Shown here one piece after another: positions 1 to 64,000 of a stretch of DNA of 64,000 nucleotides. Location: NCBI RefSeq assembly GCF_026283925.1, contig NZ_JAPDPF010000002.1, positions 186,001 to 250,000 on the forward strand, read 5' to 3'. Position 1 is the first letter of the stretch; each line of letters starts with the position of its first letter. The notes under the pieces are model-generated. The model saw nothing but the letters and a program-made list of their open reading frames with translations. It was not told the DNA's origin and searched no databases. The position numbers were made by a program, and so were the translations under genes. This stretch comes from Dyella halodurans (GTDB lineage Bacteria; Pseudomonadota; Gammaproteobacteria; Xanthomonadales; Rhodanobacteraceae).

Positions 1-2
1 CG

Positions 3-398
3 AAGTCACAGGTGACAGTCGATGGCGACCTCGCTGCCGCGCGGGCCGTCAGTGACAACACATCCGAGACGGAGGCGCTGTTGAAGGGTGCTAAGCCCGC
101 CGTACAGGTGCGCTTCGACGCCGTGCAGCGCGTGCTGATGTACACGATCACGTCGGCGGCCAAGGAGGGGCAGGATCCTCGCGGCTGGAAGCTGGAAGGC
201 TCCTCCGATGGCGTGCACTGGACCACGCTGGATCAGCGCCGTGGCGAATCGTTCCACTGGCGTCGGCAGGCCCGCGTGTTCGGGGTCACTCATCCAGGGG
301 ACTTCAGCTACTACCGCTTGCGTATCGAACAGAACGCTGCGACGCACGCCGTCGCCGTGTCCGAGATCGAGTGGCTCGGGTATTTGCCCCAGTCCTAA
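3..398 (+). CDS. C-terminal fragment of a secreted glycosidase (GH92-like) with F5/8 type C-like domain
   Basis: The reading frame is already open at the first base, so the 5' part of the gene lies outside the window; it ends at TAA 396-398. The roughly 130 visible residues look like a discoidin/F5-8 type C-like beta-sandwich: a WKLEGSSDG strand, a WTTLDQR strand, then YYRLRI and a final SEIEWLGY strand. This tail is typical of family 92 alpha-mannosidases of Xanthomonadaceae, which trim mannose-rich glycans in the periplasm. The GH92 assignment is by recall of similar C-termini, because the catalytic domain is not visible. Other carbohydrate-active enzymes carrying this domain are possible. 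A TonB receptor gene follows about 170 bp downstream, as is common in glycan-uptake loci. Confidence 0.55.
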   Translation, partial: KSQVTVDGDLAAARAVSDNTSETEALLKGAKPAVQVRFDAVQRVLMYTITSAAKEGQDPRGWKLEGSSDGVHWTTLDQRRGESFHWRRQARVFGVTHPGDFSYYRLRIEQNAATHAVAVSEIEWLGYLPQS

Positions 399-564
399 GT
401 AAACCAATGCAGGAAGGAACACGGTCGCGGGAGGACTCATCCTCGCGGCAAGGGGGAGGCTTTGCCTTCGTCAGGCCGAAAGGGTGGGGCGACCGCATAG
501 GAAGTCACCGTAGGGCGAGTCTTCGGCGGTGACCTGAAAACATCCGAGGGAGAACTGTTGCATC

Positions 565-3384
565 ATGAAACCGAACATCGCAGGAGCGTTTGCTACATCC
601 TTGTTGGCACTATCGATCACCCAGGCCCTGGCCACCGAGGTCGATCTGGCCACGCCATCCCAGTCCGCGCAGGCAACGCCGGCGCAGGACGACAGCAGCA
701 AGACCGACCCTACCGACAAGGGCGGCAAGGCCAAGAAGCTCGAAGCCGTGCAGGTGACCGGATCGCTGATTCCGCGGGCCCAGATCGAAGGGCCCTCGCC
801 CATCACCACCATCACCGCGAAGGATATTGACCGCCAGGGCTTTGCCGATACGTTTGAAGCGCTGCGCGCGCTGCCCATTGCGAACGGATCGGTACAGGAC
901 CCGCAGCAGACCGGTGGCTACACGCCTGGCGCCAAGACGATCAGCCTATTCGGCCTCAGTCCGAGCTTTACGCTGACCTTGCTCAACGGTCGGCCGATGG
1001 CAAGCTATCCGCTTGCCTACAACGGCAACAACAACATCACCGATATCTCGAATATCCCGGTCGGCCTGATCGACCATATCGATGTCTTGACTGGTGGCCA
1101 ATCGTCGGTCTACGGCTCGGCAGCGATCGCAGGCGTGGTCAACATCGTGCTCAAGGACCATATCGAAGGCACCCATATGAGCCTGCGTTATGGCGAATAC
1201 ACCGATGGTGGCGGCGCCAGCAAGCGCTTCCAGCTCAGTTCCGGCCATCAGTGGGGAGCACTCGAGGTCAGTGGCGGCCTGCAGTTGTCCAAGGAAGATC
1301 CGGTCTACGCGTACCAGCGTAGCTACATCGATTCCTACGACGACGATCCCACCGGGAAGGGGGCGGTCAACTCGCGAACCTTCCTGCGCATGGCCGAGGG
1401 CAGCAATCCGCACTACATCGACCCCGGCGCAGCGACGTGCGCGCCGCTGAGCAACCTTTACGATGGCAGCACCACGTACAGCTACCGGGCCGGATCGAAC
1501 CTCGGTTACTACTGCGGCAGCCCCAAGAATGTCGGCTATGCCACGCTCGCCAACCAGAGCACGGACGCGAACGGTTCGCTGTTCGTGCGTTACCACGTCA
1601 ACGACAACACCGAACTGTATTCGGACATGCTGTACAGCTACAGCAATCCGACCTATTCGGGCGGCAGCCCGTTCTGGAACCAGACGTTTTACAACCAGGC
1701 CAGCGGCCAATACGAGCAGTGGCAACGCATTTTCGCGCCGGAGGAAGTGGGCCTGGATGCCAAGGACCAGCATGTCTTCACGCGCAGCTACAACGTCAGC
1801 ATGGGCGTGCGCGGCGGCATCGGCAACTCAAGCTGGAATTACGATGCCTACTACAACCGCTCCCAGTCCGATGTCGTGCGCCGGTCCACCGACTTCCTGG
1901 CCAATAACGGTATCGATGCCTACTACCTCGGCCCGCAATTGGGTACGGACGCAAGCGGCTATCCGATTTTTTCGCCGAATTTAGATCGATTGTATCAGCC
2001 GTTGACGCGCGCCCTTTACGACCAGTTCTCCGCTACCAACCGGGCCGACTCCATGGCCTGGACCCAGAACGAGACGGTAACCGCCAACACCACCAGCTTG
2101 TTCTCGCTGCCCGCGGGCGACGTCGGTTTCGCGGCCATCGTGCAGAACAGCAACGAACGCTTCGATAATCGCTCCGCCAGCCCGCTGGCCGACGAGGGCT
2201 ATTTCCGTGGCGTGACGGGGAGCACCACCGCATCCGGCAAGCGGAGTCAATACGCGTTCGGTGGCGAAATGCGGATACCTCTGCTGCAGCAGTTGACCGC
2301 CAACGTGTCCACGCGTTACGACAAGTACAGCTATGCGGGCGGTGGCAATGGCAAGGCGACCTATAAACTGGGTCTGGAATATCGTCCTATCGACACCTTG
2401 TTGCTTCGCGGCAGCTACGCCACTGCGTTCCGCGCCCCGGACATGTTCTATTTGTTCTCGTCGCGCAGCAGTGGTTATTCCCAGTCCACCGACTATTACA
2501 AGTGTCGGGAAGCCGGCTACAACTCGCAAACCTACGGCGACTGCGCGCAATCGGGTACATCGATGCTGGCCGTGAGCTCGGGCAATACGGCACTGAAGGA
2601 CATTACCGCGAAATCCTTCACGTACGGTTTCGTGTGGTCCACCTCGGACAATCGCCTTAGCTGGTCGGTCGATTACAACGCCGTCCGCATCTCCAACGAG
2701 GTGGTGACGCTGAGTACCGATGAGATCCTGTCGCAGGAGGCCAATTGTCGCCTCGGTGTGTCGGAGAACGGGCAGACCAGCTATGACATCAACTCACCCA
2801 CGTGCCGCGAAGTGCTTGGCGAGGTGAAACGACTGCCGTCGACCGACCCGATCAACCCCGGTGGCATACAGGAGGTGGATACCTATCCGATCAACGTGGC
2901 GTCTGAATTCCAGTCGGGCATACAGTCCTCACTGAGCTATCACCTGCCAACCGCCTCCATCGGCATGTTCCAGTTCAATCTGGACTATTACGACGAGCTC
3001 AGGCACACCTACCAGGAGAAGGCGGGCGACCCCACGCTCAACTACCTGTGCTGCTCCAACTCCGACGAGTTCAAGAGCCGCGTGAGCGGGTCGGCTACCT
3101 GGACCATCGGCAAGTGGAGCAGCACGCTGTTCGGCGTCCGCAATGGCACGACCTGGAATGCGATCGGCACGCAGAAGGACGTCGGTCCATGGATCACCTT
3201 CAACGGTAGCGTGAACTATAAGGTGACGCCCAAGGCAACGATTTCGCTGATCGCCAACAACATCGCCAACAAGCGTCCGCCGGTCGACACCACCAACGGA
3301 AGCTGGCCGTACTATGACGAGGGTAACTACAGCGCCTTGGGCCGGGCGGTCTACCTGGAGCTCGGTTTCGACTTCGGAAGCTGA
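565..3384 (+). CDS. TonB-dependent outer-membrane receptor
   Basis: A 939-residue outer-membrane transporter that would bind a substrate and import it with energy from TonB-ExbBD. A signal peptide is followed by a low-complexity linker ending KAKKLEAVQVTGSLI. The plug domain comes next (about residues 55-200) with the typical LLNGRPMASYP and VLTGGQSSVYGSAAIAGVVN motifs. The remaining part reads as a 22-strand barrel rich in alternating aromatic residues and ends in LELGFDFGS rather than a terminal Phe. The start is the ATG preceded by GGGAGAA. The protein resembles the large peptide/carbohydrate-type receptors of Xanthomonadales. The substrate cannot be read from sequence; the neighbouring catabolic operon suggests an amino-acid conjugate, but the upstream glycosidase allows a glycan. 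Confidence 0.9.
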   Translation: MKPNIAGAFATSLLALSITQALATEVDLATPSQSAQATPAQDDSSKTDPTDKGGKAKKLEAVQVTGSLIPRAQIEGPSPITTITAKDIDRQGFADTFEALRALPIANGSVQDPQQTGGYTPGAKTISLFGLSPSFTLTLLNGRPMASYPLAYNGNNNITDISNIPVGLIDHIDVLTGGQSSVYGSAAIAGVVNIVLKDHIEGTHMSLRYGEYTDGGGASKRFQLSSGHQWGALEVSGGLQLSKEDPVYAYQRSYIDSYDDDPTGKGAVNSRTFLRMAEGSNPHYIDPGAATCAPLSNLYDGSTTYSYRAGSNLGYYCGSPKNVGYATLANQSTDANGSLFVRYHVNDNTELYSDMLYSYSNPTYSGGSPFWNQTFYNQASGQYEQWQRIFAPEEVGLDAKDQHVFTRSYNVSMGVRGGIGNSSWNYDAYYNRSQSDVVRRSTDFLANNGIDAYYLGPQLGTDASGYPIFSPNLDRLYQPLTRALYDQFSATNRADSMAWTQNETVTANTTSLFSLPAGDVGFAAIVQNSNERFDNRSASPLADEGYFRGVTGSTTASGKRSQYAFGGEMRIPLLQQLTANVSTRYDKYSYAGGGNGKATYKLGLEYRPIDTLLLRGSYATAFRAPDMFYLFSSRSSGYSQSTDYYKCREAGYNSQTYGDCAQSGTSMLAVSSGNTALKDITAKSFTYGFVWSTSDNRLSWSVDYNAVRISNEVVTLSTDEILSQEANCRLGVSENGQTSYDINSPTCREVLGEVKRLPSTDPINPGGIQEVDTYPINVASEFQSGIQSSLSYHLPTASIGMFQFNLDYYDELRHTYQEKAGDPTLNYLCCSNSDEFKSRVSGSATWTIGKWSSTLFGVRNGTTWNAIGTQKDVGPWITFNGSVNYKVTPKATISLIANNIANKRPPVDTTNGSWPYYDEGNYSALGRAVYLELGFDFGS

Positions 3385-3392
3385 TGCTCATG

Positions 3393-3431
3393 TGCCTCGT
3401 GCGGGCAGGCTTTGCCTCTGCGCACGAGGCA
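3393..3431 (+). terminator. Stem-loop after the TonB receptor gene
   Basis: An 11-bp perfect inverted repeat (TGCCTCGTGCG at 3393-3403 and its complement at 3421-3431) lies 9 bp after the receptor stop codon, with a 17-nt loop. There is no U-tract, so it may be a transcript-stabilising hairpin instead of an intrinsic terminator. Confidence 0.5.
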
Positions 3432-3474
3432 TCTACGCATCATCGACATGCAACGGCGGGTACCGAGTTCCAGC

Positions 3475-3630
3475 TCATGCCGGTGGCGTACGCCGCAAGT
3501 CCTCGGTGTCCACGGTGTGGAAGCGGCGCTTGAAAGCGACTTCACCTGACGGTGCTTCTTCCGGCTCGCGTGCATAGCGATGGCCGGCGTAGATCGCCTG
3601 GGCGATCAGGCCGGGGGCCCCGGCGTCGCC
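3475..3630 (-). pseudogene. Relic of the C-terminus of a TMADH-like flavoprotein gene
   Basis: Read on the minus strand, these bases encode 51 codons ending in TGA (3475-3477) that align without gaps to the last 51 codons of the intact flavoprotein gene ending at 4723; by hand count 40 of 51 residues agree, for example AIYAGHRYARE and the ending DLRR-x-PP. Upstream of base 3630 the match becomes gapped and is lost within about 30 bp, and a stop lies in frame near 3700, so no functional gene remains. The substitutions are mostly conservative, which suggests a once-functional paralogue deleted except for its 3' end, not a recent copy. It sits between the first TonB receptor and the DUF5694 gene. 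Confidence 0.85.
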
Positions 3631-3744
3631 AGCAAGCCAGTGCCGGCATCGCGGTTTGGCGGAGGCTGCTGATACGGCAATCGCCGTAGCATGAAATTAC
3701 GCTGCCGAGGGCATTAAGATGCCCATTCAAGCGAGGGACCGTTC

Positions 3745-4611
3745 ATGCTACGAAACGTCGCGCGAGTTGTATTCCAGCTGATCGCCTGCGCCTTGGCGCC
3801 CAGCCTGGCTTACGCGGCCGAGTCTCCGCCAGAGATCATGTTTCTCGGCGTATTCCACCTGTCGAATCCAGGCAAGGACGCGGTCAACGTCAGCGTGGAC
3901 GATGTGCGGGCGCCACGGCGGCAGCAAGAGCTGCAGGCGCTCAGCGAGGCACTTGCAAAGTTCCGGCCGACGATTATCGCGGTAGAGCGACCGCAAGCTG
4001 ATCAGGCGCATCTCGATGAACTTTTCCAGGCTTACAGCGATGGCAGTCGCTCATTGTCCGTAAGCGAGGACGAGCAAATTGGCATGCGGCTGGCCAGGAT
4101 CGCAGGTGTACGCGGCGTCGTGGGCGTGGACTCAAACTCCACCAAGCCGCCGGTCAGCGAAGATCTCTACGATTTCGAAGCTGCGGCGCAGCGCTTTGGG
4201 CAATCGGACGTACTCGTTGCGGTCAATGCGCGCAACCAGCGGCGCGTCGACGTGGTGATGGATGCGCTCAAGCGCGGCACCATCGTGGACGCACTGGGGG
4301 AAGCGAATCGGCCAGACTTCCTCGCGGCGTTTCGCAAGGAGTCGTTGAACTATCTTCGTATCACCAAGGGCGACGAGACGCCGGGCGCAAACTGGTTGCA
4401 GTTTTGGTACGGCCGCAATCTTCGCATCGTCGGCCGGCTCGCGGCCCTGGCCAAGCCATCGGACCGTATCCTGGTGATCTTTGGTTTTGGCCACGTTCCG
4501 CTGCTCCAGGAATTTGCGCAGCAGTCGGGATTTTTCACCGTCGTCGACCCTCAGCCTTTTCTTCGCGATGCGGCAGAACGGTTGAAGCATGCAAGGGACA
4601 AAAAGGGGTGA
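3745..4611 (+). CDS. Secreted DUF5694 / TraB-Tiki-like protein
   Basis: A 288-residue protein with a clear signal peptide (positive start, hydrophobic core, cleavage near AYAAES). It contains LGVFHLSNPGKD near the start of the mature part, TIIAVERP, WYGRNLRIVGRL and GFGHVPLLQEFA near the end. Such HF/ERP/GHV motifs are characteristic of the DUF5694 group, related to the TraB/Tiki/EreA fold, which often binds metal through conserved His and Glu. Its cellular job is not established. It is a lone gene, convergent with the catabolic operon that ends at 4723. A periplasmic or surface hydrolase role is an inference only. Confidence 0.7.
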   Translation: MLRNVARVVFQLIACALAPSLAYAAESPPEIMFLGVFHLSNPGKDAVNVSVDDVRAPRRQQELQALSEALAKFRPTIIAVERPQADQAHLDELFQAYSDGSRSLSVSEDEQIGMRLARIAGVRGVVGVDSNSTKPPVSEDLYDFEAAAQRFGQSDVLVAVNARNQRRVDVVMDALKRGTIVDALGEANRPDFLAAFRKESLNYLRITKGDETPGANWLQFWYGRNLRIVGRLAALAKPSDRILVIFGFGHVPLLQEFAQQSGFFTVVDPQPFLRDAAERLKHARDKKG

Positions 4612-4722
4612 GGCGGGGCGGCTGTGCCTGACATGCGCGGCGCGGTCCGTGCTGACATATTGAACCCTGCGGCGGGTACGCAGTTTCTGGCGCTCGACCT
4701 CCGAGGACGTGAGCCCCCCAGC

Positions 4723-6810
4723 TCATGGCGGTGGCATGCGTCGCAAATCGTCGGCGTCTGCCGTGTGGAAATGGCGCTGGAAGGCAACCTCGCCTGCTGG
4801 CGCTTCTTCCAGTTCGCGCGCATAGCGATGACCAGCGTAGATCGCGTGGGCGATTAGGCCGGGTGCCTCGGCATCGCCAATGCAGCGTAGCGACTGGATC
4901 CCGGCATCGGACCAGTCCGCCTCGCGTCGGAGGAGTTCCTGGTACAGCGCGTCGGCGGGCAGGCGTGAGGTGACCATGACGATGGCGTCGCAGGGGCGCT
5001 CGTGGCGCAGGCCGTCCCAGCCGTTTTCAAGGGTCAGGGTGGTGTCGGTGAAGTCGGCGATGTTGTGCGACACGATGACCTCGATACCCTGCTTGGCCAT
5101 GCGTTTGCGGATATGGCGATAGTCCAGCGTGTTCACGCTCCAGGGCGCGACGCTGTCCTCCGGTGTCACGTAGGTGACCTCACAGCCCTGCTGACGCAGC
5201 AGGTCGGCGGCGACACTCGCGTGGTAGAAACCGTCGTCATCGAACACCACGACGCGGCCGCTCGGCATGCGCCCATCCAGCAAGTCGTCGGGCGTGAACA
5301 CGCGCGGATGGTCGGCAAGCTCGGCGATGCCGAGGCCGTTGCTGCGTCCAAAGCCGTCGCGGCGCCAATGGCATCCGGTGGCGAGCACCACATGTTCGGC
5401 GCCAAAATCCAGTACGTCCTGTGCGCTGAGCACGGAGTCGAGATAAAGGGAGACGTTGGAGAGCTTGCCGATCTGGCCGACGCGCCAGTCACGCACACGC
5501 GCCCATTCGGCCAGGCCCGGCAGGCGCGCTTCGCGGGTGACGCGGCCGCCCAGTTCACGCCGCGCCTCGGCGAGGCTGACCTCGTAGCCGCGCTGGCCAA
5601 GCGCGCGCGCGGCCTCAAGGCCGGCGGGGCCGCCGCCCACGACCAGCACGCGACTTGCCGTGCGACGAGGCTGGATGCGTTCGGGGTGCCAGCCCTTGCG
5701 CCATTCCTCGCCCATGGTCGGGTTCTGCGTGCAGCGGATCGGCGAGATGGTCATGTCGCCCGACACACAGATGTTGCAGCCGATGCATTCGCGGATGTCG
5801 TCGATCCTGCCTTCCTCTATCTTGCGCGGCAGGAACGGATCGGCGATTGACGGTCGCGCGGCGCCGATCATGTCGAGCACGCCACGGCGAATCTGCGAAA
5901 CCATGGTGTCCGGCGAGGTGAAGCGGCCGACGCCGACGACGGGTTTGCTGGTGGTTTTCTTGACGAAGTCGATGAACGGTTCCTGCGCGCCTTCGGCGGC
6001 AAAGCGCGACGGCACGGAGTCGTTGTACCAAGCGGCGAGATTGACGTCCCAAAGATCCGGCAGTTCGGCCAGCAGGCCGACGATGTCCTGCGCTTCGGCG
6101 AGTTCCACGCCGCTGGGACCGAGCAGTTCATCGGTGGCGAAGCGCAGGGCCACGGCGCAGGTATCGCCAACCGCGTCGCGCGTGTCGGCGAGCACTTCGC
6201 GCAGCAGGCGCACGCGATTTTCCAGCGAACCGCCGTATTCATCGCTGCGCTGGTTGCGGCGACGCTGCAGGAAATGCATCGGCAGCGAGAGGTCGTGTGC
6301 GGCATAGACGTAGACGATGTCCATGCCCGCGCGCTTGCCGCGCAGGGCGGCCTCGCGATGCCAGCGCCGGTATTCGCGGATGTCATGGCGCGTCATGGCA
6401 CGCGCCTGCGAGGGATAACCGTATTTCGAGACCTGGTGCGACGGAGCCAGCAGCACTTCGCGCGAGTACAGGTTCGAAGCGGTAGGGCCGTTATGCGACA
6501 GCTCCACGGCCGCCAGCGCGCCGTGGGCGTGGACCTTGTCGCACATCAGGGCCAGTGCGGGGATGTCGCGGTCGTCCCAGAGCCGCGCTTCCACGTACGG
6601 CGTGAGGTCGCTGCTCGGATGGATTTCGCACTCTTCAGTCGAGATCACCGCCCAGCCGCCCTCGGCCTTGATCTCGCGCATGGCCGCGTGGGCCAGCGGC
6701 ATCGCGTGACCCATGCCATTGCAATGCGGTACCTGGAAGAAGCGGTTCTTGGCCGTTACCGGGCCGATCTTCAGCGGCGTGAAAAGGATGTCGTAGCGAG
6801 GGTCGCGCAT
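4723..6810 (-). CDS. Trimethylamine-dehydrogenase-like FMN/4Fe-4S flavoprotein
   Basis: A 695-residue oxidative demethylase of the trimethylamine/dimethylamine dehydrogenase family. The N-terminal TIM barrel (about residues 1-340) has Cys30 in QVPHCNG, equivalent to the cysteinyl-FMN residue of TMADH, and YVYAAHD plus AWYND, which keep the catalytic Tyr-His-Asp set. The 4Fe-4S cluster motif is CIGCNIC followed by a fourth Cys in IRCTQN. The C-terminal half has a GGGPAGLEAARALG dinucleotide fold and ends GDAEAPGLIA. By alignment from memory, two of three aromatic-bowl residues of TMADH are acidic here (Glu60 for Tyr60, Asp in CVSGD for Trp355). The substrate is therefore probably not trimethylamine but another N-methyl compound. 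It is the last gene of the minus-strand operon, 123 bp after the permease. Confidence 0.85.
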   Translation of the reverse strand: MRDPRYDILFTPLKIGPVTAKNRFFQVPHCNGMGHAMPLAHAAMREIKAEGGWAVISTEECEIHPSSDLTPYVEARLWDDRDIPALALMCDKVHAHGALAAVELSHNGPTASNLYSREVLLAPSHQVSKYGYPSQARAMTRHDIREYRRWHREAALRGKRAGMDIVYVYAAHDLSLPMHFLQRRRNQRSDEYGGSLENRVRLLREVLADTRDAVGDTCAVALRFATDELLGPSGVELAEAQDIVGLLAELPDLWDVNLAAWYNDSVPSRFAAEGAQEPFIDFVKKTTSKPVVGVGRFTSPDTMVSQIRRGVLDMIGAARPSIADPFLPRKIEEGRIDDIRECIGCNICVSGDMTISPIRCTQNPTMGEEWRKGWHPERIQPRRTASRVLVVGGGPAGLEAARALGQRGYEVSLAEARRELGGRVTREARLPGLAEWARVRDWRVGQIGKLSNVSLYLDSVLSAQDVLDFGAEHVVLATGCHWRRDGFGRSNGLGIAELADHPRVFTPDDLLDGRMPSGRVVVFDDDGFYHASVAADLLRQQGCEVTYVTPEDSVAPWSVNTLDYRHIRKRMAKQGIEVIVSHNIADFTDTTLTLENGWDGLRHERPCDAIVMVTSRLPADALYQELLRREADWSDAGIQSLRCIGDAEAPGLIAHAIYAGHRYARELEEAPAGEVAFQRHFHTADADDLRRMPPP

Positions 6811-6933
6811 GGTTGGAACCTGTTCTTTGGCTGTACGTGGGGCGCGCTGAAAGCGATTTGCGCAGAGCGATGGAGTGTAGGTCGGGACATCGCCGAGTGA
6901 TGACGCGGAAGGACGGGCACGTGGGCCCGGCCC

Positions 6934-8247
6934 TTAGACCTTGACGGGGGTGACGGCGTGCCGGCGCAAGCGCATGAAGGCATACAGCGGCAGGCCCGCG
7001 GCCATCAGGGCGAGGGCGAGCAGGAAGGGTTCCTCGCCGCTGCCGATGAAGGCGAAGACCACATAAAGCGCACCGGTGATGGCGACCAGCAGTGCTCGGC
7101 GTCTGAGCTGGGCTACCTCGCCGCGACGCCACAGCACGGCGAGCGCGAGGGAGCAGCACAGATACAGCGGCAGGTTGGCGGCGGTCACGACCCGGGTGAG
7201 GAAGGTGAAGGCGGCGACCAGCGAGTTGCTGTAGCTCATCCAGATCATGATCGACGCGAGCACGCCGGTGACGACCAGGGCGATAGCGGGAGCGCCGTGC
7301 CGATTGTTGCGCGCGAACACGGCGGGCAGCACGCCGTTGACGGCCATGGTCCGGGTGAGTTCGCCGACCAGCAGGGTCCAGCCATTGAGCGCGCCGAGCC
7401 CGCTCACCACCACGAATAGCGACAGCCAGCGTCCGACGCCGGCGCCGACATAGCGGTCCATCAGCATGGCGAACGGTGCGCCGGAGTCGGCCAGCTCCGT
7501 TTGCTTGATCAGCAGGATCGGCACGGTGGAGACGACGATATAGACCAGTGCGGTCAGCACGGTTCCCGCCATGGTGGCGCGAGGGATCGTGCGTCCCGGG
7601 TTGTCGACGCGACCCGCCGGAATGCTGGCCGATTCGATGCCGAGCATGGCGTACAGGGCTATGGTCGACGCCGCCATCACGCCGGACAGCGTCACCGGCG
7701 TTACAGGAGGATGGGCGACGAAGGTGGCTGGCGTGATCAGCAGGATCCAGCCGCCAAGCAGCGCAATGGCGACCATGGGCAGCAGCTTCAGCACGGTGGT
7801 GACGATTTGCACGCCACCGCCCGTGCGCACACCCAGCAGGTTGACGGCCACGAACGACCACAACAGGCCCAGGGCGAACAGCGCCGGCTGGATCCTGCCC
7901 AGGTCCGGCATCACCACGGTGATATAGCCTACGACGCCGGTGGCCAGCGCCGCATTGGTGAGCCACAACGACACCCAGTACGCCCACAGCGCCATATACG
8001 CCGGCAGCTCGCCGAGGGTGCTGCGGATATAGCCGTAGGGACCATCGGCGCCTGGCAAGGCGTGCGAGAGATGCGCGAACACGCGTGCCAGGACCAGGCA
8101 GCCGGCCAGGGTGACCACCCAGCCGATCAGCGCATTGAAGCCGTACGGAGCGAGCGACGCGGGCAGGATGAAGATGCCCATGCCAATGACATTGCCTACC
8201 ACCAGGGCAGTGCAGGTCCAGAAACCGATCTTGTTGCCGTCGCTCAT
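6934..8247 (-). CDS. APC-family amino acid permease
   Basis: About 437 residues forming some 12 transmembrane helices. The N-terminus carries the APC helix-1 signature GNVIGMGIFILP, which in AdiC-type exchangers binds the substrate amino and carboxyl groups. It most resembles the basic amino acid/amine antiporter branch. The ATG at 8247 is preferred over a TTG 15 bp upstream because it has a purine-rich AAGAG before it. The preceding gene stops only 18 bp upstream, so the two are co-transcribed. In this operon the protein would bring the amino compound released by periplasmic hydrolysis into the cytoplasm. The exact substrate is unknown. Confidence 0.85.
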   Translation of the reverse strand: MSDGNKIGFWTCTALVVGNVIGMGIFILPASLAPYGFNALIGWVVTLAGCLVLARVFAHLSHALPGADGPYGYIRSTLGELPAYMALWAYWVSLWLTNAALATGVVGYITVVMPDLGRIQPALFALGLLWSFVAVNLLGVRTGGGVQIVTTVLKLLPMVAIALLGGWILLITPATFVAHPPVTPVTLSGVMAASTIALYAMLGIESASIPAGRVDNPGRTIPRATMAGTVLTALVYIVVSTVPILLIKQTELADSGAPFAMLMDRYVGAGVGRWLSLFVVVSGLGALNGWTLLVGELTRTMAVNGVLPAVFARNNRHGAPAIALVVTGVLASIMIWMSYSNSLVAAFTFLTRVVTAANLPLYLCCSLALAVLWRRGEVAQLRRRALLVAITGALYVVFAFIGSGEEPFLLALALMAAGLPLYAFMRLRRHAVTPVKV

Positions 8248-8265
8248 GTCTGCGCTCTTCAAGGG

Positions 8266-9564
8266 TTAGTCGAGGGAAACCGGCCGTCCGTCCTTGACCA
8301 CGCCCTGCACCTGGCGCAGGCACTCGACGTTCTGCAGCGGATCGCAGGCCACGGCCACCAGGTCGGCGGCCTTGTTGGGTGCGATCGAGCCCAGTTCCTT
8401 CTCCTTGCCCATGAGGCGCGCCGCATCGATGGTGGCTGCACGGATCGCCTGTAGCGGTGTCATGCCGTAACGAACCATGTACGCGAACTGGCGGGCGTTG
8501 TCACCATGCGGATAAACGCCCGCATCCGTGCCGAACGCAATATGCACGCCGGCCTTGACGGCCTTGCGGAAGCCCTCGCGCTGGGCCTCGGTGGTTTCGG
8601 TGTTCTTGCGCAGCTTCTCGGCCGACCAGCCCTCGCTGCGGCCGACGCTGTCGATGTAGTCGCCGTTGTAGATGTCGGCGACCAGCCAGGTGCCGTGCTG
8701 CTTCATCAGCGCGATACCCTCGTCGTCGATCAACGAGCCGTGTTCGATCGAGCGCACGCCTGCGCGCACCGCGCGCTTGATGCCCTCGGCGCCATGCGCG
8801 TGCGCGGCCACAAACTTGCCACGCTTGGCGGCTTCCTCCACCGCGGCGTGGATCTCCGCTTCGGTGTACTCCGATTGCCCCGGTTCGGTGCCGTCGGTGA
8901 GTACCGCGCCGGTGGCGATCACCTTGATCAGGTCGGCGCCATGGTCGAGGATGATGTCCACATGCCGGCGCACGTCGTCGACGCCCTTGGACACGCCGCG
9001 ACGAAACTCCATCGGCACTTCGGTGCCCGCTGGCAGTCCGGTGATCTCGCCACCGCCGCCCGGGATCGTGATATACGCGCCGGCGACGAACATGCGCGGC
9101 CCCGGCACCTCGCCCGCGTTGATCGCATCGCGCAGCGCGATGTCGGCGAAGCCGCGATAGACGCCGACGTCGCGCACCGTGGTGAAGCCGGCGCGCAAGG
9201 TATCGCGTGCGTTCTTTGCGCCAATGAAGGCGTCGCGCGCCGGGTTGCTCTTCAACGCCGCGCCGGGGTCGGCAGACTCGGTCTCATCGGCGATATGGGT
9301 GTGCATGTCCATCAGCCCCGGCACCACGGTGTAGCCAGTCCAGTCCAGGACCTTCGCGCCGCTGCCGGCAGCAGCGGACCAGGGCTGCACGCTGACGACG
9401 CGACCGGCCTGGATGGTGACGGCCTGGTCGGCCAGCATCTTGCCGGTGTCGACGTCGAGCAGGTGGCCGGCATGCACGACCGTGCGCTGCGCGCCCTCGG
9501 CCGCAGCAGGCAGGGCCGCGAGCACCGCGATGGCGCAGAACAGGCTGGACAGCTTCATCCTCAT
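8266..9564 (-). CDS. Secreted metal-dependent amidohydrolase (imidazolonepropionase/prolidase-like)
   Basis: A 432-residue member of the amidohydrolase superfamily with a signal peptide (LFCAIAVLAALPAAAEG), so it acts in the periplasm or outside. The metal-site motifs are all visible: HTH in MDMHTHIADE, a Lys in LIKVIATGA, His in VAAHAHG, His in SIEHGS and Asp in FGTDAG. Relatives include secreted Xaa-Pro and Xaa-Arg dipeptidases and organophosphate or lactam hydrolases, so it probably splits an amide or cyclic amide. Its start overlaps the stop of the Rieske gene in ATGA (9561-9564). The context suggests that it releases the N-methylated amino compound. Confidence 0.85.
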   Translation of the reverse strand: MRMKLSSLFCAIAVLAALPAAAEGAQRTVVHAGHLLDVDTGKMLADQAVTIQAGRVVSVQPWSAAAGSGAKVLDWTGYTVVPGLMDMHTHIADETESADPGAALKSNPARDAFIGAKNARDTLRAGFTTVRDVGVYRGFADIALRDAINAGEVPGPRMFVAGAYITIPGGGGEITGLPAGTEVPMEFRRGVSKGVDDVRRHVDIILDHGADLIKVIATGAVLTDGTEPGQSEYTEAEIHAAVEEAAKRGKFVAAHAHGAEGIKRAVRAGVRSIEHGSLIDDEGIALMKQHGTWLVADIYNGDYIDSVGRSEGWSAEKLRKNTETTEAQREGFRKAVKAGVHIAFGTDAGVYPHGDNARQFAYMVRYGMTPLQAIRAATIDAARLMGKEKELGSIAPNKAADLVAVACDPLQNVECLRQVQGVVKDGRPVSLD

Positions 9565-10631
9565 GCAGAATCTCCCGCGTCACGGGCGTAGGCCGTGCGC
9601 AATAGGTTGTGGAAATGCCAGACGCCGCTTTCGCGTCTGGGGCACAGCCGTCCCGGTTCGTAGTAGCCGGAAGCCAAACCCTTTTGCACGGCCTCGCAGA
9701 TATCGATGTCCTCTTGCTGCACTTCGTCGCTGAAGCTCTGGTCGGCCGCGATGCGCGCCTGCGCGGCATCGTCCTGCGCGTAGTAGTAGTCGAATTCCAC
9801 GCGGCAGCGCCCCGGTCCCAGCGGCAGGATGCGGTTGGTCTGCAGCCGGCCCGGCATGATGTTGAGCATCACGTTGGGATAGATGAAGTAATAGAACGCC
9901 TGGCCGTCGCCATAGATGTCGGCACTGTTGCGCAGCGGCGAGGATTGCAGCGAGTACCAGGGGAACAGCTCGGTGTCGTAGGCGCGGTAGTCGAGCACCC
10001 GCGACAGGCCCGGGTGCACATGCGGGAGGTGATAGCCTTCAAGGAAGTTGTCGATGTAGACCTTCCAGTTGCACTCGATGTCGTAGCTGTCGCGGCGCAG
10101 GTAGCGCATGGCGGACAAGTCAATCGGGGCGATGCGCTCCGTGATGCCCGCGTAGACCTCTTCGAACGGCGGCACCGACGGATCCAGCGCCACGAAGACC
10201 AGGCCTTGCCATTCGTGCACGCGCAAGGGCGGCAGGCGGATGTCCTCGACCTTGAAATCGCAGGCGCTGTGCATCTCCGGCGCCACGCGCAGCTGGCCTT
10301 CCAGCGTGTAGGTCCAGCCGTGGTACTTGCAGTGCAGCGAGCGCGCGCCCTTGCCGTTGCATAGGGCCAACGGCCCGGCACGGTGGCGACAGACATTGGG
10401 AAACGCGCGCAACACGCCGTCCTGGCCGCGCACCAGCAGCACCGGCACGCCACCTACGTGTTCGACCACGTGATCGCCCGGCTCGGCCAGCAGCCCCTGG
10501 TGCGCCACCAGCTGCCAGCTGCGCGCGAACACCGCGCGTTGCTCCATCGCCAGCATGGCGTCGCCGAAGTAATAGTGCGGCGACAGGGCGCGGGCGTGAT
10601 CGAGGCTCGTGATGGCGGTGTCAGCTGGCAT
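9561..10631 (-). CDS. Rieske non-haem iron oxygenase, quaternary-ammonium (CntA/GbcA-like) type
   Basis: A 356-residue terminal oxygenase. Counting from the chosen ATG, the Rieske 2Fe-2S ligands are Cys81-x-His83 and Cys101-x2-His104. The mononuclear iron site reads Glu198-x2-His201-x4-His206, with a distal acid in the EDIDICEAV segment. A glutamate at the bridging position instead of aspartate is the hallmark reported for carnitine monooxygenase CntA and its betaine-cleaving relatives. Such enzymes cleave C-N bonds or remove methyl groups from quaternary ammonium compounds, using electrons from a separate reductase. No reductase gene is in the window. The ATG at 10631 is preferred to a TTG at 10679. 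The amidohydrolase start overlaps its stop. Confidence 0.87.
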   Translation of the reverse strand: MPADTAITSLDHARALSPHYYFGDAMLAMEQRAVFARSWQLVAHQGLLAEPGDHVVEHVGGVPVLLVRGQDGVLRAFPNVCRHRAGPLALCNGKGARSLHCKYHGWTYTLEGQLRVAPEMHSACDFKVEDIRLPPLRVHEWQGLVFVALDPSVPPFEEVYAGITERIAPIDLSAMRYLRRDSYDIECNWKVYIDNFLEGYHLPHVHPGLSRVLDYRAYDTELFPWYSLQSSPLRNSADIYGDGQAFYYFIYPNVMLNIMPGRLQTNRILPLGPGRCRVEFDYYYAQDDAAQARIAADQSFSDEVQQEDIDICEAVQKGLASGYYEPGRLCPRRESGVWHFHNLLRTAYARDAGDSA

Positions 10632-10694
10632 GCGTGGTTTCACTCTCGAGTGGGACTGGCGGCCGCTAGGCCGGTTCAACGGAGACTACAGGGT

Positions 10695-12740
10695 TCATGG
10701 CGCGTCGCCAGCGCGCTTGAGGAAACGGTCGTACCAGGCCAGGTTACGCTCCATGCGGTCGCGCAGATAACTCGGCACGGTGAGGCCATGGTGCTGGCCC
10801 GGATAGACCACCAGTTCGGTGGGAATGCGCAACGAGCGCAAGGCCTGGTACATCTGCTCGGCGCCGATGCAGGGCACGTTGAAGTCGCGCTCGCCGCACT
10901 GGAACAGCGTGGGGGTCGTGATCTGCGCGGCGTGCAGGAAGGGGTAACTGGCGCGATCCCAGGCGGCGCGGTGGTCCCATGGCGTGCCGAGTTCGAGTTC
11001 GTATTCGCGCGCGTATTCGTCGTCGCCGTACATGCCATACATATTGCCGGAGCCCGCACCGGCGATGGCCGCCTTGAAGCGCGTGTCGCGCGCGATCAGC
11101 TCATCCGTGAGGATCGCGCCGTAGCTCCAGCCACCGACGCCCAGGCGCTGCGGATCGGCAATGCCGAGACGCACCGCGTGATCGACGCCGGCCAGCACGT
11201 CCTGCGCGTCCTTGTTGCCCCAGTCGGCATAAATCGCCTTGGCAAACGCAAAGCCACGGCCGGAGCTGCCGCGCGGATTCACCGCGAGCACGGCATAGCC
11301 GTTGGCGGCGTAGACCTGCCAGTCGGGCATGAACTCGTGGCTGAACTGGTATACCGGGCCGCCGTGCACGCGCACGATGGTGGGATAGCGCTGGCCAGGC
11401 ACATAGTCGAGCGGCTTGATCAGCAGGGCGTCGAGCGCGGTGCCGTCGGCGCTCTTGAGATGCAAGGTCTCGGCGCTGGCGAGCTGCTTGCCGCGCAACC
11501 AGTCGTTGTGATCACTGAGTGTGCGCAGCCCGTCGCGTTCCACCGCGGCCAACTCGTAGGGGTGGGTGTCGTCGCCGCCAAGCACCACGATGCGGCCGTT
11601 GCTGGACACGTCGAGATCGGTATCGAAGCGCTCGCCATGGGTCAGCTCGGTGAGCTTGCCACTGGCGAGTTCGATGCGCGACAGGTGGGTGGCTTCGGCC
11701 TGTTCGACCAGGGCGTACACGCTGCGCCCATCCGGCGACCAGCGCGGCTTGGTAAAGCAGCGGTCGATCGGCGCCGGCAAGCTGGCCTTGCCGGTGGCCA
11801 CGTCGATCACCGCCAGCTGCCATGGGGCGTAGTAGATCCAGTGGTCTTCGTCGCTTTGCAGGTAGGCGATGTGGCTGCTGTCAGGGCTCCATGCCGGACG
11901 CGTTTCCCAGTAGGGATCGAGGTCGGAACCCGGGAACGTGGTGAGTTGGCGTTCCTTGGCACCGGCCTGCGGCGCGATCACATAGATGTCGAAGTTCAGA
12001 TGACGATCGGGATCGTCACCGCGCTTGGTGACATAGGCGATCAGCTTGCCGTCGGGCGACCACGCCGGCAATTGTTCATCATGCTTGCCCGCAGTAAGCA
12101 GGCTGGCCTTGCCGCTGTCGATGTCGACGACGTAGAGGTGCTTGTGGCGGTGGTCGAGCCAGCCGTCGTCGTCGTCCTTGAACTGGAAGCGGTCGGTGAC
12201 GATTGGCGGCGGGTTCTTCGGCTTCTTCGCCTCGGCTGGGCGCTCCGGGTCGAACGCAATCACCGCGAGCTGCCTGCCGTCCGGCGCCAGCACGAAGTCT
12301 TCCACGCCGCTGGGGAGGTGGGTAAGCCGGCGCGCCTCGCCACCGTCGGCAGGCATCATCCATACCTGCGCCTTGGTGTCGTCATCACTGGCGTCGTCGT
12401 CCCCCTTGCGATCGGACAGGAAGGCAATGAACCTGCCGTCCGCCGACCACTGCGGCCGCGACTCGTTGCTGTCGGGCGTGCGGGTGAGCTGGGTGCGCGC
12501 CGTGCCGTCGTAGCGCACGCGCCACAGGTCCGATTGCGGTTGATCGCGGTCCGGGTTGGCGGTGGTGACGGTATAGACGATGAGCTGGCCGTCACGCGAC
12601 AGCGCCGGCTCGCCGATCTCGGCGAGGCGGTTGATGTCGGCAGCCGTGAAGCGCGTGTCGTCGTCATGCGCGAATGCTGCACTGGCAAGCAGGGCCACAA
12701 GACTCAGGGCCAGCAGGACGACCGGATGGCGACGATGCAT
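10695..12740 (-). CDS. Secreted S9 family serine peptidase (prolyl oligopeptidase type)
   Basis: About 681 residues: a signal peptide (VVLLALSLVALLASAAFA), then a TolB/WD40-like beta-propeller (about residues 40-400, repeated SPDG motifs such as WSPDGKLIAYV and WSPDSSHIAYL), then an alpha/beta hydrolase domain. The nucleophile is in GGWSYGA, the Asp in GERDFNVP and the His in GQHHGLT. Such enzymes remove dipeptides or acyl-amino acids from short peptides. The ATG at 12740 is preferred to a TTG 18 bp upstream. It lies 4 bp after the upstream aminotransferase gene and 63 bp before the Rieske gene. It suggests that the pathway substrate is supplied as a peptide or acyl conjugate. Confidence 0.88.
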   Translation of the reverse strand: MHRRHPVVLLALSLVALLASAAFAHDDDTRFTAADINRLAEIGEPALSRDGQLIVYTVTTANPDRDQPQSDLWRVRYDGTARTQLTRTPDSNESRPQWSADGRFIAFLSDRKGDDDASDDDTKAQVWMMPADGGEARRLTHLPSGVEDFVLAPDGRQLAVIAFDPERPAEAKKPKNPPPIVTDRFQFKDDDDGWLDHRHKHLYVVDIDSGKASLLTAGKHDEQLPAWSPDGKLIAYVTKRGDDPDRHLNFDIYVIAPQAGAKERQLTTFPGSDLDPYWETRPAWSPDSSHIAYLQSDEDHWIYYAPWQLAVIDVATGKASLPAPIDRCFTKPRWSPDGRSVYALVEQAEATHLSRIELASGKLTELTHGERFDTDLDVSSNGRIVVLGGDDTHPYELAAVERDGLRTLSDHNDWLRGKQLASAETLHLKSADGTALDALLIKPLDYVPGQRYPTIVRVHGGPVYQFSHEFMPDWQVYAANGYAVLAVNPRGSSGRGFAFAKAIYADWGNKDAQDVLAGVDHAVRLGIADPQRLGVGGWSYGAILTDELIARDTRFKAAIAGAGSGNMYGMYGDDEYAREYELELGTPWDHRAAWDRASYPFLHAAQITTPTLFQCGERDFNVPCIGAEQMYQALRSLRIPTELVVYPGQHHGLTVPSYLRDRMERNLAWYDRFLKRAGDAP

Positions 12741-12744
12741 GCCG

Positions 12745-14094
12745 TCAGTGTCCCGCAAGCGCCTGGTCGAGGCTTGCGCGAAGCAGCTCCATCGCTTCGT
12801 CCACCTCGGCGGTGCCGACGTTCAGCGGCGGCATGAAGCGCACCGTGCTGCTGCCACAGGAAAGCAGCAGCAGGCCGTTGTGGAACGCGCGGGTGACCAC
12901 ATCGTCGCAGAGCGCGCGAGCCGGCGTGTTCTCGCCATCGCCCTCCACCAGTTCCATGCCGATCATCAGGCCCTTGCCGCGTACTTCGCCGATGCAGGGA
13001 TAGTCGCGCGCCAGCTCGCGCAGGCGCGCCATGAAGTATTCGCCGACGCTGGCAGCGTTGTCGGCGTAGCCACCGGCCACGAGATCGAGCGTAGCATTGG
13101 CGGCGGCGCAGGCCAGCGGGTTGCCGCCGTAGGTATTGCCGTGGGCGCCACGCTTCCATTGCGACATCAGCGATTTCTTCGCCACCACCGCCCCGATCGG
13201 TAGGCCCGAACCCAGGCCTTTCGCCAGCGTCATGATGTCGGGGGCGACGCCCCAGTGTTCGCTCGCGAACAGCTTGCCGGTGCGCCCCACGCCCGACTGC
13301 ACTTCGTCGAAGATCAGCAGGATGCCGTGCTGGTCGCACAGCGTGCGCAGCCCGGCCAGAAAACCGTCCGGAGGCACGAGATAACCACCTTCGCCCTGGA
13401 TGGGTTCGACCAGGATTGCCGCGACCTCGGCGGCGGGTACGCTGCGCTCGAACAACATGCGGATGTAGTCGAGCACGGCCTTGCCCTGGTCGGCGCCGGC
13501 AAACAGCGGCCGGTACGGGTTCGGAAACGGCACGTGGGTCACGCCGGGCATGGTCGGCGCAAAGCCGAGCTGCTGCGTGTATTTGCTCGAAGTGAACGAC
13601 AGCGAGCCCATGGTGCGGCCATGAAAACCGCCCAGGAAACCGAGATAACGCGGCCGCCGGGTGACGTAGCGCGCCAGCTTAAGCGCGCCCTCGACCGCCT
13701 CGGTGCCGGACTGGCACAGGAAGCTCATCGCCGGCTCGCCAGCGAGCGTGGTCATCGGGTTCAGGCGTGCGAGCCGCTCGCCCAGGCCCGTCATTTCTTC
13801 ATGCCAGTAGTCGCTGGAGATGTGCAGGAAGCGATCGGCTGCCGCCTTCACCGCGGCCACCACCTGCGGATGCGCGTGACCGGTGGCGCACACCGCGATG
13901 CCGGCCGCGAAATCGAGGAAGCGATTGCCGTCGACGTCCCACACTTCGGTACCGCGGCCATGTGACATCACAAAGGGATAGTCGCGCGGATACGAGGGCG
14001 AGATCACCTCGGCGTCGCGGGCGAGCATGTCGCGCGCCTTCGGGCCGGGCAGGGCGGTCCGGCTGTGCTTGGGGTTGGGAGCGCTGGTGTTCAC
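12745..14094 (-). CDS. Class III (GABA/ornithine-type) aminotransferase
   Basis: A 449-residue PLP enzyme. The fold-type I landmarks are FDEVQSGVGRTG (PLP-binding Asp) and the Schiff-base Lys in IMTLAKGLGSGLPIGA. GTEAVEGALKLAR binds phosphate. The sequence is closest to 4-aminobutyrate, acetylornithine and lysine omega-aminotransferases, which convert a terminal amine to a semialdehyde. The start is GTG with AAGGA upstream; it overlaps the CoA-transferase stop in GTGA (14091-14094). In the operon this would be one of two transaminases; which acts on the terminal and which on the internal amine cannot be read from the sequence. Confidence 0.88.
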   Translation of the reverse strand: MNTSAPNPKHSRTALPGPKARDMLARDAEVISPSYPRDYPFVMSHGRGTEVWDVDGNRFLDFAAGIAVCATGHAHPQVVAAVKAAADRFLHISSDYWHEEMTGLGERLARLNPMTTLAGEPAMSFLCQSGTEAVEGALKLARYVTRRPRYLGFLGGFHGRTMGSLSFTSSKYTQQLGFAPTMPGVTHVPFPNPYRPLFAGADQGKAVLDYIRMLFERSVPAAEVAAILVEPIQGEGGYLVPPDGFLAGLRTLCDQHGILLIFDEVQSGVGRTGKLFASEHWGVAPDIMTLAKGLGSGLPIGAVVAKKSLMSQWKRGAHGNTYGGNPLACAAANATLDLVAGGYADNAASVGEYFMARLRELARDYPCIGEVRGKGLMIGMELVEGDGENTPARALCDDVVTRAFHNGLLLLSCGSSTVRFMPPLNVGTAEVDEAMELLRASLDQALAGH

Positions 14095-14894
14095 GGCAGT
14101 CCTTCGGGAGCTAGCGGCAGGTGGACAGGGCAGGCGTGCGCTTCACGGGTGCGGGCAAAGAGCGCCCGCAAGGTGTCGAGTTCGTGCGGCGTGGGCGGGG
14201 CGATCGTGTCGATGGCGTCAGCCAGGGCGAGTGGCCAGCCGACCGCGGCGCACGCCTCCTCGACACTGGCATCCGCGAACAGGGCCACCAGTTGCAGCTC
14301 GTCGGTTTGCGGATGCGGCGCCAACATGCCGAAGTCGGTGATGACGGCACGCGGCCCGCCGCCGGGCGCACCACCACGTGCTCGCGCGCCGTAGCCATCG
14401 AGGTAGCCCGCGCTGGTGCAGAAATCCAGGCGCTCGACGAAGCTCCGTTTCGACGCCTTGGCCATCACGAACACCTGCCTGGCATGCAAGGCGATTTCCG
14501 GCGCGCCGCCGGCACCCGGTAGACGTGTTGTTGGCAGATCGTAAGGGCCGATCACGGTGCTGTTGAGGTTGCCATAGCGATCGATCTGCGCTGCACCGAG
14601 GAAACCAATGTCGACGCGGCCCGCCTGCAGGTAATAGCTGAAGACCTCGGGCAGCGGCACCACGTAGGCGGCCGTCTCGGCCAGCTCGCCGTCGCCGATG
14701 GACAGCGGCAATACCTGCGGCCGTGTACCGATGGTGCCTGATTCATAGATCAGCACGAGGCCCGGCGCGTGGGTGAGGCGCGCGAGGTTGCACGCGGCGC
14801 TCGGCAGGCCAATGCCGACGAAGCACACGCTCTTGTCACGCAGCAGGCGCGCGGCAGCAACGGTCATCCATTCATTGCGCGAACATCCGCTCAT
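14091..14894 (-). CDS. catJ: 3-oxoadipate CoA-transferase subunit B (CatJ-like)
   Basis: A 267-residue beta subunit of a family I CoA-transferase. It has ESGTIGTRP-type catalytic-glutamate context (LIYESGTIG), GFLGAAQIDRYGNLNSTVIG and LPGAGGAPEIA, which match the CatJ type (about 260 residues) better than the shorter PcaJ. The heterodimer moves CoA from succinyl-CoA to 3-oxoadipate. It starts at ATG 14894, overlapping the subunit A stop in ATGA. The absence of ring-cleavage genes in the window means that the 3-oxoacid probably does not come from an aromatic compound here. A different 3-oxo-dicarboxylate remains possible. Confidence 0.85.
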   Translation of the reverse strand: MSGCSRNEWMTVAAARLLRDKSVCFVGIGLPSAACNLARLTHAPGLVLIYESGTIGTRPQVLPLSIGDGELAETAAYVVPLPEVFSYYLQAGRVDIGFLGAAQIDRYGNLNSTVIGPYDLPTTRLPGAGGAPEIALHARQVFVMAKASKRSFVERLDFCTSAGYLDGYGARARGGAPGGGPRAVITDFGMLAPHPQTDELQLVALFADASVEEACAAVGWPLALADAIDTIAPPTPHELDTLRALFARTREAHACPVHLPLAPEGLP

Positions 14895-15736
14895 CCATCG
14901 GCCCGGGTCAGGCCGGTGAGAAACGCCCGGTGATCACTCGTGCGAAGCACATGCTGCTCCATCCAGGCAAGGAAGTCGTCGCGCTCGCGCGCGACCGTGT
15001 CCCAGCGTTGATAAAAACTGTTGTCGCGGGTGTAGTGCCCCCGCGCATAGGACGGATACGCGCCGCCCGGGCAATGCACGACCGCGGTGACGATCCAGTG
15101 CGGCAGGACGATGGCGTTCATCGCCGGCGGCAGCTCCTCGACCAGCTCCTCGACGGTGACGATCAGGGTATGTGCCGCCAACGCCGCTTCACGGGCTGCG
15201 CCGAGGATGCCCTCGATGGCGACATTGCCCTCACGGTCGGCGCGCTGCGCGTGCAGAATGGTGACGTCGGGATTGATCGCCGGTACCGCGGCCAGCGACT
15301 CGCCGGTGAAGGGGCAGGTGACGCTGCGGATATTCGGATTGCGCGCCGGCAGGTCGGTGCCGGCATAGCCGCGTAGCGTGCCGAACGGCAGCCGCGCCGC
15401 ACCCGCGCAGAAGGCGGCGGCCATGCCCGCGTGGCTGTGTTCGTCCAGTTCCAGCGGGTTCGGCCACTGGTGTTCCACCGCGTCGCGCAGGCGATGCAGC
15501 GAGCCCACGCCGGGATTGCCGCCCCAGGAAAACGTGAGCTTGCGTGCGCAGCCCATGCCGATCATCTGGTCATAGACCAGGTCCGGGGTCATGCGTATCA
15601 GGTGCAGCCCGCGTTTGCGCTGGCGAATGATCTCGTGGCCGGCGGCGAATGGAATCAGATGCGTGAAGCCTTCCAGGGCCACGCTGGCGCCATCGGTGAT
15701 GTAGTCGTGGATCGCATCGGCTAGCGAGAAGAACAT
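14891..15736 (-). CDS. catI: 3-oxoadipate CoA-transferase subunit A (CatI-like)
   Basis: A 281-residue alpha subunit. The N-terminus VALEGFTHLIPFAAGHE, the segment RMTPDLVYDQMIGMGCARK and FSWGGNPGVGSLHRLRDA follow the CatI pattern of Pseudomonas 3-oxoadipate CoA-transferase. The start at ATG 15736 has AGAGG upstream and leaves a 114-bp gap from the aldehyde dehydrogenase gene; the frame stays open for 33 codons further upstream, but that extension is Arg/Pro-rich and not conserved-looking. With CatJ it forms the transferase that activates 3-oxoadipate for thiolysis by the PcaF-like enzyme of the divergent operon. Confidence 0.85.
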   Translation of the reverse strand: MFFSLADAIHDYITDGASVALEGFTHLIPFAAGHEIIRQRKRGLHLIRMTPDLVYDQMIGMGCARKLTFSWGGNPGVGSLHRLRDAVEHQWPNPLELDEHSHAGMAAAFCAGAARLPFGTLRGYAGTDLPARNPNIRSVTCPFTGESLAAVPAINPDVTILHAQRADREGNVAIEGILGAAREAALAAHTLIVTVEELVEELPPAMNAIVLPHWIVTAVVHCPGGAYPSYARGHYTRDNSFYQRWDTVARERDDFLAWMEQHVLRTSDHRAFLTGLTRADG

Positions 15737-15850
15737 GCGAGAGCCTCTGGATGGTCTGCACGAAGGGCGCGCCGCCAGCGGCAGGCGCGCGGGACGAGGG
15801 CGAGCGGGGAACGGTCGAGCGGTACACGACTGCACGAGATCAAAAGGCGT

Positions 15851-17434
15851 TCACTCCACCACGGTGCGCGACTGCTCGCGCAGGTATTGCGCGAGGTAAT
15901 AGAACGAGGCGATGGCCTTGCCGGTGGAACCGGAGCCCTTCCAGCCGCCAAATGGCTGGTAGCCAGGCCATGCCCCGGTGGTGGCGCCTTGCTGGCGATT
16001 GGCGTAGGTCACGCCGGCTTCGATGTGGTCGTGGAACCAGGCCACTTCATCCGCCGCGCCGAAGAATCCGGCAGTGAGCCCCATCGAGGTATCGTTCGCC
16101 AGCCGCATGGCCTCGTCGCGATCGCCACAGCGGTGCAGCATCAGGATCGGCAGGAACATCTCCTGTCGCCACAAGGGATGCGTCAGCGATGCCTCGGCCA
16201 GCAGCGGTTCGACGTAGTAGCCGCGAGCGAGCGCCGGGGCGCCATCGCTGGCCGTGCCAAGCTGCGCCCCACCGCTGATCACACGCGCCCCCGCGGCGCG
16301 CAGGTCGTCGGCGTAGCGCTGGTAGTTGGCGTAGGCGGCAGCGTTGACGACCGGTCCCAGCCAATGCTCGCGTCGGCGTGGATCACCGATGCGGATGGCG
16401 GCGATCTGCGCCTGCAGCCGTTCGATCAACGCGTCGGCGATGCTTTCATGCACGTACACCCGCGAGAGTGCAGAGCACTTTTGTCCGCTCATGCCATAGG
16501 CGGATCGCACGATGCCGGCGGCGGCGCGCTCCAGGTCGGCGCGGGCGGTGACGATGCACGGGTTCTTGCCGCCCATCTCGGCAATGCAAGGGCGCGGATA
16601 CGCGCCACTTACCATGTGCTGCATGAGCTGCCGGCCCACCGGCACCGAACCGGTAAAGGTGATGCCTGCGGTGTGCGGATGCTGCACCAGCGCTTCGCCA
16701 ATATCGCGCCCTGAGCCGGACAGGTAATTGAACACACCGGGCGGCAGGCCGGCGTCGCGGATGCAATCGGCAAGCAGGCGACCGGCCCAGGGCGTATCGC
16801 TGGCGCCCTTGAGCACCACGGTATTGCCGGTGACCAGGGCGGCGGCGGCGGGGCCGCCTGCCAGGGCGAGCGGGAAGTTGAAGGGTGCGATCACCACCCA
16901 CACGCCGTACGGCCGCATCACACTGGCATTGTGCGAAGCGATCCCTTCGATGGGATCGTCCGGAAGCGGGTTGGTATAGCCGGCGTGGTTTTCGAAATCG
17001 TTGGCGTAGTGATGGAAGAAGTCGACCGTCTCCTGCGTCTCGCCGAGTGCTTCCATGCGGTTCTTGCCGACTTCGAGCGTGAGCGCAGCGGCGATCTCAT
17101 ACACCCGCTGTTCCATCAGGTCGCCAACGCGCCGCACCATCCGTGCGCGCTCAGCCACCGGCGTGGCGCGCCAGGCGGGGAAGGCCGCCTGCGCGGCGGC
17201 CATGGCTTCGTCGGCATCGACCAGCGAGGCCAGGGCGAACTCGCCCAGTCGCAGATCGCTGTCGAACGGTGCGCGGCGATCGGCGTATTCCGCGGTGTAG
17301 CAGTCGGCGCCGTTGACGAACAAGGGATGGCTGCCACCGAGGGTGGCCTCGACGCGAGCCATGGCGGCATCGAAGCGCTCGTGCATCGCCTCGGGCGGGT
17401 TGTACATGGTGGCGTAGGTGAGGCGAAAGCTCAT
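15851..17434 (-). CDS. Semialdehyde dehydrogenase (L-glutamate-gamma-semialdehyde / aminoadipate-semialdehyde type)
   Basis: A 527-residue NAD(P)-dependent aldehyde dehydrogenase. FNFPLALAGGPAAAALVTGN forms the cofactor site, the general base Glu lies in CIAEMGGKNP and the catalytic Cys in SGQKCSA. The length and the GQKCSALSR motif place it with PruA/AASADH-type enzymes that oxidise amino-acid semialdehydes. In this operon it would oxidise the semialdehyde formed by one of the aminotransferases to an amino-dicarboxylic acid. It starts with ATG after GAGGA, 10 bp downstream of the first aminotransferase. The substrate chain length cannot be decided from sequence. Confidence 0.87.
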   Translation of the reverse strand: MSFRLTYATMYNPPEAMHERFDAAMARVEATLGGSHPLFVNGADCYTAEYADRRAPFDSDLRLGEFALASLVDADEAMAAAQAAFPAWRATPVAERARMVRRVGDLMEQRVYEIAAALTLEVGKNRMEALGETQETVDFFHHYANDFENHAGYTNPLPDDPIEGIASHNASVMRPYGVWVVIAPFNFPLALAGGPAAAALVTGNTVVLKGASDTPWAGRLLADCIRDAGLPPGVFNYLSGSGRDIGEALVQHPHTAGITFTGSVPVGRQLMQHMVSGAYPRPCIAEMGGKNPCIVTARADLERAAAGIVRSAYGMSGQKCSALSRVYVHESIADALIERLQAQIAAIRIGDPRRREHWLGPVVNAAAYANYQRYADDLRAAGARVISGGAQLGTASDGAPALARGYYVEPLLAEASLTHPLWRQEMFLPILMLHRCGDRDEAMRLANDTSMGLTAGFFGAADEVAWFHDHIEAGVTYANRQQGATTGAWPGYQPFGGWKGSGSTGKAIASFYYLAQYLREQSRTVVE

Positions 17435-17444
17435 CGTCGATTCC

Positions 17445-18764
17445 TCAGGCCTGTGCAGGAAAGAAGCGCGTCAACAGACGGTCGAGCAGGGCCAGCGCGT
17501 CGGCCAGCGCGTGCTCGTCGATGACCAGGGGCGGCGCCAGCAGGATCAGGTTGCCGCGGCAGGCGAACGACACGCCTTCGGCCATCGCTGTTTCGAGCAT
17601 GGCGTTGAGCTCGGCCGGCATCGTCGGCCACGCTGTTAGAGGTTCGCGGGTGACGCGGTCGGCGACCAGCTCGATCACCGCGAACAGGCCGTGCCCACCA
17701 CGCACATCGCCGATGACCGGATGACGGGACTGCATGGTCTTCAACTCGGCGAACATTCGCGCGCCCAGCGTGCGCGAGCGGACGATCAGGTCTTCATCCT
17801 CGTAGGCTTGCAGCGCCGCCAGGCCGGCGGCGCAGGACAAGGGGTGTCCGCAATAGGTGAGGCCGGTATAAAGCATGTCGTGCTGCAGGCGCGCGGCGAT
17901 TTCCGCCGACAGCACGACCGCACCGAGCGGTAGATGGGCGCCGGTGAGGCCTTTCGCCAAGGTCATCAGGTCGGGCTTGCCGATATCGCCATAACGTTGC
18001 CAGGCAAACCACTCGCCGCAGCGGCCGAAGCCGCTCATGACTTCGTCGGCGATCAGGTAGACCCCACGCGAACGGGTCGCCTGGCGCAGGTTCGGCCAGT
18101 AGTTGTCCGGGGCGACAATGCCATTGGTGCCGGCGTTCGGCTCCATCATTACGGCGGCGACGGTGTCTGCGCCGAGTCGATCGATGGTCTCGGCGATCGC
18201 CACCACCGCACGTTCGCCGCAGATCGCCCCGTCGTGGCTGCCAAAGGCTCCTTGATAAGCATAAGGCGGCGGCACGTGGAGCACGCCGAGTGCTTGCGGG
18301 TCGACCTGGTCGCGCGTGCGCGCATCGCCGGACAAGGCCATGCAGGCGTAACTGGCGCCGTGATAGGAGCGGTCGCGCGTGATGATGTGGCCGCGCGGCT
18401 TGCGGCTGGCCTGGCGCGCAAATTTCAGCGCGTTCTCGTTGGCGTCCGCACCGGCCAGGGTAAAGAACACACGGCCGCCTTCGTAGCCGGCCTTTTCCAG
18501 CAAGGCGGTGGCCAGCGCTGCGCGTGGTTCGGCACCCCAGGCCGAAGTGACGAAGCACAGCTGCTCGGCCTGGCGGCGGATCGCCTCCACCACGGCGGGA
18601 TGCTGGTGGCCGAGATTGCTGCACTCGGCCAGGCTGCTCATATCGAGAATGCGACGGCCGTCGGCCAACTCAAGGAATGCGCCGCTGCCGCCGACGACCG
18701 TCGGCGCTCGCCATTCGGACTGCACGCACCAGCTATGCAGGACGCTATCGCCTTCGTGTGCCAA
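17445..18764 (-). CDS. Class III omega-amino acid:pyruvate-type aminotransferase
   Basis: A 439-residue PLP enzyme, first gene of the minus-strand operon. It has the PLP-binding Asp in LIADEVMSGFGRCG, the Schiff-base Lys in LMTLAKGLTGAHLPLGA and LTYCGHPLSCAAG. It resembles beta-alanine, taurine and other omega-amino acid:pyruvate transaminases, some of which accept beta-amino acids. The only start in register with its relatives is TTG at 18764, about 20 bp from the tandem operator palindromes, with a purine run almost touching the start. Poor initiation or a leaderless transcript is possible. It is divergent from the IclR regulator, which probably controls it. Confidence 0.85.
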   Translation of the reverse strand: MAHEGDSVLHSWCVQSEWRAPTVVGGSGAFLELADGRRILDMSSLAECSNLGHQHPAVVEAIRRQAEQLCFVTSAWGAEPRAALATALLEKAGYEGGRVFFTLAGADANENALKFARQASRKPRGHIITRDRSYHGASYACMALSGDARTRDQVDPQALGVLHVPPPYAYQGAFGSHDGAICGERAVVAIAETIDRLGADTVAAVMMEPNAGTNGIVAPDNYWPNLRQATRSRGVYLIADEVMSGFGRCGEWFAWQRYGDIGKPDLMTLAKGLTGAHLPLGAVVLSAEIAARLQHDMLYTGLTYCGHPLSCAAGLAALQAYEDEDLIVRSRTLGARMFAELKTMQSRHPVIGDVRGGHGLFAVIELVADRVTREPLTAWPTMPAELNAMLETAMAEGVSFACRGNLILLAPPLVIDEHALADALALLDRLLTRFFPAQA

Positions 18765-18785
18765 GCCTCTCCCCCCGGATCGACC

Positions 18786-18820
18786 TTGTTCGATTACCGA
18801 ACAATAATTCGTATTGCGAA
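18786..18820. promoter_or_regulatory. Tandem palindromic operator in the divergent iclR/aminotransferase promoter
   Basis: Two inverted repeats with the core TTCG-N5-CGAA lie side by side. The first (18786-18804) is a perfect 7-bp repeat, TTGTTCG-N5-CGAACAA; the second core is at 18808-18820. The cores are spaced 19 bp apart, close to two helical turns, so they face the same side of the DNA. The position between the divergent TTG at 18764 and ATG at 18870, and the size, fit IclR-family dimer sites. Binding by the adjacent IclR protein is an inference. Confidence 0.7.
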
Positions 18821-18869
18821 CTCATTGGAATCCTTCTACGCTCGATCTGTCAATGGACCTTCGTGGCGT

Positions 18870-19688
18870 ATGCAATCGAACCCCTTCGAAGACAGTGCAG
18901 ACTATGTGCAATCGCTGGCGCGCGGACTTCAGGTGCTGCGCGCCTTTGACCGTCAACTGGCCAATCCCAGCCTTTCGCAGGTCGCCGAACGCACCGGCCT
19001 GTCGCGTGCGGTGACGCGGCGTCTGCTGTTGACGTTCCAGCATCTGGGTTACGTCGGCAGCCACGGCCGCAGCTTCTATCTCACGCCCCGGGTGCTGGAG
19101 CTTGGCTACAGCTATCTCAGTTCGCTGGACCTGACCGAACTGGCGCAGCAGAGCATGGCCTTGCTGTCGGAGCGTGTGGGCGAGTCCTGTTCGATGGCCG
19201 TGCTGGACGGCAGCGACGTCGTCTATGTGCTGCGCGTGCCGGTGCGTCGCGTGATGAGCGTCGCACTTGGCGTGGGCGCACGCCTGCCGGCTTTCGCGAC
19301 GTCGTTGGGGCGCGCGATGCTGTCCGGCCTCTCCGATGCGGAGCTGGCCGGCTGGCTGCGTGGCCAGAAGTTTCGCCACCTCACCCCGTTCACGTTACGC
19401 ACGGCGACCGCACTCAAGGCTGAGGTAAGGCGCGTGCGTGAGCAGGGCTACGCAGTTGCGTCGCGCGAGCTTGAAGTCGGGCTGTTTTCGATCGCCGTGC
19501 CGATCCGCGCCGGCGACGGCCGCATCGTCGCCGCATTGAACGTCGGCATGCCCTATAGCGACGATGCGCCTGCGCGCGCAGTCAAGCTGATCTTGCCGGC
19601 GCTGCAGGATGCGCAACGCTCGATCGAACACACGATCCAGCGTGGTGGCTGGCAACCACACATGGCGATGCAAGGAGTCTATGAGTAG
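18870..19688 (+). CDS. IclR-family transcriptional regulator (PcaR/PobR-like)
   Basis: A 272-residue regulator. The N-terminal winged helix-turn-helix spans about residues 12-75 (QSLARGLQVLRAFD, then VAERTGLSRAVTRRLLLTFQHLGYV) and the C-terminal IclR effector domain holds MAVLDGSDVVYV, LPAFATSLGRAML and YAVASRELEVGLFSIAVPI. PcaR/PobR relatives respond to ring-cleavage products such as 3-oxoadipate. The ATG at 18870 is chosen because it directly precedes the conserved domain; the frame is open far upstream, but there it is antisense to the aminotransferase. Its stop overlaps the thiolase start by 8 bp, so it belongs to that operon and probably controls both divergent units, with 3-oxoadipate or an analogue as inducer. 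Confidence 0.88.
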   Translation: MQSNPFEDSADYVQSLARGLQVLRAFDRQLANPSLSQVAERTGLSRAVTRRLLLTFQHLGYVGSHGRSFYLTPRVLELGYSYLSSLDLTELAQQSMALLSERVGESCSMAVLDGSDVVYVLRVPVRRVMSVALGVGARLPAFATSLGRAMLSGLSDAELAGWLRGQKFRHLTPFTLRTATALKAEVRRVREQGYAVASRELEVGLFSIAVPIRAGDGRIVAALNVGMPYSDDAPARAVKLILPALQDAQRSIEHTIQRGGWQPHMAMQGVYE

Positions 19689-20883
19689 CGCCTACGTCGT
19701 CGACGCCACACGCACACCGTTCGGCCGCCATGCTGGCGCGTTGGCTGGCGTGCGCGCCGACGATCTGGCAGCACTGCCGATCACCGCACTGATGAAGCGT
19801 CACCCGGGCCTGGACTGGGCGGCGCTGGACGAAGTGATGCTCGGCTGCGCCAATCAGTCGGGCGAGGACAACCGCAACGTGGCACGCATGGCGGTGCTGC
19901 TGTCCGGGCTGCCGGAGAGCATTCCTGCGGTTACCGTCAATCGCCTCTGCGCCTCGGGCCTGGAAGCGATCGGCCAGGGCGCGCGCGCGATCGCCTGCGG
20001 CGAGGCGGAGCTGATTATCGCTGGTGGCGTCGAGAGCATGTCGCGTGCGCCGTACGTGATGGCCAAGGCGATGGGCGCGTACACGCGCGATCAGCAACTG
20101 GAGGACACCACGCTGGGATGGCGGCTGGTCAATCCGCGGATGCAGGCGAGCTACGGTATCGAATCGATGACGCAGACGGCGGAGAACCTTGCGCGCGAAC
20201 ATGGGATCGATCGTGCGGACCAGGATGCCTATGCATGGCGCAGCCAACAGCGGGCTGCGCATGCACAGCGGCAAGGCTGGCTGGCCGAGGAAATCACCGC
20301 CGTCGCAGCGCAGCAAGGCCAGCAGACGGTCACCGTCGAGGCGGACGAGCATCTGCGCCCCAATACCTCGATCGCGCAGCTGTCCATGCTGAAGCCCCTG
20401 CTCGGCACGCACGCCAGCATTACGGCGGGGAATGCCTCAGGGCTCAACGACGGCGCCGGCGCCGTGTTGCTGGCATCGGAAGTCGCGCTGCGCAAATTCA
20501 AGCTGCAGCCGCTGGCGCGCATCGTCGGCATGGCTTCGGCAGGCGTCGCACCACGCGTGATGGGCATCGGACCGGTCCTGGCGATGCGCAAGTTGCTCGC
20601 CCGCACCGGCCTTGGCTTGTCCGACTTCGATCGCATCGAAATCAATGAGGCGTTTGCGGCGCAGGTACTGGCCTGCTCGCGGATGCTTGGCTTGTCCGAC
20701 GACGCCGAGCACGTGAATGCGAATGGCGGCGCGATCGCGCTCGGCCATCCGCTTGGTGCGAGCGGCGCCCGCCTGGCCATGACCGCGGCGTTTGCGCTGC
20801 GTCGGCACGGCCAGCGGCGTGCGCTGGTGAGTCTTTGTGTGGGCGTCGGACAAGGTTTGGCGCTGGCTTTGGAGCAGGCATGA
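19681..20883 (+). CDS. pcaF: 3-oxoadipyl-CoA thiolase (PcaF-like)
   Basis: A 400-residue thiolase. The nucleophilic Cys is in NRLCASGLEAI, the His in GGAIALGHPLGASGAR and the second catalytic Cys in VSLCVGVGQG. GVESMSRAPYVM is a typical thiolase signature. PcaF enzymes split 3-oxoadipyl-CoA with CoA to succinyl-CoA and acetyl-CoA, which would complete the route prepared by the CatIJ-like transferase on the opposite operon. The start ATG has AAGGAG at the right distance and lies within the 3' end of the IclR gene. A biosynthetic acetoacetyl-CoA thiolase is the alternative, made less likely by the context. Confidence 0.85.
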   Translation: MSSAYVVDATRTPFGRHAGALAGVRADDLAALPITALMKRHPGLDWAALDEVMLGCANQSGEDNRNVARMAVLLSGLPESIPAVTVNRLCASGLEAIGQGARAIACGEAELIIAGGVESMSRAPYVMAKAMGAYTRDQQLEDTTLGWRLVNPRMQASYGIESMTQTAENLAREHGIDRADQDAYAWRSQQRAAHAQRQGWLAEEITAVAAQQGQQTVTVEADEHLRPNTSIAQLSMLKPLLGTHASITAGNASGLNDGAGAVLLASEVALRKFKLQPLARIVGMASAGVAPRVMGIGPVLAMRKLLARTGLGLSDFDRIEINEAFAAQVLACSRMLGLSDDAEHVNANGGAIALGHPLGASGARLAMTAAFALRRHGQRRALVSLCVGVGQGLALALEQA

Positions 20884-22277
20884 AACGCATCGCGAATTTC
20901 CGTCTCGTCACCGCCCTGGCCGCGCTGCTGCCGTTGGCTTCGCACGCCGAGCAGGACGCGGCCAGCAGCCAGAACGCGCTCGGCCGCGAGCTGTTGAGCG
21001 AAATGATTGCCATCGATTCGACATCGGAACATGGCAGCACCACGGTCGTCGCGGAAAAGCTGGCGCAGCGTTTCGTCGCTGCAGGCTTTGCGCCGGCCGA
21101 CGTGCAGGTGGTCGGTGACGATCCGAAACGGCGCAACCTGGTGGTGCGGCTGCATGGTCGCGGCGAACGCGAGCCGGTGCTGCTGTTGGCGCATCTGGAT
21201 GTAGTCGAGGCGCGTCGCGAGGACTGGCACGTCGACCCATTCACCCTGACCGAACGCGACGGTTACTTCTACGGTCGCGGCACCATGGACATCAAGGGTG
21301 GCGGCGCAGGCCTGGTGAGTGCGCTGTTGCGCTTGCATCGCGAAGGCGTCAAGCCCAAGGGTGACTACATTCTCGCGCTGACCGCCGGCGAGGAAGATGG
21401 TGTCTCCAATGGCGTGGAATGGTTGCTCGCGCATCGCCCGGAGCTGATCCGCTCGGCGTATTCGATCAATGTCGACGGCGGCGGGCCCGAGATCCGCGCC
21501 GGCAAGCCTGCCGTGCTGTCGGTGGAAACCGCGGAAAAGGTGTTCCTCAGCTATACGCTCACCGTACACAATCCTGGCGGCCATAGTTCGCTGCCGACGG
21601 CCGACAACGCCATCTATCGGCTGGCCAAGGCGCTGGATCGGCTGTCGGCGTTGCAGTTCCCCTTGCGCACCAATGCGGCGACGCGCGGCTACTACGCGGG
21701 CCTGGCGGCGTTCTATAGCGGCCAGATGGCGGCCGACATGCGCGCGGTGGCGCATGAGCCATCCGATCCTGCGGCGCTGGCGCGGCTCGCGGCGACCTCG
21801 GCGTACAACAATTCACAGCTGCGCAGCACCTGCGTACCGACCTTGCTGAAGGGTGGGCATGCCGAGAATGCTTTGCCGCAGATGGCGCAGGCCACGATCA
21901 ACTGTCGCCTGTTGCCGGACGAAGACTTCGACCAGGTGGATGCCGCGCTGAAGCGCGTCGTCGCCGACCCCGCCGTGGAGATCGCACGTGTCGCGCCACC
22001 GAAACCGAGTCCGCCGAGCCCGGTGGACAAGGCGTTGTTTGCGCTGGTCGCCAGCACGGCCAAGAGCCTGTGGGGGCCGATTCCGGTGTCGCCCTATATG
22101 GCCGCCGGCGCATCCGACAGCGTGTTCCTGCGCGCGGCCGGCATGCCTTCGTATGTGTTCAACGGGCTTCCCTATGACGTGGACGACGACCGTTCGCATG
22201 GCCAGGACGAGCGCATCCTGGTCGATGCCTATGACCAGTCGCTGGAATTCAATTACCGGTTGCTCAAGGACCTTTGA
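20880..22277 (+). CDS. Secreted M20 family metallopeptidase
   Basis: A 465-residue peptidase with a signal peptide (LVTALAALLPLASHAEQ). The two-zinc site is visible as AHLDVV, GRGTMDIKGG and the Glu pair in TAGEEDG; the dimerisation/lid domain lies between about residues 200 and 320. Its start overlaps the thiolase stop in ATGA. Periplasmic M20 enzymes cleave dipeptides, acyl-amino acids or carbamoyl compounds. Together with the S9 peptidase and the secreted amidohydrolase it gives the region three extracytoplasmic amide-hydrolysing enzymes, which suggests that the nutrient is a peptide or N-acyl conjugate. Confidence 0.88.
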   Translation: MKRIANFRLVTALAALLPLASHAEQDAASSQNALGRELLSEMIAIDSTSEHGSTTVVAEKLAQRFVAAGFAPADVQVVGDDPKRRNLVVRLHGRGEREPVLLLAHLDVVEARREDWHVDPFTLTERDGYFYGRGTMDIKGGGAGLVSALLRLHREGVKPKGDYILALTAGEEDGVSNGVEWLLAHRPELIRSAYSINVDGGGPEIRAGKPAVLSVETAEKVFLSYTLTVHNPGGHSSLPTADNAIYRLAKALDRLSALQFPLRTNAATRGYYAGLAAFYSGQMAADMRAVAHEPSDPAALARLAATSAYNNSQLRSTCVPTLLKGGHAENALPQMAQATINCRLLPDEDFDQVDAALKRVVADPAVEIARVAPPKPSPPSPVDKALFALVASTAKSLWGPIPVSPYMAAGASDSVFLRAAGMPSYVFNGLPYDVDDDRSHGQDERILVDAYDQSLEFNYRLLKDL

Positions 22278-22373
22278 GGAGTTGCGTCGCCCCATGCACT
22301 GCACGATGCCCCAAGCCAAGCACACCGCATGCCGTCCGGATCGACGTGCCGAACGCTGCGCGGTCTACGCACG

Positions 22374-24383
22374 ATGAACGAACACGCGACCGGTACGCTG
22401 GAGCAGGCGCTGGCCCATGCGGAGCGCCTGCTGGCGCGGGATCCGGTGTTGGCGGGCGAGCAGGCGGCGGAAATCCTCAAGATCGTCGCCGGTCACCCCG
22501 TGGCCTTGCGCGTGTCGGCACTGGCACGGGCGGAGCAGGGCGATCTACCGGGCGCGATCGCGATCCTTGTGCCGCTGGCGCAGGCACAACCGAGCTGGGC
22601 GCTGGTCCATCTCGATGTGGGCATCGCGCTGGGCCGTACCGGACAGGGACAGGCAGCGATCGCCGCGCTGCGCAAGGCGGTGGCCTTGAAACCCGAGCTG
22701 CCGCAAGCGTGGCGCGAACTTGGCGATCAGCTGATGGCAGCAGGCGAACACGATGCCGCCGATGCCGCTTATGCGCAGCATATCCGTCACTCCACCCGCG
22801 ATCCGGGCCTGCTTGCCGCCGCGACCGCCCTGGTCGAAAACCGTATCCCCGAGGCCGAGGCCTTGCTACGCGAACATCTGCGCCAGGCGCCCACCGACGT
22901 GGCCGCCATGCGCATGTTCGCCGAGCTCGCTGCGCGCCAGGGACGCACCGAGGATGCCGTGAGCCTGCTCGCGCAATGCCTGGAGCTGGCGCCCGGCTTC
23001 CATGCTGCGCGCCAGAACTACGCGCTGGTATTGCACCGTAGCAACCAGTCCGAGCGGGCGTTGGCCGAGATTGAACGATTGCTCGCGGTGGAGCCAGACC
23101 ACCCCGGTTATCGCAACCTCAAGGCAGCGGTGTTGTGTCGGATTGGCGATTACGCGCCCGCCATCGACATCTATGCCGAGTTGCTGGAGCAGCATCCGGG
23201 CAACCCGAAGGTGTGGATGAGCTATGGGCACGCGCTGAAGACGACGGGTCGTGGCGACCGTGCGATCGCCGCCTATCGGCACAGCCTGGAGCTGGAGCCG
23301 TCCTTCGGCGAGGTGTGGTGGAGCCTGGCCAACCTCAAGACCTTTCGCTTCAGCGCCGATGATGTTGCGGCCATGCGCGCGCAACTGGTACGCACCGATC
23401 TTGGCGATGACGATCGACTGCATCTGGAATTTGCCATTGGCAAGGCTCTGGAGGATGTCGGCGAGTACGCGCCTTCATTCCAGCATTACGCGCAAGGCAA
23501 TGCGATCCGGCGCGCCCAGCTGCACTACAGCGCCGACGAAACCAGCGCGCGCGTGCGCCATATCCGCGAACGCTATACCCGCGAGTACTTCGGCGCCCGC
23601 GCGGGCGCGGGTTGCCACGCGCCCGACCCGATCTTCATCGTCGGCCTGCCACGCGCGGGCTCGACCCTGATCGAGCAGATCCTGTCCAGCCACAGCCAGG
23701 TGGAAGGCACGATGGAACTGCCGGAAATCACCTCGATCACGCGTACCTTGCGCGCACAGGGCGACGCCACCAGCGTCATGCCCTACCACGAGGCGCTGGC
23801 GGCCCTCGAAGGGGACGCGCTGAGCGAACTGGGCGAACGTTACCTCGCCCATACGAGCATCCAGCGCAAGACCCCATCGCCGTTCTTCATCGACAAGATG
23901 CCGAACAACTTCATGCATCTCGGCCTGATCCATCTGATCCTGCCGAACGCGAAGATCATCGACGCCCGTCGGCATCCATTGGCCTGCTGCTTTTCCGGTT
24001 TCAAGCAGCACTTCGCCAGGGGTCAGAGCTTCAGCTACAGCCAGCAAGACCTGGGGCGCTACTACCGCGACTACGTTGCGCTGATGAGCCATTTTGACGA
24101 GGTGCTGCCGGGGCGCATCCACCGCGTCATCTACGAGCATATGGTCGAGGACACCGAAGGAGAGGTTCGGCGTCTCCTCGACTATTGCGGTCTGCCGTTC
24201 GAGCCATCGTGCCTGCGTTTCTTCGAGAACGCGCGTCCGGTGCGCACGGCGAGTTCGGAACAGGTGCGCAGACCGATTTACCGCGAGGGGGTGGACCACT
24301 GGCGGCACTACGAAGCGTGGTTGGGGCCATTGGTGGAGGCATTGGGGCCGGTGCTCGGGCGATATCCCGATGCGCCGGAATGA
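22374..24383 (+). CDS. TPR-repeat protein with C-terminal sulfotransferase domain
   Basis: About 669 residues from the ATG at 22374 (an ATG 45 bp upstream is also possible; neither has a strong Shine-Dalgarno). The N-terminal 400 residues are tetratricopeptide repeats (for example YAPAIDIYAELLEQHPGNPK and WMSYGHALKTTGRGDRAIAA). The C-terminal part is a PAPS-dependent sulfotransferase: FIVGLPRAGSTLIEQILSSH is the 5'-phosphosulfate loop and IDARRHPLACCFS the 3'-phosphate site. Proteins with this layout often sit beside TonB receptors in Xanthomonadales and Caulobacterales. The acceptor is unknown; modification of a surface protein or of the transported ligand is speculation. Confidence 0.85.
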   Translation: MNEHATGTLEQALAHAERLLARDPVLAGEQAAEILKIVAGHPVALRVSALARAEQGDLPGAIAILVPLAQAQPSWALVHLDVGIALGRTGQGQAAIAALRKAVALKPELPQAWRELGDQLMAAGEHDAADAAYAQHIRHSTRDPGLLAAATALVENRIPEAEALLREHLRQAPTDVAAMRMFAELAARQGRTEDAVSLLAQCLELAPGFHAARQNYALVLHRSNQSERALAEIERLLAVEPDHPGYRNLKAAVLCRIGDYAPAIDIYAELLEQHPGNPKVWMSYGHALKTTGRGDRAIAAYRHSLELEPSFGEVWWSLANLKTFRFSADDVAAMRAQLVRTDLGDDDRLHLEFAIGKALEDVGEYAPSFQHYAQGNAIRRAQLHYSADETSARVRHIRERYTREYFGARAGAGCHAPDPIFIVGLPRAGSTLIEQILSSHSQVEGTMELPEITSITRTLRAQGDATSVMPYHEALAALEGDALSELGERYLAHTSIQRKTPSPFFIDKMPNNFMHLGLIHLILPNAKIIDARRHPLACCFSGFKQHFARGQSFSYSQQDLGRYYRDYVALMSHFDEVLPGRIHRVIYEHMVEDTEGEVRRLLDYCGLPFEPSCLRFFENARPVRTASSEQVRRPIYREGVDHWRHYEAWLGPLVEALGPVLGRYPDAPE

Positions 24384-24440
24384 AGTGACTTAGCAGGCGC
24401 CGAACGGTCGCCGTCATAAGAATTCCGGGGGAGGAAGTCG

Positions 24441-26981
24441 ATGCACAGGGGCAGGCTCAGACAACCAAGAAGTATGCGGCCGGTGAGATTGGTACGAATG
24501 CCGCTGGCCGCGGCGATCTGTATCGCCGTGGCATCACCGGCGTTCGGGCAGGACTCGGGGCAGAGCCAGGGCCAGGGCCAAAGTCAGGGGCCCGCTGCGG
24601 CACCGGCCGCGCCGGCAGGCGCGAAGACACTCAATGCGGTGACGGTGACCGCACAAAAGCGCGAGGAGAATCTGCAGAAGGTGCCGATCAGCATGAGCGT
24701 GCTGGGCCAGGACCGGCTGGAGGAACTTCACGTCAAGAGTTTCGACGACTACGTGAAATACCTGCCGACGGTGTCCTACCAGACCTTCGGCCCGGGCTTC
24801 GCGCTGATCTACATGCGTGGCGTGGCCAGTGGTGGCGACGGCAACCACTCCGGCTCGCAGCCGAGCGTGGGCGTGTATCTGGACGAGCAGCCGGTCACCA
24901 CGATCCAGGGGCCGCTCGATATCCACATGTACGACATCTCCCGTGTCGAGGCGTTGGCAGGTCCGCAAGGCACCTTGTACGGCGCCAGCGCGGAAGCGGG
25001 TGCGCTGCGCATCATCACCAACAAGCCTGATCCCAGCGGCTTCGCGGCCAGCTACAGTGCTGGCATCGATTCAGTCGACCACGGCGGCATCGGCTATACC
25101 GCCGAGGGCATGATCAACCTGCCGATCTCCACCGGCTCGGCCATCCGCCTGGTCGGCTGGCACGAGCACGACGCCGGCTACATCGACAACGACGTGGGTT
25201 CACGCACGTTCCCAACGTCCGGCATCACGGTCAGCAATGCGAACGGTTGCGCGCAAACCCCGACCCTGGTGTGCACCGGGGCCGCCAAGAAAAACTACAA
25301 CGACGTCGATATCAGCGGCGGACGCATGGCGCTGAAGTTCGGCATCAACGATGACTGGTCGATCAGTCCTACCGTGATGGGGCAACAGACGATCGCCAAT
25401 GGCAACGTCGCGTCCGATCCGCAGGTCGGCAGCCTGGCCATCACGCATTTCTACCCGGAGCGCTCCGACGACCGTTGGGTCCAGGCGGCGCTGACGGTGG
25501 AGGGCAAGATCGGCAATTTCGACCTGACCTATGCCTACGCGCACCTCAGGCGCAATCAGGAGGAAGAAAGCGACTACAGCGACTACTCGTTCTGGTACGA
25601 CACGCTGGCCGGCTACGGCGCCTATATTCGCGACAATGCCGGCAACCTGATCAATCCGTCGCAGTTCATCCAGAGCAAAGACCGCTACACCATGCAGAGC
25701 CATGAACTGCGCATCGCCTCGCCGAAGGACGATCGCCTGCGCGTGGTGGGTGGCATCTTCTGGCAAAAGCAGGTGCACGACATCCAGCAGCGCTACATGA
25801 TCAATGGCTTCGCCGACAGCCTCTCGGTGACGGGCTGGCCCGACACCTTGTGGTTGACCGAGCAGCGCCGCATCGACCAGGACGAAGCAATCTTCGGCGA
25901 GGTGTCGTACGACTTCATCCCCGACACCCTCACCGGCACGGTTGGCGGGCGCTATTTTCATACCGACAACAGCCTGGGCGGCTTCTACGGCTTCAGCGCC
26001 GGATACGCACCCGACTCCACCTACGGCGAGGCGGGCTGCATTTCGCCGACGCCGTATCGCGGCGCGCCGTGCATGGACTTTGCCAAGCAGACCAAGGAAA
26101 ACGGTTCGCTCGGCAAGGCCAACCTGACCTGGCAGATCACCTCCGACAAGATGATCTATGCCACCTGGTCCGAGGGCTTCCGTCCCGGCGGCATCAACCG
26201 CCGCGGCAGCCTGCCGCCGTACCAGTCGGACTGGCTCACCAACTACGAGCTCGGCTGGAAGACCACCTGGCTCGACAACCGGCTGTCGTGGAACGGGGCG
26301 GTGTTCCGCGAGAAGTGGAAGGACTTCCAGTTCAGCATTCTCGGCGCGAACGGACTCACCGAAATCAAGAACGCCGGCCAGGCCCAGATTGACGGCCTGG
26401 AATCGGATCTGAACTGGGCGGCGACGTACAACCTGCAACTCAGCGCAGGCTTCGCCTTGTACAACGCCAAACTCACCGAGAACTACTGCGGCTTTACTGA
26501 TACCAATGGCCACCCGATCACCTATTGTCCGGCAGGCACCATCAACCCGCTCACCGGCGAAGCCGTCACCGGGCCGCAGGCGCCCTCGGGCACGCAGCTG
26601 CCGGTGACGCCACGCTTCAAGGGCAATCTCACGGCGCGCTATTCGTGGGACATCGGCGGCAAGGATGCCTATGTGCAGGCGGCAGTCGTGCATGTCGGCG
26701 CGCGGCAGTCGGATCTGCGTCTGTACGAGCGCGGGCTGCTGGGCGAAATGCCGGCCTACACGACGGCGGACCTTTCGGCGGGGATCAAGAAGAACGGACG
26801 TTCGCTGGACTTCTATGTCACCAACGTGTTCGACAAGCGTGGCCAGCTCTACCGTTTTGCCGAGTGCGCGGAAGCGGTGTGCGCGGCACACAACGTGGTG
26901 CCGGCCTATCCCAACGGACAGGTCTATACGGTCATGACGCAGCCGCGGACGTTTGGCCTGCGCTTCACCCAGGAGTTCTAG
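24441..26981 (+). CDS. TonB-dependent outer-membrane receptor
   Basis: An 846-residue receptor. After a signal peptide (MPLAAAICIAVASPAFG) comes a Gln/Gly/Pro/Ala-rich linker, then the plug with LNAVTVTAQKREENLQKVPI, the loop FALIYMRGVA and VEALAGPQGTLYGASAEAGAL. The barrel ends in GLRFTQEF with the terminal Phe used by the BAM machinery. The start ATG has GGGGAGG upstream. This type (CirA/FyuA-like, strong YGA motif) differs from the receptor at the beginning of the window. It lies directly after the TPR-sulfotransferase and ends at a strong terminator, closing the catabolic region. The ligand is not known. Confidence 0.9.
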   Translation: MHRGRLRQPRSMRPVRLVRMPLAAAICIAVASPAFGQDSGQSQGQGQSQGPAAAPAAPAGAKTLNAVTVTAQKREENLQKVPISMSVLGQDRLEELHVKSFDDYVKYLPTVSYQTFGPGFALIYMRGVASGGDGNHSGSQPSVGVYLDEQPVTTIQGPLDIHMYDISRVEALAGPQGTLYGASAEAGALRIITNKPDPSGFAASYSAGIDSVDHGGIGYTAEGMINLPISTGSAIRLVGWHEHDAGYIDNDVGSRTFPTSGITVSNANGCAQTPTLVCTGAAKKNYNDVDISGGRMALKFGINDDWSISPTVMGQQTIANGNVASDPQVGSLAITHFYPERSDDRWVQAALTVEGKIGNFDLTYAYAHLRRNQEEESDYSDYSFWYDTLAGYGAYIRDNAGNLINPSQFIQSKDRYTMQSHELRIASPKDDRLRVVGGIFWQKQVHDIQQRYMINGFADSLSVTGWPDTLWLTEQRRIDQDEAIFGEVSYDFIPDTLTGTVGGRYFHTDNSLGGFYGFSAGYAPDSTYGEAGCISPTPYRGAPCMDFAKQTKENGSLGKANLTWQITSDKMIYATWSEGFRPGGINRRGSLPPYQSDWLTNYELGWKTTWLDNRLSWNGAVFREKWKDFQFSILGANGLTEIKNAGQAQIDGLESDLNWAATYNLQLSAGFALYNAKLTENYCGFTDTNGHPITYCPAGTINPLTGEAVTGPQAPSGTQLPVTPRFKGNLTARYSWDIGGKDAYVQAAVVHVGARQSDLRLYERGLLGEMPAYTTADLSAGIKKNGRSLDFYVTNVFDKRGQLYRFAECAEAVCAAHNVVPAYPNGQVYTVMTQPRTFGLRFTQEF

Positions 26982-27007
26982 GCCAGACGAGTCGTGTGCA
27001 GGTACAG

Positions 27008-27036
27008 GAGCCCCGGTGTGAACCGGGGCTCTTCTT
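27008..27036 (+). terminator. Rho-independent terminator after the second TonB receptor
   Basis: A 9-bp perfect GC-rich stem (GAGCCCCGG at 27008-27016, complement at 27023-27031) with a 6-nt loop is followed by TTCTT. It lies 27 bp after the receptor stop and also between convergent genes. Confidence 0.85.
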
Positions 27037-27055
27037 GTATGGATTGGCGACGGCG

Positions 27056-27997
27056 TTATGGGTAACGCTCAAACCAGGCGGCAACCTGGCGACGTACCTC
27101 GGCTTGCGCGGGTTGATTGGCCCATTGATGGGGCATGTCGGCCACGACGCTGTCCTGGAATCGCTCCGCCGCATGCGCCTGTGCGTAGCTACGCCTTAGC
27201 GCGTCTTGCAGCTCGCGCAGCCCTTGTTGCGAGATGACGTCATCCTCGCTGCCCTGAAGGATCAGCAGGGCCGGAGGCGGGATGCTGCTGGCGATATCGG
27301 CGGTGCGCCCCGCCACATCGGAGCGCGCAGCCAGTGCGCGACTTTCCGCGCCCCATGCGTAATGCTGCCCGGTGGCATGCTCAAACGCTTCGACAGAAGC
27401 ACTCAATCCCGTCGATGGATTGAGCACCACCGCCGAACCAATCGGCACGCGGTGCTCGGCAAGCGACAGCAAGAGCGCGGCTCCGCCAGCGGAAAATCCA
27501 AACAACCCGATGCGCTCGCCCGCCCTCATGCAGCCACGCTGCTCAAGCTCCCGCACCACCGCAGGCAACTCATCGACGGCGCCCATCACAATCGGCTTGA
27601 ACACCAGCAGGCCCACGTCCTGCTGCTGGCGGCGGACGAGCTCGAGCTTGCCTCCCGCGGGAGCGCGCTGCCCGAACAACGGTAGCCCCAGGTAAACCTT
27701 GATTGCCGGCACCTCATCCAGGGGAAGGGCGGCCATCAGCGCCTGTTCGCTATCCGGTGAGCCGAAGCCGTGCCACAAGACGATCGGTGGGCGGCTCACC
27801 TTGACGGGAATTCGAATCATGGCCGGAACGCCCGCCAGCTCCGTTATCACCGTGCTGGCCGAATGCGCGCCACCAAAACAGCGCGCTCCCGTGCCGGCGG
27901 GCGACTCATCGGAGGATGCCATCGCCGCAGGCAACGAAAACGCGCAGAGAGCCATGCAGATCAACTGACCGGCCAAGGTGGGATGACACTTCCTCAT
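27056..27997 (-). CDS. Secreted alpha/beta hydrolase (dienelactone hydrolase-like)
   Basis: A 313-residue protein with a signal peptide (LICMALCAFSLPAAMA). The alpha/beta hydrolase landmarks are the oxyanion-type IVLWHGFG, the nucleophile elbow LFGFSAGGAALLL, Asp in LLILQGSEDDVIS and the His in MPHQW. It is probably an esterase or peptidase acting outside the cytoplasm. It is a single gene convergent to the second TonB receptor, with the terminator shared between them. Relatives are annotated as dienelactone hydrolase or acyl-peptidase-like; the substrate is unknown. Confidence 0.78.
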   Translation of the reverse strand: MRKCHPTLAGQLICMALCAFSLPAAMASSDESPAGTGARCFGGAHSASTVITELAGVPAMIRIPVKVSRPPIVLWHGFGSPDSEQALMAALPLDEVPAIKVYLGLPLFGQRAPAGGKLELVRRQQQDVGLLVFKPIVMGAVDELPAVVRELEQRGCMRAGERIGLFGFSAGGAALLLSLAEHRVPIGSAVVLNPSTGLSASVEAFEHATGQHYAWGAESRALAARSDVAGRTADIASSIPPPALLILQGSEDDVISQQGLRELQDALRRSYAQAHAAERFQDSVVADMPHQWANQPAQAEVRRQVAAWFERYP

Positions 27998-28705
27998 GCG
28001 TTCCTCGCCATGCCATGAACGGACCGATCAACAGCCCATGGTGGGCGAATCGTAGCGCGTCATCAGCGCAGTCTTTTGTGATGTGCAGGCCCATGGCCAG
28101 AACGTCGGGCCTGGCCAAGGCACGATCCAAGATTGCGGGCTTGTCGACCGCACTGCCGGCGCGCTGCGAACGAGCAGACGTCCGCGCCCAACGTTGCCGT
28201 ATACCTAGGTCCCCCGGTGATCGAGCCAGTCCCGGCGAGTGCTGGCTGGCGGAGCGGCGCGCCACGGCCAAGCCGCGACGTTCATGTTTCCTCACACATG
28301 GTTTCCAGTCCGCGGCCTGTGACGATTCGGGCTTGGGGCGCGCGCGACCACGGCCGGGGCCTGAGCAGATAGTTCAGAAATGGTGCATTTACGCGGCCCC
28401 CAGGGCGGATATCCGTCCTCCGCCAGACAGCCCGCATATTCACGCCAGCTTGCCGTCTCATAGCGCATGTTTCGCTCGACGCGTTCCCGACGAGTCACGC
28501 TTCGTGAGCGTCGCAAATTCGTGCGGCCCAGGGGGTGGTTCAGATCGTTGCGATTTGTTGCATGTTCCCGGCGGGCCGCGCTTCGCGAGCGTCGCAGCGT
28601 TGTAGAGGCATAGCGCGTGCAGTGGATGTTGCTTCCAGAGCCACCTTGCGCGCTCCTGATATCGGCATGCCCGTGAGCATGCCGCCCAAGAAGAGGAGAT
28701 CGATC
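27998..28705. other. Long intergenic region of about 700 bp
   Basis: No convincing gene is visible. Several long frames cross it in both directions, but they are rich in Arg, Ser and Pro, lack ribosome-binding sites and show no recognisable family. The right part contains two imperfect copies of a 33-bp element (separate entry). The 15 bp next to the OmpA gene hold its Shine-Dalgarno. Confidence 0.6.
28483..28596. repeat. Two imperfect 33-bp direct repeats with internal palindrome
   Basis: Bases 28483-28515 and 28564-28596 match at 28 of 33 positions by hand count, with a period of 81 bp. Each contains a short inverted repeat (ACGCT-N5-AGCGT in the first copy), so each could fold as a small hairpin. 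They resemble REP-type elements. Function unknown. Confidence 0.6.
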
Positions 28706-29329
28706 ATGGTACGCGTGAGCTCTCGAATCGGTTATGGGTTCGTGTGTGTATGCGTTATGGCGCTCGGCGGCTGCTCGGATTTCGTCAAGAAGGCAGATTT
28801 CGACTCCGCCATTACGGAATTGCGGAACAACGATCAAAGGCAGCAGCAGGAAATCGACGCGATCAAGCAGGAGATGCAGCAGCGCTTCGCCAAATACGAT
28901 GCGGCGATCGCCGAGATGCAGGGTCGTATTCGCGTTGACACGATCGCGCTTTTCGACACCGACAAGGCGGACTTGCGCGACCAGGACAAGGCGCTGCTCG
29001 ATGAGTATGCGAAAGTAATGAAAGAGCACCACTCCAATGCTCTGATTACGGTCGAAGGTTTCACCGACCCCTCCGGCTCCGCAGGTCACAACTACCGGCT
29101 GGGCATGCGGCGTGCGCAGGCAGTGCGCAATTATCTGGTGCAGACAGGCGGGCTTGCCGACAGCCAGGTTCGGGCCGTGAGCTATGGCCAGGCGAAGAAT
29201 CGACAAGTCATAGCCGGAGCGTATGGCGAAAAAGGATTGCCCAATCGTCGTGCGGCACTGGTCGTTGATTTCAACGGCAACGCAGAGAGCGCACCTGCAG
29301 CGAGCGACACTGGCAATACCAGTGGCTGA
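28706..29329 (+). CDS. OmpA-family peptidoglycan-associated lipoprotein
   Basis: A 207-residue lipoprotein. The start ATG has GAGGAG 7 bp upstream; longer in-frame starts upstream are not credible. The signal peptide ends in the lipobox LGGC. A coiled-coil-like segment follows (about residues 25-65, heptad-rich ELRNNDQRQQQEIDAIKQEM), then an OmpA/Pal domain with DTDKADLRDQDKALL, ITVEGFTDPSGS and NYRLGMRRAQAVRNYL, which binds the diaminopimelate of peptidoglycan. It would tether the outer membrane to the cell wall. The coil recalls Lpp/YbgF-type oligomerisation. It is a single gene with its own terminator. Confidence 0.88.
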   Translation: MVRVSSRIGYGFVCVCVMALGGCSDFVKKADFDSAITELRNNDQRQQQEIDAIKQEMQQRFAKYDAAIAEMQGRIRVDTIALFDTDKADLRDQDKALLDEYAKVMKEHHSNALITVEGFTDPSGSAGHNYRLGMRRAQAVRNYLVQTGGLADSQVRAVSYGQAKNRQVIAGAYGEKGLPNRRAALVVDFNGNAESAPAASDTGNTSG

Positions 29330-29388
29330 GTAGTCGTTCGTCTTGCACCTGCCTATGGAATCGCTGGTGCGACATTTGTCCTGACGAC

Positions 29389-29412
29389 AAAGGCCGCCGT
29401 AAGGCGGCCTTT
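29389..29412 (+). terminator. Intrinsic terminator after the OmpA-like lipoprotein
   Basis: A 10-bp perfect stem AAAGGCCGCC / GGCGGCCTTT with a GTAA tetraloop lies 60 bp after the stop codon. The A-run and T-run flanking the GC core allow termination in both directions. Confidence 0.85.
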
Positions 29413-29672
29413 GGCTGCGTGCCATCCCAATCGATGGCTGCGAGGCATCGAATAGTCGGGCCAGATTTTTTGCGCGGGCGTGCGTGTGCGAGCTCCGGCG
29501 TGCGCGCTTGAAGCGCGCCATCGCTTGAGGGATGGTCATTATCGCGAATAGCTGCAGTGTTATTTCTTGCGAAAGCGCGCAGGCCCGGCGTTTCTTTGTT
29601 CCGCTCTTAATGACTGTCACCTAGGGGTAGTACGCTGCCGGCTTATTCGTTTGGCGTCGATCAGGTGCACCC

Positions 29673-31550
29673 GTGAGCCAGGAACCCACATCGAGCCCCT
29701 GGAAGAAACCCTCGACCCTGGTCGCTGGTGTCGGGGCGCTGGGCGTGGTCTTCGGTGACATCGGCACGAGTCCGCTTTACACCTTCAAGACGGTGCTGGA
29801 TTTGACCGGCAGTCACTCCGCGCAAACCATCTTCGGGGTGATTTCGCTACTGGTCTGGACACTGATCATCGTCACCACGGTGAAGTACGCGGGCTTCGCC
29901 ATGCGCATCGACAACGATGGGGAGGGCGGCATTCTCGCCTTGATGGCCTTGCTTGGCGTGAAACGGCACAAGCGCCCGGCGATCGTAGCCGTTGGGCTGT
30001 TTGGCGCCGCGTTGATTTATGGCGATGGGGCAATCACACCGGCGATCTCGGTGTTGTCGGCCCTGGAAGGCCTGAATATTGCGGCGCCATCCTTGCAACC
30101 GTATGTGTTGCCGCTAACCGCGGTGATCCTGCTGGGGCTGTTTGCACTGCAGCCCATGGGAACCGCGAAAATCGGGCGTGCGTTCGGTCCCATCATGGCG
30201 ATCTGGTTCCTGACCATGGCCGTGCTTGGCGTGTGGGGTATCGTGCGGCACCCGGGGATCCTGTGGGCGCTCAACCCGTATTACGCGCTTGCCTACCTGG
30301 TGCACGGTGGCAGCGGCGCATTTCTGGTGCTGGGTGGTGTGTTCCTGTGCGTGACGGGTGCGGAAGCCTTGTACGCCGATATGGGCCACTTTGGCGCGGG
30401 TCCGATCAAGCTGGCGTGGTCGGCGCTGGTGTTTCCCAGCCTGGTGCTGAATTACGCGGGGCAGGGCGCGATCGTGCTGGAAGGTGCGCCGACGGAGGGG
30501 AATATTTTCTATCACCTGTGCCCGCCATCCTTGACGCTGCCGCTGATCATCCTGGCGACCATCGCCACCATCATTGCCAGCCAGTCGATCATCACCGGTG
30601 CGTTTTCGATGACGCGACAGGCGATCCAGCTTGGCTGGATGCCGCGCCTGCGAATTCGCCAGACCTCGGGTGAGGGCTACGGGCAGATCTACGTGGGTGG
30701 CGTCAACTGGATCCTGATGCTGGTGACCATTGGCCTGGCGCTGGCGTTTCGCAAGTCGGACAACCTCGCCGGCGCCTACGGTATCGCCGTGTCGGCCACG
30801 ATGTTGATGACCACCGGGCTATTGTTCATTGCCATGCGCGAAATCTGGAAGTGGAACCTCGCCGCGAGTGCTGCGGTGGCCGGCCTGTTCTTCGTGGTCG
30901 ATGCGGCCTTCTTCTCGTCGAACATGATGAAGCTACTGGAAGGCGGCTATGTGCCCTTGCTGCTTGCGGCCATGGTCTATCTCATCATGTTCGTGTGGCA
31001 CAAGGGCATCAAGGCCGTGGCCAACCGGCTTGGCGAGAATCCCGTGCCCATCGATGCGTTCCTCAGTGAGATGGCGGAGTCCGGGATATGTCGCGTGCCA
31101 GGTACGGCGGTGTTCCTGACGCGTGCGCGGGCCACGACGCCTCCGGTCATGATCTGGTACGTCAAGCACACCCATGCCTTGCATGAGCGAGTGCTGGCCG
31201 TGACCCTGGATGTCGCGTCGACGCCTTACATCGTGGCGAAAGATCGCCTGACCATGGAGGAGCTGGCTCCGAATTTCTGGTCGATCACGGCGAGCTACGG
31301 CTTCATGCAAAAACCCGACCTGCCGTCCTTGATGTCGCAAATCGTTGCCAGTGGGTGCTCCATGGATACGCACGAACTCACGTATTTCACCGGTATGGAG
31401 AAAATCGTGCCGCGCACGGATGGCCGCGGCCTGCCGCGCTGGATCGTGTCGCTGTTCAGCGTGCTGTTGCGCAATAGCACGCGCCTGACCGACTACCTGC
31501 AGGTGCCGCCAGGGCAGGTGGTGGATATAGGCCGGCAGGTGTCGATCTGA
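29673..31550 (+). CDS. kup: Potassium uptake protein Kup
   Basis: A 625-residue inner-membrane K+/H+ symporter. The family signature LGVVFGDIGTSPLYTFKTVL is at the N-terminus, followed by about 12 transmembrane helices. GAIVLEGAP and SQSIITGAFSMTRQAIQLG are also conserved, and the cytoplasmic C-terminal domain (about residues 450-625) ends the protein. The length equals that of the bacterial Kup/TrkD family. The start is GTG at 29673, supported by the conserved N-terminus. It is a single gene with a 340-bp upstream region that also contains the terminator of the previous gene; no specific operator was recognised. Confidence 0.95.
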   Translation: MSQEPTSSPWKKPSTLVAGVGALGVVFGDIGTSPLYTFKTVLDLTGSHSAQTIFGVISLLVWTLIIVTTVKYAGFAMRIDNDGEGGILALMALLGVKRHKRPAIVAVGLFGAALIYGDGAITPAISVLSALEGLNIAAPSLQPYVLPLTAVILLGLFALQPMGTAKIGRAFGPIMAIWFLTMAVLGVWGIVRHPGILWALNPYYALAYLVHGGSGAFLVLGGVFLCVTGAEALYADMGHFGAGPIKLAWSALVFPSLVLNYAGQGAIVLEGAPTEGNIFYHLCPPSLTLPLIILATIATIIASQSIITGAFSMTRQAIQLGWMPRLRIRQTSGEGYGQIYVGGVNWILMLVTIGLALAFRKSDNLAGAYGIAVSATMLMTTGLLFIAMREIWKWNLAASAAVAGLFFVVDAAFFSSNMMKLLEGGYVPLLLAAMVYLIMFVWHKGIKAVANRLGENPVPIDAFLSEMAESGICRVPGTAVFLTRARATTPPVMIWYVKHTHALHERVLAVTLDVASTPYIVAKDRLTMEELAPNFWSITASYGFMQKPDLPSLMSQIVASGCSMDTHELTYFTGMEKIVPRTDGRGLPRWIVSLFSVLLRNSTRLTDYLQVPPGQVVDIGRQVSI

Positions 31551-31570
31551 GCATGGCAATGGCGACGCCT

Positions 31571-31607
31571 TTCACCCCGCCTGCCAGCTGAAGCGACAGG
31601 CGGGGTG
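31571..31607. terminator. Bidirectional stem-loop between kup and the META lipoprotein gene
   Basis: A 12-bp perfect inverted repeat (TCACCCCGCCTG at 31571-31582, complement at 31596-31607) with a 13-nt loop lies between the convergent stops at 31550 and 31614. There is no T-run, so its efficiency as a terminator is uncertain. Confidence 0.65.
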
Positions 31608-31613
31608 AGCCCG

Positions 31614-32516
31614 TCACTGCGCGACCTTTTCCGACTCCACGACCAGATCCAGCACATAAGCGGACGTCGGTGCATTGGCGGGCGCGTTGTTCAGCGTAAA
31701 ACGCTTCACGCGCAGCACGTTGCGAATACCAGGCTCATGGGTGTAACCCTCGATCTCCTGATTCAGCGGGTGCCATTCGCCTGGCGTGCCGGTCGCGAGG
31801 CCGTGCTCATCGAAAAAGCGATCGCGTACTTGCAGGCATTGTTGGGCGCCGAGCACGGGATGATTGGCCAGTACAGGATGGTTGGCCGGCACGGTACCGC
31901 TGCATGGCACGGTTTGCGCGGCGACTTCAAGGAAGGCCGTTTCGCCCGGACCGCCAAAGCGCGTCTCGGCCGTCGGCACGCCAGTGAAGCTCAAGGTATC
32001 GCCGCTGTCGGTGACCAATTGCAGGCGGGGTGCGGCTCCTTCGCCTTGCAGGCTTAGTTTCAAGCTGCCCTGGAGGCGCTGGCTGATGGCGCCGTCAAGC
32101 GCGGCAAGGGCAGGTTCGACGCAGGCCATCCTGCTCTGCATCATCGGGCCGATCTGCAGGCGCCCGTTGTCGACGTGGTAGCCGCCGCCCATGACATTGC
32201 AGCTGTTGATGACGTTGACGCGACCAGTGTTGAAGTCCAGCTGCACCGGCTTGTCGGGACGGACGAACAGCGCATCGATGCGCTTGCCGCTGCTGTCGGT
32301 GGCGTCATTCAGCTGCCAGTGATAGCGGCCGAGCGGGCTGGTATCGGTCGTCGCTGCCGTCGTTGCGGCCGGTGCTGGCGCCGTTGTTGCGGCCGGTGGT
32401 TTCGCGGCGGCCGTGGCCGCGCTGGCCGTGGTCGTCGAAGACGCGGGGGCCGTCGATTGTGGTGATTGCGAACAGGCGGCAAGCGCGAGCGGAAGAAGTA
32501 GCAGGCGGTATTTCAT
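31614..32516 (-). CDS. Lipoprotein with META (HslJ-like) and DUF4377 domains
   Basis: A 300-residue predicted lipoprotein: signal peptide ending in LALAAC, a Thr/Ala/Pro linker (about residues 17-58), then a META domain (YHWQLNDATDSSG, VNVINSCNVMGGGYHV, MMQSRMACVEP) and a C-terminal DUF4377 domain (CLQVRDRFFDEHG, EWHPLNQEIEGYTHEPGI, LRVKRFTL). META/HslJ proteins are linked to heat-shock and aminocoumarin tolerance in enterobacteria; DUF4377 has no known function. It is a single gene convergent with kup. The repeat NHPVLANHPVL is a small internal duplication. Confidence 0.8.
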   Translation of the reverse strand: MKYRLLLLPLALAACSQSPQSTAPASSTTTASAATAAAKPPAATTAPAPAATTAATTDTSPLGRYHWQLNDATDSSGKRIDALFVRPDKPVQLDFNTGRVNVINSCNVMGGGYHVDNGRLQIGPMMQSRMACVEPALAALDGAISQRLQGSLKLSLQGEGAAPRLQLVTDSGDTLSFTGVPTAETRFGGPGETAFLEVAAQTVPCSGTVPANHPVLANHPVLGAQQCLQVRDRFFDEHGLATGTPGEWHPLNQEIEGYTHEPGIRNVLRVKRFTLNNAPANAPTSAYVLDLVVESEKVAQ

Positions 32517-32800
32517 GGGGACCTCCGTTGACGAGGGCGGAGTTGCCGGGTTGTTGCGGATGGTCGATGCCGAGCCACGCGCCCGGCGATGCCAGGGTGA
32601 AAGATCGACGTGTGCTCGTCTTCGAACAGTGAAGGGGCAGGGGTATCAGCCTGCGTACCTCGAGTCCGGGATTCCGTGACCAACGACAGGGTCCGGGTTT
32701 CCTGGTGAATCCAGCCGGTATGCTTTGCCGGCAGCGATACGCATGCGTGCTCGATCGTTCCGTGGTGCCGCGCTCCCAGCCTACCTAGCAAGGACACTTC

Positions 32801-33739
32801 ATGCTCCGCTACGCGTTCCTTGGCTTGCTTGTCTTGAGTGTCGTGCCGGCCTCGGCCGCCGATGCAACACCCAGCGTCTTCGCTCCCGGCGTGATTTCCG
32901 GGCCTTTGCACGACAGCGCGCCGGCCTTTACGCCCGATGGCTCAACGGTGTACTTCTCGCGCAGCGATGGACCGCACTCGAGCATCCTGGTCAGTCACCT
33001 GGAACAAGGCCAGTGGTCGCAGCCATCGACGGCGCCGTTCTCCGGGCAGTGGAGCGATATGGAGCCGACCATGTCGCCGGATGGACACACCCTGGTGTTT
33101 ATCTCCAATCGACCAAAGACGCCAGGTGGCAAGCCGCTGGATGGCTTCTTCATGGGGCGCAGCTTCCCCGCAGCCGGAGGCAATCTGTGGATGGTGACGC
33201 GCCAGGGTGATGGCTGGAGTACGCCTGTGCGCTTGTCGGACCAGGTCAATCGCAGCGACTCAACCTTCGCACCCAGCGTGGCAGCGGATGGAGCACTGTA
33301 TTTCATGCATCCGGCGCAGGATCCCAGGCACTTCCAGCTCTATCGTGCTGCCTATGTGCATGGTGCTTACCAGGAGCCGCAGCCGTTGCCATTCAGCGAT
33401 GGCACCACCACCGACGTCGACCCGGCGGTCGCGCCGGATGAGTCGTTCCTGGTGTTCGGCTCCAATCGCGTGCCGGCGCGCCAGATCGACCTGTTCATCG
33501 TGTTCCGCGATGACGGCCATTGGGGCACGCCCATCCATCTTGGCGATGTGGTGAACAGCGCCGGCTCCGATGCGGAGGCGCGCCTGAGTCCCGACCGTCG
33601 CACGCTGTATTTCGCCAGCGATCGGCTTAGCGAGATGCCGCCGGGTGCGGTGCGCGCCGATTGGGACAACGGCAAATACAACATCTGGCAGGTGTCGTTG
33701 GCACCGTGGCTGGATGCGCACGCCAAGCTCACGAAATGA
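32801..33739 (+). CDS. Secreted PD40/TolB-like beta-propeller protein
   Basis: A 312-residue protein with a signal peptide (AFLGLLVLSVVPASAAD). Repeated WD40-like PD40 motifs follow: FTPDGSTVYFSR, MSPDGHTLVFISN, VAADGALYFMH, VAPDESFLVFGSN and LSPDRRTLYFASD. It resembles the propeller half of TolB or of S9 peptidases without a catalytic domain. A binding or scaffold role in the periplasm is likely, but no partner is indicated. It converges with the oxidase operon, ending 9 bp before the stop of the small membrane ORF. Confidence 0.8.
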   Translation: MLRYAFLGLLVLSVVPASAADATPSVFAPGVISGPLHDSAPAFTPDGSTVYFSRSDGPHSSILVSHLEQGQWSQPSTAPFSGQWSDMEPTMSPDGHTLVFISNRPKTPGGKPLDGFFMGRSFPAAGGNLWMVTRQGDGWSTPVRLSDQVNRSDSTFAPSVAADGALYFMHPAQDPRHFQLYRAAYVHGAYQEPQPLPFSDGTTTDVDPAVAPDESFLVFGSNRVPARQIDLFIVFRDDGHWGTPIHLGDVVNSAGSDAEARLSPDRRTLYFASDRLSEMPPGAVRADWDNGKYNIWQVSLAPWLDAHAKLTK

Positions 33740-33748
33740 AAGCCGTTG

Positions 33749-33844
33749 CTAGGTGCTTACCCGCACGAAGGCAAACACGAAGGCCAGCAGCACGACGATG
33801 ACGCCGGTGGCGACGACGAGCCGGTCGGCAAACAAGCGGCGCAT
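33749..33844 (-). CDS. Small single-span membrane peptide (31 aa)
   Basis: Immediately after the flavocytochrome gene (9 bp), on the same strand, a GGAGG Shine-Dalgarno lies 6 bp before an ATG that opens a 31-codon frame ending in TAG. The product starts MRRLFADR and continues as one uninterrupted hydrophobic segment of about 19 residues (VVATGVIVVLLAFVFAFV), ending in RVST. The positive N-terminus and single helix are typical of small accessory subunits of respiratory oxidases, such as CcoQ or CydX. No sequence match to those families is claimed. The size, ribosome site and operon position are what support it. Confidence 0.6.
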   Translation of the reverse strand: MRRLFADRLVVATGVIVVLLAFVFAFVRVST

Positions 33845-33853
33845 GAGAACCTC

Positions 33854-35188
33854 CTAGACGAAGCTGTAGCGCTCCGAGTGGTACTTGGCGAGCGGCACCT
33901 TCATCTCGCCGAGGGCCTGTTCGATCGCATCCATCATCACGTTCGGTCCGCAAATGAAGTACTCGTGATCGGCGTAGCCGGGCGGCAAGTGGCGCTTGAA
34001 CAGCTCGGCATTGATGTAACCGCTTTCGCCGGTCCAGCCGTCGGGTGGCTGCGAGAGCACGTGGACGACAGTCAGGTCGAGACGTAACTTCATTGTTTCC
34101 AGTTCCTCGCGAAAGCTGATCGACTCCCAGTCCTTGCTGCCGTACAGCAGGACCAGTGGGCGCCGGTCTCCACGGTCGGCCAAGGTGCGGATCATGCTCA
34201 TCATCGGCGTGATGCCGATGCCACCCGCGATCAGCACGTGCATGTCGGCCGGGTTGCCGATGGTGAAGGCGCCATAAGGCCCGTCGAGGTAGACGCGTTG
34301 CCCGACCGTCACCCTCGGCACGGCGCTGGTGAAGTCACCCAGCTTGCGAATCGACATCTCGACGCGCCCGTCGCTGACTTCGGCACTCGACGAGAACGAG
34401 AATGGGTGGCCAGTGATCTTGAACGGGCTGCCCCATAGCGTGAGCCAGCCGAACTGGCCGGGACGAAAGCGAAAGCCGGCATGGCCATCAGGGCGCATGA
34501 CCAGGGTCGTCGTATCGCCTCGTTCCGGTCGCACCTCGGCGATGCGGTATGGCCGGCGCAGCATGAACAGGGGTTTGATGATGCGCACGTAGAGCAGTAG
34601 CGCAATCCAGAAGGTCGCCATGCCCATCCACAGCGTGCGCTTCCACGGATCGACCAGGTAATAGCCCCAGGCCACCATATGCGCCATGCCGGCGGTCACC
34701 GCCGTCAGCGCGAGCACGATGTGGGTGAGATGCCAGGTTTCGTAGCTGATCTTCAGCCGGGTGCGCCACAGCGCCATCACCACCAGCAGGATCAGCGAGC
34801 CGATCGACAGTCCGGCAAAGACCGCACCCAGTGGAAGTTCGGGGATGGAAGCGGGGAGCACCATCGACTCCGATCCGGCCGCCAGGAGAATGAGCGGATG
34901 CGCCATCACCAGACTCACGGCGATGAGCGATACGCGACGATGAAAGTGGTAAATGACGTCTTCGCCCCAGGGCTCGGTTACATAGCGAAAGCGCGCGGTG
35001 AGTCCGAACTGCAAGCCCATGATGGCCAGCCCAGAATAGCCGAGCGCGATCGAGAACTCGGTGCCGAAGCCCCGGGTGGGCGGCAGTGCGCGGGTCAACA
35101 AGGCGAACAGCGGCGCGAGGATGAACAACAGGTAGATCGCCGACCAGAGGGCCTTGTGTAGGAGATCGCGTGCCTGCATCGATGTCAT
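33854..35188 (-). CDS. Ferric-reductase-like flavocytochrome (transmembrane haem domain plus FAD/NAD(P)H domain)
   Basis: A 444-residue fusion. The N-terminal 210 residues make about six transmembrane helices with histidines placed for haem ligation (YHFHRRVS, MAHPLILL, TWHLTHIVLAL, MAHMVAWG). The C-terminal part is a ferredoxin-reductase-type module: FAD motif HPFSFSSS, NAD(P) motif GGIGITPMMSMI and FICGPNVMMDA. Such proteins pass electrons from NAD(P)H across the membrane to ferric iron or oxygen. It follows the oxidase genes in the same direction with 22 bp spacing, so it is probably in the operon. It could reduce copper or iron for oxidase assembly, or act as an electron-transfer partner. 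Confidence 0.82.
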   Translation of the reverse strand: MTSMQARDLLHKALWSAIYLLFILAPLFALLTRALPPTRGFGTEFSIALGYSGLAIMGLQFGLTARFRYVTEPWGEDVIYHFHRRVSLIAVSLVMAHPLILLAAGSESMVLPASIPELPLGAVFAGLSIGSLILLVVMALWRTRLKISYETWHLTHIVLALTAVTAGMAHMVAWGYYLVDPWKRTLWMGMATFWIALLLYVRIIKPLFMLRRPYRIAEVRPERGDTTTLVMRPDGHAGFRFRPGQFGWLTLWGSPFKITGHPFSFSSSAEVSDGRVEMSIRKLGDFTSAVPRVTVGQRVYLDGPYGAFTIGNPADMHVLIAGGIGITPMMSMIRTLADRGDRRPLVLLYGSKDWESISFREELETMKLRLDLTVVHVLSQPPDGWTGESGYINAELFKRHLPPGYADHEYFICGPNVMMDAIEQALGEMKVPLAKYHSERYSFV

Positions 35189-35210
35189 CTCCTCGGCGCT
35201 GACTCAGGGA

Positions 35211-35549
35211 TCAGATGCAGGTCTTGAGCACGAGTGAAGGTGCGAACGTGATGACGGTGGCTACCAGGGCGGCGATCAAGGTCCACACCACGACCGTCTG
35301 CAGAAAGACCGCCGCCTGGCCGAGTTTGGGTTCGGGGCGGGCCGTGGCCAGGTGGCGCCACATCCAGGCAATGACGATCAGGTGCACGAACAGCACGATG
35401 GCGAGGCTCCAGCGTAGCGCCCCCGCCTGCCAACCGAACGCGCAGCCGATGGCGTGCAAGGCGTAGAGCACGACCAGCGCGCTGCACCACACCAGGAAGC
35501 CCGCTGCCAGCAGCCAGAGTCGCCGTGGCGGCACGGCACGCCCGTTCAT
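35211..35549 (-). CDS. Small oxidase-associated membrane protein (subunit IV-like position)
   Basis: A 112-residue protein with three hydrophobic segments (about residues 11-32, 46-64, 85-105). Its start overlaps the stop of the fused COX1-COX3 gene in ATGA (35546-35549), so it is translationally coupled to it. Position and size match the small fourth subunit of aa3-type oxidases, but no specific subunit IV motif is recognisable. I call it an oxidase-associated protein from context. The frame is open further upstream, but there it is out of register with the oxidase gene and not coding-like. Confidence 0.7.
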   Translation of the reverse strand: MNGRAVPPRRLWLLAAGFLVWCSALVVLYALHAIGCAFGWQAGALRWSLAIVLFVHLIVIAWMWRHLATARPEPKLGQAAVFLQTVVVWTLIAALVATVITFAPSLVLKTCI

Positions 35550-38083
35550 GGCCGGGCTCCCAAGGTGGCGACCAGCGCGGGCAGCGCGAGCACCAGACCG
35601 AGCGCGATGATGCCGGTCACGGTCGTGTAGTCGAGCCACAGGCGGCTCAGGCGCAGATCGGTCAGGCGCCGTGGCGAAATGAAGCCCGCATGGATGCGCA
35701 GGAGGTTGCTGATCAGAAAGAGCAGTCCGATGCCGGCGTGCAAGGCGACAAAGCCGATCAGCGCCGCGGCCGTGGCACCGAGTGCGTGTTGATGCGGATG
35801 GGGCGTGACGCTGCCGATCAGCCCCACGGCTGCCGCGATGGCCGCCAGCAGTGCGATCACGGCCAGGCCAATCCAACCCTGGGCCCTGGCGCCGGCGGAC
35901 GTCGCGCGGAGTGAGCCGCGAGCCGCCACGGCGGCGATGACCAAGGCGACGATCACACCGAGGGCAAGCACGCGGCTGGCTTCGGGCGCGAGATTGGCCG
36001 GCCAGTGCGGCGCGGCGATCCACAGATAAAACGTGCCGAAGACCAGTGAGGTGAACAGCGTGCCGTCGGCGACCAGGACACAGATCAGCGCCAGCCATGG
36101 CGGCGCACTGGCGACTTCGGTGTGTGGCGGCACACTGGCACCGTGGCCGATGGGCAGCGGGCCATAGTCACGCCCGAGGCCAGCACGCTGGCCGGCAAGC
36201 ACGAACAGTCCGATGGTCACCAAGGCCATCGCGAGCGACAGCAGATACAGCTTGAAGAGCATTGCCAGCACCGCGGCGCCGGTGAACAGTGCAGTCACCA
36301 GTGGCAGGTAGGTGGGCTGCGGCAGCACGATCACCTGGTCCGGTTCGCCTGACGTCATATGTACGCCGAGTGTCTCCTGCCAGCCGTTGCGGGCGAAGCC
36401 GAGATAGCCTTCGCCACGCGCCAGCGACAGCGCGAGCTGGCCCGGAGCGGCTTGCTCCTTGCCGGGGCCAAGGCGGGGAATCGACGCAAACGCATAAGGT
36501 GCCGGCGGCATCGGCATCGCCCATTCCAGGGTCGTTGCATTCCACGGGTTGCGTCGCACGCGGCGTCCGAAGCGCAACTGCACGATGATGTCGATCACCG
36601 CCATGCCGAAGCCGATCGTCATCACGAAGCTGCCCACCGAGGACAGCAGATTCAGCCAGTCCCAGCCTTCGTCGCCGTTATACGTGAACACGCGCCGCGG
36701 CATGCCGAGCAGGCCGGTGAGATGCATCATGAAGAAGGTCAGGTTGAAGCCGATGAAGATCAGCCAGAACGCAGGCACCGCGAGTCGATAGGCGGCCGTA
36801 CGCCCGGTCAGCAACGGCAACCAGTAATAGAACCCGGCCATCATGGGGAAGGCGAGCGCACCGGCCACCACATAGTGCATATGCGCCACGATGAAATACG
36901 TGTCGTGCGCCTGCCAGTCGAACGGGACGATGGCGAGCATGACGCCAGTCAGTCCGCCTGCGGTGAAGACGAAAAAGAAGCCGAAGATGTACAGCATCGG
37001 CAGGTCCCAGCGGGGCTTGCCATGGGCCAGCGTGGCGAGCCAGGCAAAGAACTGCACCGCCGTCGGCACCGCCACGATCGCCGAGCCGGCCGAGAAAAAT
37101 GCCAGCGCGAGATGCGGTATGCCTACCGTGAACATGTGGTGCACCCAGATGCCAAAGCTGAGGAAGGCCAGCGCGATGATCGCGACGACGATGGCCCGAT
37201 AGCCGACCAGGGGGCGGTTGGCGAAGACCGGGATCATGGTCGACAACGCGCCCGCCATGGGCAGGAAGATGATGTAGACGTCAGGATGGCCGAACAGCCA
37301 GAACAGGTGCTGCCATAGCAGGGCGCTGCCGCCGCGGGTTGGATCGAAGAACGGCAGGCCGAAGGCGCGTTCGATCTCCAGCAGGATCGAGCCGAGGATC
37401 AGTGGCGGAAACGCCACGATCATCATCATGGCGGTCACCAGGATGTACCAGCCGAAGATCGGCATGCGATCCAGCGACATGCCGGGCGCACGCATCTTCA
37501 GCACCGAGACGACGATCTCCATGGCCAGCGATAGCGCCGAGATCTCGACGAAGGTGACGCCGAGCAGCCAGACATCGGCGTTGACGCCCGGCGTGTAGAC
37601 GTTGGAGCTGAGCGGCGTATACATGAACCAGCCGCTGTCCGGCGCCACCCGCGCAATCAACGAGACCGTCAGGATGGTGCCCCCGAGCAGGTAGCACCAG
37701 TAGCCGTAGGCGGTGAGCCGTGGAAAGGCGAAATCGCGCGTGCCGAGGATCTTCGGCGTCAGGTAGACGGCAAAGCTTTCCACCATCGGAATGGCGAACA
37801 GGAACAGCATCATGGAGCCGTGCATGGTGAAGACCTGGTTGTAGGTCTCGGCGTCCATGAAGTCGCCATTCGGCGTCGCCAGCTGCACGCGCGTCAGCAT
37901 GCCCAGGATGCCGCCAATGGCGAAGAACACGAACGACGTGATCACCATGCGCAAGCCGATCACCGAATGATTGACGGCGGCCAGTCGTTGCCACCCCGGG
38001 CCGGTGGCCCAGATCTTCACCAGTTGGCGGTGCAGCCGCAGTGCCGGTGCACCCTGGGGTGGCTGTTCGACGCTAGCGCTCAT
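35546..38083 (-). CDS. Cytochrome c oxidase subunit I-III fusion
   Basis: An 845-residue protein fusing COX1 (about residues 1-560) and COX3 (about 640-845). COX1 ligands are visible: His in FTMHGSMMLFLF, WQHLFWLFGHPDVYIIF (CuB His with Tyr), VHHMFTVGIPH (CuB His pair) and YFIVAHMHYVV (haem a3 and a His). The usual GHPEVY reads GHPDVY, so the D-channel glutamate is replaced by aspartate. The COX3 part has PPWLALICVLVADGTLFTSL and FVALHAGIGLLF. The ATG at 38083 overlaps the subunit II stop. It reduces oxygen and pumps protons in the inner membrane. The fusion recalls CoxN and Thermus caa3 types. Confidence 0.92.
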   Translation of the reverse strand: MSASVEQPPQGAPALRLHRQLVKIWATGPGWQRLAAVNHSVIGLRMVITSFVFFAIGGILGMLTRVQLATPNGDFMDAETYNQVFTMHGSMMLFLFAIPMVESFAVYLTPKILGTRDFAFPRLTAYGYWCYLLGGTILTVSLIARVAPDSGWFMYTPLSSNVYTPGVNADVWLLGVTFVEISALSLAMEIVVSVLKMRAPGMSLDRMPIFGWYILVTAMMMIVAFPPLILGSILLEIERAFGLPFFDPTRGGSALLWQHLFWLFGHPDVYIIFLPMAGALSTMIPVFANRPLVGYRAIVVAIIALAFLSFGIWVHHMFTVGIPHLALAFFSAGSAIVAVPTAVQFFAWLATLAHGKPRWDLPMLYIFGFFFVFTAGGLTGVMLAIVPFDWQAHDTYFIVAHMHYVVAGALAFPMMAGFYYWLPLLTGRTAAYRLAVPAFWLIFIGFNLTFFMMHLTGLLGMPRRVFTYNGDEGWDWLNLLSSVGSFVMTIGFGMAVIDIIVQLRFGRRVRRNPWNATTLEWAMPMPPAPYAFASIPRLGPGKEQAAPGQLALSLARGEGYLGFARNGWQETLGVHMTSGEPDQVIVLPQPTYLPLVTALFTGAAVLAMLFKLYLLSLAMALVTIGLFVLAGQRAGLGRDYGPLPIGHGASVPPHTEVASAPPWLALICVLVADGTLFTSLVFGTFYLWIAAPHWPANLAPEASRVLALGVIVALVIAAVAARGSLRATSAGARAQGWIGLAVIALLAAIAAAVGLIGSVTPHPHQHALGATAAALIGFVALHAGIGLLFLISNLLRIHAGFISPRRLTDLRLSRLWLDYTTVTGIIALGLVLALPALVATLGARP

Positions 38084-38757
38084 GGTTCCGCCTTGGTGGT
38101 GGCAGCCGCGGCAGCGAGCGCGGCGGGGTAGTCTGCGGGACGATCGACGATGACGACGAAGTGCATCCTGGCGTGGCCGACGCCGCAGAACTCGTTGCAT
38201 TGGCCCTCGTAGCGACCGGGCGTATCCGCCTGGATGCGCAGGTGGTTCACCTGACCGGGCACGGCGTCGATCTTGCCGGCGAGCCGCGGCACCCAGAAGG
38301 CGTGGATCACGTCCTCGCTGCTGACGTCGATGTCGACGGGTGTGCCCGCAGGCAGGTGCAGCACGTTGGTGGTCGCCACGTTGCCCCGGTCGGGATAGCG
38401 GAAGGTCCAGACCCATTGCCTGGCCACCGCCTCGATCCGCGGCGGCGAGTGCCCGGGTAGTGGCAGCAGCCGCTCGCCGGCCAGCAGTCCGTAGCAGATC
38501 AGCGGGAGCAGGATGACTGCGGGCAGGGCCAGGCCACCCAGCACGATCCAGCGCGAAGACGGCAGCCGTGAACCCCATCCAGGACGAAGCACCACCAGCA
38601 GAAACAGTGTCAAGACCAGGGCGAACAGTACGCCGGCACCGGCCAGCATCACCCACCACAGCAAGGCGATCGACGCCGCGGAGGGCCCGCTGGGGTCGAG
38701 CGTCGACAGCGGACCGCTGCAGCCGCAGAGCGCAGCCATGAGTCCCGCCACGACCAT
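38080..38757 (-). CDS. coxB: Cytochrome c oxidase subunit II
   Basis: About 225 residues from ATG 38757. A lipobox-like ALCGC near the N-terminus is followed by two transmembrane helices, then a cupredoxin domain. The CuA site is complete: GQCNEFCGVGHARMHF plus an upstream His in VIHAFWVP. There is no C-terminal cytochrome c domain, so it is aa3-type and not caa3. With ATG 38757 the signal sequence is short and uncharged. A GTG at 38832 in the same frame would add a basic RR segment and make a better lipoprotein signal, but overlap the divergent DUF2231 gene by 12 bp. The true start is undecided. Confidence 0.88.
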   Translation of the reverse strand: MVVAGLMAALCGCSGPLSTLDPSGPSAASIALLWWVMLAGAGVLFALVLTLFLLVVLRPGWGSRLPSSRWIVLGGLALPAVILLPLICYGLLAGERLLPLPGHSPPRIEAVARQWVWTFRYPDRGNVATTNVLHLPAGTPVDIDVSSEDVIHAFWVPRLAGKIDAVPGQVNHLRIQADTPGRYEGQCNEFCGVGHARMHFVVIVDRPADYPAALAAAAATTKAEP

Positions 38758-38820
38758 CACGCCGGGAAGACGACGATGCTGCGAAAACCAATGATTGACC
38801 CGGCGCAGAGGACGATGGCC

Positions 38821-39333
38821 ATGGCGAAGCACGGCGATTCCGCAGGCCAGCCCAGGAGTCAGGTCCTGCTGGAAATGAAGCGGCTGGACATGGGCTCCGC
38901 GGTGGCCCTGGTCGGGCACCCAATCCACGTGATGATGGTGCATTTCCCCGTCGCGTTCGTGGTGGCGACGTTCGGCATCGACATCCTTTATTGGTGGTCG
39001 GGTGACGCATTCTGGGTGCGCGCAGGGCTGTGGTCCGCGGGCATGGCGTTCTGGAGTGGCGTGGCCGCCAGCATTGTCGGCACCGGCGAGTTGTTGCTGG
39101 TGCGCGGCATCCGCATGCTGGAAGCGAGTTGGTCGCACGCCGTGGCCGCCATGACTCTGGTCGGCATCGCCGGCGCCAATTGGGGCATCCGCCTGGTCAA
39201 TCCGGCCGATGTGCTGCCACATGGCCTGGTCGTCTCGGCCATCGCCACGGTGATGGTCGGCTTCGCCGGCTGGCACGGAGGCAAACTGGTGTTCGATCAT
39301 GGCGTCGGCATCTTGGTTTCGCCGAAGGACTGA
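38821..39333 (+). CDS. DUF2231 membrane protein
   Basis: A 170-residue protein with about four transmembrane helices, including VGHPIHVMMVHFPVAFVVAT, whose His residues may bind haem or metal as in DUF2231/cytochrome b561-like proteins. ATG 38821 has GAGGA 8 bp upstream and is chosen; other in-frame ATGs exist at 38776, 38815 and 38875. The gene lies on the opposite strand inside the oxidase cluster, divergent from subunit II and overlapping the 3' end of the CopD-like gene by 37 bp. It may serve copper or haem handling, but this is only an inference from position. Confidence 0.75.
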   Translation: MAKHGDSAGQPRSQVLLEMKRLDMGSAVALVGHPIHVMMVHFPVAFVVATFGIDILYWWSGDAFWVRAGLWSAGMAFWSGVAASIVGTGELLLVRGIRMLEASWSHAVAAMTLVGIAGANWGIRLVNPADVLPHGLVVSAIATVMVGFAGWHGGKLVFDHGVGILVSPKD

Positions 39334-39809
39334 TGCAGCCAGCGGGCCAGTCCGCCGGGCTCGAACAAATGCGCGGCGATCTGGTTCGCATCGATCTGCG
39401 GCTTGGCCAGCACGACCCAGAGAATGCCTGCAATCACCAGCAGGTAGGCGCTGGACAAGCTGAGGTAGGCAAGCCGGCTGAAGCGTCCGTTCGGCAGGAA
39501 CAGCTGGTGCATCACCAGACCGGCGGCGACGTGCAGCATGGCCATGATCCCCACCAGCACCATCTTCAGCGAGAACCATTCCTGAAACGTGCGTTGCAGG
39601 AAGATCAGCGCGGTGCCGCTGGCGATCGCGATGAAGGCGGCGGGTGAAGTCAGTTCGACGAAGACCAGCCGGGTGACTCGATGCAACTGCTCGAGGTCGT
39701 CCCCTGGCTTAAGCAGGCGGCGCTGCCAGAACAAAAACGGCAGGGCGAGCAGGCCTCCCGACCACAAGGCAATCGTTGCCAGATGGATGAACTTCAGCGC
39801 GGTGGTCAT
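39297..39809 (-). CDS. CopD-like membrane protein
   Basis: A 170-residue membrane protein with about four helices. The N-terminal segment LKFIHLATIALWSGGLLALPF and a mid-protein MAMLHVAAGLVMHQLF place histidines in helices as in CopD-family and YggT-like copper proteins. The start ATG 39809 overlaps the CtaG stop in ATGA. Its 3' end overlaps the convergent DUF2231 gene by 37 bp. With CtaG it would supply copper to the oxidase. The family assignment is moderate. Confidence 0.7.
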   Translation of the reverse strand: MTTALKFIHLATIALWSGGLLALPFLFWQRRLLKPGDDLEQLHRVTRLVFVELTSPAAFIAIASGTALIFLQRTFQEWFSLKMVLVGIMAMLHVAAGLVMHQLFLPNGRFSRLAYLSLSSAYLLVIAGILWVVLAKPQIDANQIAAHLFEPGGLARWLHQSFGETKMPTP

Positions 39810-40531
39810 AAGGCGGACTCGCTGGGCCGCAAGCTGGACCAGGCGAGCCACAGGCCCACGCCTAAATAAGGCAGCATCGCCGGTACCCACATCAGCAGTC
39901 CGGCCAGTTGCTGGTCGGCGACAGGCGACAGGCCCCAGGCCGCCGTGCTGGTCAGGTGCACCAGGTAAAGCGGCTGGCGTGCGAACACGATGATCGCGCC
40001 GAGCAGGCCCATCTGTCCGATCGTGGTGGCGAGCGCCAGCAGGGCCGGCCCGGTCGGCAGCGACGGCGCCAGAATCGCGCGCCACATCAGCCACGCGCTG
40101 CCCAACATGGACAGTTGCATCAGCCAATACGCCGGCACGCTGGCCAGGCCCCAGGTATACGGCCCCGGTGCGTGCCACAACCACAGGATGACGGCATGCA
40201 CCGCGACCAGCACGGCAAGCGGCAGGGGATTCGTGTGTCGCTGTGGAAACGCGCGCGCCAGCAACGGCGCCACGCCGGCCACCAGAAGCATGTGATGCAG
40301 CACGCGCGCCGAGAACAGGGCCGATGACAGCGCGCACAGTGGCGAGACAAAGATGAACAGCATCAGCGCGATCGCGCCCCAGCCTGCCCGCGCATTGGCC
40401 GAACGACCACGCGCCATGTACAACGCCAGCATCGCCAGGGCAGTGATGACTACGGGGTCGGTATTCCAGCGCGCCCACAGGTCGCTCGGGACGGCGGCGG
40501 GACCGCAGTAGGCAATCATCGGACCTGGCAT
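39806..40531 (-). CDS. CtaG-family (caa3-type) cytochrome c oxidase assembly protein
   Basis: A 241-residue protein with about seven transmembrane helices, typical of the caa3_CtaG family that helps insert copper into oxidases lacking Cox11. Conserved features are YCGPA near the start, VLHHMLLVAGVAPLLA, LWHAPGPY and MWVPAMLPYLGVGLWLAW. AAAGGA precedes the ATG at 40531 by 9 bp. It is first of a two-gene unit with the CopD-like gene, located upstream of the oxidase genes on the same strand. Confidence 0.82.
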   Translation of the reverse strand: MPGPMIAYCGPAAVPSDLWARWNTDPVVITALAMLALYMARGRSANARAGWGAIALMLFIFVSPLCALSSALFSARVLHHMLLVAGVAPLLARAFPQRHTNPLPLAVLVAVHAVILWLWHAPGPYTWGLASVPAYWLMQLSMLGSAWLMWRAILAPSLPTGPALLALATTIGQMGLLGAIIVFARQPLYLVHLTSTAAWGLSPVADQQLAGLLMWVPAMLPYLGVGLWLAWSSLRPSESAL

Positions 40532-40578
40532 GACACGATGTCCTTTCAGGGTCTCGTACCCCGCGGCAACTCGCGGAG

Positions 40579-42096
40579 CTATTCCCTCGCTTTCGGTGTG
40601 TCGTCGGCGTGAACGCCGGGCGCCGCAGCGGCCGGCTCGATCGGGATGTGGCGGACCTTGAATCCGGTGATGCCGAGCAGCAAGGTGCAGATCGGTGCGG
40701 CGATATTGAAGATCGCAAACGGCATGTAGGCCAAGGTGGATACGCCCAGTACCGCCGCCATGTACGCACCGCAGGAATTCCATGGCACCAGGGGCGAGGT
40801 GACGATGCCGGCATCGCCTACCGAGCGCGACAGGTTTTCCGGCGCCAGTCCGCGCTTGGCGAACTCGGCCTTGAACAACCGGCTTGGCAGCAGCAGCGCG
40901 ATGTATTGGTCGCCGGCGACGATGTTGAGCCCGATGGCGGTGGCGACGACGGTAATGAATAGCCGGCCTATGGTCCTGGCGCGCAGCAGCACGGGCGTGA
41001 CCAGCTTGCCGAGCATGCCGAAATCGTCCACGAGGATGCCGAAGGTGACGGCGCCGATGATCAGCCAGATGGTCAGCAGCATGCTGTCCATGCCACCACG
41101 CGAAAGCAGTGCGTCCACCTGCGGGATGCCGGAATTCGCCTCGAAACCGTTGGCCATGGCCAGCCAGATGCCCTTGATCGCGGCGATCGGCGCGGGCGTG
41201 TCCGGCTCGGCAATGAAGCGCGCAATCGCCTGTGGCTGCATGAAGGCGGCCATGACGCCGGCCAGCAAGGCGGCGCCCATGATGGCCAGTGATGCGGGCA
41301 CCTTGCGTATCGACAAGCCCAGCAGGAACAGCAGGGGGATGAGGTTCCAGGGGGTAATGTTGAACAGGGCGTCGAGCCTGGCCAGTTCCCCTTCGGTGAA
41401 CGCGCTGTTGAAGCCTCCACCCCGATTGAGACCGAGCACCGCAAATGCGACCAGGGCAAGCAAGCCGGCGGGTATCGTGGTCCACACCTGCGAGCGGATA
41501 TGCACATAGAGATCCACGCCGGCCAATTGCGCCGCGAGCACGGTGCTCTCCGAGAGCGGTGAGACCTTGTCGCCGACATAGGCGCCGGAAATGATCGCGC
41601 CCGCCGTGATGGCGGGTGACAGGCCGATCATATTGGCCAGCCCGACGAGGCCAACGCCCAGGGTGCCGGCCGTGGTCCACGAGCTGCCGATGCTGAGGGA
41701 GGTGGCAGCGCACACCAGGAAGGCGATCGGGTAGAACCACGCCGGCGTGATCAGCTTGATGCCGTAGTAGACCAGGGTGGGAATGGTGCCGGACATGTTC
41801 CAGGTGCCGATCAAGGCGCCGACGGCAAGCAGGATGAAGATGGCGCCCACCACGGTGGCGATGCCCTTGCGGCCGGACTCCTGAACTTCCTCCCACGTGT
41901 GACCGTTCTTGAAGATGATCAGGATGGCGACCATCGTGCTGAGGATGATCGCGACCTGCAGTGGGCCGTCGACCGCCTTGAGGCCGAAGAGCGCGACGGA
42001 TGCGCCCACCAGGCCGACCAGCGCCAACAGCGGGACGACGGCATCCAGATAGGAAGGCGGCCTGGGCGTGCGAGGTGTTGGGGTTGCGGCGTTCAT
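40579..42096 (-). CDS. nhaC: NhaC-family Na+/H+ antiporter
   Basis: A 505-residue transporter with about 12 helices. Motifs LIGTWNMSGTIPTLVYYG, SLSIGSSWTTAGTLGVGLVGL, GAYVGDKVSPLSESTVLAA and VAGDQYIALLLPSRLF are those of NhaC. It exports Na+ (or exchanges a related substrate, since some NhaC members swap malate and lactate) against protons. It lies 47 bp upstream of ctaG on the same strand and may be co-transcribed with it. With the Mrp antiporter it is the second cation/proton exchanger of the window. Confidence 0.88.
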   Translation of the reverse strand: MNAATPTPRTPRPPSYLDAVVPLLALVGLVGASVALFGLKAVDGPLQVAIILSTMVAILIIFKNGHTWEEVQESGRKGIATVVGAIFILLAVGALIGTWNMSGTIPTLVYYGIKLITPAWFYPIAFLVCAATSLSIGSSWTTAGTLGVGLVGLANMIGLSPAITAGAIISGAYVGDKVSPLSESTVLAAQLAGVDLYVHIRSQVWTTIPAGLLALVAFAVLGLNRGGGFNSAFTEGELARLDALFNITPWNLIPLLFLLGLSIRKVPASLAIMGAALLAGVMAAFMQPQAIARFIAEPDTPAPIAAIKGIWLAMANGFEANSGIPQVDALLSRGGMDSMLLTIWLIIGAVTFGILVDDFGMLGKLVTPVLLRARTIGRLFITVVATAIGLNIVAGDQYIALLLPSRLFKAEFAKRGLAPENLSRSVGDAGIVTSPLVPWNSCGAYMAAVLGVSTLAYMPFAIFNIAAPICTLLLGITGFKVRHIPIEPAAAAPGVHADDTPKARE

Positions 42097-42207
42097 GGGG
42101 GCCTGGACTGACTGCGTGGAGCGGTTAAGAACAGGTTCGCTGTCACGCTAGGTGGGCGGCATCATCTGGCCGCCGGTAGCTTGGTGGCGAAGGAGCCGCC
42201 GGATGCA

Positions 42208-43602
42208 TCAGAAACTCTTTCGCACGTTGACGAAGATCTCGGTCGAGCTGTAATTGAAGCCGATGTCGGCATTGCTCTTGTCGTGCAGCCACAGTATCGA
42301 AGGCCGCAAGCTCCAGGTTGGCGCGAACTCCCAGGTCAAATAGGTGCCCGCCTCGTGCAGGTTGTCGTTACGCTGCGCCAGGATGACGCCGTCGAGCGCT
42401 TCAGGGTGAAAATGCAGCGCCTCCATGTCGTAGGCATTGTGCTCCCACCAGTAATAAATGCCCCAGTCCACCGTGTCAGTGAATGCGAAATCCAGTGTCG
42501 CCGACGCACCGTACAGATCGGAGTTGCCATCCGGCAGCGTCGTCGAGACATAGCGGCCGAAGCGTCCGTCGACGGTGAGACTGGCTCGGCCATCCATGAA
42601 TGAATGGATCCAGCCGGCCGTGCCCTGGGCGGTCGTGCGGGTCCAGGTGACGACCGGCTCGCCCGGAAACCAGCGTCGGGAGTAGAGCAGTTCGAAGCTG
42701 AGCTGATTGGCGGCATCGAGACGATGGCTGTAGTCGCCATAAATACCGGCATCGTTACGATAATTGCCGTTGCCGCGATAGCTGACGCGGCCCCTGAAGC
42801 CCACCGCCAGGTTGTTGTCGCCGAACGAGCGGCTGCCCGCCATGTTCCAGCGCAGATCGGAGTTGTCCCGGCTGTCGTTGTTGTCGAAGTAGCGGAAGCG
42901 ATAGTCCAGCGTGCCACTGAGCGCGTAGCCGTTGTCGAGTTCGTAGTTGAGTCCGCCGCCAACGCGAAGATTGTAGAACGTATCCTTGCGATCACTGCCG
43001 CCAAATGTCTGCGTCCCGATGGTGTCATGCACGTCGTAGACGCCGATGCCGGTTTCCGCATAGCCGAAACTCGTCAGGCGCCTGCCTCCCTCGACGGACT
43101 GCGTGGCAGCGTCGTTGTAGATCCTGACCTGGCTCAGCAAATCCGGTGGCAGATTGTCGAAACGCAGCACCGTCTCGAATTCGATCTTTGCCTCGGCGTA
43201 GCGACCGAGTGCGTAGTACGCGCGGCCTAGTGCGAGATGCGCGCGCGGCGAGTCAGGCTGTGCCGCGAGGCTGGCCTGAAACAACTCCTTCGCCTGTTCG
43301 GCGTGGCCTGCGCCTAGGGCGGCGCGACCGAGCACGTAGTCGAAGGCGGGGTCGCCACGCCTGGCCTCGGCCATGGGCGAAAGCAGGTCGTACGCTTCGG
43401 CGTACTTGCCATCGCGCAACAGTTGTTGCGCGTGGTCGAGTTCAGCGCTCGCCGTGGGGCTCGCCGTGGCGGCGGTTCCGCCGGCGAAGGCGGCGTCGAT
43501 CGGCTGCGATACCAGGCCGGCAATGAAAAGCATGAATGCGACCGACCATTTCGGGCGCGGGCGAGCGCGGAAAACGGTGCGAGTGGAAGTCAATCCATGC
43601 AT
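42208..43602 (-). CDS. Outer-membrane protein with TPR domain and beta-barrel (Slam/DUF560-like)
   Basis: A 464-residue protein: a long basic N-terminus with signal peptide (SVAFMLFIAGLVSQPIDAAFA), tetratricopeptide repeats at about residues 50-160 (LDHAQQLLRDGKYAEAYDLL, RAHLALGRAYYALGRYAEA), then alternating aromatic beta-strands to the terminal ...EIFVNVRKSF, with the final Phe expected of BAM substrates. The layout is that of surface lipoprotein assembly modulators and related DUF560 barrels, which move proteins to the cell surface. No cargo lipoprotein gene is adjacent. An outer-membrane porin with TPR is an alternative. Confidence 0.72.
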   Translation of the reverse strand: MHGLTSTRTVFRARPRPKWSVAFMLFIAGLVSQPIDAAFAGGTAATASPTASAELDHAQQLLRDGKYAEAYDLLSPMAEARRGDPAFDYVLGRAALGAGHAEQAKELFQASLAAQPDSPRAHLALGRAYYALGRYAEAKIEFETVLRFDNLPPDLLSQVRIYNDAATQSVEGGRRLTSFGYAETGIGVYDVHDTIGTQTFGGSDRKDTFYNLRVGGGLNYELDNGYALSGTLDYRFRYFDNNDSRDNSDLRWNMAGSRSFGDNNLAVGFRGRVSYRGNGNYRNDAGIYGDYSHRLDAANQLSFELLYSRRWFPGEPVVTWTRTTAQGTAGWIHSFMDGRASLTVDGRFGRYVSTTLPDGNSDLYGASATLDFAFTDTVDWGIYYWWEHNAYDMEALHFHPEALDGVILAQRNDNLHEAGTYLTWEFAPTWSLRPSILWLHDKSNADIGFNYSSTEIFVNVRKSF

Positions 43603-43616
43603 GGCTTTATCCGATT

Positions 43617-43630
43617 TTGATATCGATTAA
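43617..43630. promoter_or_regulatory. FNR/ANR-like site
   Basis: TTGAT-N4-ATTAA differs from the FNR consensus TTGAT-N4-ATCAA at one base. It lies 15 bp before the start codon of the TPR/barrel gene and 520 bp from arcD. Anaerobic control of arginine deiminase genes by ANR is established in Pseudomonas, but the distance makes a role for arcD doubtful. Confidence 0.35.
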
Positions 43631-43777
43631 CGATGCTCGGTCGTTGATGCTGTGATCTGTCGAATGAATGAATTATTTGGCGCGTATAAGGTCGGTGACT
43701 GATTCCATCGAGTCCGCCGAAAATAGTCGCCATTACTCGTTGCGAATTCCCCGGCCATCCACGCCCTGCTTGCCGCG

Positions 43778-43795
43778 CATGAGTGGCAACTCATG
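43778..43795. promoter_or_regulatory. 18-bp palindrome, possible operator
   Basis: CATGAGT-GGCA-ACTCATG is a perfect 7-bp inverted repeat with a 4-nt spacer in the divergent region between the TPR/barrel gene and arcD. The size fits a dimeric regulator site. No regulator gene is adjacent. Confidence 0.4.
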
Positions 43796-44150
43796 ATCGG
43801 TGGTTTTAGCGGCTCGATACATGAAGAGAGCGTGAGGACTTCGATTGTGCAGGATCAGTGATGGTTTCGGCTGCGGGCATTTCGATTGTGTACGTGCCGT
43901 GACACTCGCTTTCTCGCTATCGCGATTTATTTTGCCGTGCAGGAGGAGCGATTCTTCGGCGTCTCGCGACAACGTTTTCTTCGTCTCCGACCAGTATTTT
44001 TACTGATATGTATTACTGGCTACTTTACTTACCATCCCTGCGTGGGGTGATGAAACGACAGGCCGCTCGCATGCCTGCCTGTGGTCAAACGGGCCAAATT
44101 TCCGGCGCATATCTGGAATTCCGATCTACATGACTAGATAGGGAGCAGGC

Positions 44151-45575
44151 ATGGCTACGACCGAAAAGAAAATGTCGCGGATGCAACTCACCGCGATGGT
44201 GGTGGGTGGCATGGTTGGCGCGGGTATCTTTTCGCTGCCGCGTACCTTCGCCAACGCCACTGGCCCCCTCGGTGCCGTCATCGCCTGGCTGATCGCCGGC
44301 ACCGGCATGTACATGCTGGCGCGGGTGTTCCAGTCGCTGGCCGAGCGCAAGCCCGATCTCGACGCTGGCGTCTATGCCTATGCCAAGGCCGGCTTTGGCG
44401 ACTATCCGGGTTTTCTTTCGGCTTTTGGTTACTGGATCGGCAGCTGCATCGGCAACGTGTCGTACTGGGTGCTGATCAAGTCGACCCTTGGCGCCTTCTT
44501 CCCGGTCTTTGGCGAGGGCAACACGGTAACCGCCATCGTGGTCGCATCGATCGGCATCTGGCTGTTCCATTTCATGATACTGAGGGGCGTCCAGCAAGCG
44601 GCATTCATCAACAGCGTCGTCACCGTGGCCAAGGTCATTCCGATCCTTGTCTTCATTTTGATCCTGATCTTCGCCTTCAGGATGAACATGTTCAGCGGGA
44701 ACTTCTATGGCGGCGGCCTGGAAGGCGGCATCTTCGAGCAGGTGCGCGCGACCATGCTGGTCACGGTCTTCGTCTTCCTCGGCATCGAGGGCGCCAGCGT
44801 GTATTCGCGCTATGCAAAGGAACGCTCCGACGTCGGTACGGCCACGATCACGGGCTTCATCATCGTGACCACGCTGATGGTGCTGGTGACCCTGCTGCCT
44901 TATGCCGTGCTGCAGCGGGTCGATGTCGCTGGCATGCGCCAGCCTTCGATGGCGGCGGTACTCGAAGCGGTGGTTGGTCACTGGGGCGCAGTCTTCGTCA
45001 GCATTGGCTTGCTGGTATCGGTGCTGGGTGCCTATCTCGCCTGGTCGCTGATCTGCGCCGAGGTGCTGTTTACCGCCGCGAAGACGAAGGACATGCCCTC
45101 GGTGTTCGCCCGGGAGAACAAGAACAAGGTGCCCATGGTCGCCTTGTGGGCAACCAATATCGTCGTACAACTGATCGTCATCACCACCTATTGGTCGCGT
45201 GACGCCTTCGCGCTGATGTTGAGCCTGACCAGTGCGATGAGCCTGATTCCCTTCCTGCTGGTGGCGGCCTACGGCCTGCAGCTGACCAAGCGCCGTGAAA
45301 CCTACGAGGTGCGGCCGCAGGAGCACGGGCGTGACCTCGTCATCGCGATTCTCGCCACCATCTACACGGCCTTTCTGCTGTACGCCGGTGGCATCAAGTT
45401 CATCGTCCTGTCGGCCGTGCTGTATGCGCCAGGCACCGCGCTGTACTTCTGGAGCCAGCGCGAACAGAACAAACCCATCTTTGCCAAGACATCGGACTGG
45501 ATCATCTTCGCCCTTGCGGTGATCGGCGCGATCGTTGGCATTTATTGGATCGCAACTGGCTACATGCAGATCTAG
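44151..45575 (+). CDS. arcD: Arginine/ornithine (or arginine/citrulline) antiporter ArcD
   Basis: A 474-residue APC transporter with 12-13 transmembrane helices. The first helix has VVGGMVGAGIFSLPRTFAN; the segment GVYAYAKAGFGDYPGFLSAFGYW and EGASVYSRYAKER are characteristic of ArcD/YdgI antiporters. It exchanges external arginine for the product of arginine deimination. The ATG follows GGGAGCAGG. It lies 32 bp upstream of arcA, so the two form an operon. Because no ornithine carbamoyltransferase gene follows, exchange of arginine for citrulline is a plausible variant. Confidence 0.88.
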   Translation: MATTEKKMSRMQLTAMVVGGMVGAGIFSLPRTFANATGPLGAVIAWLIAGTGMYMLARVFQSLAERKPDLDAGVYAYAKAGFGDYPGFLSAFGYWIGSCIGNVSYWVLIKSTLGAFFPVFGEGNTVTAIVVASIGIWLFHFMILRGVQQAAFINSVVTVAKVIPILVFILILIFAFRMNMFSGNFYGGGLEGGIFEQVRATMLVTVFVFLGIEGASVYSRYAKERSDVGTATITGFIIVTTLMVLVTLLPYAVLQRVDVAGMRQPSMAAVLEAVVGHWGAVFVSIGLLVSVLGAYLAWSLICAEVLFTAAKTKDMPSVFARENKNKVPMVALWATNIVVQLIVITTYWSRDAFALMLSLTSAMSLIPFLLVAAYGLQLTKRRETYEVRPQEHGRDLVIAILATIYTAFLLYAGGIKFIVLSAVLYAPGTALYFWSQREQNKPIFAKTSDWIIFALAVIGAIVGIYWIATGYMQI

Positions 45576-45607
45576 ACGTTCATTAGTCTTCGAGATCGGA
45601 GAACATC

Positions 45608-46861
45608 ATGACGAGTGGGAAAACGGGTGAATTCGGGGTGTATTCGGAGGTCGGGCAGTTGCGCAAGGTCATGGTGTGCGCGCCAGGCCTGGCGCATTCG
45701 CGCCTGACGCCGAGCAACTGCGACGATCTTCTGTTCGACGACGTGCTGTGGGTGGACAACGCCAAGCGCGACCATTTCGATTTCGTCAACAAGATGCGCG
45801 ACCGCGGCATCGAAGTGCTGGAGATGCACAACCTGCTGGCGGAAACCGTGGCGGTGCCGGAAGGCAAGAAGTGGATACTCGACAACCAGGTCGTGCCCAA
45901 CCAGGTGGGACTAGGCTTCATTGATGAACTGCGCAGCTATCTGGAAGGGCTGGAGAATCGCAAGCTGGCTGAAACGCTGCTGGGCGGCTTGTCGACGCAT
46001 GACTTTCCAGAGGACGTGGGTGGCAAGGCGCTGGCCGTCGTCAAGGAAGCGGCGGGCGTCACCGAGTATCTGCTGCCACCGCTGCCGAATACCTTGTACA
46101 CGCGCGACACCACCTGCTGGATCTATGGCGGCGTGACACTGAATCCGCTGTATTGGCCGGCACGCCACGAGGAAACGGTCCTCACCACCGCCATCTACAA
46201 GTTCCACCCGGATTTCGCCGGCAAGGTCAATGTGTGGTGGGGTGACCCGACCGAGGATCACGGCCTGGCCACGCTGGAAGGTGGCGACGTGATGCCGATC
46301 GGCAAGGGCGTCGTGCTGATCGGCATGAGCGAGCGCACCTCGCGCCAGGCCATCAGTCAGCTCGCAGCCACGCTGTTCCAGAAGGGCGCCGCGGAGCGGG
46401 TGATCGTGGCGGCCATGCCGAAGATTCGCGCCGCCATGCATCTGGATACGGTGTTCACGTTCGCGGACCGCGACTGCGTCCTGTTGGCGCCGGACTTCCT
46501 GGCGCAGACGCGCGCGTTCTCGTATCGGCCGAGCAGCCACCCGAGTGGCGTCGAGCTGCACAAGGAAAAGAAGGACTTCGTCGACGTGGTGGCCGAGTCG
46601 CTGGGGCTCAAGCAGCTGCGCGTGATCGAGGCAGGCGGCAGCGACTACCAGCGTGAGCGCACGCAGTGGGACAGCGGCGCCAATCTGGTCTGCGCCTCGC
46701 CGGGCGTGGTCTACGCCTACGATCGCAACACCTACACGAACACCTTGCTGCGCAAGGCAGGTATCGAAGTGATCACGATAGTTGGCGCAGAACTGGGCCG
46801 CGGACGCGGCGGCGGTCATTGCATGACGTGCCCGATTATCCGTGACGCGGTGGATTACTGA
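45608..46861 (+). CDS. arcA: Arginine deiminase ArcA
   Basis: A 417-residue enzyme that hydrolyses arginine to citrulline and ammonia. It matches the Pseudomonas aeruginosa protein closely in length and motifs: [47 protein letters not shown]-type segment, HLDTVFTF with the catalytic His region, and the active-site Cys in [10 protein letters not shown] near the C-terminus. The final ...RDAVDY is also conserved. The ATG has CGGAGA upstream. A hairpin follows 10 bp after the stop, so the operon appears to end here without arcB and arcC. Confidence 0.95.
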
Positions 46862-46871
46862 TGGCTTAGGA

Positions 46872-46900
46872 GCGCTTCCGTCGTTGCGAGACGGAAGCGC
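46872..46900 (+). terminator. Stem-loop after arcA
   Basis: An 11-bp perfect stem (GCGCTTCCGTC at 46872-46882 and its complement at 46890-46900) with a 7-nt loop lies just after the arcA stop. No T-run follows, so it may be a Rho-assisted terminator or a transcript-end hairpin. Confidence 0.6.
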
Positions 46901-47031
46901 CATCGCGCGGTCGGCCCGAATGGGGCAGGCGGCATGGGGAGGGTCAGAAAAAAATACCGAGCTCCAAGGCCGCCGCCGGCTTGTTCCCCAACACCCCAGG
47001 CGGCAACCAAGTCACTATCAGGAAGACGCCC

Positions 47032-48144
47032 GTGTCTGCGAACTGCGCGATCCGTCGAGTTGTTCATGCTCCTGTGGCCCTGGTGCTGTGCGCGCTCGCA
47101 GCCACCGTGCTGCTGTCGGCGTGCCAGCGCGGCAGCGAGGAGCAGGCCGCTGAAATCCGCCCCGTGCGCGTCCTCACCATCGAGCGGCAGATGGTCGGCG
47201 ACAGTATTTCCCTGACCGGGCGCCTGCAGGCGCAAGCCGAAGTCAATGAATCCTTCCGCATCGACGGCCGCCTGATCGAGCGCAACGTCGATGTCGGCGA
47301 TCGGGTTCGCCCCGGCCAGGTGCTGGCGCGGCTGGACCAGATGAACGAGCAGAGCAACCTGCAGTCCGCGCGCGCCCAATTGGCGGCCGCCCAGGCACAA
47401 GGACTGGAGGCACGCACCAGTTATGCCCGCATGCGCGACCTGCTGGCCGAGCATGCGGTGTCGCGCGCCTCGTTCGAGCAGGCCGAGGCGATGCAGAAGA
47501 TCACCCAGTCGCAGATCGATTCGGCGCAGGCGCTGGTCGAGATCGCCCAGAACCGGCTGAGCTATACCAACCTCGTTTCCGACGCCGCCGGTGTGGTGAC
47601 CGCCCGTGGTCCGGAAGCTGGCGAGGTGGTGGCCGCGGGACGCATGATCGTCCAGGTGGCGCGCGAAGGCGCGGTCGACGCCGTCTTCGATGTGCCGGCG
47701 GCGGTCAAGGACGTTGCACCAACGAATCCCGAAATCCTCGTGGCGCTGGGTGGCGATCCAAAGGTAACGGCCGTCGGCAAGGTGCGCGAAGTGTCGCCCC
47801 GTGCCGACCCGATCACCGGCACCTTTACCGTGCGCGTCCGGCTGATCAATCCGCCGCCGGCGATGCGCCTGGGCAGCACGGTGACGGGGCGCATGAAACT
47901 CGACAGGGTGCCCGCGCTGGATATTCCGGCCAGCGCACTGATTCGGCCGGGCGGCAAGCCGGCCGTATGGATCGTCGATACCAAGGCCGGGACGGTGTCC
48001 GAGCGCAACGTCGAGCTGCAGGCCTATGACGCGGAGCGCGTGCAGGTGTCGCAAGGGCTGGCACCAGGGGATGTGATTGTCACTGCCGGTGTACAGGCGC
48101 TGCGGCCAGGGCAGAAGGTCCGCTGGACCGAGGCGACAAAATGA
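47032..48144 (+). CDS. RND efflux periplasmic adaptor (membrane fusion protein)
   Basis: A 370-residue lipoprotein. GTG 47032 with AGGAAG upstream gives a proper signal peptide (HAPVALVLCALAATVLLSAC) and lipobox; an in-frame TTG 51 bp upstream would place an odd extension before it. The adaptor then shows a lipoyl-type hairpin domain (RIDGRLIERNVDVGDRVRPGQVLARLD), an alpha-helical coiled coil (about 100-165) and beta-barrel domains (VTARGPEAGEVVAAGRMIVQVAREG). It links the inner-membrane pump to the outer-membrane channel. It overlaps the pump gene in ATGA. Confidence 0.9.
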   Translation: MSANCAIRRVVHAPVALVLCALAATVLLSACQRGSEEQAAEIRPVRVLTIERQMVGDSISLTGRLQAQAEVNESFRIDGRLIERNVDVGDRVRPGQVLARLDQMNEQSNLQSARAQLAAAQAQGLEARTSYARMRDLLAEHAVSRASFEQAEAMQKITQSQIDSAQALVEIAQNRLSYTNLVSDAAGVVTARGPEAGEVVAAGRMIVQVAREGAVDAVFDVPAAVKDVAPTNPEILVALGGDPKVTAVGKVREVSPRADPITGTFTVRVRLINPPPAMRLGSTVTGRMKLDRVPALDIPASALIRPGGKPAVWIVDTKAGTVSERNVELQAYDAERVQVSQGLAPGDVIVTAGVQALRPGQKVRWTEATK

Positions 48145-51100
48145 TCGGCCCGAACCTGTCGGAATGGGCGCTCTCGAAGCGTTCACTGGTGGTGTTCCTG
48201 ATGATCATTTCGGTGATCGCGGGCACGCTGTCGTTTCTCAAGCTGGGTCGTGCCGAGGACCCGGTCTTCACGTTTCGCACCATGGTGGTGGTGGCGGCCT
48301 GGCCTGGCGCGACGGTCGACGAGACGACCTCGCAGGTGACCGAGCGACTCGAGCGCACACTGCAGGAAACGCCTCATCTCGAACGCGTGCGCAGCTACAC
48401 GACGGCGGGGCAGACGACGATCTTCGTCGATCTGAAGCAGTCCACGCCGCCGGCCGTGGTTCCCGACGTCTGGTATCAGGTGCGCAAGAACATCGGTGAC
48501 ATGCGGATGACGTTGCCGGCCGGGGTGGTCGGGCCGTTCTTCAACGACGACTTCGGTGACACCTTCGGCATCATTTACGCGTTCACTGCCGACGGCTACA
48601 GCTTCCGCGAATTGCGCGACCGGGTCGAAGCGATCCGCTCGCGCCTGCTGCTGGTGCCGGACGTCTCCAAGATCGAGGTGCTGGGCGCGCAGGACGAGCA
48701 GATCTTCATCGAGTTCTCGACCGAGCGGCTGGCGGGCCTGCGCCTGGACTACCCGAGCATCGTGGCGGCCTTGCAGGCGCAGAACGTGATCCGCCCGGCC
48801 GGCGTGCTGCATACCAACCAGGAACGGGTATTCATGCGGGTCAGCGGTTCCTTCGATACGGAGGAGGACATCGCCAACGTCAATCTGGTGCTGAGCGGAC
48901 GCATCATCCGGCTGGGTGACATCGCCAAGGTGCGGCGCGGCTACGCCGATCCGCCGCAGCCGATGTTCCGCGTCAACGGCAAGCCGGCGATCGGCCTGGC
49001 CATCGCGATGCGCGACGCCGGCGACATTCTCGCGCTCGGCCGCAATATCAAGGCCGTGATGGCCGACGTCACCGCGAACCTTCCTCACGGCATCGAGCCG
49101 ACCCTGGTGGCCGACCAGGCGGTGACGGTCGACGTGGCGATCAATGATTTCATGGCCTCGCTATGGCAGGCCATCATCATCATCCTGGTGTGCAGCTTCG
49201 TCAGCCTGGGCGTGCGTCCGGGCATGGTGGTGGCGCTGTCGATTCCGCTGACCCTGGCGATCGTGTTCGCCATCATGGACATCGTGCATATCGACCTGCA
49301 CCGGGTATCGCTTGGCGCGCTGATCATTGCGCTGACCTTGCTGGTCGACGATGCGATGACCACGGTCGACGCCATGATCAACCGCCTGGCCGCCGGCGAC
49401 AGCAAGGACCAGGCGGCCACGTTTGCCTATCGCACGCTGGCCGCGCCGATGCTGATCGGCACCCTGGTGACGATTTCCAGCTTCGTGCCGATCGGCTTCG
49501 CCCGGAGTTCTGCGGGCGAGTACACGTTCTCGATCTTCGCCGTGGTGGCGATCGCGCTGATCGTGTCCTGGCTTGGCGCGGTGATCTTCGCGCCGCTGGT
49601 CGGCAAGGCGATCCTGAAAGCGCCCAAGGCGGACGCGAATGCGAAACCGAGCAAGCTGATCAGTGCCTATGGTGGTTTCCTGAAGGGCGCGATCCGCGCG
49701 CGCTGGTTGACCATCGGGCTCACGCTCGCCGCCTTCGTGGTGTCGATGTTCCTGGTGCGCTTCGTGCCGCAGCAGTTCTTCCCGGCCTCGGATCGACCCG
49801 AACTCACTGTCGACCTGACCCTGCGCCAGAACGCCTCGATCTATGCGACCGAGGCCGAGGCCGAGCGCTTCGAGGCCTTGTTGAAGGACGATCCCGACGT
49901 CGACCACTTCAGCACCTATGTGGGCCGCGGCGCCGTGCGCTTCATCCTCACGCTCAACGTGCAGCTGGCCAATCCGTTCTTCGCCCAGGTGGTGGTGGTG
50001 GCCAAGAACCTTGAGGCACGCGATCGGCTGCAGCTGAAACTGGAGAAGGCGCTGGCCGAGCAGTTCCCCGATATCGTGGCGCGCATTTCCCCGCTCGAAC
50101 TGGGTCCGCCAGTGGGATGGCCGTTGCAGTACCGCGTCTCCGGTCCGGACAAGGACGAGGTGCGCAAGATCGCGCTCGACCTGGCCGGCATCCTGGGTGC
50201 GGATCCGCGTTCGCGCCACGTGAACTTCGACTGGATGGAGCCGGCGCGGCAGATCCAGATCCACATCAACCAGGACGAGGCGCGCCAACTCGGCGTCAGC
50301 AGTGCCCAGCTGGCCGCCATCATGAATGCCACCATCACCGGCACCACGGTGACCCAGGTGCGCGACGACATCTACCTGGTCAATGTGGTGGCGCGCGCCA
50401 GCGAAGAGCAACGCCAGTCGATCCGCACCCTGAGTACGCTGCAGGTGCCCACGCCGAGTGGCCGCATGGTGCCACTCAACCAGTTCGCGACGTTTGCGGA
50501 AGAGCAGGAAGCCCCGCTGATCTGGCGGCGTGACCGCGTGCCGACGCTGACCGTCCGCGCGGACGTGCGGCGGGGCGTGCTGCCCGACGAGGTGGTCGAG
50601 ACGCTGGCGCCGAAGATCAAGGACTTCAACGCCAAGCTGCCGAAGGACTACAAGGTCGAGACCGGCGGCTTGTACGAGGAGAGCGCGGAATCGAGCGCCT
50701 CGGTGTTTGCCGTGGTGCCGCTGATGATCCTGCTCATGCTGATCAGCATGATGGTGCTGCTGGTGAGCTTCCGGCGGCTGGCGATGGTGGTCTGCGTGAT
50801 GCCGTTGGGCATGATCGGCGTGGTGTTGGCCTTGCTGATCTTCAACCGGCCACTCGGCTTCGTGGCGATCCTGGGCATTCTGGCCTTGATCGGCATGATC
50901 GCCAAGAACGGTGTGATCCTGATCGTGCAGATCGAAACCTACCGCAGCGAAGGCATGGGCGTGCTCGAAGCCGTGGTGGCGTCGGGCACCTCGCGCATGC
51001 GTCCGATGATGCTGACCTCGATCTCGACGGTGTTCGGCCTGATCCCGATCGCACCGACGGTGTTCTGGGGTTCGATGGCCATCGCCATCATGGGCGGCCT

Positions 51101-51215
51101 GCTGGTGGCTACGGTGCTGACCCTGATCTTCCTGCCGGCGCTTTACATGGTGGTATTTGGCAAGGAAGAACGAACACCGGCGCTATCCGGCACGGCGAAC
51201 GATTCCTCGACCTGA
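48141..51215 (+). CDS. RND-family efflux pump inner-membrane transporter
   Basis: A 1024-residue AcrB/MexB-superfamily antiporter with 12 transmembrane helices and two large periplasmic loops. The proton-relay residues are present: Asp-Asp in LTLLVDDAMTTVD (helix 4) and Lys in MIAKNGVILIVQI (helix 10). LGRAEDPVFTFRTMVV and AWPGATVDE near the N-terminus are typical of the HAE/MdtB-like branch. It would export drugs or other toxic compounds using the proton gradient. The start overlaps the adaptor stop. Its usual outer-membrane partner lies 6 kb downstream behind the Mrp genes. Confidence 0.93.
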   Translation: MIGPNLSEWALSKRSLVVFLMIISVIAGTLSFLKLGRAEDPVFTFRTMVVVAAWPGATVDETTSQVTERLERTLQETPHLERVRSYTTAGQTTIFVDLKQSTPPAVVPDVWYQVRKNIGDMRMTLPAGVVGPFFNDDFGDTFGIIYAFTADGYSFRELRDRVEAIRSRLLLVPDVSKIEVLGAQDEQIFIEFSTERLAGLRLDYPSIVAALQAQNVIRPAGVLHTNQERVFMRVSGSFDTEEDIANVNLVLSGRIIRLGDIAKVRRGYADPPQPMFRVNGKPAIGLAIAMRDAGDILALGRNIKAVMADVTANLPHGIEPTLVADQAVTVDVAINDFMASLWQAIIIILVCSFVSLGVRPGMVVALSIPLTLAIVFAIMDIVHIDLHRVSLGALIIALTLLVDDAMTTVDAMINRLAAGDSKDQAATFAYRTLAAPMLIGTLVTISSFVPIGFARSSAGEYTFSIFAVVAIALIVSWLGAVIFAPLVGKAILKAPKADANAKPSKLISAYGGFLKGAIRARWLTIGLTLAAFVVSMFLVRFVPQQFFPASDRPELTVDLTLRQNASIYATEAEAERFEALLKDDPDVDHFSTYVGRGAVRFILTLNVQLANPFFAQVVVVAKNLEARDRLQLKLEKALAEQFPDIVARISPLELGPPVGWPLQYRVSGPDKDEVRKIALDLAGILGADPRSRHVNFDWMEPARQIQIHINQDEARQLGVSSAQLAAIMNATITGTTVTQVRDDIYLVNVVARASEEQRQSIRTLSTLQVPTPSGRMVPLNQFATFAEEQEAPLIWRRDRVPTLTVRADVRRGVLPDEVVETLAPKIKDFNAKLPKDYKVETGGLYEESAESSASVFAVVPLMILLMLISMMVLLVSFRRLAMVVCVMPLGMIGVVLALLIFNRPLGFVAILGILALIGMIAKNGVILIVQIETYRSEGMGVLEAVVASGTSRMRPMMLTSISTVFGLIPIAPTVFWGSMAIAIMGGLLVATVLTLIFLPALYMVVFGKEERTPALSGTANDSST

Positions 51216-51233
51216 TGGAGGAGGGCGGACGCG

Positions 51234-51848
51234 ATGAGCTTGGCATCCACATCGACGGCGATTACGGGATTTTCCGCTGCACCCACGGACGATGCGCGCG
51301 CTGCCGTGCTCGATCTCTATGTCGCGGATCTCGCGCAATTGTTCGACGCGATGGATCTGGCGCCTCTGGGCGAGCGCGACCTGGACCCCAAGACGGATGC
51401 ATTCATCGTCGACTGGGCGCAGGAGTTGCCGGCGACGCAGTCGCTGCAGCTGGTCATTCATCTAGGCAAGCCGTCCGCCAGCGGGCAGGACGCCGCGATG
51501 GTGGGTGAGGCGGTGCATGAGTATTACGCGCATTGTGCACTGGCTACGCGCCGTCGGTTGACCAAGCTGTTTCGGGTGGGCCGCATCAGCCTGTTGATCG
51601 GCGTCGTGTTCGTCGGTGTGGCCGCCGGCATCGGCGAAGCCGTCGTCAGCCTGTTCAGCAAGGAGCGCTATGCCACCCTGGTGCACGAAAGCGTGGTGAT
51701 CGGCGCCTGGGTGGCGCTGTGGCGGCCGATGGAGATCTTTCTCTACGACTGGTGGCCCATCCGCGCCGAGGCACGGCTGTTCGAGCGCTTGAGCAAGCTG
51801 CATGTCCACCTGGTCGCCATGGGTGGGCAGGACGGGGTGCCGCCATGA
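51234..51848 (+). CDS. Membrane protein of unknown function between RND pump and Mrp genes
   Basis: A 204-residue protein. The N-terminal half is soluble with conserved-looking LYVADLAQLFDAMDLAPLGERDLDPKTDAFIVDWAQEL; then come two hydrophobic helices (about residues 118-138 and 148-165) and a charged C-terminal tail. No family is recognised. The stop overlaps the mrpE start in ATGA (51845-51848), so it is translationally coupled to the antiporter, and it lies 18 bp after the pump gene. An accessory role for one or both systems is an inference. Confidence 0.7.
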   Translation: MSLASTSTAITGFSAAPTDDARAAVLDLYVADLAQLFDAMDLAPLGERDLDPKTDAFIVDWAQELPATQSLQLVIHLGKPSASGQDAAMVGEAVHEYYAHCALATRRRLTKLFRVGRISLLIGVVFVGVAAGIGEAVVSLFSKERYATLVHESVVIGAWVALWRPMEIFLYDWWPIRAEARLFERLSKLHVHLVAMGGQDGVPP

Positions 51849-52372
51849 GGCCCGTTCCCGATAAGGGCAAAGAACCCGTAAGCCATTCGCGTGTACCCAC
51901 GATCCTGGAGCGCGGCCTGCTGTTCTTCCTGGTGTGGCTGGTGCTGATGCCGAGCGTGAAGCTCGCGGATCTCGTGGTCGGCGTGATCGCGGCAGTGCTG
52001 GCGACCTGGACCAGCCTGCGGCTGCTGCCACCCGAGGCCGGCTATCTGCGCTTTGGCGCCTTGCTGGCCTTCGTGCCGCATTTCATGTGGCAGTCGGTGC
52101 TGGCGGGCGTGGATGTGGCCCGCCGGGCCTTCGATCCGCGCCTGCCATTGCGGCCGGGCTTCGTGGTCTGCCGCGTAGGTTTTCCGCCAGGGCCAGCACG
52201 CAATGAGTTCGCCGTGATCACCAGCCTGTTGCCGGGCTCGGTGCCCGCAGGCGATGTCGAGGGGGCGATCATTTATCACGCGCTGGATACGCGGCAGCCC
52301 GTCGCCGAACAGTTGGCGGAAGAGGAAAAGCGGCTGACCGCCGCCCTGATCGGCGGCGACGGCCATGACTAG
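51845..52372 (+). CDS. mrpE: Mrp-type antiporter subunit E
   Basis: About 175 residues with N-terminal helices (ERGLLFFLVWLVLMPSVKLAD) and the MrpE/MnhE features PHFMWQSVLAGVDVARRAF and GFVVCRVGF, then ITSLLPGSVPAGDV. It belongs to the membrane complex that exchanges Na+ or K+ for protons. The longer open frame upstream is antisense-like noise within the 204-residue gene. The start overlaps that gene in ATGA and its stop overlaps mrpF by 8 bp. Confidence 0.88.
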   Translation: MRPVPDKGKEPVSHSRVPTILERGLLFFLVWLVLMPSVKLADLVVGVIAAVLATWTSLRLLPPEAGYLRFGALLAFVPHFMWQSVLAGVDVARRAFDPRLPLRPGFVVCRVGFPPGPARNEFAVITSLLPGSVPAGDVEGAIIYHALDTRQPVAEQLAEEEKRLTAALIGGDGHD

Positions 52373-52652
52373 TTTTCTGCTCGCGATGACGTTCTTCGTG
52401 GTGGTGATGGTCGCCGTGGGGTTGTTCTGTGTCCTGCGCGGCGCCAGCAATGCCGACCGCATGATGGCCGTGCAATTGTTCGGTACCGGCGGCATCGCGG
52501 CGCTGTTGTTGGCCGGTGTAGCGAATGGCACGGAAGGCGTGGTTGAAGTGGTGCTGACGCTGTCGGTGCTGGCGGCATTCGCGGCGGTGGCCTTCGTCAA
52601 GGCCGATGAATCGGGCGCCAAGGACGACGACCGCCCGGAGCAGGGGCCATGA
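52365..52652 (+). CDS. mrpF: Mrp-type antiporter subunit F
   Basis: A 95-residue, three-helix subunit. FFVVVMVAVGLFCVLRGASNADRMMAVQL follows the MrpF/MnhF pattern (RGPS-x-DR-type motif). It ends in an acidic tail. It overlaps mrpE by 8 bp and mrpG by 4 bp, so the subunits are translationally coupled. Confidence 0.87.
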   Translation: MTSFLLAMTFFVVVMVAVGLFCVLRGASNADRMMAVQLFGTGGIAALLLAGVANGTEGVVEVVLTLSVLAAFAAVAFVKADESGAKDDDRPEQGP

Positions 52653-52942
52653 GGATCGCCGCCGACATCTTCACCATCGTCGCCATCCTCACCGGTGCGT
52701 TTTTCTTTCTGGCCGGCACCGTCGGCCTGTTGCGTTTTCCGGACACGCTCACCCGGCTGCATGCACTGACCAAGGCCGACAACCTCGGGTTGGGGCTGGT
52801 GGTGCTGGGCTTGCTGCCGCAGTCCAGCAGTGTGTTTGGCGGATTGAAAATGATCCTGGTCTGGCTGCTGGTCCTGCTCGCCTCAGCCACGGTGTCCCAG
52901 TTGATCGCGCGCGCCGCGCGTCGCGGTGGGCCGCATCCATGA
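52649..52942 (+). CDS. mrpG: Mrp-type antiporter subunit G
   Basis: A 97-residue three-helix subunit. AGTVGLLRFPDTLTRLHALTKADNLGLGL is the diagnostic MrpG/MnhG segment (FPD-x-x-x-R-x-HA-x-TK). The start and the stop overlap the neighbours in ATGA. It completes the E-F-G module of the antiporter. Confidence 0.9.
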   Translation: MRIAADIFTIVAILTGAFFFLAGTVGLLRFPDTLTRLHALTKADNLGLGLVVLGLLPQSSSVFGGLKMILVWLLVLLASATVSQLIARAARRGGPHP

Positions 52943-53883
52943 GCATCGCGCTGCACCTCGCCCTGATCGCGCTGCTGCTTGCGCTTGCCTTCTGGACCGT
53001 CGTCGCCCGCGAGACGTTCGCGGCCGTTGCCGGTTTTGTTTCCTACGGTTTGCTGCTGACCCTGGCATGGGTGGCACTGTCGGCTGTCGACGTGGCCTTG
53101 ACCGAGGCGGCCATCGGTGCGGGCCTGACTGGCGCGTTGCTGATCGGCGCGACGTCCCGCCTGCGCAAGACTGAAGCGGCCGCCCGGGCCGAACGGCCAG
53201 GTCGGGCGACGCGTGTGCTGGCGGCCATCGTTGCCACCGCAGTCGCCGCAGCCATCGCAGCCTGCGTCCTGCTGCTGCCGGATCCGGGCCCAAGCTTGGC
53301 CCCTGAGGTCGCGCAGAACCTTGCCTCGACCGGCGTGGGCAACCCGATCACGGCCGTGCTGATGTCGTTCCGCGCGATGGATACGATGCTGGAAGCGATC
53401 GTGCTGCTGTTTGGCTTGATCGGTATCTGGTCGTTGGCCTCGGACCGCTATTGGGGTGGCCGGCCGGGACTGGCCCCGGTGGTCGAACCCAACGGCATCC
53501 TGGCCTATCTCGCACGCGTGCTGCCGCCGATCGGCCTGGTGGTCGGCATCTACATCCTGTGGGTAGGCGCCGATTACCCGGGCGGCAAGTTTCAGGGCGG
53601 TACCGTGCTTGCCGCGATGTGGCTGCTGCTGCTCATGTCCGGCTTGCATGACGCGCCCGCGGTGAGCCAGCGCTGGGTGCGCCTGGCACTGGTCGCAGGA
53701 CCGGCCGTGTTCATCCTCGTCGGCGTCCTCGGCGTGTTCGTGGCCGGCGCTTTCCTGGGTTATCCGGAAGGTCTCGCCAAGCCGTTGATCATCGTCATCG
53801 AGGTGGCGTTGCTGCCGTCGCTGGCGGTCACCCTGACCCTGCTGCTGATGGGGCCGCCCCAGCGATCGGAGTCGTCGCCATGA
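52939..53883 (+). CDS. Fused MbhD/E (DUF4040) and MrpB-like subunit
   Basis: A 314-residue membrane protein that begins with an MbhD-like DUF4040 segment (WVALSAVDVALTEAAIGAGLTGALL), continues with an MbhE-like part (NPITAVLMSFRAMDTMLEAIVLLFGLIG) and ends with an MrpB-like part (PPIGLVVGIYILWVGADYPGGKFQGG). In classical Mrp systems the first two parts are the C-terminus of the large subunit A and the third is subunit B. Here they are one protein and the ND5-like part of MrpA is encoded separately downstream. Start and stop overlap neighbours in ATGA. Confidence 0.87.
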   Translation: MSIALHLALIALLLALAFWTVVARETFAAVAGFVSYGLLLTLAWVALSAVDVALTEAAIGAGLTGALLIGATSRLRKTEAAARAERPGRATRVLAAIVATAVAAAIAACVLLLPDPGPSLAPEVAQNLASTGVGNPITAVLMSFRAMDTMLEAIVLLFGLIGIWSLASDRYWGGRPGLAPVVEPNGILAYLARVLPPIGLVVGIYILWVGADYPGGKFQGGTVLAAMWLLLLMSGLHDAPAVSQRWVRLALVAGPAVFILVGVLGVFVAGAFLGYPEGLAKPLIIVIEVALLPSLAVTLTLLLMGPPQRSESSP

Positions 53884-54227
53884 ACGCGCCGACCTTGTTC
53901 GGGCTGTGCGCCGCCGTGCTGGTCGGCTTCGGGCTGTACGGCCTGATCGTGCATCCGCAGCCGCTGCGCAAAGTGCTCTCGTTCAACCTGATGGGTAGCG
54001 GCGTCTTCCTGGTCTGCGCGGTGATTGCGCGCCGTGGCGCGGCAGCTGGGATGGGCGGCGATCCGGTGCCGCAGGCCTTGCTGATCACCGCCATCGTGGT
54101 CGCCTTCGCGGCCTCGGCGCTTGCCGTGGCCTTGATGCTGCGCCAGTTCGACGAAACCGGCTCCAGCTCGCTTTCGAACGACCCTGGCCCCGCGCCGGCC
54201 AAGCCAGCTGCCAAAGGCGAGGCCTGA
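53880..54227 (+). CDS. mrpC: Mrp-type antiporter subunit C (NuoK-like)
   Basis: A 115-residue three-helix protein related to NuoK. FGLYGLIVHPQPLRKVLSFNLMGSGVFLVC and DPVPQALLITAIVVAFAASALAVALM are MrpC/NuoK hallmarks. A Pro/Ala-rich tail follows. It starts in ATGA overlap and ends one base before the GTG of the D subunit. Confidence 0.9.
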   Translation: MNAPTLFGLCAAVLVGFGLYGLIVHPQPLRKVLSFNLMGSGVFLVCAVIARRGAAAGMGGDPVPQALLITAIVVAFAASALAVALMLRQFDETGSSSLSNDPGPAPAKPAAKGEA

Positions 54228-55757
54228 GTGTCGCCCGCAGCGCCAGTGAACCTGACCACGCCAGGCGGCCTGTTGCTCGTGCTCGCGGTGCTGCTGCCGT
54301 TTGCTGGCGTGCTGCTTGGACTGGTGCTCGGCGGTCGTCATGCGCAGCGGGTGGCGTGGCTGACGATACTGCTTGGCATCGGTGTCGTGCTCGCGATCAC
54401 GCGGGCCTCGCTGGGCTCCGGTGCATCGCTGGTCTATCTGCTGGGTGGATGGGCGCCACCGCTAGGTGTCGCGCTCCGCGCAGACGGTCTCGCGGTCTGC
54501 ATGATGCTGGTGGTTGCCGTGGTCGTCGGCGCGGTGGGCGTCTACGCGAATGGCGATTTCGGCACGCCTGCGGGCCAGCGCGAAACCCGGGCGGCGCTCG
54601 CGTTCTGGCTCCTGCTGCTGGCGGTGTGGGGATCGCTGAACCTGGTGTTCGTGAGTGGCGACATCTTCACCTTGTACGTAGCGCTGGAACTGCTGACCTT
54701 TGCCGGCGTTCCGCTGGTGGCCCTCGATGGCCGGGCCGAGACGCTGCAGGCGGCGCTGCGTTATCTGGTCTACGCCTTGCTCGGCTCGATGTTCTACTTG
54801 CTGGGCACGTTCTTGCTGTATGGCGCTTACGGCACGCTCGACATCGCGCTGCTGGCAGAGAGAGTCGGAGCGCAGCCTGTGACCTGGATGGCGGCGGCAC
54901 TGATGACGGCAGGCCTGCTGGCGAAGACCGCGCTGTTTCCGTTGCATCTGTGGCTGCCGCCTGCGCATGCGGGTGCACCCGCTGCGGCGAGTGCGCTGCT
55001 TTCCGCACTGGTGATCAAGGGCGCCTGGTTCCTGGTCGTGCGGCTGTGGGTCGACGTGTTTCCCGGCATCGTGAGCTTGCCGGCGGCGCAGTTGCTCGCG
55101 GCGCTGGGTGCATCGGCGATCATCGTTGGCAATATCGTGGCGCTGCGCCAAGCACGGCTGAAGTTGTTGATCGCCTACTCGACGGTGGCCCAGATCGGTT
55201 ACCTGTTCCTGATGTTTCCCTTGGTCCAGGCGCTCAACGCGACGCAACAAGGCAACGCGGCGGCAGTCACCGGCGGCCTGCTGCAGGCGATCTCGCACGC
55301 GACGGCGAAAGCGGCAATGTTCATGGCGGCCGGACTGATCTACAGCACGCTTGGCCATGACCGCGTGGCCGATCTTCGCGGTGCCGGGAGGGCCTTGCCG
55401 ATGACCATCACCGCGTTCGCGCTGGCCGGCGCTTCGCTGATCGGCCTGCCGCCCTCGGGTGGCTTCCTGGCCAAGTGGCTGCTGCTGTCGGCCGCCATCG
55501 CCACGGCGCAATGGTGGTGGGTGCTGGTGATGCTGGTCGGTGGCCTGCTTACCAGTGCCTATGTCTTCATGGTGGTGGTCCGCGCCATGGCGCCCGCGGC
55601 GCCGGGCTGGTCGCCGAAGAAGCAGGTGCCGGGCTATCAACAGGCAGCCGTGCTGGGGCTGGCCCTGTGTTCCTTCCTGCTCGGCTTGGCGGCCTTGCTG
55701 CCGTTCGATGTGGCGCAGATCGGTCGCGCGGTCGTGCCGCTGGTTGGTTCGCCATGA
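54228..55757 (+). CDS. mrpD: Mrp-type antiporter subunit D (ND2/ND4-like)
   Basis: A 509-residue proton-conducting membrane protein with about 14 helices. FVSGDIFTLYVALELLTFAGVPLVAL, LAKTALFPLHLWLPPAHAGAPAAASALLSALVIKG-type segments and AYSTVAQIGYLFLMFPL carry the conserved channel lysines and glutamate. It starts with GTG directly after mrpC. It is one of two proton-translocating subunits in the cluster. Confidence 0.9.
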   Translation: MSPAAPVNLTTPGGLLLVLAVLLPFAGVLLGLVLGGRHAQRVAWLTILLGIGVVLAITRASLGSGASLVYLLGGWAPPLGVALRADGLAVCMMLVVAVVVGAVGVYANGDFGTPAGQRETRAALAFWLLLLAVWGSLNLVFVSGDIFTLYVALELLTFAGVPLVALDGRAETLQAALRYLVYALLGSMFYLLGTFLLYGAYGTLDIALLAERVGAQPVTWMAAALMTAGLLAKTALFPLHLWLPPAHAGAPAAASALLSALVIKGAWFLVVRLWVDVFPGIVSLPAAQLLAALGASAIIVGNIVALRQARLKLLIAYSTVAQIGYLFLMFPLVQALNATQQGNAAAVTGGLLQAISHATAKAAMFMAAGLIYSTLGHDRVADLRGAGRALPMTITAFALAGASLIGLPPSGGFLAKWLLLSAAIATAQWWWVLVMLVGGLLTSAYVFMVVVRAMAPAAPGWSPKKQVPGYQQAAVLGLALCSFLLGLAALLPFDVAQIGRAVVPLVGSP

Positions 55758-57385
55758 ATCTCGACCAGACCCTGCTGGCCGCCGCGATGGGCCTGCCGTT
55801 GCTATTGCTGCTTGCCTGCGCGTCGGCACGCCTGCGCCGTCGCATGCCGGCGCTGTTCGTGCTCGCGCCGTTGCCGGCGCTCGCGGCCGCGCTATGGGCT
55901 GGCCACGATTCGATGCTGGTGCTCGGCAATACTCGCTTTGCCCTGCGCTTTGCGCTCGACCTTCCGGGCGCGATGCTGCTGGGTTGCGCCGCCGTGCTGT
56001 GGGCGCTGGCGGGCATGTTTGCCTGGCGTTATCTGCGTGAGCGGGCAGACAGCGACGGCCTGGTGGTCTGCTGGCTGATGACCTTGACCGGTTGCGTTGG
56101 TGTCTTCCTGGCCGCTGACATGATCGGTTTCTATTTCCTGCTGGCCGTGCTCAGCGTCGGCGCCAGCGGCCTGGTGCTGCAGGGGGAGGGACCGCAGGCG
56201 GTGCGCGCCAGCGCGATCTACCTCGGCCTCGCCTTGCTGGCCGAAGCCTTCCTGCTGGCGGGGCTGATCCTGCTGGCGCAGGCCACGCCGGACGGCAGCC
56301 TGCTGATCCGCGACGCGGCGGCGGCATTGCCGGGCTCGCCGTGGCGCGACCTCACCCTGATCCTGCTGCTGGTCGGCCTGGGCATGAAGGCCGGCCTGGT
56401 GCCGCTGCATTTCTGGATGCCGCTCGCCTATGGCGAGGCGCCGATACCCGCGGCGGCGGTGATGAGCGGCGCCGTGGTCAAGGCCAGCATCCTCGCCTTG
56501 ATCCGTTTCCTGCCGTGGAGCACCGCACTGCCCGATGCCGGGCATGCACTGGCCCTGATCGGCCTGTTCGGCGCGATCTACGGCGTGCTCATCGGCATTA
56601 CCCAGTCGCAGCCCAAACTGATCCTGGCCTATTCGAGCGTGAGTCAGATGGGTTTCCTGGTGGCAGTGATCGGCATGGGGCTGGCAGCGGGCGATACCGG
56701 CACCGCCTTGGCGGCAGCCTTCTATGCCGCGCACCATCTGCTGGTGAAGGGCGCGCTGTTCCTCGCCGTGGGCGTGGTGATGCTTACCGGTCGCCGGCAC
56801 CGTTGGCCGATGCTGGTGCCTGCTGCCGTCATCGCGTTGGGCTTGGGCGGCCTGCCGCTGACTGGCGGCGCGCTGACGAAGTACGCGGCCAAGGACCTGC
56901 TCGGCGAGGGTCTGGCCGGCTCGGTGGCGGTGGTGTCGTCGATTGCCACGACCTTGCTGATGATCCACTTCCTGCGTCGTCTCAGCGCCATGACGGCTGT
57001 CGAAGCCGATGCCCGCGCTCCCGCAGCGATGGTCACTGCCTGGCTCGCCATGGCGCTGGCGTCGCTGCTTATTCCATGGGCGCTTTACCTGGCCATACCG
57101 ATCGACACGCTGCCCAAGGCCGTCGCGCCGGCCGCCTTGTGGGCGGCGCTTTGGCCGGTGCTGGTGGGTGCGCTGCTGGCGCTCGGCCTGGATCGGCTTG
57201 GGACGCGGATACCGCAGGTGCCCGCGGGCGACGTGGGCGAGGTTCTGTATCCGCTGGAAGACGCCAGCATGGCGGCGGGCGGCTGGTGCGAGCGCGTGGA
57301 CGCGTTCACCCGCCGCTGGGCCGTGTCTTGTATCGCCTTGTTGCTGGTGTCGTTGCTGTTTGGCTGGACGCTGATGGTGGGTTGA
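55754..57385 (+). CDS. Second ND4/ND5-like proton-conducting subunit (MrpA N-terminal or HyfB-like)
   Basis: A 543-residue membrane protein with about 14 helices. FLAADMIGFYFLLAVLSVGAS, GMKAGLVPLHFWMPLAYGEAPIPAAA and AYSSVSQMGFLVAV are the proton-channel motifs shared by MrpA, MrpD, NuoL/M and HyfB. It lacks the long C-terminal MbhD/E extension of a normal MrpA, which is found instead on the fused protein upstream. The ATG overlaps mrpD in ATGA. It is therefore probably the second proton channel of the complex. Confidence 0.86.
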   Translation: MNLDQTLLAAAMGLPLLLLLACASARLRRRMPALFVLAPLPALAAALWAGHDSMLVLGNTRFALRFALDLPGAMLLGCAAVLWALAGMFAWRYLRERADSDGLVVCWLMTLTGCVGVFLAADMIGFYFLLAVLSVGASGLVLQGEGPQAVRASAIYLGLALLAEAFLLAGLILLAQATPDGSLLIRDAAAALPGSPWRDLTLILLLVGLGMKAGLVPLHFWMPLAYGEAPIPAAAVMSGAVVKASILALIRFLPWSTALPDAGHALALIGLFGAIYGVLIGITQSQPKLILAYSSVSQMGFLVAVIGMGLAAGDTGTALAAAFYAAHHLLVKGALFLAVGVVMLTGRRHRWPMLVPAAVIALGLGGLPLTGGALTKYAAKDLLGEGLAGSVAVVSSIATTLLMIHFLRRLSAMTAVEADARAPAAMVTAWLAMALASLLIPWALYLAIPIDTLPKAVAPAALWAALWPVLVGALLALGLDRLGTRIPQVPAGDVGEVLYPLEDASMAAGGWCERVDAFTRRWAVSCIALLLVSLLFGWTLMVG

Positions 57386-57474
57386 TGCTGGCGTGCGATT
57401 TCATCACGCGCGAGCGCGCACATTAGCGACGGTTGAGTCTTTCCCAGTCCGTTTGTTTCAACGGGGAATGCGCC

Positions 57475-58920
57475 ATGAGAAGGTTGACATTGATGATGCT
57501 CGCCGCCGCCTCGGTCGCGCTTGCCGGCTGCATGGTCGGGCCGAACTACCAGCGTCCCACGGTGGAGACGCCGGAGCAGTGGCGCATCGACCTGCCCAAG
57601 GCCGAGGAAGTCGTCAATACCAAATGGTGGGAGCAGTTTGGCGATCCGGTACTGAATCAGCTGATCGAAACGGCGTTGCGCGACAACCTGGATGTGCGTG
57701 TCGCCGCGGCGCGCGTCGACCAGTTCATTGGCATCCTGCGCACATCGCGCGCACAGGCATTGCCACAGATCAGCTACAACGCGAACGCCAGCCACAACCG
57801 CACCAGCGAAGTCGGCATGCCGCCGCTGTCGCCCGCGCTTGACCCCGAATTCAACCTCTACCAGGGGACGCTCGCCGCGTTCTGGCAGATCGACTTGTTC
57901 GGCCGCGTGCGCCGTCTCAACGAGGCGGCGCAGGCCCAGGTCTATGCAAGCGAACAGGCCCAGCGCGGTGTGGTGTTGTCACTGGTGGCGGGCGTGGCCA
58001 ATAGCTACATCACCCTGCGTGGACTGGATCGCCAGCGTGAGATCGCGGTGGCGACGGCGGCCAATTTCGGCGAGACCATGCGCATCTTCGAGTTGCGCTA
58101 CAAGTCGGGCCTGGTCTCCGAAACCGAAGTGTCGCAAGTGCGCTCGCAGTTCAAGCTGGCGCAAACCGCGATCCCGGCCATCGACCAGCAGATCGCGATC
58201 CTGGAAAACGGCATCTCGGTCCTGCTCGGCCACAATCCGGGCCCGATCCCGCGTGGCAAGTCGATCGACGAGTTGATGCTACCGGTGATCCCGGCGGATA
58301 TCCCTTCGACCGTGCTGGAACGGCGTCCGGACATCCTGCAGGCGGAGCAAAACCTGGTTGCGGCCAATGCCAATGTCGGCGCCACGCGCGCGCTCTACTA
58401 TCCGAACATCTCCTTGACCGGCCTGCTTGGATCGGTCAGCACGGCCTTCAGCGACTTCCTGACCGGCCCTGCGCAGGCGTGGTCGGTGGGGGCAGGGCTG
58501 ACCGGACCGATCTTCACTTCGGGCGCGATTCGCGGGCAGGTGCGCTCAGCCGAGGCACAGAAGCAACAGGCCGAGCTGTTCTACCAACAGGCGGTGTTGA
58601 ATGCGTTGGGCGATACCAACGACGCGTTGATCGGCGCGCAGAAGACGATCGAGCAGGTGGTCTTGCAGCAGCAGCGCGTGGATTCCTTGCGCGAATACGC
58701 GCGACTGTCCCGCCTGAAATTCGAAAGCGGCCTGATCGGCTATCTCGATGTACTGGTCTCGGAAAACGACTTGTTTGCCGCCGAACTGTCACTCGCCAGC
58801 CTCAGCGCGCAACGCTATACGCAGGTGGTGAGTGTGTACCAGGCGATGGGCGGCGGTTGGGTGGATCTTGCCGATGCCATGACGCCGGTGCCGCTAGGTT
58901 CGGTGCAGACACACAAGTAA
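57475..58920 (+). CDS. RND outer-membrane efflux channel (NodT/OprM family lipoprotein)
   Basis: A 481-residue TolC-like channel. The ATG at 57475 with GGGGAA upstream gives a signal peptide ending in the lipobox LAGC, followed by MVGPNYQRPTVETPEQWR, the NodT-type start. FWQIDLFGRVRRLNEAA and DLFGRVR-type segments recur in two homologous halves (second: GAGLTGPIFTSGAIRGQVRSAEAQ). It forms the trimeric exit duct for the adaptor and pump encoded 6 kb upstream. Between them lie only the 204-residue protein and the Mrp genes; the gap to the last Mrp gene is 89 bp. Confidence 0.92.
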   Translation: MRRLTLMMLAAASVALAGCMVGPNYQRPTVETPEQWRIDLPKAEEVVNTKWWEQFGDPVLNQLIETALRDNLDVRVAAARVDQFIGILRTSRAQALPQISYNANASHNRTSEVGMPPLSPALDPEFNLYQGTLAAFWQIDLFGRVRRLNEAAQAQVYASEQAQRGVVLSLVAGVANSYITLRGLDRQREIAVATAANFGETMRIFELRYKSGLVSETEVSQVRSQFKLAQTAIPAIDQQIAILENGISVLLGHNPGPIPRGKSIDELMLPVIPADIPSTVLERRPDILQAEQNLVAANANVGATRALYYPNISLTGLLGSVSTAFSDFLTGPAQAWSVGAGLTGPIFTSGAIRGQVRSAEAQKQQAELFYQQAVLNALGDTNDALIGAQKTIEQVVLQQQRVDSLREYARLSRLKFESGLIGYLDVLVSENDLFAAELSLASLSAQRYTQVVSVYQAMGGGWVDLADAMTPVPLGSVQTHK

Positions 58921-58997
58921 TGGCTTGCGCCTGACCGATGACGTATGCGTAACATGTGTTTTGCGATACAAAGAACCGAGCCACAGGGATACAACGC

Positions 58998-59390
58998 ATG
59001 ATCGAGCAGATTCAAGGTTTGCCGCCGGGCACACTGGGCTTTCGCGCCAGCGGGCAGGTGACCGCCGCAGACTACGAGCGGGTGCTGGTGCCGGATATCG
59101 AGGCGGCGTTTGCCTTGAATCGCAAGTTGCGCCTGCTTTACCACGTCGGTCCGGATTTCACCGGCTTCGATCCGGGCGCGATGTGGGACGACATGATGCT
59201 CGGCTTCCGCCATTTCAGCGGCTGGGATCGCGTGGCGCTGGTCACCGACGTGGCCTGGCTACGCATTGCCGCGTCCGCCATGGGTTTCGTGGTGCCTGCC
59301 GAGTTCCGCCTCTTCAGCAATGCCGAACTGGTGCTGGCGATCGACTGGATTCGCGAGCCGAAGCCGGCGACGGAAGAAGAGAACAAATGA
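58998..59390 (+). CDS. SpoIIAA-like (DUF3478) protein
   Basis: A 130-residue cytoplasmic protein with the STAS-like SpoIIAA pattern: IEQIQGLPPGTLGFRASGQVTAADYERVLVPDIE, then LRLLYHVGPDFTGFDPGAMWDD and RVALVTDVAWLRI. These small proteins are widespread and poorly understood; some bind lipids or regulate stress responses. ATG 58998 has CAGGGA upstream; an in-frame ATG 42 bp upstream has no such site. Its last bases overlap an ATGA that opens the long version of the asnB leader frame. Confidence 0.82.
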   Translation: MIEQIQGLPPGTLGFRASGQVTAADYERVLVPDIEAAFALNRKLRLLYHVGPDFTGFDPGAMWDDMMLGFRHFSGWDRVALVTDVAWLRIAASAMGFVVPAEFRLFSNAELVLAIDWIREPKPATEEENK

Positions 59391-59473
59391 AACTGTTTGC
59401 GGGGTCCTTGTCAGCGGCCACGGCTTGTGTTGAAGTCGGCGCCATGTCCTGCCTCCGCGCCCGTTTTGTTTCC

Positions 59474-59575
59474 ATGACTGCCACCGCCGCTTCCGCGACG
59501 GCAGGCACTCATGCGTGCGCGCTGAATAACAACGCCAATAACAATACCCGCATCGACGGGTGGGCCGGCGTGTAA
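59474..59575 (+). CDS. Asn-rich leader peptide upstream of asnB
   Basis: A 33-codon frame whose codons 18-24 read Asn-Asn-Asn-Ala-Asn-Asn-Asn (59525-59545) and which stops at TAA 59573-59575, just before the terminator and asnB. Six Asn codons in seven upstream of an asparagine synthetase gene is what a ribosome-mediated attenuator needs. The start is uncertain: ATG 59474 is the shortest option; ATG 59444 and ATG 59387 (coupled to the preceding gene by ATGA, with a purine-rich GAAGAAGAG before it) are in the same frame and would give 43 or 63 residues plus. None has a strong Shine-Dalgarno except the last. Confidence 0.75.
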   Translation: MTATAASATAGTHACALNNNANNNTRIDGWAGV

Positions 59576-59612
59576 GCAGAAACTGCAAACATTCACGCAA
59601 AAAGGCCCGCTC
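59558..59612 (+). promoter_or_regulatory. Predicted antiterminator pairing of the asnB attenuator
   Basis: Bases 59558-59566 (GGGTGGGCC) can pair with 59604-59612 (GGCCCGCTC), the 5' arm of the terminator, giving 9 pairs including two G-U. The left arm starts 13 nt after the last Asn codon and ends before the leader stop. A ribosome stalled at Asn codons would leave it free to pair, blocking the terminator; a ribosome at the stop codon would cover it. The pairing was found by eye. Confidence 0.65.
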
Positions 59613-59627
59613 CCAGCGGGCCTTTTT
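59599..59627 (+). terminator. Intrinsic terminator between leader peptide and asnB
   Basis: A 13-bp perfect stem, AAAAAGGCCCGCT (59599-59611) and its complement (59615-59627), with a CCC loop, is followed by GTTTTT. It lies 23 bp after the leader stop and 41 bp before the asnB start, the position of the terminator in classical amino-acid attenuators. Confidence 0.9.
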
Positions 59628-59668
59628 GTTTTTCCACTGCACGAAAAACCAACCAAGGGACCTGTGTC

Positions 59669-61342
59669 ATGTGTTCGATCTTCGGCATGTTCGACCTGCA
59701 GCCAGGCGATGACCTGGCGGCATTGCGCCAGCAGGCGCTGGAGCTTTCCCAACGCCAGCGCCATCGTGGCCCGGACTGGAGCGGTGTGTTCGTCGACGCC
59801 GGTGTGATCCTGGTGCACGAGCGCCTGGCCATCGTCGACCCGGCCAGCGGCGCGCAACCACTGCGCTCGCGCGATGGCGCGCTGGCGTTGGCGGTGAACG
59901 GCGAGATCTACAACCACCGCGAGTTGCGCGCCGCCAGCGGCTATGACTTCACCACGGGTTCGGACTGTGAGGTGATCAATGCGCTGTATCGCGAACCGGT
60001 CAGCCCGCTTGAATGGGTGGCCAGACTCAACGGCATCTTTGCCTTTGCCCTGTGGGACAGCGAGGCAGCGCGCTATCTGATCGCCCGCGATCCGATCGGC
60101 GTCTGCCCGCTGTACTGGGGGCATGATGGCGAAGGGCGGCTGTGCGTGGCCTCGGAGATGAAGGCGTTGTCCAGCCTTTGCGCCGACGTGGCGCCGTTTC
60201 CACCGGGCCATGTGTATGACAGTGCCGATGGCGAGCTGCGTCGTTATTACCACAAGCCCTGGCGCGATTACTCCCATACCCAAGGCCACGACGTTTCGTC
60301 GCAGGATTTGCGCGAGGCCTTCGAGCAGGCGGTGCATCGCCAGCTGATGACGGACGTGCCCTATGGCGTGCTGCTCTCCGGCGGCCTGGATTCCTCGCTG
60401 GTGGCTGCCTGCGCCGCGCGATTCGCGCGTCACCGGGTGGAGGACGACGACCGCGGCGAGGCCTGGTGGCCGCGCCTGCATTCCTTCGCGATCGGGCTGG
60501 AAGGCTCGCCCGATCTCGCCGCCGCCCAGGTCGCTGCGGATGCGCTGGGTACGGTGCATCACGGCTTCGTCTATACGTTCTGGGAAGGGCTGGACGCGTT
60601 GCCCGAAGTCATTCGCCATATCGAAACTTATGACGTCACCACCATCCGCGCCTCGACGCCGATGTACCTGCTGGCGCGTCGGATCAAGGCCATGGGCGTG
60701 AAGATGGTGCTGTCAGGTGAAGGTTCGGACGAGATCTTTGGCGGCTACCTGTATTTCCACAAGGCGCCGTCGGCCGAGGCGTTCCACGAGGAAACCGTGC
60801 GCAAGCTGGATGCACTGCATAGCTACGACTGCCTGCGCGCGAACAAGTCGATGATGGCCTGGGGCGTGGAGGCACGCGTGCCGTTCCTGGACCTGGCATT
60901 TCTCGACGTGGCCATGGGCCTGGATGCGCGGCACAAGATGGCGGGCAACGGACGTATCGAGAAGGCCGTCTTGCGCGAGGCGTTCCAGGGTGCCTTGCCG
61001 GACGAGATCCTGTGGCGGCAGAAGGAGCAGTTCAGCGATGGCGTCGGCTATGGCTGGATCGACGGCCTCAAGGCGCATGCGGAGCAGGCGATCAGCGATC
61101 GCGAATTTGCCGCGGCGGCGACGCGCTTCCCGCACAACACGCCGGCGACCAAGGAGGCTTACCTGTATCGGCGCATCTTCGAACGCTACTATCCGGGACA
61201 GGCCTGCGCGGCGACCGTGCCGGGCGGCAAGTCCATCGCGTGCTCCTCACCCGCGGCCCTGGCCTGGGATCCGACGTTTGCAGGCGCGGCCGATCCGTCC
61301 GGGCGTGCGGTGCGTGGCGTGCATCAGCAGGCGTTGGCGTAA
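59669..61342 (+). CDS. asnB: Asparagine synthetase B (glutamine-hydrolysing)
   Basis: A 557-residue enzyme that makes asparagine from aspartate, glutamine and ATP. Cys2 (MCSIFG) is the glutaminase nucleophile; HRGPDWSG, NGEIYNHRELR and GSDCEVI belong to the class II amidotransferase domain (residues 1-200). The synthetase domain has the ATP pyrophosphatase loop LLSGGLDSSLVAA, SGEGSDEIFGGY and RVPFLDL. The length equals E. coli AsnB (554). AAGGGA precedes the ATG by 8 bp. Its leader frame with Asn codons and terminator suggests control by charged tRNA-Asn. The C-terminus ...SIACSSPAALAWDPTF is typical. Confidence 0.96.
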   Translation: MCSIFGMFDLQPGDDLAALRQQALELSQRQRHRGPDWSGVFVDAGVILVHERLAIVDPASGAQPLRSRDGALALAVNGEIYNHRELRAASGYDFTTGSDCEVINALYREPVSPLEWVARLNGIFAFALWDSEAARYLIARDPIGVCPLYWGHDGEGRLCVASEMKALSSLCADVAPFPPGHVYDSADGELRRYYHKPWRDYSHTQGHDVSSQDLREAFEQAVHRQLMTDVPYGVLLSGGLDSSLVAACAARFARHRVEDDDRGEAWWPRLHSFAIGLEGSPDLAAAQVAADALGTVHHGFVYTFWEGLDALPEVIRHIETYDVTTIRASTPMYLLARRIKAMGVKMVLSGEGSDEIFGGYLYFHKAPSAEAFHEETVRKLDALHSYDCLRANKSMMAWGVEARVPFLDLAFLDVAMGLDARHKMAGNGRIEKAVLREAFQGALPDEILWRQKEQFSDGVGYGWIDGLKAHAEQAISDREFAAAATRFPHNTPATKEAYLYRRIFERYYPGQACAATVPGGKSIACSSPAALAWDPTFAGAADPSGRAVRGVHQQALA

Positions 61343-61353
61343 CGGCTTGTCTT

Positions 61354-61485
61354 CCTCTCCCCTCCGGGGAGAGGACTGAGGTGAGGGGCGGGTGGTCGCG
61401 ATGAGGTGGCTACGAAGCACGCTTCGTCTGCATTTCGTCGCAAGATTGCCCCCTCACCCCAACCCTCTCCCCAGTGGGGAGAGGG
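61354..61485. repeat. REP-like inverted doublet between asnB and AI-2E transporter gene
   Basis: Two GC-rich hairpins, CCTCTCCCC-TCC-GGGGAGAGG (61354-61374) and CCCTCTCCCC-AGT-GGGGAGAGGG (61463-61485), are flanked inside by GGTGAGGGG (61380-61388) and its complement (61450-61458). The two units are therefore in inverted orientation, a BIME-like arrangement of the CTCTCCCC element seen often in Xanthomonadales. It lies between convergent genes and probably ends transcription from both sides. Confidence 0.8.
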
Positions 61486-61499
61486 AGCTGACGGCGCGG

Positions 61500-62555
61500 T
61501 CAGTTCTCGTCCAAATCCCCACTACGCGACAACAACACCGCCACCGGCCGCGTACCCGGAAACTCCGAAAACACCATCGCCATGCAGGCGGTAATCGGCA
61601 CCGCCAGAAAGGCGCCTGGAATGCCCCACAGCGCGCTCCACACGGTCAGGCTGATCAGGATGGCGAATGGGCTGAGGTTCAGCGAATTGCCCATCAGGTA
61701 CGGGTCGAGAAAATTGCCTATGAAGAACTGTGGCACCGACAGCGCCAGCGCTAGCATCAGCACCGTATCGGTATCGCCATACTGGACGACGGCAAACGCC
61801 ACCGGGAAAAACACGCTGAGGAACGAGCCGATATAGGGCACGTAATTCAACAGCGTGATCACCACCGCCCAGAACGCGGCCAGCTCCAGCCCGAAGAACG
61901 CCATGACCGCCCAGCTGACCAGGCCAAGCAGCAGGCTCAGCAGGGTCTTCAGCGCCAGGTAGGTGCCCACGCGCTGGTTGATGTGCACGATGATCTTTTC
62001 CAGCTGCGCCACGTTGTGCGGCTGATCCGAGAGATGCGCCAGCTTGTTCGGCAGGTTGCCCTTCTCGACCAGCAGGAAGGCGACGTAGAGGAACACCACG
62101 ATCAGGCTGGCGGCGATCGAGGTGACAGACAGCACGGTGGAGCCGATCAGGCGCTGCATATTGACCTGGCCGAGCACGTCGCGTCGCAAGGTGGCCCAGG
62201 TCGGCTCGGACTCGAAGCCGAATCGGGCAGCGCCTTTCTGGATCATGGTCAGCAAGGTGGCCTGGTACTGCGGCAGCAAGGTCGCGACACGCGTGAGGTT
62301 GGTCATGATCAGGGAGGCCATGGCCATCAAGGCCAGCGCGATCACCAGGATCGACAGCGCGTAATGCAGCTTCATGGGCAGGCGCGGCCCGATCACCGGA
62401 ATGCGGTAGAGCAGTCGGGTCAGGCCGACGATCACGTAGACCACCAGGATGCTCAGGACCACCGGCTCGAAGATCTTCCTGCCGACGTGGAGCACCCACC
62501 CCACGGCCATCGCGAATACCACGCCATAGACCAGGGACTGAAATCGCTCGTTCAT
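61500..62555 (-). CDS. AI-2E family transporter (PerM/TqsA-like)
   Basis: A 351-residue membrane protein with about eight helices (for example AVGWVLHVGRKIFEPVVLSILVVYVIVGL and SPFAILISLTVWSALWGIPGAFLAVPI). The C-terminal LTVWSALWGIPGAFLAVPITA motif is the family signature. Members export autoinducer-2 or act as Na+/H+ antiporters; which applies here cannot be read. It is convergent with asnB and divergent from prfB, with 216 bp of upstream DNA in which no operator was recognised. Confidence 0.87.
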   Translation of the reverse strand: MNERFQSLVYGVVFAMAVGWVLHVGRKIFEPVVLSILVVYVIVGLTRLLYRIPVIGPRLPMKLHYALSILVIALALMAMASLIMTNLTRVATLLPQYQATLLTMIQKGAARFGFESEPTWATLRRDVLGQVNMQRLIGSTVLSVTSIAASLIVVFLYVAFLLVEKGNLPNKLAHLSDQPHNVAQLEKIIVHINQRVGTYLALKTLLSLLLGLVSWAVMAFFGLELAAFWAVVITLLNYVPYIGSFLSVFFPVAFAVVQYGDTDTVLMLALALSVPQFFIGNFLDPYLMGNSLNLSPFAILISLTVWSALWGIPGAFLAVPITACMAMVFSEFPGTRPVAVLLSRSGDLDEN

Positions 62556-62771
62556 GCGGGCATGGGTCCGGGCAAAAGGGGCGCCTGGTGCGGGCCGGGC
62601 TGCGTCTAGCCTTGCCGTCCGTGACCGACCGTGTCGGAGCCTTACCGGTGGCGCGACTTTTTTATGTGAAATCGCCCCCAGGCCGGGGCGCGCCAGGCCG
62701 CGCCGCGCCTTACCGGCAAATCGGAGTCCTCTGTTATCCTAAAGGGCTGCTGATACGGAAGCTCAACCCAA

Positions 62772-63897
62772 ATGATCGAAACCAATCCGATCCTTGCGCA
62801 GATCGCGGACCTCAAGGGCCGCGTCGAGTCGCTTAGGGGGTATCTTTGACTACGCCACCAAGCGTGAGCGTCTCGAAGAAGTAAGCCGCGAACTGGAAAG
62901 CCCCACCGTGTGGGACGATCCGCCGCGCGCCCAGGAGTTGGGCCGCGAACGCGCCCGCCTGGACACCATCGTCAGTGGCATCGACAGCTTGACGGCCGGT
63001 TTGACCGACGCCGGCGAGCTGCTGGAGATGGCCGCCGCCGACAACGACGAGGACACCGCCAACTCGGTGATCGCCGACCTGCGTGGCCTCGACGCCAAGG
63101 TGAGCAAGCTGGAATTCCAGCGCATGTTCTCCGGCAAGATGGACGCCAACAACGCATTCGTGGACATCCAGGCCGGCGCCGGCGGCACCGAGGCGCAGGA
63201 CTGGGCCGAAATCCTGCTGCGCATGTACCTGCGCTGGGCCGAATCGCGCGGCTGGAAGACCGAGTTGCTGGAAGTCAGCGGTGGCGAAGTGGCCGGCATC
63301 AAGTCCGCCACCTTCCGCGTGGAAGGCGACTACGCCTACGGCTGGCTGAAGACCGAGATCGGCGTGCACCGCCTGGTGCGCAAAAGCCCGTTCGATTCGG
63401 ACAATCGCCGCCATACCAGCTTCACTTCGGTGTTCGTGTCGCCGGAAGTGGATGACGACATCGATATCGACATCAACCCGGCCGACCTGCGCACCGACGT
63501 GTACCGTTCGTCCGGCGCCGGTGGTCAGCACGTCAACAAGACCGAGTCGGCCGTGCGTATCACGCATATCCCGACCAATACGGTGGTGGCCTGCCAGACC
63601 GAGCGCAGCCAGCACGCCAACCGCGACCGCGCCATGAAGATGCTGGCGGCCAAGCTGTATGAGCTGGAGCTGCAGAAGCGCAATGCCGAGAAGGACGCGC
63701 TGGAAGCGTCCAAGTCGGACATCGGCTGGGGCAGCCAGATCCGCAACTACGTGCTCGACCAGAGCCGTATCAAGGACCTGCGCACCGGTATCGAGCGCTC
63801 CGATACGCAGAAGGTGCTCGATGGCGACCTGGATGAATTCATCGAGGCCAGCCTGAAGTCGGGCCTGGATGCGGGCGCCAAGCGCGTGGATGCCTGA
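62772..63897 (+). CDS. prfB: Peptide chain release factor 2, with programmed +1 frameshift
   Basis: RF2 of about 374 residues, joined from 62772-62846 and 62848-63897. The first 25 codons end at an in-frame TGA (62847-62849) after CTT; the +1 shift skips T62847 and continues at GAC. SPF in RKSPFDSDN reads UGA/UAA stop codons, and GGQ in [15 protein letters not shown] triggers peptide release. Length matches bacterial RF2. The frameshift makes expression self-limiting: with enough RF2 the TGA is read as a stop. No lysS follows directly; the next gene starts 43 bp downstream. Confidence 0.97.
62835..62850 (+). promoter_or_regulatory. prfB frameshift signal
   Basis: AGGGGG (62835-62840), an internal Shine-Dalgarno, lies three bases before the slippery CTT-TGA-C (62844-62850). 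This is the conserved autoregulatory recoding site of prfB, unchanged here. Confidence 0.95.
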
Positions 63898-63940
63898 TCG
63901 CGAGCCATCGAATCTGCACGACGACCGAGGTGTTGCCTGC

Positions 63941-64000
63941 ATGAACAGAACGAAGACTTTCGCCATTCTGGTTGTGTGGGCCGCCCTGGCGGCAAGCAGC
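63941..64000 (+). CDS. Start of a secreted or membrane protein (truncated by the window)
   Basis: An ATG 43 bp after prfB opens a frame that is unbroken to the window end (20 codons). The visible part, MNRTKTFAILVVWAALAASS, has a basic start and a hydrophobic core like a signal peptide. GAGG lies about 10 bp upstream of the ATG. The product cannot be identified from 20 residues. Confidence 0.5.
   Translation, partial: MNRTKTFAILVVWAALAASS

Follow-up and report, generated by a model that had tools for sequence, protein, structure and literature searches.

Why should a short reading frame crowded with asparagine codons, followed by an intrinsic terminator, lie directly in front of asnB, the gene for a glutamine-hydrolysing asparagine synthase? 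An earlier note on this locus read the arrangement as an attenuator in which a ribosome stalled on the Asn codons would decide between termination and read-through. Ribosome-mediated attenuators occur in Proteobacteria in the trp, his, thr, ilv, leu, and phe operons. With these, the asnB locus shares a leader frame rich in codons for the amino acid that is produced and mutually exclusive antiterminator and terminator structures, and it differs from them in that the amino acid is asparagine and the target is asnB. In this study, we followed the proposal through the 64-kb stretch of DNA in which the locus lies (the window) and through related genomes, and we conclude that what is found is very probably best explained by ribosome-mediated attenuation of asnB transcription in response to charged tRNA-Asn.

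Results

An asparagine-rich leader in front of asnB

The host genome is 4.69 Mb in size and its closest named relatives by AsnB are Dyella species (family Rhodanobacteraceae, order Lysobacterales). The following features define the gene and its leader:

59444–59575, + strand: asnB leader reading frame, 43 codons, MSCLRARFVSMTATAASATAGTHACALNNNANNNTRIDGWAGV followed by the stop codon; position of the ATG conserved, probably leaderless (5′ AUG)
59525–59545, + strand: putative regulatory codons, six Asn in seven, read from the sequence
59669–61342, + strand: asnB, asparagine synthase B, 557 aa

The AsnB protein scores 855.7 bits against NF006949 (cut-off 499) and carries the Pfam domains Asn_synthase and GATase_7; a second AsnB-like protein with 34–40% identity is encoded in the host genome. 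The run of Asn codons reads AAT AAC AAC GCC AAT AAC AAT, exactly, base for base, where the earlier note had placed it, and the leader peptide ends in NNNANNN...GWAGV, i.e. in ALNNNANNNTRIDGWAGV, before the stop. The stop codon TAA (59573–59575) lies 23 bp upstream of a 13-bp terminator stem (59599–59627) and asnB comes next, so that the sequence confirms the proposed order as well. The leader peptide has no match in NCBIfam.

Such an arrangement is rare. Only one frame with at least three Asn in eight codons ends within 60 nt before a terminator in the 64 kb, both strands considered, and this is the asnB leader; Markov resampling of one strand, done 20 times, never gave the combination. Moreover, the DNA pattern AAYAAYAAYNNNAAYAAYAAY (two Asn triplets separated by one codon) is present a single time in the whole 4.69-Mb genome, at the asnB leader. 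Over 184 loci, 28.6% of the codons in the last 22 positions of the leader are Asn, compared with 1.25% of the residues of the window's AsnB. The N-terminal part and the length of the leader are highly variable, and most leaders have 20–48 codons. Leaders of only 22 codons, e.g. MIRIAANNANTNNARNLGRVGV, are seen at loci L187, L191, L192, L195, and L197 of genus g16, where the promoter spacing is unchanged.

Conservation in Rhodanobacteraceae and other families of the order

The earlier note had made its interpretation depend on the conservation of the Asn codons and of the stem in relatives. Both are conserved in 108/110 loci of a first set, in 26/26 further loci of the same family, and in 51/64 loci from the order's other families, and this comparison strongly supports the attenuator interpretation.

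The first set consisted of the window, 80 loci, and 29 more same-family loci among the matches listed; further same-family asnB matches, more divergent ones among them, lie outside it. A locus was counted when a leader with at least three Asn in eight codons ended 5–70 nt before a GGCCCG[CT]...[AG]CGGGCC hairpin, and at both loci that were missed the contig ends before asnB, at 123 and 60 nt. The 108 positive loci represent 89 distinct stretches, one of them empty (a locus cut at its 5′ side), and some genomes are present in both subsets. The maximal number of Asn per eight codons was seven in 24 of these loci, six in 65, five in 14, four in three, and three in two. Dyella, Rhodanobacter, Frateuria, Fulvimonas, and Dokdonella are among the carriers.

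The 26 further same-family loci and the loci of other families were scored with a more general terminator detector. The latter came from 80 genomes selected from those families, which gave 64 asnB matches; the 51 positives, from 25 genera, include one locus (L145) that was positive in one pass and dropped by a start check in another. One of these families (f2) is, we infer, that of Xanthomonas, Stenotrophomonas, and Lysobacter. Among the 13 negatives, 10 have a more distant AsnB (62–72% identity). By eye, L140 resembles the positives in its terminator and leader end, with Asn codons that are only scattered, and L176 combines an Asn-rich frame with a terminator that is bulged; L173, whose AsnB is 77% identical, has no leader.

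Outside the order, a search of 274 genomes of the class found one further AsnB at E < 1e-150 (63% identity), and its leader is absent. When 229 genomes of the class were searched with NF006949, six matches lay outside the order, three of them scoring above the family cut-off; five of the six have no leader, and the sixth (L220) has only a seven-codon frame with three Asn, which we take as chance. Model R1 matches 370/398 genomes, a figure that is inflated by partial matches to the terminator only and does not represent the number of leaders. Full-length R1 matches were used only as leads, and leaders were judged from the regions upstream of asnB.

Terminator, antiterminator, and the position of the ribosome

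The RNA elements downstream of the Asn codons are as follows:

59546–59561, + strand: hairpin 1:2, ACCCG/CGGGT, with segment 1 at 59546–59550; from folds, with a weak signal over the set
59558–59572, + strand: left arm of the antiterminator (segment 2), GGGTGGGCC plus GCGTG; from folds
59594–59612, + strand: right arm of the antiterminator, CACGC plus GGCCCGCTC (segment 3); from folds
59599–59633, + strand: intrinsic terminator, 13-bp stem at 59599–59627 (segments 3:4) and T tract to 59633; from sequence and fold

The terminator stem is formed by 59599–59611 and 59615–59627 and is followed by TTTTT, and the fold adds the pair 59598–59628. The region 59520–59640 folds at −45.2 kcal/mol compared with −31.2 for shuffles (z = −4.2, 200 shuffles). 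A simple terminator scan did not report this terminator, probably because its stem runs into the T tract. In an alignment of 40 sequences, picked for diversity from the 108 leader-positive loci, four pairs of the lower stem show compensatory changes and the upper stem GGCCCGC/GCGGGCC is invariant.

The competing pairing proposed in the earlier note, 59558–59566 with 59604–59612, is a helix of 9 bp that forms in folds of the transcript ending before the right arm of the terminator. The antiterminator is longer than had been proposed, as a second helix of 5 bp pairs 59568–59572 with 59594–59598. The antiterminator and the terminator, both of which use segment 3, are mutually exclusive.

We computed how a ribosome would change these pairings. 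With the A site at 59537–59543, in the second Asn triplet, nine nucleotides of segment 3 are in the antiterminator and no 1:2 pairs form. When the ribosome occupies the first Asn triplet, five pairs of hairpin 1:2 form and just five nucleotides of segment 3 are in the antiterminator; with the A site at 59552 or beyond, none are. Because a stall at the second triplet frees nine antiterminator nucleotides and one at the first triplet five, a moderate shortage of asparagine, with late stalls, should in this model open asnB better than its complete absence. In full-length RNA, the terminator was preferred at every ribosome position tried, so that the choice between terminator and antiterminator must be kinetic.

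Over the set, folds with the last Asn codon masked place at least 6 nt of segment 3 in pairs with the leader end in 152/158 distinct sequences. Segment 2 pairs with segment 3 even without a ribosome in 141/162 truncated folds, and hairpin 1:2 is more stable than its shuffled mean in only 119/158 distinct sequences; because of this ribosome-free pairing and the weakness of hairpin 1:2, the basal state is not specified by the folds alone. The count of 0/162 with the stop codon in the A site is true by construction and is given no weight here.

A change of the leader end together with the terminator in one lineage

In the 40-sequence alignment, 86.4% of the antiterminator cells are paired compared with 24–48% when the arms are slid against each other. 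However, 499 of 500 column shuffles reach at least 86.4% (mean 87.8%); the inner helix was counted in the register of Rhodanobacter, and Dyella has another. The antiterminator is thus conserved and not covarying within the family. The covarying arms that the earlier note expected to find are present in the lower stem of the terminator and in one change between lineages, and not in the antiterminator within the family.

This change between lineages is seen at 15 loci, where the terminator core is quite different, ACCCGCATC, and the leader end matches it. In the GGCCCGC group (n = 138), the end of the leader pairs at −19.2 kcal/mol with its own segment 3 and at −12.4 with that of the ACCCGCATC group, and the leaders of the latter (n = 15) at −22.8 kcal/mol with their own segment 3 and at −14.6 with that of the GGCCCGC group. 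Leader end and terminator thus appear to have changed together in one clear case. With the cores CCCGCGC (n = 11) and CC[CT]GCAC (n = 17), the own segment 3 was no better or only slightly better than that of the main group. When segment 3 was swapped between loci, which is a weak test within a lineage, the energies were −26.2 kcal/mol for the own arm, −23.0 for foreign arms, and −17.2 for a shuffled leader end; foreign arms beat the own arm in 23% of swaps for the median locus and in 73% for the window's leader.

These comparisons bear on the possibility that the Asn-rich frame encodes a small protein acting in trans, the terminator being its own 3′ end or serving both. Such a protein would agree with the conserved promoter and start of the leader frame, and it would have a precedent in the peTrpL peptide of Sinorhizobium (PMC7298713). 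The sequence of the peptide, however, varies widely except in the Asn run and the codons of segment 2, its length ranges mostly over 20–48 codons, and its last codons in the ACCCGCATC group differ together with the terminator, all of which argues against such a protein and makes it very unlikely.

Codons rather than bases are conserved in the Asn run

In the Asn clusters of 162 distinct leaders there are 444 AAT and 431 AAC codons (513 and 499 across all 184 loci). Since the 3′ positions of the Asn codons vary freely, it is the codons rather than the bases that are conserved, and this synonymous variation lends indirect support to translation of the leader. AAT accounts for 51% of the Asn codons of the leader clusters (444/875) compared with 11% in asnB (AAC 645, AAT 79 in 102 leader loci). 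The excess of AAT is perhaps due to avoidance of RNA structure or to queuosine in tRNA-Asn. In view of this difference in codon use, the switch might read the queuosine state of tRNA-Asn besides its charging, although we consider this improbable.

The freedom of the 3′ positions also speaks against an RNA element that senses asparagine or tRNA directly, as a riboswitch or T-box would, with the reading frame being incidental. Asn-specific T-box riboswitches are known before asn genes in Firmicutes, which makes such an element worth considering: like the arrangement described here, they read the charging of tRNA-Asn and control asn genes by termination, but they do so with no leader peptide or ribosome, the RNA binding the tRNA directly. 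In Rfam searches, the region 59300–59800 gave no match to a T-box, the element with stem I and a T-box antiterminator, or to a riboswitch up to E = 1, and nine related loci gave no match of any kind at the gathering score. Direct sensing by the RNA is accordingly highly improbable.

A putative conserved promoter close to the leader ATG

Two conserved boxes precede the leader:

59408–59413, + strand: −35 box TTGTCA of the putative leader promoter
59431–59436, + strand: −10 box TGAAGT, ending 7 nt before the leader ATG

A −35 box starting with TTG is present in 154/159 distinct contexts compared with 31/159 shuffled ones, and the −10 box lies 6–7 nt from the ATG in 144/159 compared with 30/159. 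The spacer between the boxes is 17 nt in the window and 17 or 18 nt in 152/159 contexts. The 159 distinct contexts came from 184 loci, and the distance was taken to an ATG in frame with the leader; at two loci the stretch read contained no ATG, and at several others the script picked a different one. A simple promoter scan listed no promoter at 58800–60200, its rule requiring an A at the second position of the −10 box, which TGAAGT lacks.

Because the −10 box ends 6–7 nt before the ATG, transcription would start at or near it, and the leader mRNA is probably leaderless, beginning at the A of the ATG at 59444 or close to it. The trpL leader of Sinorhizobium meliloti is a leaderless attenuator leader (PMC7298713), and PMC8079986 describes leaderless leu, trp, ilv, met, and thr leaders in Streptomyces lividans and names leaders for Ala, Ile, Leu, Met, Thr, and Trp. 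In these systems, the mRNA has its 5′ end directly at the leader AUG or beside it, as we suppose for asnB; they differ in that they serve other amino acids, and in that the start proposed here is deduced from promoter spacing alone.

The gene 5′ of the leader (58956–59390) encodes a SpoIIAA-like product (Pfam PF11964).

Among 102 leader loci with a full and rightly oriented flank, a SpoIIAA-like neighbor is present in 71 and absent in 31, and because of these 31 loci the leader seems tied to asnB independently of the gene upstream. That the terminator is merely the ordinary intrinsic terminator of that gene, the Asn-rich frame having arisen by chance, fits its location between two genes on the same strand, but this reading is almost certainly wrong and was rejected in view of the conserved promoter-like boxes and ATG between that gene and the terminator, the 31 loci in which the gene is absent, and the conservation of the Asn run as amino acids.

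Discussion

Charging of tRNA-Asn and the proposed mechanism

The evidence thus favors a ribosome-mediated attenuator, and the genomes checked have a suitable route for charging tRNA-Asn. AsnRS is above its cut-off in 24/24 genomes and GatB was found in 0/24, so that free asparagine should set the charging of tRNA-Asn. AsnA was found in 0/20 genomes, and its absence from the genomes checked makes AsnB the likely main source of asparagine.

In the mechanism that we propose, transcription would start at or next to the ATG at 59444 and ribosomes would load on the leaderless 5′ AUG. When asparagine is plentiful, the ribosome would pass the Asn codons and cover segment 2, segment 3 would pair with segment 4, and transcription would stop in the T tract (59629–59633). 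When tRNA-Asn is uncharged, the ribosome would stall in the Asn run. With its A site on the second Asn triplet (59537–59545), its leading edge would mask segment 1, which would leave segment 2 free for its pairing (9 bp + 5 bp) with segment 3 and allow RNA polymerase to read into asnB.

A probable new specificity for a known type of attenuator

The earlier note knew of no established attenuator for asparagine, and what we found is consistent with this. Vitreschak et al. (2004) is reportedly the main comparative study of proteobacterial attenuators. Our search of the literature on asparagine or asnB and on leaderless starts, mostly outside subscription papers, found no Asn leader peptide or asnB attenuator among the matches listed. 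Asparagine and asnB are likewise absent from the main text of the attenuator survey PMC2965389. In the window, Rfam gave matches to the Thr, Trp, and Phe leaders that were all below the gathering score, those to Thr and Trp being on both strands. It seems, then, that a known type of attenuator has a new amino-acid specificity at this locus, with a probable leaderless leader. We think it likely that Rhodanobacteraceae and two more families of the order possess a previously unrecognised class of Asn-specific attenuators before asnB, with a leaderless 5′ AUG and with at least one joint change of the terminator and the leader end.

If this is true, asparagine joins the amino acids that are read by ribosome-mediated attenuation, and the leader would be a compact, probably leaderless sensor of asparagine starvation. 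The model gives a testable account of asnB control across a large bacterial order, for which the 162 distinct natural variants are a ready comparative series.

Repeats around asnB

Two kinds of repeats were seen near asnB. On its 3′ side in the window, positions 61351–61487 hold a 38-nt inverted repeat, 84% complementary and with a 61-nt gap, that is made of two CCTCTCCCC..GGGGAGAGG palindromes and resembles a small dispersed repeat. In some Rhodanobacter loci (L023, 1253–1459; L027, 1368–1458), repeats of about 60 nt with the near-palindromic core CGGCCATCCATGGCCG lie between the terminator of the attenuator and asnB.
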